From: Pigoraptor vietnamica
Lineage: Eukaryota > Opisthokonta > Filasterea
DNA: 44,964 nt
Assembly: GCA_943704525.1 (NCBI GenBank)
Contig: CALSCQ010002546.1
Location: 1-44,964 of the forward strand
Reading direction: 5' to 3'
Made by a program: the position numbers and the translations under genes
The notes under the pieces: model-generated
What the model was told of the DNA's origin: nothing
Database searches by the model: none
The model's input: only the letters and a program-made list of their open reading frames with translations
Shown here: in pieces, positions 1 through 44,964 of the stretch
How the letters are laid out: every line of letters begins with the position of its first letter
Numbering within the stretch: the stretch's first letter is position 1

Positions 1-275
1 GGGGGGGGGGAAGGGATAAATTGCTGCCGTGGGTGTAGAACTCCGTGTCCCACTGTGAATTAGGTGGCAGGGTGCGTGTGTGTGTTGCGCTGTGTTGTGT
101 TGTGTGATTATTGGGAGAGGTGGTTGAATTTATCGCTGCAGCTGCGTGTGTCACATCGCGTGTCCCACTAGTGTCTCACACTCTGTCTCACGCTCTGTCT
201 CACGCTCTGTCTCACGCTCTGTCTCACACTCTGTCTCACGCTCTGTCTCTCACTCTGTCTCCTCTGTGCCGACAG
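1..275. other. Window edge and probable intron with repeats
   Basis: The sequence starts with a 10-G run. The stretch up to the acceptor CAG at 273-275 shows no convincing coding frame. It is GT-rich (about 80-110) and then holds a 12-bp minisatellite. It is most likely intron of the gene that continues at 276. Confidence 0.5.
179..262. repeat. 12-bp minisatellite (CTCTGTCTCACG), about 7 copies
   Basis: The unit CTCTGTCTCACG is repeated about seven times with small changes (CACG/CACA/CTCA). The array lies in the presumed intron, pyrimidine-rich on the + strand, and ends about 10 nt before the acceptor at 275. It may therefore form part of the polypyrimidine tract. Confidence 0.85.
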
Positions 276-1864
276 AGTTCATCCGCTCCGAGTTTCTCAA
301 GGCCGGCGCCCGCGAGACGGTCGAGGGGATCCGCGATTCCACGGCCGCACAGCGCGTGCGCGACCAGGCCTCCAAGACGCTCCTCATGCTCAACCACCCC
401 TGTGAGTCCCTTGACTTTCCCACCACACAACACACAACGTGCGCTCGCCGCCAGTCACTGTGCTACGCGCATTGTTTGCAGTGAATGGGCCTTGCGTCAT
501 CGCACTCTGTTACGCACCCGCACATTTGTCTGCTGTATCGCTCTTTCCTCATCCCCACCGCACGCACAGTCGATCCTGCAAAGCTGCAGCCCATCGTGTC
601 CAAGTCGCTGAAGCGCAAGCGAATGGCCGAGCTTGCCGCACAGACAGGCGCGTCGGGACCTGCGCCCCAGGCACAGCCGGCAGCGGCGGCGCCGGCGGCC
701 CAGGAGAAGGCGGCTCCAGCAGCGGGCGGTGCGGCGTCGTCTGGCGGCGTGCAGTCGGTGTGGCTCAAGTGCTTTCTCGACACGGACGTGCGGCTCGTGC
801 GCGTGAACGTTGACGTGTCCTATGCCGAGCTGTTTGAGAAGATCCGCCAAAAGTACGGCCTCAACAAGCACGACGGCATCAATATCAAGGTAGCGGTGGA
901 CTGTGGCGGTTGTCGGCGTGTGTGGACGTGCGCGTGGGAGATGTACTTGACTGCCCGTCTCTCTTATGCCACATTTGAAAGCACCCGTCTCGTCGGGCGA
1001 GGAATGCGTTACGCGCACTCTCACACGCGCGTGTTTGCACTGTTCGCCCCCGCAGTACCGCGATGCGGCCAACGACATGATCCCGATGGACGACGAGGAC
1101 GCGATGGAGTATGCGTTCATGTGCCACGGCGAGCGCGTCGCTTCCAACGACAGTGTCAAGATGGAGCTGATCATATCGAAGATCGCCGGGGGCAACACGG
1201 CAAAGGCACCGCCCCCGCCCCCGGATGTGCGCCGTGAGTGTCCCCCCCCCCATCCCTCTTCACGTCGTCGCAATTCGTTTGGAGCCACCCGTTTTGTCTT
1301 CAGCGCAACGCTTCGTTTACTCCGATTCGTGCACATGGAAATTGGAGCTCACACTCGTTTCCTCCCACAGCGGCCGAGGAGAAGCCCCCAACAGAGTACG
1401 CGTCGGTGCGCGACCACCTTCTCTACGAAATTCGCAAGGGAGCGACGCTGCGCAAGATCGACCCGCTGGAGATCAAGGAGCATAAAACCGTCGAGGAGCC
1501 CACGGACGCCCGGTCGCAGCTGTTCCGCGACATTCGCAAGGGGGCGAGCCTCCGATCGGTGCGTGATCGCTCTCCGTCTCTACGTGGCGGTGGAGGAAGA
1601 ACATATCTCTATGGTTTACATTGATCGCCCTCTGCCTCCTGTGTTTCGATCCATGTTGAGATCCGTGTAACTGACGTGGTGGTCTTGCGCTTGCGTGTGC
1701 AGGTGGATAAGTCGACGATACGCGACAGGAGCGAGCCACGCCGCATCGCTCTTGCCGACGTGGCGTTTTCCAGCGATGGCTCCACCATCGCGGAGAAGAT
1801 GCGTAAGGCGCGGCGGCAACTGTGCACGTCCGTGGTGCTCGAGAGTGACGACGACTGGGACTGA
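276..1864 (+). CDS. PB1 + tandem WH2 + connector/acidic tail protein, Arp2/3 nucleation-promoting-factor-like (5' end missing)
   Basis: Exons placed at 276-401, 570-889, 1056-1233, 1371-1558 and 1703-1864 give 323 residues with consistent phases and a TGA stop. The 5' part lies before the window. The first ~40 residues (ending VRDQASKTLLMLNHP) are helical and look like the end of an ARM/HEAT-type repeat. An Ala/Pro linker follows. Next comes a PB1 domain, from VWLKCFLDTDVRLVRV to an OPCA-like acidic loop (MIPMDDEDAMEYAF). A Pro run leads to two WH2 motifs, LLYEIRKGATLRKID and LFRDIRKGASLRSVD. The C-terminus has an amphipathic connector (STIAEKMRKARRQL) and a short acidic end with the key Trp (SDDDWD). 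In WASP-family proteins WH2 motifs bind actin and the CA segment activates Arp2/3, so a role in branched-actin nucleation is inferred. PB1 suggests heterodimerisation with another PB1 protein or an atypical kinase. None of the five metazoan families I know (WASP, WAVE, WASH, WHAMM, JMY) has PB1. Confidence 0.8.
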
Positions 1865-2229
1865 GGCCCGGCTTGGTGCGGAACAAAAAAAAACATGAAG
1901 CGCAACCTCTGGGGTCGCCACTTGCATATACCGTCATTTGGATAGCGCAAATCGTAAGCGTGCTGGTGGTGCGGATTGATACCACACAGCAGCGACTTTG
2001 CGAGAGGAATGCGCACTGTCACTGGCGCATATCAAGACCTCCACCGTACGCTCGACCATGGCACATCACGACGAGGGCGTCGGTTCTTGAACAGCGGCAG
2101 CTTTATATACATTTTCGGAGGCAAACGCAAATCGAAGCGGTGACAACGCAGCACGCGGGGCAGTTATGAAGTACGCTGCGATACCAACCGCGAATGCAAC
2201 GGAACGCACGCAGTGTTACAGCCCGTCAC
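1865..2229. other. Spacer between convergent genes
   Basis: This 365-nt stretch separates the ends of the PB1-WH2 gene (+) and the SIAE gene (-). It holds an A-rich run near 1884 and a TATATACA string near 2105. I see no further gene. It should contain both 3' UTRs. Confidence 0.6.
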
Positions 2230-3928
2230 TCACATGTGCGCGCCGCTGTACCACGCGAACTTCCAGGCGCGGGCGTTCGCGAGGATGGGCGATCGCTCGC
2301 CAGTCTCGTTGGCGTTCGTGGGCTGGTATTGCCCCATGGAGATGACGCACGAGTCGGGCGGGAGTGCCCTCTCGCCGGTTACAGTGACAGGCCCGGTTGC
2401 AGCCGTCGACGCGAGGACGGCCGGGGCTGAGGCAGCCGTGCGCGACGACCTCTTCAGACGATGCGTCCAAAACAGGAGGCCGACAATCGCGGCGATGAAC
2501 GCGCAACACATGGCGACGACGGCGATCTCGACATCGCTCGTGACGGAGCGGGTGAACAGCGGGAGGGTGGGCGAGTCGGGATTGACGGAAGCGACGAGCA
2601 CCGCCGGAACTGGCGCGAACGCAACGATGGAATCGCTGTCGAAGAGGAACGGTTTTTCCAGTGTCAGTTGGTAGCTCGAATGGCACGTGCATTAAAAAGT
2701 TCCCAACTGCTCGGCTGACGATAGTAGGCATCGATGCAAGCTCAACAACAACTGAGTGTAGCGAACTGCCAAGAGAGACTCACTTGAAAGGCACGCTGAA
2801 GGGCGGCGTTGGGAGCCCCTGAGTGTTGTAGATGGCGCACTGGGGGAGGTCGGAATACGCATAGCGCACACCTGTCGCGTGGCCAACGTTCTCGGGAATT
2901 GAGACGATGACACGATGATGGCCGTCCAAACCAGTCGCAATGTGGGCGCCCGTGGCAGCGACCCATTCGCCGTTTTCGTTGGCGACGTCAAAACCAGCCG
3001 AGTTCGCGCAGCACTCGACGCAGGCCTCGGTGCCGCGAAGGGCAATGCCTCCCGCGCTGGTCTCGAAAAGGAGCTCGATGTTGCGCACGCTCCCATTCGC
3101 ACCTACGCCCGAGGAAAGGCCAGTTGTGAGCCGATTGAGCACACAGAAGAACTGAGATTACTGTAGAGGCTCGGCTGACTACTGTTGCGGGACGACTGAC
3201 AGCGACCGACAGCCGCTCACCTTCGCCGAACGGCACCGCGGCCATGCGGAACTTCGGACCTTCGACGACGACGTCCGTCTCGTTGTATACGAGGGCGCGT
3301 GCGAGCAGCGCAAGACGCGCGCCCAGGGTTTGCTTGTTGCGCGGATGGATCGACTCCAACGGTGAATCGGGGTCACTGCGAGCGATTGGCACAAGAGGGA
3401 CCGTCAGTGCCTAGCATGAAGGAGCCGGCCTACGTTTCAGCGCGCGCATACACTCGTTTCCACGCGAACGAGCAAACAACCGCATAATGCACACACGGGG
3501 AGACAACAGGGCTCTTACCTAATATCGAATGTCGCGACCATGCCAACGTTCGGGAGCGCTACTGCGTGCTGCACGCAGGCAAAAGCAAGCGCCACGTCAG
3601 AGAAGTCACTCTAGGGCCGCGCGAACTACACGGCAAACGTTCTCAGTCTCCGAACACTCACCGACTGCGCCTCCCGCACGCCGGAAAAATCAGTGTAAGG
3701 CTTGCCAACGCCACTGAGCTGCACAACCATGAAGGGGAGGTCCGTCGCGTTGACGAACTTGACGCGCATGTCGACGATGAAGGCCTGCAGCCGACACGCG
3801 TACGTGTCGACGGAGAATCGGTTCTGCTCCCCCTGGTACCTGAGGGCAAACAGGAGAGGCGTATGAGCATGCATGCATGTATGAGGGGCGTGAGAAAAGA
3901 GACGTATGAGTGTGCGCGTGAGTGTGAC

Positions 3929-3965
<37 letters not shown>

Positions 3966-5579
3966 TGTGTGTGTGAGTGTGTGAGTGTGTGTGTGTGTGT
4001 GTGTGCGTGTGTGTGGCGTCTATGTGCGCGCGTGTGTGCGTGTATCTTTGTACACGCAAGCCAGTTGGCCGACTCGACGTACCAGAGGAACCCTTTGATG
4101 GCGAGTGGCAGGAAGGGCGCAATCATGCCGTTGAAGAGCTTGACCGGCGGAGCGCTGCAAAACGAACGCAACATTAGCCATGCGCTTATGCACATTCCAC
4201 TCGCACTTCTCGTCCCGTGAGACAAGCGAGCACGCCGACAGACACCCACTTGGTCGTTACGTTGATGAAGCCGCTGATGCCGCCCTTGCACTGGAACAGC
4301 GCTTCGGGGGAGCTCCAGGACTCGATGGGAGTGCCTATGACGGCGCTGCAACGCAGAAGACATCGGAGCGGGTGAGAACGAGGGCGCTCTGCGGCAAACG
4401 GCATCACCACTTCAATTCAAATGTGCGCGCACCTTGTGATAAGTCCCACGATGGCGTTGGGCCGGCTGCGGATCAAGTCGCGCCCGAAGAAATAGCTGTC
4501 GCAAGGAGCGAATATATCAGCTGTGTGGCGCACGACGCAGGCTAACAACTGTGTGCAGTGTATAAATATCGCAAAGACTCACCATGCTGCTGTATGTGTG
4601 TATGCGTGTGTGTATATGCAGTGTATGCGTGTGCGCGAGCGCGCGCGCGTGTGTGGTGTGCAGTGTATGTGTGCGTGCGCGTGTGCGTCTGTGTGTGTGT
4701 GCCGTGTATTTGTGTGCGCGCAAACAATCGCAAGGGCTCACCATGCCGCGCTCGCGTAATTGAACGGCCACTCGCCACCGCTGTGGATGACGTCCGGGCT
4801 CGAAACGCCCCACTTATACGGAGCCTGGGCATGTGAAGCGACTCTACATGAGCCACGCGTGCGCACGCAGCCTTCAGCATGCATGCAATTTTCACTTGCG
4901 TCAGTTCCGTCACTCACCGCAGAGTCGACGTCCCTCTGGGGACTCCCTGACCACGAGTCGGCGGCCGTGAACAAGCGCAGGTTCGGATAGTTAATCGAAT
5001 CGAGCGTCTCCCGTGTCGCGTTGAAGGTGAAGCCCACCGACAGGCGCATGTTGGATTGGCCCTGTGAGCGGCGCAGAGTCAGAAAATCGGACGCGCATCC
5101 TGCTCACCCAACTGTGCACGAGACCCACCGAGCAGAAAAAGACGTCGCCGAACATGACATTCGAGAACTTGAGTTCGGATGGCCCGGCGGTCACGCGCAG
5201 AGTGTAGGGACCGCCGTGCTCCATGGGCGCAAGCACTACAGACCACTGGCCGTCGTCCGTGTCGGCCGAGATGGTCGTGACAGTCTGCCCCGCAATCGAA
5301 ACCCTGACCTCCGTGCTACGAACGGTGGAGCCTGTGGACAATAAGCCACGTCAGTCAGTGCACATTGAAGGCGGGCGTTATGCAGCTTCGTTAAGCTTGC
5401 TGCGTGACGCGCAGCCCACCCCAAATCTGCGCTGCCTTCGGGAAGCCCTGAAGCACCATGTTGTCCGAAAAGAAGGAGGGCATCCACAGGCGAGTGAGCG
5501 CTGCGGAGCCATGCGCCCGACTGCACAGAGTTAGCATGACCAGGAAATAGACGACAGTGAGGCAACGTGAGAGACCCAT
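2230..5579 (-). CDS. SIAE: Sialate O-acetylesterase, type I membrane form
   Basis: Twelve exons in consistent phase (5579-5420, 5331-5129, 5061-4918, 4824-4742, 4495-4433, 4345-4250, 4154-4083, 3839-3662, 3568-3519, 3375-3221, 3102-2784, 2674-2230) give 655 residues. The chosen Met starts a signal peptide (MGLSRCLTVVYFLVMLTLC); an in-frame upstream ATG at 5729 would bury it. Family blocks appear in order: FFSDNMVLQ...IWG, the SGNH-hydrolase nucleophile block CSGQSNM, IGTPIESW, FNGMIAPFLPLAIKG followed by WYQGEQN, and the late Asp/His block SPLESIHPRNKQ. The enzyme removes O-acetyl groups from sialic acids in the secretory pathway or at the surface. Unlike the usual soluble enzyme of roughly 520 residues, this one ends in a transmembrane helix (VEIAVVAMCCAFIAAIVGLL), a basic stop-transfer (THRLKRSSR) and a ~75-residue cytoplasmic tail. 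Its neighbour at the 3' end is convergent. Confidence 0.93.
3935..4016. repeat. GT/CA microsatellite in a SIAE intron
   Basis: An interrupted (TG)n tract of about 80 nt lies between the exons ending at 4083 and starting at 3839. It reads (CA)n on the coding strand. A second TG-rich block at about 4590-4720 fills most of the intron between 4742 and 4495. Confidence 0.9.
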
Positions 5580-6183
5580 TTCTGCGTGCAGTGTAAATAA
5601 CTCGGCGATTGTGAAGTCAACGGCAAAGTTCGACAAGGTAACAACAAAACTGAGTGCTTTCGCAGTTGCGCGCAAGGACATCGCATTTATAGTCTCCCCA
5701 TCTGCAAGAGCAAGAGAGTGGTCGTTCACAAAAAGTCTGTTTTCAGCGTCAGCGCCGTGCTGGGGAACTCTCCACGCTGTGTCGTGCTGTCTTTGAGGTC
5801 ACCCTGTCTTGACCAAAATCGGTAGTCCGGACAGAGAAGGGACACGTGCCAAAAATATCACTCACCAAATAAGGCTAAAATTTAAAACTAAAAATATAAA
5901 ACCAATCCGATGCATGGAAATTGTTTCTAATTATAGAGCATGTCTCAGCCACAAATTGGGATGTGAGAGGGCCTATATTTAGGTGGTAGTAGACCAATTT
6001 TATGACGTCCCTATGGCGTCAATGTTGATCTCCCTTGGAAACGAGCCTTCCGCTGAGTGGCTTTTCAGTGTTCATAATAGTGACAGCAGTCCATTGTTTA
6101 TTGTAGCAGCTGTTCCTCGCCGTCGCGTCGTCAATGGCACCGTGTCGATGACTCGAGGGGGCCTTTTTTATTAACGGTCTCGC
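5580..6183. other. Divergent intergenic region (SIAE / PDE), AT-rich
   Basis: This 604-nt stretch lies between two divergent start codons. Positions 5820-6000 are much more AT-rich than the flanking genes (runs such as AAAATTTAAAACTAAAAATA near 5878). It should hold both promoters. I see no canonical TATA box at the usual distance from either ATG and no convincing ORF. Confidence 0.55.
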
Positions 6184-7631
6184 ATGGCGTCCGAGTGCGC
6201 TGAGGCGGGCCCCGCGCCGCCGCGAAGGGCCAGTGATGCATTCACAGTGAGCACGACGCTCAAGGAGGTCGACCCGGTGCGCGCGGTTCGAATTGTCAAC
6301 GCCACAGCCGCGAATGCCAATGTCACGGGTGTGGGCACCGTGCCGAAGCGGCTGCGTCGGCGGCAGGCGAAGGGACCGTCGGATGTGCAGCGACTGGGAG
6401 ATTGGCTCCCGGCCAAAGAAACAGAGGAGTACCTCGCGCACGTGCGAGAGCTCGTGGAGCAGGCGAGTCGTCCGCGCTGTGATTGCTGAAGATGGGGAGG
6501 GCTAGGTGTTGACGGGTGGCTTAACGAGACTGTCTTGCAGGAGCTGGCGGTGTGCGGGTGTGCGACGGAACCGGGGACTACAAATCTGCAGCGCTTCCAG
6601 ATTTTCCGGCAAGCGTTCGAGCGCATTGTTGGGAAATTTTCGTGTTTTGGGCCTCTTTTGGCGGAAATCAAGGTGGGGCTTGTCGTGATCGCGGGACGAG
6701 CGATTGGGGGAGGCGCAACCATCCATCCCGTATGTTGAATTTGTTGTGAACCCCGTCGTAGGCGGAATACGACCACACCATCGAGCTGATTGAGCGGCAG
6801 TTGGAGGAAGCGGCGCGAATTCGACGCAAGCTGCAGACGTGTCTGGCCGAGGAAGAGAACATTACGAGCGTGCGGGCGTACAGGGACATGCTGCAAGATC
6901 GGGTCGACGCAGAGGACGAGCGCAACCAGAGGTGACTGTCGCCCTCTGCCGTACCACGCGCTGTGTGGCACACGTGCTTATTGCATGCACACACACTCCA
7001 CAGCATACTCTTCTAGTGTTCCATTCACACCACTTCTGTTCGTGTGTTGTGTATGCGTCTCGTGCGCTCTGCTACTCAGACTGACCTCGTGAGTGCGCGC
7101 AGCTTGAAGCACGATCTCGATCACATCCGCTACATGAAGGGAAGAGCCGCGCGGAAACGGCGCGCCGCTGCCATTCTGCGTGAGTGTCCGTTTCGCCTCT
7201 ATGGTTCAATGTGCGCCCCGCGTTCGTGGCCATTCTGCGCGATCACGTCAGCATGCCCAATCACAAGGCACAGTGTGGCGAGGGTAATCAAACCAATCGA
7301 TCGCCCTTGTTTCGGTCCATCGCAGCTACCATGGTCGCGCGCAGGCGGTCGTCCACACTCTTCCACATTGACGTGCGGCAGAAGCTGAGCGCGCAGCCCA
7401 CGCCGCAACTGCCGCCGTCTGCCATTCCGACTGCGAGCGACCCTGCGATGAACTTGAGCCAGGGGAGGCGCCCGTCGCGGCGGACGAGCGCGGCGCTGTT
7501 GAATGCGACCGAGGTGCTCAACCTGTCGACGAACGTGCAGGCGCTCCTGAACGAGGTTGGGATGGAGCCGTTTCTCACGCTGTGGTTGCTGGCATGCAGT
7601 CTTTGTTCGCTCTCGATCGTGTGTATGCGGG

Positions 7632-7725
<94 letters not shown>

Positions 7726-9829
7726 TGCTGTTATCGTGTGTGATGTGGGATGTGTGTTTGTGGTGTGCGTGGAAAGGGCGCATGTTGAAAGGGTTCTTGT
7801 TTGCGCAGCTTGCGCGATACAAGCGGACGGTGGACCAACTGCGGCGCGACGAGCACGAGAAGTTTGTCCCTGTCGAAGTCAGAGATGAACTGGACGAACG
7901 GCTCAAGGAAAGATCGGTGCGTGCTTCTCAGTTCTTCAGCAGTTGGCGGGAGGAGGAGGGGCGGTGGGGGAGGGGGGGGGGGGGGGGAAGGGGGGGGAAG
8001 GTGTTGTTGTTGGGCTGTTTGGGTGCCCTTTCTTTGCATGTTTTGTGACACTTTTTGCTGCGAATGCAACCGCAGCCGCTGCCCCGATTGCGCGTCCCAC
8101 GGCAATCACCGCGGAAGACATTCTCTCGCACCTCAAGGCGGACCCCTCGCTGCTTTCGCGCGTCGTGAAGGACCTCGCGAGTGCCAAGGACGTGCAGGCA
8201 TGGGTCACGGCCCACCCGGACGAGGCGGGCGAACTGAAGCTGCCGAAGCCCGTGCAGGGCCGGCGGTCGCTGCAACCCAAGCGCAGTGACTCGTCGGAGC
8301 GCAGCGGGGATGGAGAGGGCGAGGATGAGATTCGGCCGCTGCGGAAGAGCGACAGCGTGCCGACGGCGTCGCAGCCGAACATCCGCAAGATGTCGAGCAC
8401 CTTCGAGCTGCGCATCCAGAAGAAGCAGCTGCAGGAGACTCTAGACGGCGAGATTGAGAAGCGCATCGCCCTGCTGGAGGTTGCGCACGACATTCACGAG
8501 GAGCTGGACACGCCGAAGCTGTGCATGAAGATTATGCAGTCGGTGGGCAAGCTGCTTGACGCCGAGCGGTGCACGCTCTTCCTTGTCGACAAGGAGAACA
8601 ACGAGCTCTTTTCGTATGTCGTCGACACGCGCACGCGCAAGAAGTCGGTGGCGCCAAACAGCGTGGGCCTTGCGACGGACGTCATGCGCGTCCCGATGGG
8701 CGTTGGCATACACGGGCACGTCGCGCAGACTGGCGAGGTGCGTGTCCAATCTGCGATTCCCCTCCGCTCCGAGGCACTTTTGTTCTGTTTGCGTTGACGC
8801 CGTGAACCGCGCCACGTGGACTCGCTGTGTTTTGCTCCACCACGCCACCCCCCCTTACAATGCATCTGTGTCAATTCGGCGCAGGTCGTCAATCTGTCGG
8901 ACGTCGCGAAGGACCCGCAGTTCTCGGCGGACTTTGACGCCGACGGCCTGCGCGTGCGCAACATGCTGACGATGCCGATCAAGCACAAGGACGAGGGCAT
9001 CATGGCCGTCGCGTCCATCGCCAACAAGCAGGGCGACCGCCACTTTGACGAGTACGACGAGGGCATCTTCGAGAACTTTCTCGTGCTCTGCAGCATTGGC
9101 CTGCGCAACGCCAAACTGTACGAGCGCACGGTCGCCGCGAACAAGCAGCGCGAGACGCTGCTGCACCTCGCCAAGACCATCTTTGAATACGTCGAAATCG
9201 ACGAGCTCGTCAAGAAGATCATGTCCCTCGCGCGCGGCCTCTGCATGGCCGAGAGGTGCGTAGCCCACATGCCCACACCGAACCCTCGAAAGCGCTGCCG
9301 TCTGTCTTCTTTGCCTCCCTGCATTTTGCGCGAATTGGTCTCTGAGCGTGCATCCGCTGCAGGTGCTCGGTGTTCCTCGTAGACAGCGAGAACAAGCAGC
9401 TCTACTCGAAGGTGTTTGACCTCACCGAGGAGGAGAAGCAGAAGACGGACACGCCGGTGAGTGCGCAGTTGCGCTTTAATCACCATCGAAAGTACAGCGG
9501 AACAAGAACAGCGGTGATGTGCGTCTCTGACCAATGCCTCGGCTGCGCAGCAAAAGGAGATCCGCTTCCCCCTGTCCAAGGGCATTGCCGGTCACGTGGC
9601 CACGACGGGCAAGTCGGAGAACATCCAGGAGCCCTACAACGACCCGCGCTTCAACTCGAAGGTGGGTTGGGCTTTGTCTGGTTTGCTTCTGTGAAGTGTG
9701 TCTGCTTAAGACCATGGCAGCGCAGTGGGTGGTGTGCATTTGCGTGATACATATTCAAAACTTTGTGGAAATGCATATGTGGCCTGCGCATTGGTTCACT
9801 CATTCACACACACACACACGCACCCACCG

Positions 9830-9861
<32 letters not shown>

Positions 9862-11660
9862 CATCTCGCAGATTGACGAGGAGACGGGCTTCAAGACGCG
9901 CAACATTCTCTGCATGCCCATCACCGGCGCGGACCACAACGTCGTCGGCGTGGCGCAGCTCGTGAACAAGATTGGCAAGCACGGTTTCACGCGCGAGGAC
10001 GAGGACCTCTTCATGGGGTTCGCCGTGTACTGCGGCATTGCGCTCAACAACGCGCAGCTCTACGACAAGTGCTTCAAGTCGGAGCGACGGCTGAAGGTCG
10101 CGATGGAGCTGCTCTCGTACCACGCGCAGGCGCCCGAGGAGGACGTCGAGCGACTCAAGGGACGGCTGACAAAGATGGTGAGTGTGCCGATATCTGCACA
10201 TTGCGCCCTTGGAGGAGGCTTGAGCCTTTTGCAATAGGAGGGAGAGAAAGTACATGGGCGTTGGGAGGGTGAGTGTCCGCAGGGCAGATGGTCGCTGACA
10301 CGAAGCGCGCGTGGCCGAGTGCAGAACCACAACGTGCACAACGAATACGGCCCCGTGGAGAACTTTTTCTGGTCGTCGTGGGCGGTGGCGGACGATGACA
10401 CGTGCGCCGTCGTGTTTGGGATGTTCGAGGACCTCGGCTTCACCGAGCAGTACAAGATATACCGCGACACGCTCTGCCGCTTTGTGCTCACCGTGCGCAA
10501 GAACTACCGCAAGGTGCGCTACCACAACTGGCAGCACGCGTTTGGCGTCAGCCACCAGATGTACTCGATCATCAAGTCGTCGCCGACGGTGCGCGATTCG
10601 CTCTCCGAACTCGAGAAATTCGCGATGATGGTGGCGTGCGTGTGCCACGACGTCGACCACCGCGGGACGAACAACAGCTTCCAGCAACAGGCGAAGAGCC
10701 CGCTCGCCGAGGTGTACGGCACGTCGGTCATGGAGAAGCACCACTTTGCGCACACGGTGACCATCCTCAACACGGACGGCCACAACATCTTCGAGTCGAT
10801 CCCCAACTACGCCGAGACGCTCGCGTACCTTGAGGACTCGATTCTCGCGACGGACCTCGCGCTTTACTTCAAGAACAGGGACAAGTTCAAGCAGGTACGT
10901 TCGTGGGCGACGAGTGTGTGGTAGCGGGCTGTGCGCAGAGCCCTTGCGGCCGTGTGACATGCGGGGTGAGGCTGACCGTATCACCTATGCGTTCAGATTG
11001 TGACGAACAGCTCGTTCGACAAGAGCAACAGCGAGCACCGTTCGCTCCTCCGCGGCATCCTCATGACGTGCTGCGACATTTCTGCGATTACCAAGCCGTG
11101 GGAGGTGCAGCAGGGTGAGTCTTCGCATCCCCCCCCCCCCCCAACGCGCACACACCGACCACTGGCTGTCGGCGCGTCTGACCCTCCGCACCCGCAGACA
11201 TCGCCAAGATTGTCTACTCCGAGTTCTTCGAGCAGGGCGACATTGAGCGGCAAATGGGGCGCACGCCCATTCCCATGATGGACCGCACCAAGGCCGAGGA
11301 GCTCCCCAAGATGCAGGTGCGCCCGGTGTCCGTGCACTGCCCTTGTGTGCGGGCGGTGTTGCTGTGCGGTCACTGTGCCGGTGTGCGTCCTGAGCCCGCT
11401 GCTGCGCGCAGGTGGGCTTCATCGACTTCATCTGCCTGCCGGCCTTCGATCTGCTCTCGAAGGTGTGCCCCGAAACGGCGCCCCTCGTGGACGCCGTCAA
11501 GGCGAACCGCGAGCGGTGGCAGGGCATGGTCGGGACGGAGGCTGCCGAGGCGCTCAAGCGAGAGCTCGCCACCATTCCCATCAAGGTGCCCTCCATCACG
11601 AACATTTCGGCGTCTGCCACAAACATATCCAAGTCGTCGACGAGCGTCTCGAAGGCATGA
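6184..11660 (+). CDS. TSNAXIP1-like domain fused to GAF-GAF cyclic-nucleotide phosphodiesterase (PDE5/6/11 type)
   Basis: Exons: 6184-6462, 6541-6672, 6762-6931, 7103-7179, 7326-7555, 7809-7941, 8076-8737, 8885-9255, 9363-9456, 9551-9661, 9872-10177, 10325-10894, 10997-11114, 11198-11316, 11412-11660; about 1206 residues. The first intron is GC-AG (GCGAGT). Residues ~100-220 ([38 protein letters not shown]) resemble the TSNAXIP1 N-terminal domain, a helical family linked to cilia and sperm; coiled coil continues to ~340. GAF-A (~485-640) and GAF-B (~665-830) each keep an NKXnFX3DE-like motif ([26 protein letters not shown]), as in cyclic-nucleotide-binding GAFs. The catalytic domain (~860-1170) has HNWQHAF, the metal site [10 protein letters not shown], the helix [13 protein letters not shown] and the Gln-bearing LPKMQVGFIDF. 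It should hydrolyse cGMP and/or cAMP. The join at 7941/8076 is the weak point: the obvious donor at 7917 breaks frame, and frame is kept only with a weaker GTTGGC donor at 7942. Confidence 0.8.
7640..7722. repeat. (GT)n microsatellite, about 41 units
   Basis: A nearly perfect GT tract of about 83 nt in the intron 7556-7808 of the phosphodiesterase gene, preceded by a T8 run. Confidence 0.97.
7961..8001. repeat. Poly-G / GGA-rich tract in an intron
   Basis: G-run-rich stretch (GGGGGAGG followed by about 15 G, AA, then more G) between exons 7809-7941 and 8076-8737. It is a candidate G-quadruplex in the non-template strand and a place where sequencing length errors are likely. It lies within the intron whose splice phase is uncertain. 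Confidence 0.8.
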
Positions 11661-12089
11661 TGCCGCGGGATGCACAGGCGCTCTCTTCGCGTGCACTTGC
11701 GTTCGCCGCGTGCGTTTTTTGCGTGTCTTTTGGAATTTGGCATGAACCCCCTGTAATAATGCACCTGAAAGCTGTGCGTCGTCCAGGCCTTGCGAATGGA
11801 GCTGTAACAATTGCCGCGCGCCGTCCAAGCCTTGCGAAGTGGAGCGCAGGGGTGCGCGCATTTGGGACGGCCGTGTTGACTGCCACAAAATCCGCTGGTT
11901 CTCAATTTGGAAGTGTGTCCGGACGCATCAGAGTTCACAGTCCTCGCACGCAACTGCGAGCATGCAACGTCCGTCAAAAACAGCTTCAAGGCGCGTCATG
12001 ACCCACGAGCGACGCAGAGGAGCGAAGCACAGGACAGAGTAGCGAGCGTCAGTTCCCGTGGCATTGACCCGTGCTCGTCTTGCGCCGCA
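11661..12089. other. Intergenic region with imperfect direct repeat
   Basis: This 429-nt spacer separates two tandem + strand genes. It holds an imperfect direct repeat of about 30 nt: CGTCGTCCAGGCCTTGCGAA near 11778 and CGCCGTCCAAGCCTTGCGAA near 11819. I found no gene or clear TATA box. Confidence 0.5.
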
Positions 12090-13778
12090 ATGGAGGGCGC
12101 CGCGGGCGACATTGTGATGACGGTGGCGGGCGACCCGTCGCTGTCGTACGCATGGACTCAGACGCCGGTGCGTCTGTGGTTGCTTGTCTGTGCGCCTGTG
12201 GATGTACCCCAGAGGGCAGGGTCTTTTCTTCTCTGTTGAAAAACTCGTTCTGTGTGTGTAGCTCAATGTGTGTGATCGTGTGTTACGCTGAATCGTTGCG
12301 CAGGATACTGTGGCCGTGACAGTGTTTCCAGCGACCGACTTTAAACCAAAAGATGTCGACGTGCGCATCACCGGCACGGCCCTTTTCGCGGGTCTGAAGG
12401 GAGCCACGCCCCTTGTCTCCGTGAGTAACAGGCGCCCGCTGCCCCTTGTGTCGCATGCATGCTCACGGCCCATCAACGCAGGGCACTCTCTTCAGCCGAG
12501 CCTCAAAGGATGACAGCGCGTGGGTGTATGACGTGCGCGACGGGCGGCCGTGCATCGAGGTGCACCTGCAGAAGACGTACGCGGGGCTGTGGCCGCACCT
12601 GATGGCCGACCCCGGTTCGGGGAAGGAGGCACCGGGCGCGCCGCTCGATCCCCAGAGCCTGTTTGAAATTGCGCAGCGGCGGGAGGTCGAGGGCGACATT
12701 CCGGGTGCCATTGCGCTGCTCGAGCGGGCGGCGGAGCGCGGCGGACTTGCCGCCATTCTGCAGCTGGCGTCGATGTACCGCACGGGGAAAGAGGGCGGCG
12801 GGCCGATCGAGGGGAACGCAGCAAAGTGCGTGGGCATGTGCCGTGGAGAATGCGCGCGTGCAGTTCGGTGTGAATTTGCGTGCTGTGTGCGCATTTCATG
12901 GTGCTGTTGTGAGTGGTGTGTCCCTTGCGGCGTGGTCGTTACTGTCGTCTCATCCGCGCCCATCCACAGGGCTTTTGAGCTCTACACGCGCGCGGCTGCG
13001 ATGGGCAGTGCAGAGGCGCACTTCTTCCTCGGAGACGCCCTCCAGCGCGGTGCCGGTGTCGAGCGCAATCCGAAGCGCGCGCTGCACCACTACGCCGTGG
13101 CTGCCGAGGCCACGCGCCGCCACGAGTACACGCCGGTGGCTGCGTTCCAGGCGGGCCTCCTGTGCCACACTGGCAGTCCCGGCGCAGAGCATGCCCACGT
13201 CGCGCAGGACTACGAGAGTGCGGTGCGCTGGTGGAGGCACGCTGCCTCGCTCGGCTACGCGCCGGCACACTACAATCTCGGGTGGGTGTTGCATAAGCAG
13301 CGGGTGCGCTTCGATACCCCGTCCAGTTTCTCCCTCCGCCTAATTCTGCGGGAATGTGATTCTGACACCGCACTTGGATGTCTGCAGCGTCATGTGCATG
13401 CAGGGCACGGGAACGAAGCGCGATCTCTCGGCTGCGCGCGACCACTTTTCCAAGGCCCACGGCATGGACCCCGGCCTCCAGGTGCCGGACTTGCCGCCGC
13501 TTGACCCCGCCGCACGGTCGATCGAGCTTGCCGACGCCCTTCGGCGCGGTAGCATTGCCGCGAACATTGGGGACTTTGGCCTGGAGGACATGGAGCGGCG
13601 AAAGGGTGGTGCGCTGAGCCCCAGTCCGACGGCGCAGCGGAGAGGCAAGGGCAAGGGAAAGAGGGACGGCGCGGCAAAGAAGGCGCAAGAAACGACGGGG
13701 TGGTCGCTGGCGGGCCTTGCACTTGCGGCGGCCGCGGTTGTTGGCGCGGTTCTGCTGCACCAGCGGTGGGGCCGGTGA
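12090..13778 (+). CDS. CS (p23/NudC-like) domain + Sel1-like repeats, C-terminal membrane anchor
   Basis: Five exons (12090-12167, 12304-12420, 12482-12825, 12970-13281, 13388-13778) in phase encode 413 residues. Residues ~15-100 form a CS domain like those of p23/NudC co-chaperones: YAWTQTPDTVAVTVFP at the start, WVYDVRDGRPCIEVHLQKTY near the end. From ~125 to 310 there are Sel1-type TPR units, e.g. GAIALLERAAERGGLAAILQ, AFELYTRAAAMGSAEAHFFL, AVRWWRHAASLGYAPAHYNL. A basic linker (RRGKGKGKRDGAAKKAQ) precedes a single C-terminal hydrophobic helix (SLAGLALAAAAVVGAVLL) ending HQRWGR, so the protein is probably tail-anchored with the folded part in the cytosol. CS domains bind Hsp90 or folding clients and Sel1 repeats are scaffolds (as in SEL1L of ERAD), so a membrane-tethered co-chaperone adaptor is inferred; the compartment is not determined. 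Confidence 0.85.
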
Positions 13779-13814
13779 GAGAAAAGGAAAAAAGGGTTTG
13801 CGGAAAGTAACTAA

Positions 13815-13906
13815 TCACGTGATGGTGTAACAAGCAATTTGCGGCAGCCAATCGGAAAAAGCCGTCGTCGATTACGGAACACACAAGCGACGGACGCGTT
13901 ATAAAA
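13815..13906 (+). promoter_or_regulatory. GLOD4 promoter: E-box, CCAAT box and TATA box
   Basis: A palindromic TCACGTGA (13815-13822), a CCAAT (13848-13852) and a TATAAAA (13900-13906) precede the ATG at 13945 with ordinary RNA polymerase II spacing (TATA about 40 nt before the ATG, so the 5' UTR is very short). The longer string TCACGTGATGGT recurs at 25641 and 33659. Confidence 0.65.
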
Positions 13907-13944
13907 GCGCTCTCTGGCCTTACAAAGCCTCCTTGTCTGGCTTC

Positions 13945-15493
13945 ATGCTTGCTGTGCGCGCCGTGGCTTGCGGAGTGCGCGCGTCCCAGTACACCGCCGT
14001 CGTCACTTCCGCCGTGCGCACCCACGCACTCGCTCGCACGTTCCGCGCGCTGCCGTCGCGCCTGTCGTGGCCTGCGCCCCTGCTTCCCAGCTTCGGTGAG
14101 TCGGCCTGTTGCGTTGCGACTGTGCAAGTGTGTGCGAGCAACTTGCTAAATAGCGCCCTCCGCAGCCCTTGCATCCTTCTCGTCTGCGGCCGCGTGCGAC
14201 AGTCACAAAATGGCGGACGACGGCCGGCGCGCCCTTCACTGGGTCCTCAAGATTGGGAACCTGAGTGCGTGTTTTGCGCTGCTGTGCTCTTGTTGCACGG
14301 ACTGTTGGCTGAGCGCCGTCTCCGCAGAGTCCACGCTCCAATTCCTCGAGGGCGTCCTTGGCATGCACGTGCTGCGGCACGAAGAGTTCAACACGGGCTG
14401 CGAGGCCACGTGCAACGGCCCTTACGCCCGCCCGTGGAGCAAGACGATGATCGGTGCGTGTGTGCGTGTGCGTGCGTTTGTGTGCGTGCGTTTGTGTGCG
14501 TGTGCGCGTTTGTAATGCGGATGCAATGTCACATGCGCGCACCGTGGCTCACGGCCCATTCCACTCCGTGTAGGCTACGGTCCCGAGTCGCACCACTTTG
14601 TGCTTGAGCTGACATACAACTACGGCATCCGCACATACAAGCGTGGCAACGACCTGCGTTACATTGCTGTGGAGGGCGCGGGGCTCGTGGCCAAGGCGCG
14701 CGCCGCCGGCCTCGAGGTGGAGTCCACCGCCGAGGGGCTCTTTGTGCGATCGCCCGACGGGTACGCCTTCCGCATATCGGACGCAGCACAGAGCGCCGTG
14801 ACGCAAGTCAGCATTGCTGTCGGGGACCTTGCCTCGGCCACGGGTGCGTGCGGCAGCTGCCTTTTTCCGTCTTGTGGCGGAGGCAGGGCGTACGGGCGAC
14901 AGTCCCTGAGCAAGTCCTTCTCTGCACACTGTGGAGTCGATGCACGTACCAATGACCACGCTGACCCAGCATGTCGTCTTCGCAGACTACTACTCGCGTG
15001 TGCTGCTCATGCGGACGTACGCGAAGAGCGACCGCGCCGTTGTCCTGGGCTACGCCGACAACCAGGCCAAGCTCGAGCTCGTGCAGTCCGACGTGCCCGT
15101 CGACCACGCCGCCGCATTCGGCCGCATCGCGTTCGCCGTTCGCGACATCCACCCCGTGCACAAGGCGGTGGGTACTTGGCCATACTGCGATTGCTGGCCG
15201 CCTGCAGTTGCGGTGTGCGCTGTTTGACGCTGTTTTTGCCGAAATTGTTTCGGATGTCAAAAGTGACACTTTGACTTGCGCAGGTGACCGCGGCGGGTGA
15301 CCGCATCCAGACGGAGCCTGTGCGTCTGGACACGCCCGGCAAGCCCACTGTGGAGGTGGTCATTCTGGCGGACCGCGACGGCTACGAGATATGCTTCGTG
15401 GGCGAGGAGGGCTTTGCGGCGCTGAGCACGACCAAGCCCGGCGACGAACGCATCGACTGGGCCACGCGCGCGGAGAGCGGCGGCGACCGCTGA
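13945..15493 (+). CDS. GLOD4: Glyoxalase domain-containing protein 4, with N-terminal extension
   Basis: Six exons (13945-14095, 14166-14264, 14328-14453, 14574-14843, 14986-15167, 15284-15493) give 345 residues. From residue ~68 the sequence follows GLOD4 closely: [58 protein letters not shown], and in the second half [43 protein letters not shown] and [10 protein letters not shown]. The family has two vicinal-oxygen-chelate (glyoxalase/dioxygenase) domains and no firmly known reaction. The first ~65 residues are extra compared with animal GLOD4. They are Arg/Ala/Ser-rich with almost no acids ([20 protein letters not shown]...), like a mitochondrial presequence, and end in [18 protein letters not shown]. 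That internal Met would give a cytosolic form if used. TATA-driven promoter just upstream; converges with the class IV aminotransferase. Confidence 0.95.
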
Positions 15494-15614
15494 GGTTGCA
15501 ATGAACAGCCGACTGTTTGCTGAAAGCAATTCTCTCCTCAAAGTGCAGGAAGCAACTTGACATGCACACACACACACAACGCCACGGGTGCCTTTCATTC
15601 GCACGGCCTGTCTC

Positions 15615-17086
15615 CTACGACTCGTATGGCACAGGGATGACCTGCCCCTCGCCACGCTCCTCGAGCTCCGTCAGCAGTGCCTGGAATGCACGTGACACGG
15701 GTCCCACTCGCCCGTCGCCCACGGGACGGCCATCGAGCCGCGTCACGCCGAGACACGAAGCCCCGCCGAAGAAAATGATTTCTGTCGCCGCCCGCGCCGC
15801 GTCAATGTGCACGTCCTCAATCGCCACGCCACGAAGAGTGCCGGCAGCGACGAGCCTACGCGCGCGGGATAGGGGTCAATTGCATTCAACTGCATGCACA
15901 CGCCCACCCTCGCAACGTACCTGTCGGCAAATTTCAACAGCGAAGTGACGGTGATTCCCGTGAGAATGCCGTCGAACTTCGGGTGGCGAAGCACGCCGTC
16001 CGCGCCCACCACCGCCACGTTCATCACGCAGCTCTCCCCAATGTACCCGCGCTCGTCCACGTGGATGCCGAAGGTCCCTCCCTTCTCTGCGGCACGCGCA
16101 CACACGAGCGCGTTGATGAGGTAGTTGGTGCTCTTCATGCGCGCGAGGGCGGGGGGCTTGAGGGGGACTTCTGCCGCGGTCACCGTCGCCTCCGATATTC
16201 CGCTCTCCGCCAGCGCCTTCTTGTCAACAAAGAAGTCGTGCGCCACGGCGTAGAAGACGCTGCCGCCCTTGCACTCCTGGAGTGCGACGTACTATCAATT
16301 GGACTGACATACGCGCGACACACACACACACACACACACGCGCACCCCCCCCCCACACACACACACACACACACTCTCTCTCTCTCTCTGTCTCCCTCGC
16401 TTTCTCCATTTCATCCGTAGAGACGCACCGCGGGCGAAATCCCAAAGCCGCCGGGGCCGACAGAGAGGTACATGCGGATCATGACGCTGTCGCGCTTCTT
16501 CGCAATGGCCGCGAGTCGCAGCACAATCTCGCGCATTCGGTCGGTGCCAAAGGGAAGAGGGATGTGCGCCATTTCGGCCGACGCATGGAGGCTGCGCGAA
16601 CAGCACGTGAGGAGGGGTGTCTGCTCACAGTGCTGATGGTTTTACGCACCGCTCCAGGTGCTGGTCCAGTTGGAAGAGCTTGCCGTTCGAAATGGTCGTC
16701 GTGTCAAAAACAGCATGGCCCCTGTGCACCTGCCACGGGAATTAGAACTGCGCATACTGGCACATGTACACGCACGCACACACACACACACACACATACA
16801 CGCTACAAAAGCACACATAACACATGCACACATGCACACACACATGCACACGCTACACACACACACACACGCACGCACACACACACACAAATACAATACA
16901 CGCACACGCGCACAGGGCCGCTACCATGTGGTCGTCCAGGGGCGCCACGAACAGCGCGGGGTCTGTGATGAACCCCCCCAGGAGGCTCGAGTACATGGCG
17001 TGGTAGGCCGTGCGTGCCTTTGCGTGCAGTCGCTCGTGCAGCCGCGCCACGACCTCCTCCGCCGACAGTATGGGATCGCTGGCCAT
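15615..17086 (-). CDS. Class IV PLP aminotransferase (D-amino-acid / branched-chain aminotransferase-like)
   Basis: Five exons (17086-16925, 16729-16650, 16591-16429, 16276-15921, 15855-15615) give 333 residues. Fold-type IV hallmarks are present in order: VHRGHAVFDTTTISNGKLF, LDQHLER, RMYLSVGPGGFG, the PLP-lysine block MKSTNYLINALV, the carboxylate block YIGESCVMNVAVVG, and GILTGITVTSLLKFADR, with TEIIFFGGASCLGVTRLDGR near the end. The family transaminates D- or branched-chain amino acids, or cleaves aminodeoxychorismate. The closest-looking group is the D-amino-acid transaminase-like proteins, but the substrate cannot be read from sequence. I start at MASDPIL (17086); an in-frame Met at 17182 would add 32 residues without clear targeting character. 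Intron 1 is filled with CA/GT repeats. It diverges from the class III aminotransferase 342 nt away. Confidence 0.9.
16745..16915. repeat. CA/CAC-rich microsatellite cluster in aminotransferase intron 1
   Basis: Interrupted (CA)n and CACATGCA strings fill most of the intron between exons ending at 16925 and starting at 16729. A smaller (CA)n(CT)n block at 16319-16391 lies in the third intron. Confidence 0.85.
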
Positions 17087-17428
17087 GGTCGCAACGGCGC
17101 CGGTGTGGGCACGTGGTTGCTTGTGTGCGACGATGACTGCCACAAGTAGCCGTGCTTTGGATCGCACGCTGGACACATGCACACAAAGGCATGTCCAGAC
17201 ACAAGTGGGAGTCAGGCATGTCCAGACACCAGTGGGAGTCCGGCATCAGTCGCCAGACAACCAGACGCTGGCTTTCGAGAACAACGGGCACTCCTTGTCG
17301 TCGACGCAAGTTGCGCACACAGAGACACACTGCGCGGCGCCCAGAGAAGAGCTGCAGCGCCGCGTGCTTTTCTTTGTTGTTGCCATAGCATAACAGTCGG
17401 ACGCCCAGAACACCGCGTGACTGAAACA
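17087..17428. other. Shared upstream region of two divergent aminotransferase genes
   Basis: The 342 nt between the start codons contain a 27-bp tandem duplication (17188-17241) and no ORF I would defend. No canonical TATA box is evident for either gene. It is short enough to be a bidirectional promoter. Confidence 0.55.
17188..17241. repeat. 27-bp tandem duplication
   Basis: Two copies of a 27-nt unit beginning GGCATGTCCAGACAC and ending GTGGGAGTC(A/C), differing at two positions. A third copy starts (GGCAT) and stops. It lies in the divergent promoter region. Confidence 0.9.
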
Positions 17429-17859
17429 ATGGCAGCGCTTGTGCGTGCGGCGCGCTCGATGCGCCCTGCGGGTGGGAAAAGCCCGCACTTGCGCACACTT
17501 GAGCGTGCACGAAGCGCAAGTACGATGGCACATGAAAGTAGATTTTTGTTCATTCGACATGTGTGGGATTCACATCTAAAGTTTTTCCTACGCACGGTCG
17601 CAGTCACTGACGCGCAACCCAATTCGCACGCAGCACCCGCAGTGCGCCGCTTTTCGCAGGCGGCTGCGGCTGCATCCGACCTCCATCGGGACGGCGTGGC
17701 CATTGCGCAGCGGCACATTACGCCGGGCATCAGCCGCATGACGGACCTGGTGGTGTCGCGCGCGGAGGGGTCGTGGCTGTACACGGCGACGGGGGACAAG
17801 TACCTCGACTTCACGTGCGGCATTGGCGTCACTAACACGGGTGCGTGAATTGCCGCCGC

Positions 17860-17906
<47 letters not shown>

Positions 17907-19696
17907 GTTGTTCTCCTTCTGCTACATGGTGTTGAGAGCTGAATGGAACAGAGAAAGGCCCGTGTGTCCAGTGCAAGTGACCCATGCGCTTACCTTCGTC
18001 GAACTCCTTCGCTCCGCAGGACACTGCCACCCGAAAGTCGTCGCCGCCGTGCGCGAACAGGCCGGCAAGCTCCTCCATGGCCAGGTAACAGGGCGGGACA
18101 GATGTCTCGCTGTGAATGAGCGCCTGACTTTGAAGTGCGCTCACATGTCTGCACGCACGCACGCACGCACGCATCCCTCTGTCGCAGGTGAATATTGTGC
18201 TGCACGAACCCATGCTGACGCTCATTGAGCGCCTTCTCAAGATCGTCCCCAACGGACTCGGTGCGTTGCGCCTGTGTGTCGCTGTTACTTGCCGCATCGT
18301 CCTCGCTGCAACCTGCGCTGACTCTTTCGGTCGCTGTCTCCTGCCACTCCATTCCTCCCGTTCGCACACGCACGCACACAGACACGTTCTTCTTCTGGAA
18401 CTCTGGTGCGGAGGCAGTGGAGGCGGCCATTAAGCTCGCGCGCCACTACACCGGCAAGCCCAACATCATCGTTTTCCAGGGCGGTTACCATGGACGAACG
18501 ATCGGTGGGCGGATGGGGCATGGGAAGCACGCGCTCACGCACAGACACTCTCGCGCGCGCACACACACACGCACACACACATTGCATACTGGAGGGACGT
18601 ATTGATAAGTCATGAGAGAGGAAGCAATGGCACATGCGTTAACCGTGAGGCATGCGATGATAAGGGCGCTGATGCGATTTGTCCTGCGCAGGCACCATGA
18701 GCCTCACGACGTCCAAGTACATCTACCGCGCGCGTTACGGCCCGCTAATGCCCGGCGTGTTCGTGTCGCCGTTCCCCTACCTCCGCCAGATGCCGCCGGG
18801 CGTGGTGCGTGCTTTGTGTTACCACTCTGTTATCTGCTTGCACACACAAGCCTAAGCGCTTGCACACCCCTCGCAGAGCCAGAAGCAGGCGACGGCGTAC
18901 TGCCTGGAGCAGTTTGAGCTGCTTCTCCACCAGCAGTCGTCGCCCGCAGAAACGGCGTGCGCCATCATGGAGCCCGTGCTGGGCGAGGGCGGATACGTTG
19001 AGGCCCCTCTCGGTGGGTACTGCCCTGTGCCGAAATCCCGCTTCATGCATGCGCGCTGACGGAGTCCACTGTTAAACAGAGTTTTTGCGTGGCATACGCG
19101 ACATCTGCACTCGACACGGCATTCTGCTGGTCGCCGACGAGGTCCAGACGGGCTTTGGGCGCACGGGCAAGATGTTCGCCGTCGAGCACTACGGCGTCAC
19201 GCCGGACATTCTCGTCATGGCGAAAGGACTTGCGTCCGGAATGCCCCTCTCGGCCATCGTCAGCTCGCGCGAGGTGTGCTCCAAGTCGCCCAAGGGCAGC
19301 CAGGGAGGCACGTACGCGGGGAATGCCGTGTCGTGCGCCGCGGCACTCGCGACCCTCGACGTCTTTGAGCAGGAGGGCCTACTGAGCAATGCCAACGCGC
19401 GCTCTCAGCAGCTGCGCGAGGGCCTTGCGCGCATGCAGCGAAGCGGACTGCCGCTCGCCGAGGTGCGAGGGCTGGGGCTCATGGTCGGCCTCGAGTTTGA
19501 CCGGCGCGCGCCCGAGGGGTTCGCGGGAAAGGTCGCGGGGGAGTGCGCGAAGGACCGGTTGCTTGTGCTGCCAACGAGTGCGTTTGAGTGCATGCGCCTC
19601 ATTCCCCCACTCAACGTGAGCGAGAGCGAGTGCGCGACGGCGCTCGGTGTGCTTGAGGGCGCCATGGCCCGCGCAGCAAAAGCCGCCGGGTTGTGA
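17429..19696 (+). CDS. Class III PLP aminotransferase (4-aminobutyrate/ornithine aminotransferase family), probably mitochondrial
   Basis: Eight exons (17429-17471, 17634-17840, 18020-18084, 18188-18260, 18382-18504, 18692-18804, 18877-19012, 19080-19696) encode 458 residues. After a basic, Ala-rich N-terminus ([14 protein letters not shown], then [11 protein letters not shown]), typical of a mitochondrial presequence, come [89 protein letters not shown] (PLP-binding Asp), the Schiff-base block [15 protein letters not shown] (Lys) and [15 protein letters not shown]. These are the standard class III blocks, and the overall pattern is closest to bacterial/fungal GabT-like enzymes. The substrate (GABA or another omega-amino acid) is inferred only. 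The 17472-17633 intron happens to be open in frame, so an unspliced form would carry 54 extra, AT-rich-encoded residues. Confidence 0.92.
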
Positions 19697-19872
19697 TGCG
19701 TCTGCGTGCTGCCTTCTTTCGTCGTCTTTCAGCGGGGCAAAGAACCCCTTGTTCTCGCAAAAGTTGCACGCAAATACACGCAAAACTCGCTGGCAACGCA
19801 TTTTCTTCACAGCACAGCCGCACGCGCACGCACACACGCACACGCAAACACACCCGCACGCCACGCCGACAA

Positions 19873-22125
19873 CTACTCGTCGTAGTAGTACGCATCGTCG
19901 TCGTCGTCGTCTGCGCCGTCATCATCGTCCGCAGCGCCGTCGTCTCCCTCGTACTCGCCCGCGCCCTCCTCCTCCTCAATGGCCTCGCCGTCCTCATCCA
20001 CCTCGACGACGCTCACAATTCCGCTCAGAAATGCATAGCCAATCATGGCCACGACCGACACGCCCACCGCGAGCCACTTTTGCCGCCGGAACGAGCGCTG
20101 CTCGGGCGACGCAACGGGCGCGCGGGGCGTCCCTTCCGACAGTGGGCCAAAGCCGCCGTCAAAGTACACGCGCGCAATGGTGTCGAAGTGGCGGACGAGC
20201 GGTGCGTGGTTACGCACTAGCCTCCGCAGGCGGTCGTCGGGGACGTCCGAACGCAGCACGGGCGCGAGCAGCGCAAATACCGCCGCATCGAGCGTTGTGG
20301 GCGCGCGGCCAAAGAAGAACGGGCCGTCGCCGAGGCGCACGCTAAGGGTGTTCAGTGCCTCCGAAACCTTGTCGTACAGCTGAGAACAGGCAGCGTACCG
20401 GGCTCTTGAGTTGTCGTACACATAGCAGTACATGCATGCACGCATGCACGAACGCACGCACGTCCACGCACACAAACGCGCGCACGCGCGCCGGCAGTAC
20501 AGAAAAAGAATGAGAGAACGTCGGGAAGACCGCACACCCCAATCCCCACCGGTTGCGGGTCTTCGAGGTCAAAACCGGCGGCGGCGATGCGTGCGGTGGC
20601 TTCCCTCCTGCACAGGCGCAATTGGGAGCGGTGTTCCGTGAGTGAAGTGTTGAACCCACACAAAGGCGTGTGGAATTGAATCGCACGCGCGCAGGGACAC
20701 TGCACACTACATGAGAGGGAGCCGAGAGACCAAAGCACGCACAGCCAATCACTTGAGCCCGAGCAACGCAGGATGAGCAACGCACGCGGAACAAGGAGCA
20801 ACGCAGCGACAAACTCAATGCGCACCAAAGTAGGCGCCTCACATACACCGCACTCCGCACAACAAACACACCTTGCCTGGTACGTGAGAATGGCCCCCAC
20901 GGGAAACGGGGCAATCTGCGCATACCACCCGCGCGTGAATTCCCTGTAGTTGTCCTCCACGGCCCAGAGTGCGTGGGCGCGGGCGAGGTCGACCGACGCG
21001 GCGAGCAGGCCAATGTAGGCGACGGTCTCAGCGCCCTGCGTCGGAACATGCGCAACTGTGTCAATTCATTTTGCGCGCTCTAACACACAATCACATGCAC
21101 GCACACACGCCGGCACATCCATAGACGCACATGCACGCAAATACACGCACACATTACATACAGAGGACACGCACGCGCAACATCCCACGCATACGCGCAC
21201 ATGCACATGCACGCACACATAAACGAACACATTATTCCAGACGCACGTGCGCGGACAGCTCACGCAGACAGACACAGCACACGCACACTCACATAAACCA
21301 GACAAATACACACACCACACACATACACACACACACCTCTCATAGACCAGACAATACACACATCACACATCACACACACACACACACATACACCACATAC
21401 ATAAACACATACACAAACACATACACACATCACTCACACACAGAGCACACCAATACCGACCTGGATAGAGGAGAGGTCTGCATCAATGTTGAGGCCGGCC
21501 TTGCGCCAGTGCGCAATAATGTTGTTTGCGCCGCCGAGAAGCACGTCACCATGGCGATAGAAGGGGAATGTGCCTGTGTGGCATTCCAGATGAGGGCAAC
21601 GACAACAGCACAGGCACGCACAGTCACACACACTCGCACATTGTCAATTACTGCACTCACTCACACTCACACACAACTCAGACTCGCACACGCAAACGCA
21701 TGCGCACACACACTCTCTCTCACTCACACGCACACGCCACTCATAACATCCGTTCGCATAAAATGCTCAGGGTACGTACCACGCACACGCCACTCATAAC
21801 ATACGTTCGCATAAAATGCTCAGGGTACGTACCAGAGGGCGACATCTGCGGGTTTGTCGCGTGCCGCACAGTGAGTGCTTTTTTCGCAAAGCGCGCGTAG
21901 GCAATGACCTGCGTGTGAACAAACGTCAGCAAAGGCTCTCTCTCTCTCTGTCATTCATCTGTGGAAGTGCCTCGTAGTGGCTTGTGTGAAGGCCCGGGGC
22001 GTCATAGGCTCGATGGGGATCAACGCCATCGAACGCTTTGCAGCTGCAGCCACCTTCAGACACTCCGGGTCGAGCGACGGCACGCCCCACGCGCCAGGCC
22101 ACACATACAGCTCCGCTTCTGCCAT
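19873..22125 (-). CDS. MTX1: Metaxin 1 (mitochondrial outer-membrane import/assembly)
   Basis: Six exons (22125-22054, 21908-21833, 21573-21461, 21035-20872, 20607-20550, 20379-19873) give 329 residues in phase. The N-terminal GST-like domain begins LYVWPGAWGVPSLDPECLKV, then IAYARFAKKALTV, TNPQMSPSGTFPF, YRHGDVLLGGANNIIAHWRK. The metaxin GST-C domain includes EFTRGWYAQIAPFPVGAIL and FFFGRAPTTLDAAVFALLAP. A C-terminal transmembrane helix (VVAMIGYAFLSGIVSVV) resembles the MTX1 anchor very closely. The tail after it is strongly acidic (long Asp/Glu run ending DDDDDAYYYDE). Metaxins associate with the SAM and MICOS complexes and, in animals, with mitochondrial transport adaptors. The C-terminal anchor and acidic tail argue for MTX1/3 rather than MTX2. 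Intron 3 is an unusually long CA-rich stretch and intron 2 carries a duplicated splice donor. Confidence 0.95.
21064..21455. repeat. CA/CACA-rich simple-sequence intron of MTX1
   Basis: Nearly the whole intron (about 390 nt) is composed of CACA, CACGCA, ACACAT and similar strings, reading GT-rich on the coding strand. Confidence 0.9.
21729..21834. repeat. 53-bp tandem duplication spanning the exon-2 splice donor of MTX1
   Basis: Two adjacent 53-nt copies (21729-21781, 21782-21834) differ at one position (ATCCG versus ATACG). On the coding strand each copy starts TGGTACGTACCCTGAGCATT, so the donor GGTACGTACC used at 21833/21832 is repeated inside the intron at about 21780. Confidence 0.95.
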
Positions 22126-22953
22126 CTTCGCGCGAGCACAGACGCACGTGCGACAAACGACGACAAAGGGCTGCGTTTGATGTGCTTTCAGTCCCTCCAC
22201 ACCATGACATCAGCTGGGTCTCACGTGACCCCGATTCCAGTGAAGATCGATGCAAGGTGGGTGTTACTGTGTCGCCGGCGCCGGCAACTGGGTCCGGCCT
22301 GACTGAGAGAGGCCGTGCGAGACGGATTGCAGCGGTTTGACTGCCGGACCTTGCCAAATATGCCGGCTTTGACAGGTCCTACCTGTTGCGGTCGGGCATT
22401 CACAACAGTCGTACTGGCGACTGGAGTGGCACTGAAGAATACTGACTTACGGAACTGCCCAGTGCGGCCGGCTGCCCGGACACCGTGGCACGGTCGGGCG
22501 CCGGCGGCTTCGTCCATCACTCAGCCACGCCACTTCACCCGCGCCGCCCAGCGGAAAGTAGATGTACAAGTTTATGCCGCGTGCGCAGGACATCAGCCGA
22601 CCGAGACGACCGGCCACACACCGATTGGCAGACGCGCCATCACTCGCCCTCCACGGGGCAGTCGTCTGTTGCACCGTCTGCGGCTTGGGCTTGTGTCTGC
22701 AGCTTTAACACAGCTAGTATTAGCCATCAGCGACAAATGCCAAATTAGTCGCATTCAACCACCCGCCGCCATCTCGCTTCAGTCACTGCCCATTCGACCA
22801 CAGTGAAAGTCCTATTAGTAAGTAACCGAGCGCCGTCTGAATGAGTTATCAGGTTCAACGGATCTAACTAGACAACTCCGACATTCAAGACAGTCTACAA
22901 GGCCGAGCGCGCCGGTCAAAAACAGGCGCTGCCGTCCCACCTGACAAGCCCAC
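22126..22953. other. Intergenic region without a recognised gene
   Basis: This 828-nt stretch lies between MTX1 (start) and the small secreted-protein gene (end), both on the minus strand. A + strand ORF at 22315-22806 (163 codons) shows no recognisable domain and no supporting splice context; I treat it as chance. No tRNA or clear promoter was seen. Confidence 0.45.
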
Positions 22954-23328
22954 TCATCCCACGGGACAGTCAGCGTCTGACGAGCACTGGAATGTGCCCA
23001 TTCGCTCAAACATCGCCGTGGGCGCGGCGCGAATGTAGACGGCGTTCGAGGTAAAGCCCCACTCCTTAGTCCCAACGCCCGCCGCGAACGACGAGGCCGT
23101 GTTAGGGACGGACTCGGGGAGGTGCAGAGGCTCGTATTTGTCGACGTTGCCTGTCTTTGGGTCCGGATGCGCCGACCAGCAGTTGTCCGTTTCATCAGCG
23201 CAGACGACAAAACGGTCCGTTGTGCCGGCAACATAAAAGGAGCCGTCCAGAGTGGCGCCGACGCCGGCCATCGCGTCCGCGAAGAGCGCGACGAGCACCG
23301 CCGCCGCGATTACTACACGCGGGTTCAT
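22954..23328 (-). CDS. Small secreted protein, unknown function
   Basis: A single open frame of 124 residues from ATG at 23328. It begins with a clear signal peptide (MNPRVVIAAAVLVALFADAM, cleavage plausible after AGVGA). The mature part has paired cysteines (VVCADETDNCW) and ends in CSSDADCPVG, a Cys-x5-Cys pattern seen in many small disulfide-rich extracellular modules. I do not recognise a family. The end is uncertain: a donor-like GTGGGA directly after DADCP, and an acceptor TTGTAG at about 22890, would replace the last two residues by TVLNVGVV and a stop. It lies 735 nt from the divergent LIM-RasGEF gene. Confidence 0.6.
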   Translation of the reverse strand: MNPRVVIAAAVLVALFADAMAGVGATLDGSFYVAGTTDRFVVCADETDNCWSAHPDPKTGNVDKYEPLHLPESVPNTASSFAAGVGTKEWGFTSNAVYIRAAPTAMFERMGTFQCSSDADCPVG

Positions 23329-24063
23329 TTTCCCCGTCGGAGGCGACCGACTGATCTGCCGAGCAGTTGTCCCGGCGGGCGGCTCAGTGACACTGCCAAG
23401 TCACGAGCGCACGGTCACTGATAGAGGCGGTGAAATGATTGCGCGGAATTGAAAAGGCGACAGCGGGGGAAAAAATGCGACGCGATTCGTTTGGGAGGGG
23501 GAAACCGATTTTGTGGCACCCCACCTCCTCAAAATAGGAAAGCGGTCCCCAGAGAACATCACGTGCGGTCACGTGCATGTATACCAATAATGGCAATAGA
23601 CACCTGGCGTGGCCCAAAAAGGGAAATTCGTCGCGCGATCGATGCGCAGTGAGGGAATTCCACTGACCGCAAGCGCGACAAATATACCATAATAGGGTAT
23701 AAATTATTTTTACATCCATATTAGGATACGGAGGGATGCGCTGCGCCAAACGGGGGTGGCCTGTTTTGCCTGTCCAGCCAATCGCAGCAGAGTGCTTTTG
23801 CTCTATGTGTGCGAGAGATGCCAGCACTACCCCCGTGGGCCTTCGTTCATAGCACTGCTTGCACACTGCAAGGCAAGCGTGGAGAGAGGGACGGCGTAGA
23901 GTGTTCTTGCCGCAGTAGAGTGGGACGTGGGGGGATCCTCAGTGGTCGGCAGTGGTCGAATAGCCGTGTGATTGCGGCGCATTCCACTGGTACTGTGCCG
24001 CACTGCAGCGCCTCACCGCTTCACACGCACTCTCCGGGGACTATGGGCAGCGTCGTCTGAGAA
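23329..24063. other. Divergent intergenic region (secreted protein / LIM-RasGEF)
   Basis: This 735-nt region holds an AT-rich block at about 23680-23725 containing GGGTATAAATT (23696-23706), and a CCAAT at about 23777. The TATA-like string is ~360 nt before the RasGEF ATG, too far for a short 5' UTR. No ORF with support. Confidence 0.5.
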
Positions 24064-27000
24064 ATGGCGGAGACAACCAAGGACGCAGGTGGGTGTGCCT
24101 TGCAGTCATGTCGTTTTCAGTCGGTGATCGGGCACTGTCGCTGTTGTGTTTCAGCGTCGACGATGCCTGTGCTTTCGATTGCGACGGAGGGAATGATTTG
24201 CGCACCGTCCGAGCGTGGAACACGCGCGTCGGCTGTTTGCTCATGCTGCGGCGGCCGTTCGCGCGCAGTGTGTTGCGCCTGCGGCAACCGGTTCGAGGGC
24301 GGCGCCAAATTTGTGTTTGCGCTCGAGAAGAACTGGCACCATGCGTGCTTCGCGTGCGCGGCGTGCAACCAGCCCCTCACCGACTTTGTCGTGCTGGAGG
24401 GGAAGGCGTATTGCACGAAGCACGCCGAGGAAAAGCAGCAGGCCGAGTATGTCGCGTCGTGCAAGCGCTGCGACGAGTGCAACACGCCGCTCACGGGGCT
24501 CTTCTTCGTGCGCGACGGCAAGAACTTCTGCTCGGCGCATCGCAAGCCCGCGAGCAAGGGCCCCCCATGCGCCGCGTGCGGGCTTGCGATCGATGGCCCG
24601 GCGACGCTGGCGCAGGACCGCCGGTTCCACATGGACTGCTTCCGCTGCGTGCGGTGCGAGCGGCCGCTGGGCACGGGGGAGCCGTATTACGACGTCGAGG
24701 GGGACCCGTATTGCGAGAAGCACTACCGCGCCGCGTTTTGCCAGACGTGCGACGGGTGCGGGCGCACGATCGAGGGCGACCACGTGAGCGCGCTGGACAT
24801 GCACTTCCACACGCACTGCATATTCTGTGTGCGCTGCTCGGCGCCCATTCTGCCCGGCGCCAAATTCGCCGTCGTCGACGGGAAGTTTGTGTGCGAGCCG
24901 TGCAATGCTGACACGCACGCCCCACCGCCGACTGCGCCCGTGCCTGCGGTCCCCGTGACAATCGATTCGCCTGCGCCGCCGGAGGACGACGATGACGAGG
25001 ACAGCGACGACGAAAGCGCGCCGCCCGTCGGTGCGCGCGTGTGTGTGTGTGTTTTTGTGTGTGTGGTCAGTGCGTATGTATGTGAGCGAGAGTGTGAGTG
25101 TGTTTGTGTATTCGTATGACGCGTTGCGTGTGTGTGCATAGGGGCGCAATCGGTGCGTCACTGGCGCAATTGCTGTGGTTGCGCTCTGCGTGAGACATGT
25201 GAAGCACCGAGTGTTCGCTGTTGCGTGTGGCCCTGACACGCGGCGACCGCAGCCAGCGCCACCGAGGCCTTTCGCATTGGGCGAATTCGCGCCTACAGCC
25301 AAAAAATTGCGCCGTTCCTCGAAGTGGGGAAGGTCGTGGGTGGGTGCCGGTGGTGTCGCTTTTGCCTGTGGCACGTGACTTGTGCGTGCGCCGCATTCGC
25401 TAACGGTGTGTGTGTGTGTGCGCGCGCGCGTTTCGCAGCATTGCCCAACGAGGAGAAGGAGCAGCCGATGACACTCGAGCGCATGCTAAAGCTGATGGAC
25501 CTCGGTGGGTGGCCGAGCTGCTTGTGAATCGCGATGTAACGTGCACTGCCACCACTTGTCTTTTCTCTTCTGTTCGCTGCATGATCGATTGCGGTTCAAC
25601 CCGTTTGGCACATGGAACTGAGGCCCTTTCTGTTCGCTGATCACGTGATGGTGCAGACGTTGATCCTTCGGCGGTCATTGATGGCTCACGCGCGCGTAAC
25701 ATGGACAGCGACGACGAAGAAGACGAGGGTGAGTAACAGGCCACTCGGGATTGCGTATGGCCTGACACTGCCACCAGCCCTTGCTTACCTCTTGCCTCTT
25801 CAGACGGACCGACGGGGCCCATTTCACTGCCGGGTCTCATGTCGCTCTTGGACGTCGGCGAGTGTGAGTGCAATGCGTGGCTTTGTGCGTGTGCAGAGTC
25901 GCCTTGACGTAGCTGGAGGAAGGGCGAGGCTACTAGTTAGTTAATCGACCGTCTTTTGTGTGGCAGCGAACTCGAAATCAGCGCGAAGTTCGACGGAAGA
26001 GAGCTCCACAGCCACGCCCCGTGGGTGTCATTGCGCCTGCACTGTTTTCGCTTTAAGCGCTCCTGTTGTTCACTTTGTGTGTGCGACTGTTTTTCACTGT
26101 ACTATGTGCGACTGCCTCTCACTTTGTGTGCGACTGTTTTACACTTTAATGTGTGCGACTGTTTTTCACTACTGTGTGCGACTGTCTCTGTCGTCGCCTG
26201 TTTGTTCCACAAACTGCTTTGATGGGCATCCCCTTGTACTCACGCAATCGTCGCTCTATGTGCCGTCGCTTGTTCTTTTCTTCATTGGGCTGTCGCTTTG
26301 TTCTTATCTTCTCGCACATCCTTGCTCTCCCCATTGCGCAGCGCTCCCGATGGAGTCCCATTACGCATCGCTTTCATTTCCCACGGAACAGCGCAAGAAG
26401 TCGGCCGATCGCCCGACCAACCTGCAGAACATTGAAGAGGAGCCGGTGGGTACCTTACAGTCATCCACTCGCGCACGCAGCGCACACAGGAGGCTTGTCA
26501 TGTGGTCAAAGCGCGCCGATTTCATTTTCCCGCACAATGCTGCGACCGCACGGATGAATCAATTGCTGATCCCCGACCCTCTCTGCCCTAATCACACACA
26601 TACACACACGCGCGCAACCCCTCCTACGTCTCAGACCGAGTACGCAATTCCCATGCACCGCCGCCCGTCCCTCGCTTCGAGCGACCCGGACCTCGTTCGC
26701 CGGCGCAGCGTGTCCATGCCAAACCTCCCTCTCGACCGCCAGCGCGCCGAGGGGCAGAAGGAGCCCCCGCCCAAGTCGCCCCTGGGGCCCACGTCGGACC
26801 GCTCGCAGCTCTCCCCCCGTGCGAAGGACGGCAGCCCGAAGGACTTTCGCGAGCGCGCCAAGTCGGCCAACCAGCGCCCCAAGGTCACCTCGCGGCTGTC
26901 CGGGTGGTTCCAGCGGCTCGTCAGATCGGACGCCGCTGCGGATGCCTCGCCGCAGGCCGCGCCGTCGCCCGCGTCGACCGCGCCACCGCCCGGTGCACTG

Positions 27001-29301
27001 AAGAGGGAACTGTCTCAAAGCGCGGACGCCATCAACGAGGACCTTGCGTCTCTGTCGCCGGCGCCGTCGCCCAAAGTGCCCTCGCCGCAGCGATCGCCGA
27101 AGGCAGCCGCGCGTGACAGCCTGCGGTCATTTCTTGGCGGCAGGATATTGCCGCGTGGTGCGGCCCCTCCGCGCGACCCGGAGCCGCGCCGGCGGTCGTC
27201 GAAGGTTGCGATGGACGGCACGCTGTACCAGCGATCCAAGGAGGGCGAATTTGTAATCATCGGCGGAACCCCTGAAAAGCTTGTGGAGAAGGTCGCTGCG
27301 GGAGGTGTGTGCACGCGCGCGTGTGGAAGCGCTGTGGGGTGTGCCTGTTGAAGCGGCATATTCGTCCGCAGTGGGCCTTGTGCAGCACATGCTTTGGCTC
27401 TCTGTCCCTTGTGTTGACCCTCCCATTACCTTGTCGCGCAGACACGCAGTATGCGAACGTGTTTGTGCTCACCTTCCGCCACGCCATTTCTCCCGTGGAA
27501 ATGATGCGGCTGATTGCGACGCGATTCGACATTGTCGATCCAGACGCAAATCCCGCCGCGTGGAGCAACAACCACGCAGCGTCGCAGCAGCGGTGCGTCC
27601 CTCCGCGCATTGTTGGCGTGCATGTGTTTGTCGCGTGATGGCAGATGCGGACTTGCGGGTGCGCGCGGGTGTGTGTGTGGGTTTGGATGAGTCTTCTCTG
27701 CGCGTTGGTAATGACACCCGCTGTGCTGCGCAGGATGGTCGAGTTCCTGGCCGAGTGGATTTCGCTCTATCCGATGGACTTCGTCACTGGAAGCGACGTC
27801 CGCGCCGTTCTCAACGACATGCTCGACACGCTCGCCGCAAACGGACTCGACGGCGTCGCCGCGCGCATCCGCCGCACCATTGCCGATTGTGTTGTGGTGG
27901 GTGTTGTGGTGGTACTCTCCTTCACGCTGCCTCCCTCTCACTTGCACTTCTCCGCGAGCGGGTGATCCCCTCCGTCACTGCGGCTGAACACCCCTTTGTC
28001 CCTGCGCCGCAACAGTCGCGGCAGTCGTTTTCGCTCGAGGCGCAGCGGAAGGCGTCCATTTCGATCGGCCTGAAGCGAAAGACGGAGTTTGTGGAGTTGA
28101 ACCCGACCAAGCTCGCCAGCGAACTCACACTGCAGGTGGATGGCTGCGCCGGCAGCAACAAATTGCCACGCTCCGCGTTAGCCCACTTGGGTTCGACTCC
28201 GATGCCGCACGCCCTGCCACCTGTTGTTGCACAAGCTTTTTTCTTCACCATGCACACCGCTGTTCGACTCTGTACGCACGCTTGCCATGGCCTGTGACGC
28301 CATCACTTTAATATCTCGAAGTGCCGTACTGCCTCCCTGCATGAGCGCCCCTGCGAGCTTTTTGTTTGCATCTTCACACGCGCCTTCCTTATACACACCC
28401 CTACCACGTGACGAGACTTACCCTCGCGCTGCGCACTTCCTAGGAACTGGAGTGGCTGCAGCGCGTGCGTCCCACGGAAGTGCTCATTCAGCTGTGGTGC
28501 GACGAGAAGGACCCTGTCGTCGCAGAGGCAAAGGGCGCGCTCACCGCGTACATCCAGTGGTTCAACACGGTGCGTGCCTGTTGTGTTTGCCTGTTGCCGA
28601 ATGCCTTCTCGGGTTCTCACTTTCAAGGTGTGGGCGCTGACATTCTCTTGCTCTCGCATTCATTTCGTGTTCTTACTTTCACTGTGTCTGCGTTGTTTGT
28701 GCGTGTGCGTTGTTCAGGTGTCGAGCTGGGTGAGCACGCAAGTCGTCACAACCGACGACCTCCGCCGGCGAGCGCAGACAGTCGAGCGATTCATCAAAAT
28801 CGCGAAGGTGGGCGTCAGTGCGTCACTGTGCAGTCAGAGTCCCACCGACATGTGCTGCGTCGCTAGTCTCCGCCTTATTCTCACCCCGCCTCTCTCCGTC
28901 TCCGTGCTTGCCTTGGCATGGCGCAGGTGTTGAAGCGGCTGCGGAACTTCAACACGCTCTATGCCGTCGTGCTCGGCCTGCACCATGGGGCCGTCGAGCG
29001 CATGAAGAAGACCTGGGAGGTGTGTGCCGCAGCCCATTATGTGCCACGCCACCCATTCTGGTCCCCTCCCCCCCTCCCCCCCCCGCGTCCCTGCAACACG
29101 TAATGCGGCTGTGCCTTGGCTGACGGTGCGTTGTGCCTGCGCAGCTCGTGTCGCGTCGCCGCCTCGCTGCCCTCCGCGAGATCGAGTCCATACTCGACCC
29201 AGACCACAACTTTGAAAACTACCGCAAGGCCTTCAAGAGCTGCGCGCCGCCCGCCATCCCCGTGCTTTGTGGGTGCTCTAAACACGCGAGTGTGCGTGTG
29301 C

Positions 29302-29349
<48 letters not shown>

Positions 29350-30143
29350 ATGTTGAGGCGGATCTTTAATTGTTCGCGCGATTGCCTTCTCCGCATTGGG
29401 CATTTGCTGCGCTTGTTGGGTTCGCATGGCTCACACGGTGTCCTTGCTCACGTGACAGGCATCATGCTCAAGGACCTCACTTCGCTGAACGAACTGCCGA
29501 AGCGCTTCAAGAACGCCTACGTCAACTTTCGCAAGCTGCGCCTCATCGCAGATCGCATCGACGAATTCAGGCGGTTCCAGGTGAGCCCACGTGACTGGCT
29601 GTGTGGCCGTGCACGCACGGGCTGTACATTGCCCCTCGTCTTTCGTTCGATCCACCCTTGGGATGCCTGTGACACGCGTGAACGATCTTTGTGGCTGGCT
29701 GAGTGTACCCCATTTTGAACTTCCCTCATCACCGTCTCTCCCGGCAGGGTTCTGAGTACCGCTCTCTCAGCGTGGACTCGCGCACCCATCGCTACTGCGA
29801 GAACCTCGAAAAGCTGGCTGACCGCGAGCTCTTCCGGTGTTCCAAGTACCTCGAACCCCGCACGGCGGCCTCGGCCGCGCCGCGCGAGGCGGGCAGCGGG
29901 GGCGGCGTGTCGTTTGCGCCCACACCCACACCCGCAGCTGCGACGTCGAGCGGACAGTCGACGCCATCATCGACCTCGCCGGTGGCGACGCTCGTTACTG
30001 CGGGTCTCGTGCGTGGGGTAGTGCACCAGCCGCTCGCGACGGTGGCTTCTGTGAACATGGAGGAGCAGAAGGGCACGTTTGGCCGCGCGGCGATGCGGCG
30101 CGTGGCCATGGAGCTCGCCCTTGTGCCGGACGAATCGTCCTAG
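24064..30143 (+). CDS. LIM-domain Ras guanine-nucleotide exchange factor (LIM repeats - RasGEFN - CDC25/RasGEF)
   Basis: Seventeen exons: 24064-24088, 24155-25030, 25439-25504, 25657-25728, 25804-25863, 25967-26020, 26342-26445, 26635-27304, 27442-27592, 27734-27896, 28016-28135, 28444-28569, 28718-28807, 28927-29019, 29145-29268, 29459-29580, 29748-30143; 1103 residues, all phases agree. Residues ~35-285 carry Cys/His zinc fingers of LIM type (CCACGNRF...WHHACFACAACNQPL, CAACGLAI...FHMDCFRCVRC, CDGCGRTI...FHTHCIFCVRC), about three full LIM domains plus one half-finger unit. An acidic run and a long Ser/Pro-rich basic linker follow (RRPSLASSDPDLVRRRSVSM), probably phosphorylated. The RasGEFN module starts near EFVIIGGTPEKLVEKVA; the CDC25 domain includes LASELTLQELEWLQRVRPTE, FIKIAKVLKRLRNFNTLYAV and VLCIMLKDLTSLNELP. 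It should load a Ras-type GTPase with GTP, with LIM domains anchoring it to cytoskeletal or adhesion partners (inference). Intron 1 (66 nt, no stop) may be retained. Confidence 0.93.
26070..26190. repeat. Degenerate ~25-bp repeat (TGTGTGCGACTGTTTTTCACT), 5 copies
   Basis: In the RasGEF intron 26021-26341 the string TGTGCGACTG recurs five times at about 24-26 nt spacing, separated by TTTTTCACT-like pyrimidine stretches. Confidence 0.8.
29306..29348. repeat. (GT)n microsatellite in a RasGEF intron
   Basis: About 40 nt of GT repeat just after the donor at 29269. Confidence 0.9.
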
Positions 30144-30483
30144 GATGATGTGTGCGATTCTGCGCATGCAAATACAAAGACTTGCATTCCTTACACCTCT
30201 CTGTTGCGCGCAGCAAATGATAGTTCGCGTGTTCTGGCGGTTGCAGAAACAAAGGTTGTCTAGGGTGTCGTGGGCGGACGCACGCATGACAAGTTCACGC
30301 ACGGCGCACGCGTAACACGATTGCCAATCGGTGCTTTTTTCTTCATGGAACGTTGCGGATTTGGGATCGCACAAACGTCCACTGTGCAGAGGCACGCGCA
30401 ACGCAGACGCACGCGGGCGCAGCAACACGCACGCTCACAACACAAGACGGGTATTCATAGGCAGACCAGACGACAGGGGCTGC
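30144..30483. other. Spacer between convergent genes
   Basis: A 340-nt region between the stop codons of the LIM-RasGEF (+) and the EamA transporter (-). It contains mixed sequence without a recognisable gene and should hold both 3' UTRs. Confidence 0.6.
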
Positions 30484-32240
30484 TCATGCAGACTCCACCG
30501 CGCCGTAATCGATGCCGCTGTCGATGGACTGCGAGCGGCCAATGTCGCTGCCGGACCCGCCGAGAAGAGGCTTCTTCTCCTCCGTGGGGCCCTCGCAGTT
30601 GAGCGGGTCGACCTCGTCCTTGGGCTTGGCACCCGTGAAGTTGACAAAGTAAATCCCCGCGCAGATGAGCAGGGCGCCTGCGCACGCGGCCGCGTGAGCG
30701 ATGCGGGCAGGCGATGCGTGAACACGTGCAGTACAAGTGTGCGGGCGCGAATGAGTGGGCAAGTGTGCGGGCGCGGATGAGTGGGCAAGTGTGCGGGCGC
30801 GAATGAGTGGACAAGTGTGCGGGCGCGAATGAGTGGGCAAGTGTGCGGGCGCGAATGAGTGGGCAAGTGTGCGGGCGCGGATGAGTGGGCAAGTGTGCGG
30901 GCGCGAATGAGTGGGCAAGTGTGCGGGCGCGAATAAGTGTGCGGGCGTGGATGAGTGGACGAGTGTGCGGGCGTGGATGAGTGGACAAGTGCAGGCGTGT
31001 GGGGGAAGGCGTGCGGCCGTTTGTGCGCATTGCGGCCTGTTCTCGAGGGGATGCACTGTGTGCGCACTTATCTTCGTGCAATTGCATGTCGAAAGTGCGC
31101 ATGTCGAACGCGCGCAGACGCAAGACCCACCGACGACCTCGAGCACCTTGTACACCCAGCTGACGCCCGCCCAGTCGTCCTTGAATATGACGCCAAAGAA
31201 AATGCCGAAGACGGGAAGCAAAAAGCCGACCATTGTCTGCTTCACGGAGCCTGCGAGTGCACGTGCGTGCGTGCGTGACAAGCGGAGGGTGAGACCATAG
31301 TGTCCATATTTTGAGTATGACACGCCCATATTTGTCAATGCACTGGTTATAGCAAAACAGACACGAAGCGCAGCATCGCAGCCAATCAACCGGCTTCACT
31401 GCGACGCACCGATGGTGGAGAGGAGGAAGAAGTAGAGGAGGTAGGCGACGCACGTGGACACCACGCCGAGATAGACAATCGAAATCCACGCGATGGGCTT
31501 GGCATCGCCCATGAAGCGAAAGTGCGTCTGGCCGGCAAACGACTGCGACAAGGACACTCAGCGACAGCGGGGGGAAGGGCACATCAAGACGCTTGCACGA
31601 ACGCATGGACGCGTGCGCACACATAAAGACACACTCCTACACAGTGCACACACGTTGCGGGAGAACGCACTACGGCGCATGCATTTCACTCACGTCGACG
31701 GGGTAGTTGAATTCCCACGCAAGGGCGATGACGGCGGTGACAAGGCTGCCGGAGACAATTTGGCCCGTCGCGAGCACAATGGAGCAGCAGTCCGAGAGGT
31801 ACTTCTTGCCAAACACTGAGGGGGGCATGCGGCGTCATGTGAGCACATGCAGCCTCGAGCATGAAGCGCACGGGAATGCTTTGCGCCCGCTGTCCCTACG
31901 ACAGTGCAAGAGGAAAGAGAGACACCACACGCACCGCTCGCAAGGCCGTAGCTGGCGCACGCGGCGATGATCATGATGTAATAGCCGATGGTGCATCCCG
32001 TGCAGTCGCTGTCGTCGCCGCCCACGTTGAAGATCTTCTCGGCACAGACGACAAACACACCGCCAAATCCCACGACAAGCCCAATCATGCGCTGCTTGGT
32101 CATCTTTTCCTCGTGGTTCTGCGAAGGGCAGGGGGAGAGAGAGGGTGGAGGGTGGGGGCTGTTAAAAACGACCCGCAACACCACACACAACCAGTTCGCA
32201 AACATATGTCCATGAGTCAACACACGCACACGCTCACACG

Positions 32241-32278
<38 letters not shown>

Positions 32279-32987
32279 ACACGCATGCACGCACGCGTTC
32301 GCATACACACACACAGCTCATAGCCTGCAGCCTTGCTACATGTCACATGGCAAAACACGCACCAGCATAAAGTGTCCAAAGAGCTGCGCGAAGAGGGGAA
32401 TGGCGGAATCGAGAACGGAGGCAACGCCGACGTTGACGCTGGGCTTGCTCTCGGCCCACGCCACAAGCACAAAGGGGATCATGTTGTTCACCACGCCCAT
32501 GACCGTCACCTGCGAAGACAGAGAGAGTGCGGGAGTGAGTGGAGGGAAGATAAGAGTGCGGGTGGGAAAGACATCTCCTCAATACACAGCATGGGTGCAG
32601 TTGGAAACACCGAATCAGAGACGAGCGCAAGGGCACGTGACACTCGCCTGCCAGTAGAAGCCCGGGCGCTCCTTGAGGTGCCGCCGCAGAATTTCGCGGT
32701 GCGGCGGATGAACAAAGACATACACAAAATTGCCCAAGATCATAACCACCGACGCAAGCAGCGTGCGCATCGCCACGAGCGTAAACTGCGCACGGCAACG
32801 AAGGGTAAGACTGCGCAAAAAACACAACGCACACACGCGCACGAAAGTATCTTCCACGCAGGACAGCAACACGCGCTCGCTTGGGACGCACCGGAGGGAA
32901 GACCTCTGCGGCATACTTGATGAAGAGGAACGCGCAGCCCCAAATGGCGCCGAGTGCCACAAACGCAACAAGCTCAATCAGGCGCAT
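30484..32987 (-). CDS. Drug/metabolite transporter superfamily protein (EamA-like, about 10 membrane helices)
   Basis: Eight exons (32987-32892, 32785-32648, 32509-32363, 32118-31935, 31815-31694, 31542-31410, 31250-31131, 30677-30484) give 377 residues. The N-terminus is the classic EamA start (LVAFVALGAIWGCAFLFIKY). Nine or ten hydrophobic helices follow in two repeats: LVAMRTLLASVVMILGNFVY, NNMIPFVLVAWAES, GLVVGFGGVFVVCAE, YYIMIIAACASYGLASG, IVSGSLVTAVIALAWEF, WISIVYLGVVSTCVAYLLYF, MVGFLLPVFGIFFGVIF and GALLICAGIYFVNFTG. The second repeat keeps family features such as LAWEF and the late PVFGIFFGV. The cytosolic C-terminus is Ser/Gly/Asp-rich. The substrate is unknown; the family moves amino acids, nucleotide sugars and other metabolites. 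The second intron (32647-32510) uses a GC donor, GCGAGT. The last intron contains a 26-bp minisatellite. Confidence 0.92.
30735..30990. repeat. 26-bp minisatellite, about 10 copies, in EamA-gene intron
   Basis: The + strand unit begins AAGTGTGCGGGCGCGAATGA and ends GTGGGC (26 nt). Copies start at 30735, 30761, 30787, 30813, 30839, 30865, 30891 and 30917, then a shortened copy and two variants with GCGTGG. The array occupies over half of the 453-nt intron 30678-31130. Confidence 0.97.
32239..32277. repeat. (CA)n microsatellite in EamA-gene intron
   Basis: A (CA)n tract of about 35 nt with preceding CACACGCT units lies in the intron between exons ending 32363 and starting 32118. Confidence 0.9.
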
Positions 32988-33823
32988 CTTCACCACGCGC
33001 ACTCAAAACGGCGCAGCGCCCGCACGCGAGTGGGAGATCGCACGCTGCGCCGACACAAGAGCACGCCACACCGATTGACAATGCACAGCCACTCGCGAAA
33101 CCCCGCCAAGAATTTGGCCTCCAAACAAAGGGCAGCGCGCGCTTGCTATGAAGCACAGCGACACCAGCGGAGCGCACAGGAGGCTGCAACGAGAGCGACG
33201 CGCTCGGAGTGATGCGGCACAGACACGAATACGCAACGCGGACGAATGGCGCGAAAAGGGGCGCGGTGGTCGCAATGGAACGGCGCGGAATGTGCCGCCG
33301 GTTTGGGCCCGTTTGAATAGCAGACAACACACACGTCGACGCACACGCAGACACACACACACACGCACGCACGCAGCCAGACGAGCGCGAACCCCTGCTG
33401 CGTGAGAGAGAGAGACCGTGTGTGCGTGTGCGTGCCCCAGTATGTGTGTGCGCGGTGTCATGTGGCTGCGCCGTTGTTTAGTGGAGTGCGAGGAAGCGCC
33501 GATTGGGCCGCCCTTGCCCATGTGACGCGCGCCGATTGGCTGGCACGGTGCCGCGAGTGGACATATTAGGACTATAATTGACTTCTTTCCTTTATATGTT
33601 TATTATATGACTACATGGCCATATAGGGGAGGTAACCGGATTTAGATTTTTCCGCGTGTCACGTGATGGTTTGCCTTCTTCTCTTCACACACACACTGCT
33701 CCTTCGCTGGCAGACTGCCGGCCCTGCCGCCGTCACGCCGGGGCAGTTGCTGTACGCGCCAGTTTCAACTGCCGAGGCACTTTTCAGTCAGTCACAGTCG
33801 TGGCGACTGACTATCTCGCGAAC
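32988..33823. other. Divergent intergenic region (EamA transporter / TMEM234)
   Basis: The 836 nt contain two inverted CCAAT boxes (ATTGG at 33502-33506 and 33535-33539), an AT-rich block at 33555-33650, and the E-box string TCACGTGATGGT at 33659-33670, 154 nt before the TMEM234 ATG. No other gene was found. Confidence 0.55.
33659..33670 (+). promoter_or_regulatory. E-box motif TCACGTGATGGT upstream of TMEM234
   Basis: Identical to the 12-mer at 13815-13826 upstream of GLOD4 and at 25641-25652 in a RasGEF intron. The palindromic core TCACGTGA is a typical bHLH-zip (USF/TFE/MITF-like) site; function here is inferred. Confidence 0.45.
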
Positions 33824-34644
33824 ATGTCGGGCACTGCAAGTATGTACTTCTGTAAATGCAAATGCAACTGCGCCGTGCGTGTGTGTGTGTGCATGCACTG
33901 ATCACGCCCACTCTCGCGACAGTGACGGACACGGCGCTCGGCCAGGCGGCGTGCTTTGTGCTCGTGGCGCTGCTGTGGGGCGGCACGAACCCGCTCATTC
34001 GCCGCGGGTCAAAGGGCATCGAGCACGTGAAGCGAGACACGCGCCTTGGCCAGGCCGCTGGGGAGCTCTGGTTCATGGTCTCGCGGTGGCAGGTGCGCAC
34101 GCAACTGGGCCTTGTGGAGCAAGTGAGGGTGCCGGCCGCTGTCAGTTGCTGACGTCCTCTCCGCGCAGTATCTCGTTCCGTTTGCTCTCAATCAGATGGG
34201 GTCGGTGGTGTCTCAGCAAGGCCGGTGCGTTCCCTCAACTGCAGTGGCGCTTCGCATGTTTTGCTCTTCCGTTCGCGCGTTCCCACTGTTACTGAGTCGG
34301 CTTTTTGGGCGCAATTTTTTGTTCATGCCTTCGCACAGATCTGAGCATTGCCGTGCCCACTGCGAACTCCCTCACATTCGTCTTCACGGAGCTCTCTGGG
34401 CGCGCTCTCGGCGAGCGTTCGGGCGGACCACGTGAGTGTCCCCTTTACCTTCGCAAGTGTGCATTCCGTTCACTGTGCGTGCACTTGACCGTCGCAAGCA
34501 TGCATAACTTACACAGTCACAGTCGGTGTTCACTTTTATCTTGGAAAGTGCATTACACTCACACACTCACTGCTTGCGACAGGCACGTGGGCGGGCATGG
34601 CGCTAGTGGTCCTTGGCACGGCCATGTGCGTGCTCTCAAAGTGA
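33824..34644 (+). CDS. TMEM234: TMEM234 family membrane protein
   Basis: Exons 33824-33839, 33923-34092, 34169-34220 (or -34224), 34339 (or 34346)-34431 and 34583-34644 give about 130 residues, the normal family length. TMEM234 blocks are clear: LVALLWGGTNPLIRRGS, YLVPFALNQMGSVV, IAVPTANSLTFVFTELSGRALGE and the final helix GMALVVLGTAMCVL. It is a four-helix half-size member related to the drug/metabolite transporter fold; its function is unknown beyond a reported role in the kidney filtration barrier in animals. The third junction is ambiguous: either a GC-type donor (GCCGGT at 34221) with the CAG acceptor at 34338, giving DLSIAVPT as in relatives, or a GTGCGT donor at 34225 with a GAG acceptor, which loses those residues. 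It is divergent from another DMT-superfamily gene. Confidence 0.9.
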
Positions 34645-34801
34645 TTCGCCGTCGCCGTACACACATCGATGGAGGGGGCTAGCTGGCCGTGGATGCCGAC
34701 GCTTACGGCACGTCTCACTCGCCCTCGCCGCCGTAATTCGCCGGGCTCTTGTGCGATTCAGTTGAGCGCCCATACTTTTGCGGGGTTTGCGCGGGCTGTC
34801 G

Positions 34802-36858
34802 TCACTTCCACTTGTTGGTCGCGAGCGTCTCCTTCGGCCGCGCGTCCTTGGACACGGACGCGATAATGCCCACGATTTCCTTTGTGCGCGCGTTGTCGAC
34901 GCCAAAGTGCTGCTTGTAGATGAGGAAGGTCTGCGGGAGAGAGAGAAGGGGCGGTCAGAGCGGGATCACGTCCGGCAACGTGGGTTTGCGCCGATTAAAA
35001 GAAGCAGCTGCCGGCGTGCAATGGAGGGTGCGGCGATGACGGCGTGCACTCTGCGATTGCCCACCTTGTTGAAGTACTTTGCGGCATTGTCAATATCTCC
35101 CGTCGAGAGGTATATCGTCGCCATGAGCTTTCGCGTGTCGCCGAGCTGGATGCTGCGCGGGCCGCACGCGAGCGACTGCGACCGCCCGAGTCGCTTGAGG
35201 ACGCGGAGGGCTTCGTCTGGCTTCCCTTGCCGCGCCAACAGCCGTCCCCATTCCTCTCGCATCTCGAGCGAGCGGGGATCCTCCGCGCCGCACGCCCCTT
35301 CGAGCGCAAGCACGCACTCCGAGACGAGGGGCTCGGCCTCGTCGTCGTCCCCGGCGGCGACCAGTGCGAGGGCGGCTTGGCGGAGGGCGCGCGCCGTCTC
35401 TTTGCTGCGGGCGCCGTGGACAACCGCAAAGACCTCGTGCGCGTGGACGCTCCACTTGACGGCGTCGTCTGTGTTGCCGCGCTTTTGCTCCGCGTGAGAA
35501 CGAGAGTGAAGGAAAGGCTCGTATCTGCAAACACACCACGCATGCACATTCACACAGCGACGCGTGCACATAAAAAATCACCCCAAATTCTGCCGATCAG
35601 CACAAAGCGGATATCTGTCCAAGGTCGCGCGCAATGGCACCCATCAGCGCACTCTCGCTGCCCGCGCGCGAGTCAAGCATGTCGTGCGCCTGCGTGGCCA
35701 CGGGCGATAGCGTCAGAAACACCAACGCCGGATAAAGTACGCCCGTGCCCGCCATTCACATACATCTCTGCCGTGTCACATTGTCTTGACACTCGCGCAC
35801 ACAAGCAGTCATAAGCTAAACACGCTTTCCCACAGCCCCACCTTTCGAAGGAGTTCGCACGCGCGGTCCAGCCTTCCCTGTCGCATGGCCAATCGCCCCA
35901 TTTCGTGCACAACACGTGCCTCGAGCATCATCGGCGCGGCCGCTTCCGCCGCACCCGCCGTTCCGAGCGATTTTTCCGCCTTGTACAGGGCCTCTTCCGC
36001 GTCGGAAAACCTGCCACGCACACGTGCATGCGACGTCAGCGCCGCTTGTTTGCAAAGCAATGGACGCAATAAAGGCGCCACACTACCGACTATAAAGCGC
36101 CACCAGCGCACGCGATGCCCTCCACCCACTTGTCCAGATGCGACAGGCACGTGCCCATGACGCAGAATATCTCTGCAACCAGCGCAGCCGAAGCGCCCAC
36201 GCCACCCTCCGCCGCCGTGTGACGGTGCGCCTGCGGGGCCGACGACCACACGTCGCGCGCCTTCTGTGCGTGCGACAGTGCCTGTGCGTGCAGCGACTTG
36301 AGCTCCAGGTATGCGCGCGCGAGGTCCAAGTGGGCCCGCGCACACCGCCAGTGCATCTTCCCATAGATAATGCGGTTGAGGGAGAGCGCGACGGCGAGCG
36401 CGCGGATGGCGTCGTCGTGCCTGCGCGCGTTCACGTGCGCCTCAAACTCGGCCATCGCGCGCTCCAATTTGACCTCCGGCGGCAGCATGCTCAGGTCGAC
36501 TGGGCCTGTTACAATTGAGTCACAGGCCTCGCACGCACACTTCAGCGCACCCTCACGCAGCGTTGTTCGCCACTCACCTTCGTCCGGCTCACTTCCGAGC
36601 GAAGAGCGGTCGTCGCGGCTGTCCGCGTCGCGGTCGTCGTGACCCGACCCGTCGTCACTTCCGCCGTCGCTGCCGCTGTCGTGCGAATGGCTGGAGGACC
36701 CGCCATCTTCAAAAGCGCCCTCCTCATTGGACCCCTGCATGACAACGCCCCCGTCTGTGCGCAAAGTGACGCCGTCAGCAGACACACTCTGGAGGAAAGA
36801 ACGGCATCCCACGCAAGTACAGTTGCATGTTCTCACCGACAATGATGTCGGCGTCCAT
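34802..36858 (-). CDS. TTC23: TPR protein of the TTC23 family (ciliary)
   Basis: Exons 36858-36841 (start exon uncertain), 36788-36578, 36505-36112, 36010-35842, 35689-35604, 35524-35065 and 34930-34802 encode about 488 residues. An N-terminal acidic, Ser/Gly/Asp/His-rich low-complexity segment (DDGSGHDDRDADSRDDRSS) is followed by TPR-like helices. The block LERAMAEFEAHVNARRHDDA...LNRIIYGKMHWRCARAHLDL, ending ALSHAQKARDVW, matches the TTC23/TTC23L pattern (initial TPRs, then YG.GHW.LA.AH.NLA). Later units include ALYKAEKSLG, GRLAMRQGRLDRACELLRK and ATIYLSTGDIDNAAKYFNK, and the end is FLIYKQHFGVDNARTKEIV. In animals TTC23 sits in the EvC zone at the base of cilia and promotes Hedgehog signalling. 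Hedgehog is unlikely here, so a basal ciliary role is inferred. For exon 1, frame is kept only with a GTCGGT donor at 36840; the better-looking GTGAGA at 36836 shifts frame, so translation could instead begin at an internal Met. Confidence 0.8.
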
Positions 36859-37223
36859 TTTCTACGCTGCGCGCCGTGTCGCCAATGTGTCCCTCTATGT
36901 CGATGGACGCAACAAAACGCAGGTCGTTTTGGGTCGCTTGAACGAAGGATCCGAGTTGAAGAAGTGGAGCAGAGCCACATTCCACTGCCGGCGTTTGAAT
37001 TTTCCGATTCCGACAACAGTCACGATCGTAATGTGAAATCATGTTACCACCTATATTTGACAGTGCACACACCGTGGGTAGCGCCCTGTGCCCGTGCCCT
37101 TGTTTTTGCAGTTGTGCGTGTGCGTGCGTGTGCGTGTGCGTGTGCGTGTCGGCATATAAGCTCCCGTACTTCTGTGTGTTGTGGTGTAAATGTTGTGTGA
37201 TATTACGACTTCCCCTTGAGTGT
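36859..37223. other. Divergent intergenic region (TTC23-like / FGase-like gene)
   Basis: The 365 nt contain a TG-rich run (37107-37150) and a TATA-like CATATAAG (37153-37160), 64 nt before the first ATG of the triplicated leader. No further gene. Confidence 0.55.
37153..37160 (+). promoter_or_regulatory. TATA-like element of the amidohydrolase-like gene
   Basis: CATATAAG lies just before the first of three tandem leader copies. A start site about 30 nt downstream would put all three copies, including two complete upstream ORFs, into the mRNA. Confidence 0.5.
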
Positions 37224-37292
37224 ATGCGCCTGCACGCGGCCGTTGTCGCGGTCGTTCTCCTCTGTGTGTGTGTGTCTGAGCCGTTGCTGTGA
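37224..37292 (+). CDS. Upstream ORF 1 (22 codons), duplicate of the signal-peptide start
   Basis: ATG at 37224 opens a 22-residue frame, MRLHAAVVAVVLLCVCVSEP then LL and TGA. It is a copy of the first 13 codons of the main gene plus nine unrelated ones. Whether it is translated is unknown. Confidence 0.5.
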   Translation: MRLHAAVVAVVLLCVCVSEPLL

Positions 37293-37315
37293 TATTACGA
37301 CTTCTCCTCCAGTGT

Positions 37316-37384
37316 ATGCGCCTGCACGCGGCCGTTGTCGCGGTCGTTCTCCTCTGTATGTGTGTGTCTGAGCCGTTGCGGTGA
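37316..37384 (+). CDS. Upstream ORF 2 (22 codons), duplicate of the signal-peptide start
   Basis: ATG at 37316 opens MRLHAAVVAVVLLCMCVSEP then LR and TGA, ending 23 nt before the main ATG at 37408. The 92-nt period is not a multiple of three, so neither upstream ORF can read into the main frame. Confidence 0.5.
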   Translation: MRLHAAVVAVVLLCMCVSEPLR

Positions 37385-37407
37385 TATTACGACTTCTCCT
37401 CCAGTGT

Positions 37408-38909
37408 ATGCGCCTGCACGCGGCCGTTGTCGTGGTCGTGCTCCTCGGTGTCGCGCACGCCGCATCGGCAAGCGGCATGGCGTCGTCCTCTGCGTCGTCG
37501 GGCGCTGGTGCCAAGAAGAAGGGGACCAGCAAGGCCGGCGGCAAGTCATCCGCAAAGAGCAACGACGGCGCCCTGTGGCGCACGGTGGAGTTTGGGTCGC
37601 ACGGCTTTGTCGAATGGAGGCACGGTTCCCTGCCCATCGTGCTCTCTGCGCCCCACGGGGGTGCGCTGCGGCCGGATAACGTGGCCGATCGCAAGCACGG
37701 CGTGACCACAGAGGACATCAAGTCGCTGCATCTCGCGCTCGACATGGGCCGCGCGATGGCGGAGGCGCTGGGCGGGCGTGCGCCGCACATTGTGGCGTGT
37801 CACCTTCACCGGAGCAAGCTGGATGCCAACAGGGACGTCGAGAAGGCAGCGCAGGGAGATCCGCTAGCGACGGTGGCCCACAGCGAGTACCACGCGTTTG
37901 TGGAGCGCGCCATCGCCGAAGCGGTCGCCCAGTTTGGCTTCTGTCACGTGTTCGACATTCACGGCCACGGGCACCAGCGCGCCTGGATTGAGGTCGGCTT
38001 TGGACTGACGGCGACGGAGCTGCAGTTGGGCGACGGCGAGATGAATGCGCTCGCGAACAAGACGAGCATCAAGAAAATCGCGGAGAGGGTGGGTTGCTTG
38101 TTCGTGGCCGACACCTGCGACTCGTCGTATGCGCAATGTTCGCACGTCCACGTCCCATTCCTGCGAGTAACGCATTCCTCATTCGTGCGCACTTGCAGTC
38201 GTCCGTCGCGGCCGTGGTGCGTGGTAACATGAGCTTAGGGGCGCTGCTGCACCAGCACGGACACGAGGCCGTCCCAAGCCCCGCGGTGCCGCACCCGGGT
38301 GGCGAGCACTACTTCAACGGCGGATACACCGTGGTCACGCACGGCGGCCGTCGGAAGGACGGAAAGAACGTCGACGCGACGCAGTTGGAGCACCCGCTGT
38401 GCCTGCGTCGAACGAAGGAGGCGCGCGTCGCATACGCCAAGTGCTTTGCCGCCGCGTGCGTCGAGTGGGTGCGCGCGTGGTACGGCTTTGATCTTGCGTC
38501 TTTTCGCGCCCCTCAGACACCACTCACGCGTTGTGGGGGGTGCAAGCGCGATGTTGGCGTGCAGGTCGTGCCGCCAGCGCCCGTCGCTCGCCCCGCGGCC
38601 CAACCGCACGCGCCGTCTGCGCCGCCCCTCCCGTCCCAGTACGCACCGGCGCCAGTCACGTGCCCGGCCAACTTTCCGGCCATGTTCCAAGCGCAGTGTC
38701 ACGTGCAACAGCCGTATGCTGTGGCCGCGCCGCAGTGCTGCGCTGCGAATGTGCCGCCTTCCTACGACGCCGTTATGAACGGCGCGGGTTACGCGGCGCC
38801 TCCTTCCGGCCCCTATGCCCCTGGACCCTCGTCATCGTACCCGGTGTACGCGCCCCCGCAATCGACCGCTCCCTACCCCGCCAATCCAACGGGCAGTGCC
38901 AAGCGCTGA
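37408..38909 (+). CDS. Secreted N-formylglutamate amidohydrolase-like protein with Pro-rich tail
   Basis: Two exons (37408-38088, 38199-38909) give 463 residues. The Met of copy 3 starts a signal peptide (MRLHAAVVVVVLLGVAHA, Ala-x-Ala-type cleavage), followed by a Lys/Ser/Gly-rich linker. The catalytic region looks like the FGase/HutG-type zinc amidohydrolase family: PIVLSAPHGGALRPD (His near the metal site), a ~GVTTEDIKSL segment, HLHRSKLDANRDVE, DIHGHGHQRAWIEVGFGLT and, in exon 2, GGEHYFNGGYTVVTHGGRR. The family cleaves N-formyl-glutamate or similar amides; an extracellular form probably acts on another substrate, which I cannot name. The C-terminal ~130 residues are Pro/Ala/Tyr-rich low complexity with several Cys (APQCCAANVPPSYDAVMNG), not seen in bacterial enzymes. 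An alternative start at the internal Met (GMASSS) would remove the signal peptide. Confidence 0.82.
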
Positions 38910-39402
38910 AGCACACCCGGATGCGAGTGTGCGTTCGTGTGTGTCCGTTGTGCCGCAAACATCGCTTACTTTTTCCAATTGTGGTGCTGTGCGCCACTGC
39001 CATTCGCTTACGTGTCTCATCGTCCTGTGTCCCCGCCTGGCGCGGGTGTCGCCTGAATACATGCAATGCGGATCAACTGAGCTTGTGTGTCAATGTTCTA
39101 AATGTGTTTGGCTAAGAGGCCATTTGTGTAGTAGACTGGGAAACTTCTTCTTCTTTTGCTTCGCTGGCGGCAGTGCGCCAATTTCATTTACACTTTTTTT
39201 GTTGCTTTTCCCATTATTTTTTCTCCCCCACCCAGGTGGGCGCGCGGGACAACCCGGCGCCCCCCCTCGGCTCACGGACCAGCCGTAATAGAGCAAGCGA
39301 GGTGGGAAGGAGAGGCTGCACATAGGGCGACGCCAGGCGCGGCCGCGGCGTACGCAAACGTCAGAAAGACAAACGCGCGCGCGCGAAAAAAACGCAGGGC
39401 GG
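38910..39402. other. Spacer between convergent genes
   Basis: A 493-nt region between the stops of the amidohydrolase-like gene (+) and the 39.4-kb gene (-). It contains a T-rich stretch (about 39140-39235) and no convincing ORF. Confidence 0.6.
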
Positions 39403-40515
39403 TTAGAACCCCGGCACAACGCCGTCAGCTCCGCCGTGCACCATCTCCCGCGTCATCGACACGGGGGTGCGCTCGGGCACCATGCAGAGCCACGACGCGT
39501 CGGCCGCGGGCGCGGCGCCCGCCGTCAGCGAGCCCGTCACCGGGTACTTGCGCTCGGCGGCGATGTCAGGATACGAGTACGTGGGCCAGCTTGCGTCAAA
39601 GGCACCCACGGCGCCGTCGGGGACGTGCGAGGCGATCGCGTCGTCCGAGACGAGAGGGGCAAAGCCGCCGTCCTCGAGCTTGACCAACGGCTGGTCGCCG
39701 CCGAGCGAGTCCATCTGGTTGAAGAACTGGAGCATCGTGAAGGGCGTCATCGCCGACGCCGTGGGAAGCGCAGAGATCGGTCCCACGCCGTACGACGGCG
39801 CCGTGTACGACGCAGCCGGCAGCGCAGCGGGCACCGCGTACTCGAGCTTGACGGGCTGCGCGGGCACCGTGAGGGGCGCAATGGCGGGCTTAGTCTTCCT
39901 CCGCGACGCGAGGGCCTTGGGCGCCGGCGCCGGCGCTGCCGCCTTCTTGGCAGGCGTAGGGGCGGGCGCCTGCATCATCGCCTCCATGTGCTTGTCGTCG
40001 TCGCTCGTGTGCTCCGACATGTCCTCCGAGCCGTCAGCCGTGCGCATGCGGCGCTTCGTGCGCCACCAGTACGACGAGAGGCGGAAGCCGGCCTTGCGAC
40101 GGGCCTGGCTGCACCCGTGCTCGCGCTTCCACCGCTTAATCTCGGCCTTCTGCTTCTTGAGGTCCAGCGAGCGCCGCTTGGGATCAAACCGGTTCACCTC
40201 GAGCATGAGCGCGAGGTACTGCGTCGGGCGCAGGCGAATGGCCTTCTTCTGGTCCTCGTCGACCTCGGTGCGCGAGTACTCCTCGTTGATCATGGCGCGG
40301 AGCTCGTCCAAAAACGGGCCGATGTCCCGCTCCTCCGATGGAAGAAAGCGCTCGCACACCTCCTCAATCGTCTCCTTCGCGAGGCGTTTCGAGAGCGCCC
40401 GCACCTTCTGCTTCTCGATTTCGCGGGGAATGCGCCGCGCGCGAATCATGCTCGTTATCTCGGCCTCGTACTTGCGAGCCGACGCAGAGCCGCCCCGCGA
40501 ATTTGTGGGGGCCAT
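39403..40515 (-). CDS. Basic, intronless protein of unknown family; possible DNA-binding regulator
   Basis: One open frame of 370 residues from MAPTNSRGG. It is the only long intronless gene in the window. Residues ~10-85 are helical and charged (ARKYEAEITSMIRARRIPRE, RALSKRLAKETIEEVCERFL). A very basic region follows at ~95-160 (RFDPKRRSLDLKKQKAEIKR, then GFRLSSYWWRTKRRMRTADG). The WWRTKRRM string recalls the third helix of homeodomains (WFxNRRxK) but spacing and the other helices do not let me assign one. The C-terminal 200 residues are Ala/Pro/Ser/Thr-rich with scattered hydrophobics, like a transactivation region (PLTVPAQPVKLEYAVPAALP, SLGGDQPLVKLEDGGFAPLV). The two VKLE(Y/D) strings fit a SUMO-site-like consensus. 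A 22-nt TA repeat lies about 50 nt upstream. Function is not assigned; a transcription factor is a guess from layout. Confidence 0.75.
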   Translation of the reverse strand: MAPTNSRGGSASARKYEAEITSMIRARRIPREIEKQKVRALSKRLAKETIEEVCERFLPSEERDIGPFLDELRAMINEEYSRTEVDEDQKKAIRLRPTQYLALMLEVNRFDPKRRSLDLKKQKAEIKRWKREHGCSQARRKAGFRLSSYWWRTKRRMRTADGSEDMSEHTSDDDKHMEAMMQAPAPTPAKKAAAPAPAPKALASRRKTKPAIAPLTVPAQPVKLEYAVPAALPAASYTAPSYGVGPISALPTASAMTPFTMLQFFNQMDSLGGDQPLVKLEDGGFAPLVSDDAIASHVPDGAVGAFDASWPTYSYPDIAAERKYPVTGSLTAGAAPAADASWLCMVPERTPVSMTREMVHGGADGVVPGF

Positions 40516-40562
40516 CTCGAAGGTTGTGAGCGCGCCGCTCGCGCGCTTTCGGAGAGTGGCAG

Positions 40563-40584
40563 ATATATATATATATATATATAT
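40563..40584 (-). promoter_or_regulatory. (AT)11 tract, probable TATA element of the 39.4-kb gene
   Basis: A perfect ATAT tract of about 22 nt lies 48-69 nt upstream of the ATG at 40515, the position expected for a TATA box. Length variation here could alter expression. Confidence 0.6.
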
Positions 40585-41339
40585 GCGCCGAAAACCTCGC
40601 GCCGGTCCGATAAATGCGGTTAACGCGCTAGACGAAGTTATCCGAACGAACGAAAAAAGTTGGTCAAGTTGCCGAAGCAAAGCGACCGAAGCAAAGCGAC
40701 CTTTTCAACGCTCAGGGCGCGTGTCGCAATGGACGCCGCAGATGGCGAAGGTGTCTGTGTTGCGTTCGCTGTGGGTTCGCGACTTGTCTTGCGGTTTCAC
40801 GTCGGGTGTGAACGAGTTCCTTTGCCGCCGCGACACACAAATTCCTCAAAGTTGCGAGATGTCATGCCGTGAAGGACACGCGGACGCCCATTTTATTCGA
40901 TTGCGCGAGTGAGTGCCGTCCCGTGGGGTCGGAAGCCGTGTGTGAGAGAGAGAGAGAGAAGCGACCACTGAGAGAGAGGTTGTGTGCCTGCGTGCGTGAG
41001 CGTGCAACGTGTCACACGTCTCTCTCCCACTCGCCGTCGTCTCACTGCTTCCCGAACCCGCGAGAAGGCGTGTAACGCGTAATAAATGCGATTTCCATAC
41101 AACTTTCATAGTGAAATAATTCTGTCCGGGCCGATCACGCTGCCCCCATCCATATATGGTCATGCCACGTCATTGTTAATTTCGCGCGGGTTGCGCAATA
41201 GTCGGCCCATAGTCACTGGGCCAGGTGGGAGCAAGGGGCATCCCCGCTATACATAGCCCTCATAGTACAGTAATTATTATCATACAGTCATACACTGACT
41301 AATGGAATTGCCCCCCATACAAATCGAGTCAATGGCCAG

Positions 41340-41417
41340 CCAATCGCAGTGCGCCAATCGGCCGTCTTGCGATGAACGGCCAATCGCAAAAGCGATGCGT
41401 CATGATCTCTATAAATA
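41340..41417 (+). promoter_or_regulatory. Promoter-like block: three CCAAT boxes and TATAAATA
   Basis: CCAAT at 41340-41344, 41354-41358 and 41380-41384 (each followed by CG), then TATAAATA at 41410-41417, in the + direction. A strong acceptor-like TTTTCTATTTTAG ends at about 41520. No recognisable coding sequence follows. Confidence 0.45.
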
Positions 41418-42479
41418 GACATGTCGTTTGAAGCGCGCGATTTTTTCCAAAATTGGATGTGGTTGGGTGACATGTAGATGTCCATTTCCCTAATTTGGTG
41501 TGTTAATTTTCTATTTTAGGATCGAACTGCACACGCAGGTTACAAAAATAGTGCAGGGGTAACGTGCGTCCTCCCTCTTCACTCTTCTCCGCTGTGGCAC
41601 AACGCCGGGTAAGCCCTGCCGCTATTCGTTGTTTTGTCTGCGGTTTTCAGTGGTGGCCCTCCCACGCACCGTAACGGCCGCCTCGGGTAACTTTGTTGGA
41701 CAGAGACTTGACGAAGTACACGCATGCACACACACGCACAGACACAGACACACACACGCACACATGCACACACTGCAGTTGGAGGGCCGCGACCGCCGGA
41801 CCGGCGGCCGGTACAGTCGCCGGACCGGAGTCAGAACTGGCCGCCGGTAGTTTAGCTCGAAAGCTGACGTTGGCGGTTTCCGGACCCGTTATTGTCTATC
41901 GACCGACCGATGAATGAACGATTGACGGTGCGCACTGCTCGCAGTCACGTCGTGATTGGCTCGGAGCAGACCGGCACCGGCTTCACAGTCAGGCCGACTG
42001 TCGGCGCACTGGCTCACTGACCCGTGCGCGAGTGTGCAGCTCCTTCTCCGGCGTCCTCAGCCGCCCCCCGCAGTTCTCTTTCTTCGCTGCGTCCGTCACA
42101 ACAACGTCTCCTCCATCTTAGTTTCGCAGTTGGCCCCGGCCTCGCCACCAGCCTCACCAAGCGTCGCGCTGTCGTCACACCGCCGGGATCATCGCCGCTC
42201 GTCCTCCTTCGTCGTCAATTACCTGTGTGAGCGCAAAACTCCAGTGAGCGAGCTTTACTGCAATTGACGGCGTATGGACCATCAGTGCAATGCGCACTGT
42301 TAGTGTGTCAGTCGCCGTGCGACTGGCAACGCCGGCTGCATCACACCTGTCCAGCCGTTTTCTTCGTGTTCGAAGCCACGGTACAAGTCTTTGACGCCAT
42401 TCTCAACGATAGCATGATCCCAACGGCTTGAGTCAAAGCAGCAAAACACAAACAACCGCAGGAAAGCACAGCCACTCGC

Positions 42480-42701
42480 CTTCGGCGTCCCCGTGAAGCC
42501 GTCCAGCAGCACTTTCTTGTCCGCGGGCGTTTCATCGCAGCACCAGTGGAGGTTCCTAAGGCGGTCCGTCAGCGCAATTTCGCGCTTGACCTCCACAGTG
42601 TACGACAGATCTTCAAACGAAATGGTCACCGGCGCCACACTTGGAGAAGAGACGGACGAGACGCGCTTCCCGTGCGGGCGTGCGGCGTCTGCTATGGCTG
42701 C
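42480..42701 (-). pseudogene. ABCG/PDR-type transporter fragment (just before Walker A)
   Basis: The frame bounded by an acceptor-like CAG at 42702 and a GCGAGT donor-like site at 42479 encodes about 74 residues, including SVAPVTISFEDLSYTVEV and KKVLLDGFTGTPK. This is the conserved segment that immediately precedes the Walker A loop in ABCG half-transporters and PDR proteins (FxDLxYxV...iLxgvsG). The next part (Walker A, GxxGxGK[ST]) is not found on this strand down to 40.5 kb, and no membrane domain is present. It is most likely a remnant of a larger gene, or an exon whose partners lie beyond misassembled sequence. Confidence 0.5.
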
Positions 42702-43139
42702 CTGTGCGCCCGAGTGTGCGTGGACGACGCGAAATGCTCACTCAACCAAAACAGGCAACTGGTCGGCCATTTATTCCTTTGAGCGACGGTCGGGCGGCGC
42801 GACCAGCGAGGGACAGTCAAACTACCATTAGACGGCGAAGGCGAACCTGGGCACGCCTAAGCGAGCAGCGCGCGCACGCACGCTAATGTCTCTGCAGCAG
42901 AGCCGCGCTTCTCGGAACGCCGCAAAGGGTTAGATGGTCACAGAGATGCCGAACAAAAAGCAGCACGTCGACCCACCGAGTGAATGAGGCTATGAAGCAC
43001 GAGGCCATTGTCGCGCGCAAAAGCCCACGCAAGGTTATCGAGCGCGGCAGTGGACGCCCATGAAGATATAGAGCTCGACAAGCCCGAGTCATTGACTCCT
43101 CCCGCCGCTGCCTTCGCCTTACCCTTCGAACGACCGCCC
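42702..43139. other. Unassigned region near ABCG fragment
   Basis: 438 nt without a gene I can defend. A minus-strand frame (42938-43270) contains a protein-like stretch, SSSISSWASTAALDNLAWAF, but lies out of frame with the upstream gene. Confidence 0.35.
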
Positions 43140-44853
43140 CTAAGTGAAATCCCACGCGGAGTCGATTTCTTCGCTGCCCTGTGCCGAACACGGGACCTCC
43201 GCCTCAAAGGCGGGGCGAATGGGGTCGACCGCTTCCAGATCGCCAAGGGCTTCCTTGAGAACCGCAGCAAACTGGTGCATGACTGCCAACCAGTGCGCGA
43301 GACGCCGACAGCCCGCCGCTGAAACCGACACGCTCGTTCACGACAAGATCGAAAACGTCGAGGCGCTCATGGAATACACCCTGGACGGGGATTCCCGTGC
43401 TACCCGCCGCCCCCTTGCGAGGCGACATGGCGACGACTTACACCTTGTGCTCGTTGACGAGCATGCCGAAGACTGCGAGCTTCGACGCCCGCGCGCGCGC
43501 CGATCGCTCGTGCCTCTGCCGTCCGCCAGCACGCTTTCCACGTGGCTTTCGAGGGCGAGCAGCATCATGACGGCCATCTTTTCGGCATCCCTGTGATCCG
43601 CCGCAGGTTTGCATATCGCCGGATCGGCCTCAACGAACAACAGCGGCGCCAACCCAATCACGCCTCGGACTTTCGCGACCATGTCCGCGCGACGAACGTC
43701 AATCTCGCGCTCATTGGGTGCGTATGCAGCGTACTCGCTGAGGTATGACTCGACTGACACCTGCAAGACCGAGGAAAGCGCGCGGGCCATAAAGAAGAAG
43801 AGCGGGAACTGCATCTCGTAATGGAGCTGCGCCTCGCGATCGCGCTGAGGATTGAAGTATGTCGACGCATACGAGTACAGCGCAATCTCGTAACAATCGA
43901 GCGCGGCCTCAGGCGTGCACGTCTCCCACCGGCACAGCGTGGGAGAAGAAATCGCCCGTGATCTGCTGCAGTTCAGACGCGTTATAAACACCGGGACGCG
44001 CGCGCACGACCTCCTCCGCGTGCCGACTCGCAAACGTCGAAGGGGACATTGCGCTGGTGGCGACGGGCACCGCGTTCAGGATCGCCTGAAACTCCTTGCG
44101 CCACTCCTCCAGCGTGGTATCGATGAACGCCCGCGCATCTTCGCTCCAATGCAATGCGATGCGGTTTGGGGGCGTCCGATACACCCCAAAGAGCTGGAGA
44201 AGTTGGAGGAAGGGCGGAACGGATCTGCCAGAGTCCACGCGATGAGTTGAGTAGCGGCACATTACGTACTGTAAGTCGCACAATATTCAACTTTCGCTGC
44301 GAGACTCACGCATGTCTGGGAGCAAGAGCGCTCAAGAGCACGACATACGGGTCGTCGCGGAGGTCTTCGCGGGCGGCCGCAGACAACAGGCACCAAACGG
44401 CATGTCAGCACGGCCCAACCGACAAGACAACAGCAGACGTGCACCAAGGGAGGCCCACCCTTTGCCTTGTACAAGGGCAACGTCAGCCCAAGGCCCACCG
44501 AAAGAGGCACAACGCCGCCCGTATTATCCTCGAGCGTCACATCCTTCACAGACGCTTTCAAAAGGGTCGCAATACACTCGGCAATTTGGGTGGTCACAAC
44601 GCCGTTGGGCACTGTAACTGTCAAGTGGGGAGACCCCTCCACATCGACTTCAATCCCGGTGCTTGAGACGAGTGCAGCGGCACCGGCGCCTGCTTCGCCC
44701 CTGTGTGTGCATGAAGGTTGTGTGGTAAGTCAAAACCAGGACTTCTGAAGAAAATAAAAGAAAAATAAATAAGGGAACCCGACGCGCCAGCTTGGTCACA
44801 TTGTGGAGAGGGTCACCTGCACGCTTTGGGCCGGCATCTTTTCCCGTGCTCAT
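43140..44853 (-). CDS. Unrecognised helical protein gene, frame broken near the 3' half
   Basis: Plausible exons: 44853-44817 (MSTGKDAGPKRA), 44689-44459, 44364-44310, 44224 to about 44000, then a frame open to 43338, and a final frame ending at TAG 43140. Exon 2 encodes a beta-rich, possibly ubiquitin-like stretch (HLTVTVPNGVVTTQIAECIA, VTLEDNTGGVVPLSVGLGLT). Next come DDPYVVLLSALAP and FLQLLQLFGVYRTPPNRIAL, then long amphipathic helices (CYEIALYSYASTYF, REAQLHYEMQFPLFFFMARA, EKMAVMMLLALESHVESVL). I do not recognise a family. Frames change twice: near 43900, where an intron GTGCGC...CTGAG (about 94 nt) could explain it, and inside a GC-repeat near 43495, where no intron fits but another frame continues KLAVFGMLVNEHKV. 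The last piece (FAAVLKEALGDLEAVDPIRP) is in a third frame. It is either a decaying gene or affected by sequence errors near the contig end. Confidence 0.4.
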
Positions 44854-44913
44854 TCTCGAGCTGCGAAATCGGCAGGATTGAGGCCAAAGAGGCATGCACA
44901 CACTCGCCGAAAA

Positions 44914-44914
<1 letters not shown>

Positions 44915-44960
<46 letters not shown>
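44915..44960. repeat. Poly(A) tract, 46 nt
   Basis: A pure A run two bases from a C, four bases before the window end. It could be the tail of a retroposed sequence or a low-quality contig edge. Confidence 0.9.
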
Positions 44961-44962
<2 letters not shown>

Positions 44963-44964
44963 AA

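Follow-up and report, generated by a model that had tools for sequence, protein, structure and literature searches.

The window analyzed here is the entire contig C1055 (44,964 nt) of a eukaryotic assembly of 32.5 Mb in 1395 contigs. On its forward strand, a 92-nt tandem array (37192-37451; 2.8 copies, 94% matches, TRF score 457) runs into the predicted start of an enzyme gene. The features of the locus are as follows.

37153..37160, + strand, TATA-like box CATATAAG, upstream of all copies
37190..37219, + strand, additional uORF of 9 codons, MLCDITTSP followed by a stop, in good start context (59th percentile)
37199..37290, + strand, copy 1 of the 92-nt unit (TRF and copy alignment)
37224..37292, + strand, uORF 1, MRLHAAVVAVVLLCVCVSEPLL followed by a stop (37290-37292), 22 codons
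37291..37382, + strand, copy 2 of the 92-nt unit (TRF and copy alignment)
37316..37384, + strand, uORF 2, MRLHAAVVAVVLLCMCVSEPLR followed by a stop (37382-37384), 22 codons
37383..37451, + strand, copy 3 of the 92-nt unit, partial, running into the enzyme frame (TRF and copy alignment)
37408..38088, + strand, predicted enzyme exon 1 with the signal-peptide-like start MRLHAAVVVVVLLGVAHA (gene finder, Pfam, hydropathy)
37477..37479, + strand, in-frame downstream ATG (AGCGGCATGGCG), whose product would have no signal peptide (10.8th percentile of 74 starts)
38089..38198, + strand, predicted intron 1, 110 nt (donor score 6.79, acceptor score 6.27)
38199..38909, + strand, predicted enzyme exon 2 including the stop (gene finder)

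The original prediction described three 92-bp copies that each carry an ATG, and TRF recovers the same period, with one ATG at the equivalent place of each copy (37224, 37316, and 37408). Recomputed frames also bear out that copies 1 and 2 stop after 22 codons, 116 and 24 nt before ATG 37408, and that only the frame opened by the third ATG continues into enzyme exon 1. Compared in register, copies 1 and 2 are identical at 87/92 positions, copies 2 and 3 at 70/92, and copies 1 and 3 at 67/92. The lower identity of copy 3 arises mostly because, past CTCCTC (which ends at 37446), enzyme codons replace the GT-rich tail of the unit; the third copy is thus partial (64 to 69 nt). An origin of that GT-rich tail in the sequence preceding copy 1 was considered and has weak backing (shuffle p 0.02). 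A sequence search of the 32.5-Mb assembly, in which very common words were skipped, placed the array at a single locus, and the exact matches of the motif GATATTACGACTTCYCC were its three places in the array; neither the other strand nor a control had any. A dispersed repeat was considered and rejected on the strength of this single locus, and searches for Rfam families and tRNAs returned 0 within the window. The array is not a chance pattern; a single unit recurs head to tail at one locus, as expected of a minisatellite or tandem duplication.

The enzyme downstream is predicted to have 463 aa (exons 37408-38088 and 38199-38909). Exon 1 matches the Pfam family FGase (PF05013, N-formylglutamate amidohydrolase) with an E value of 2.3e-6 and 28.4 bits, below the cut-off of 28.9, and the predicted spliced protein, at 25.3 bits, is likewise under it; we therefore call the enzyme FGase-like only. 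Its N terminus reads MRLHAAVVVVVLLGVAHA-A and ranks 2nd among 45 predicted gene starts by hydropathy, a measure that is not a dedicated signal-peptide predictor; judging from this sequence, the enzyme is probably secreted. In an alignment that excluded the tails of the two proteins, a paralog on contig C1349 is identical to the enzyme in 107 of 293 columns; it has no signal-peptide-like start. The match begins at enzyme residue 51, so residues 1 to 50, including the signal-like start, have no counterpart there. A second intron called by the gene finder (38469-38564) looks spurious and was not accepted, because excising it would cost the protein residues that align with the paralog. The C-terminal tail of the enzyme (38565-38906) is proline-rich and contains PPSY.

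To place these features against the background of the genome, we trained a gene finder on the window together with 21 further stretches of the same genome (250,288 nt in total); it yielded 74 genes (score of at least 20) and 177 introns, all of them computational predictions. About half of the stretches were not arbitrary: 9 of 20 were picked for actin-family matches and 2 for adjoining the paralog, and the remainder were arbitrary. The genome holds 137 exon-level kinesin motor matches, 30 actin-family matches, and short GT-AG introns. The predicted introns (n = 177) have the donor AG/GTGCGT and the acceptor CGCAG/G, with a median of 159 nt and a minimum of 63. Splice-site models were trained on 191 introns, comprising these 177 and 14 kinesin seeds; the seeds are 14 of 15 scored kinesin junctions, of which a doubtful one of 55 nt was dropped, and the shortest seed intron is 61 nt. 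Among the 74 genes, 64 had 300 nt, 56 had 600 nt, and 67 had 150 nt of upstream sequence for the upstream tests, and hydropathy was assessed on 45. Two contigs, C1015 and C868 (L012 and L013), open with near-identical actin 3' exons (first 227 nt) and diverge afterwards; they may represent recent gene copies or haplotypes.

Tandem arrays with a unit of at least 30 nt occur 23 times in this 250,288-nt sample. Of these, 18 fall largely within predicted introns (16 entirely), 3 are intergenic, 1 is upstream of a gene, and 1 is the array at the enzyme start. The intronic enrichment (p 1.4e-6 against all sequence, 0.011 against noncoding sequence) may in part reflect the gene finder, which possibly calls frame-breaking arrays introns. 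Random placement would put ∼1.03 of the 23 arrays over any of the 74 predicted starts, and 1 was observed. When 67 genes were searched for upstream copies of their own start region, the enzyme gene scored 123, the next two genes 41 and 41, and the antisense control reached at most 36. The copied start is thus unusual in degree, yet it arises from a type of mutation that is common in this genome. Three of the sampled arrays lie elsewhere in the window (21268-21438, 21727-21834, and 26078-26185). A second leader array of this genome lies in another stretch (L028:3476-3549), where 3.0 copies of a 25-bp unit stop 7 nt short of the ATG predicted for an actin-like gene.

Whether the copies are transcribed depends on the promoter. 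The usual spacing between a TATA box and the transcription start is 25 to 32 nt, and from the box at 37153 we expect, with fair confidence though not certainty, a start at about 37180-37187 (∼37184), ahead of all copies. The uORFs would then plausibly be part of the primary transcript. ATG 37190, which the original prediction overlooked, lies within a few nucleotides of the expected cap site. Counted in the 300 nt preceding each of 64 predicted genes, the motif TATAA[AG] has 10 occurrences in sense orientation and 0 in antisense, a count that includes the enzyme gene itself and another gene twice. Within -310 to -20, the counts are 11 sense versus 1 antisense (p 0.006); over 600 nt upstream of 56 genes, they are 12 versus 8 (p 0.50), which is no bias, and both strands exceed the 3.15 expected per strand. 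The TATA signal therefore hinges on the distance chosen: the box does stand before the copies, as originally proposed, and is plausible at 300 nt, but the bias that would back it is gone at 600 nt. No trace was seen of a general use of spliced-leader trans-splicing: the 20-nt composition bins before 47 predicted starts (those with a first exon of at least 60 nt) showed no pyrimidine tract. An isolated sequence resembling an acceptor, CCCTTGTTTTTGCAG, lies at 37111, upstream of the TATA box; it is strong, ranking at the 83rd percentile of true acceptors, and several donor-like GTGCGTG words in a row come after it.

If the leader is transcribed, copies 1 and 2 could intercept scanning ribosomes and lower enzyme synthesis or make it conditional, with copy number as a dial. 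The position of the TATA-like box before all copies speaks for this, as do the two complete ORFs that precede the main ATG and are like it in context, the second of which stops 24 nt short of it. A start context that favors initiation, helpful though not strictly required in a regulatory uORF, is absent: the three copy ATGs have one common weak context with T at -3 and -1, equal to that of the main start and at the 5.4th percentile of the 74 predicted starts. Only 2 of the 74, the enzyme gene among them, have T at both positions. In the scanning model, ribosomes often bypass ATGs in weak context; with all copy ATGs in such a context, many ribosomes should leak past each copy. Upstream ATGs are also common in this genome, with at least 4 in the 224 nt before the start in 15 of 56 genes, including the enzyme gene. 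Over the 600 nt upstream, all 12 bins of 50 nt contain somewhat fewer of them than of antisense ones, so they may be selected against generally. The coding log-odds of uORFs 1 and 2 are negative in all frames, the leader RNA structure is unremarkable (z = 0.31), and the TATA bias disappears over 600 nt. A decoy role for the two frames, as originally suggested, therefore finds little to distinguish it, since their context is weak and equal to that of the main start and since upstream ATGs and arrays are common; we regard functional uORFs as unlikely.

The copies might instead lie in, or form, an intron, with a donor at 37264-37268 joined to the acceptor at 37404 and 137 to 141 nt removed. Splicing that removes copies 1 and 2 had been named as a condition that would refute the original reading. 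We scored the splice signals of the leader. The length fits (median intron, 159 nt; 26 of 177 introns at 130 to 150 nt), the donor at 37264 stands at the 24th percentile of true donors, and most sampled tandem arrays lie in predicted introns. The acceptor at 37404, on the other hand, is at the 7th percentile of true sites, and the best pair, 37264 to 37404 (141 nt), has a summed score of 7.38, at the 9.4th percentile of true introns. This is not above chance, as pairs as good occur in 28.8% of 833 nongenic 224-nt segments and in 45.3% of 64 upstream segments. In a variant of the same reading, the donor is at 37266; excision of 37266-37404 would fuse copy 1 to copy 3 in frame, and the start would be doubled (MRLHAAVVAVVLLC-CMRLHAAVVVVVLLGVAHA). 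Tandem duplication would in this way have produced a nascent intron. The original prediction held that no fusion of copies is possible; this is correct without splicing and too strong otherwise, because the in-frame fusion is arithmetically possible. The in-frame pair reaches the 5.8th percentile of true introns. Introns between neighboring copies, as a tandem duplication would create them, would measure ∼43 to 49 nt, compared with 0 of 177 introns under 63 nt, a shortest seed of 61 nt, and 55 nt for the dropped junction, and the best longer pair (141 nt) is at chance level. We consider splicing of the copies quite improbable.

A further reading concerns the choice of start. Leaky scanning past three weak ATGs could bring ribosomes to ATG 37477, also overlooked originally, and yield a cytosolic form besides the secreted one. 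This ATG scores slightly above 37408 (10.8th versus 5.4th percentile), and the paralog, which lacks a signal-like start, matches from enzyme residue 51. ATG 37477 nevertheless scores below most predicted starts, and its use would not require the duplications, which leaves this reading very unlikely. We give as little credence to a combined scheme in which stepwise duplication of the start codon and signal-peptide core is giving rise to a new first intron, or to an alternative first exon: transcripts that join copies 1 and 3 in frame by splicing would carry a doubled signal, unspliced ones would carry uORF brakes, and copy number would tune the amount and targeting of the enzyme. An assembly error, to which a fragmented assembly (1395 contigs) and homopolymer runs near contig ends might point, is almost certainly not the explanation, since copies 1 and 2 differ at 5/92 positions and the third enters unique sequence, so a read that was simply doubled would not account for the array. 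Close to its end (44910-44960), the window has a long run of A, as does L006 near its own end; the assembly perhaps broke at these places.

The likely explanation, in our judgment, is an ordinary local tandem duplication of the minisatellite type that leaves translation unaffected or modestly lowers it. Slippage or unequal exchange would have duplicated a unit that reaches from the last part of the 5' leader into the opening codons of the FGase-like gene; the last copy would retain the gene, and copies 1 and 2 would stay as leader sequence. Transcription from ∼37184, as we infer it, would give an unspliced mRNA with two dead-end 22-codon frames in a start context as weak as that of the real start. 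With leaky scanning and reinitiation, translation would drop modestly or not at all, and the copies would be presumably neutral. The single locus, the frequency of arrays (23 per 250,288 nt), and the start overlap of 1 versus 1.03 expected argue for tandem duplication. Against it, this is the one array of the 23 that overlaps a predicted start, 18 of the 23 are mostly intronic, and the enzyme gene far outlies the 67 genes tested for a copied start (123 versus 41). The original prediction had offered a recent, variable duplication as an alternative to the decoys, and with a single locus and common arrays it is the better supported of the two; the duplication may be recent, and its copy number may vary. 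Selection might account for the common start context and the hydrophobic codons, a question that 5 differences between copies 1 and 2 are too few to decide.

Ordinary uORFs are short frames before the main ATG in a transcript. The short frames of the enzyme leader likewise precede the main ATG in the likely transcript, but unlike ordinary uORFs they are copies of the main start, which places all starts in one context. Among the titles listed by a limited literature search, none concerned a duplicated start codon. The human TYMS 5' untranslated region contains a 28-bp tandem repeat, in two (2R) or three (3R) copies, with the start codon 13 bp downstream of the array (PMC3320636). Both are thus short arrays of 2 to 3 units in a 5' leader just before a start codon; the TYMS units as that source describes them have no start codon, whereas each unit of the enzyme array carries one, and TYMS copy number is described as polymorphic, whereas the enzyme array is known from one assembly (PMC3320636). 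In the potato RdRp gene, a new intron gained by tandem duplication is reported as detected (PMC4974935). There, too, duplication could provide a donor and an acceptor from two copies; unlike the potato intron as reported, the splice signals of the enzyme leader are at chance level (PMC4974935).

As it stands, the array adds a further minisatellite in a leader and is of little consequence. Translation of the copies, if it occurs, would make them a natural case of uORFs copied from the main start and identical to it in context, whose copy number could serve as a simple translation dial.
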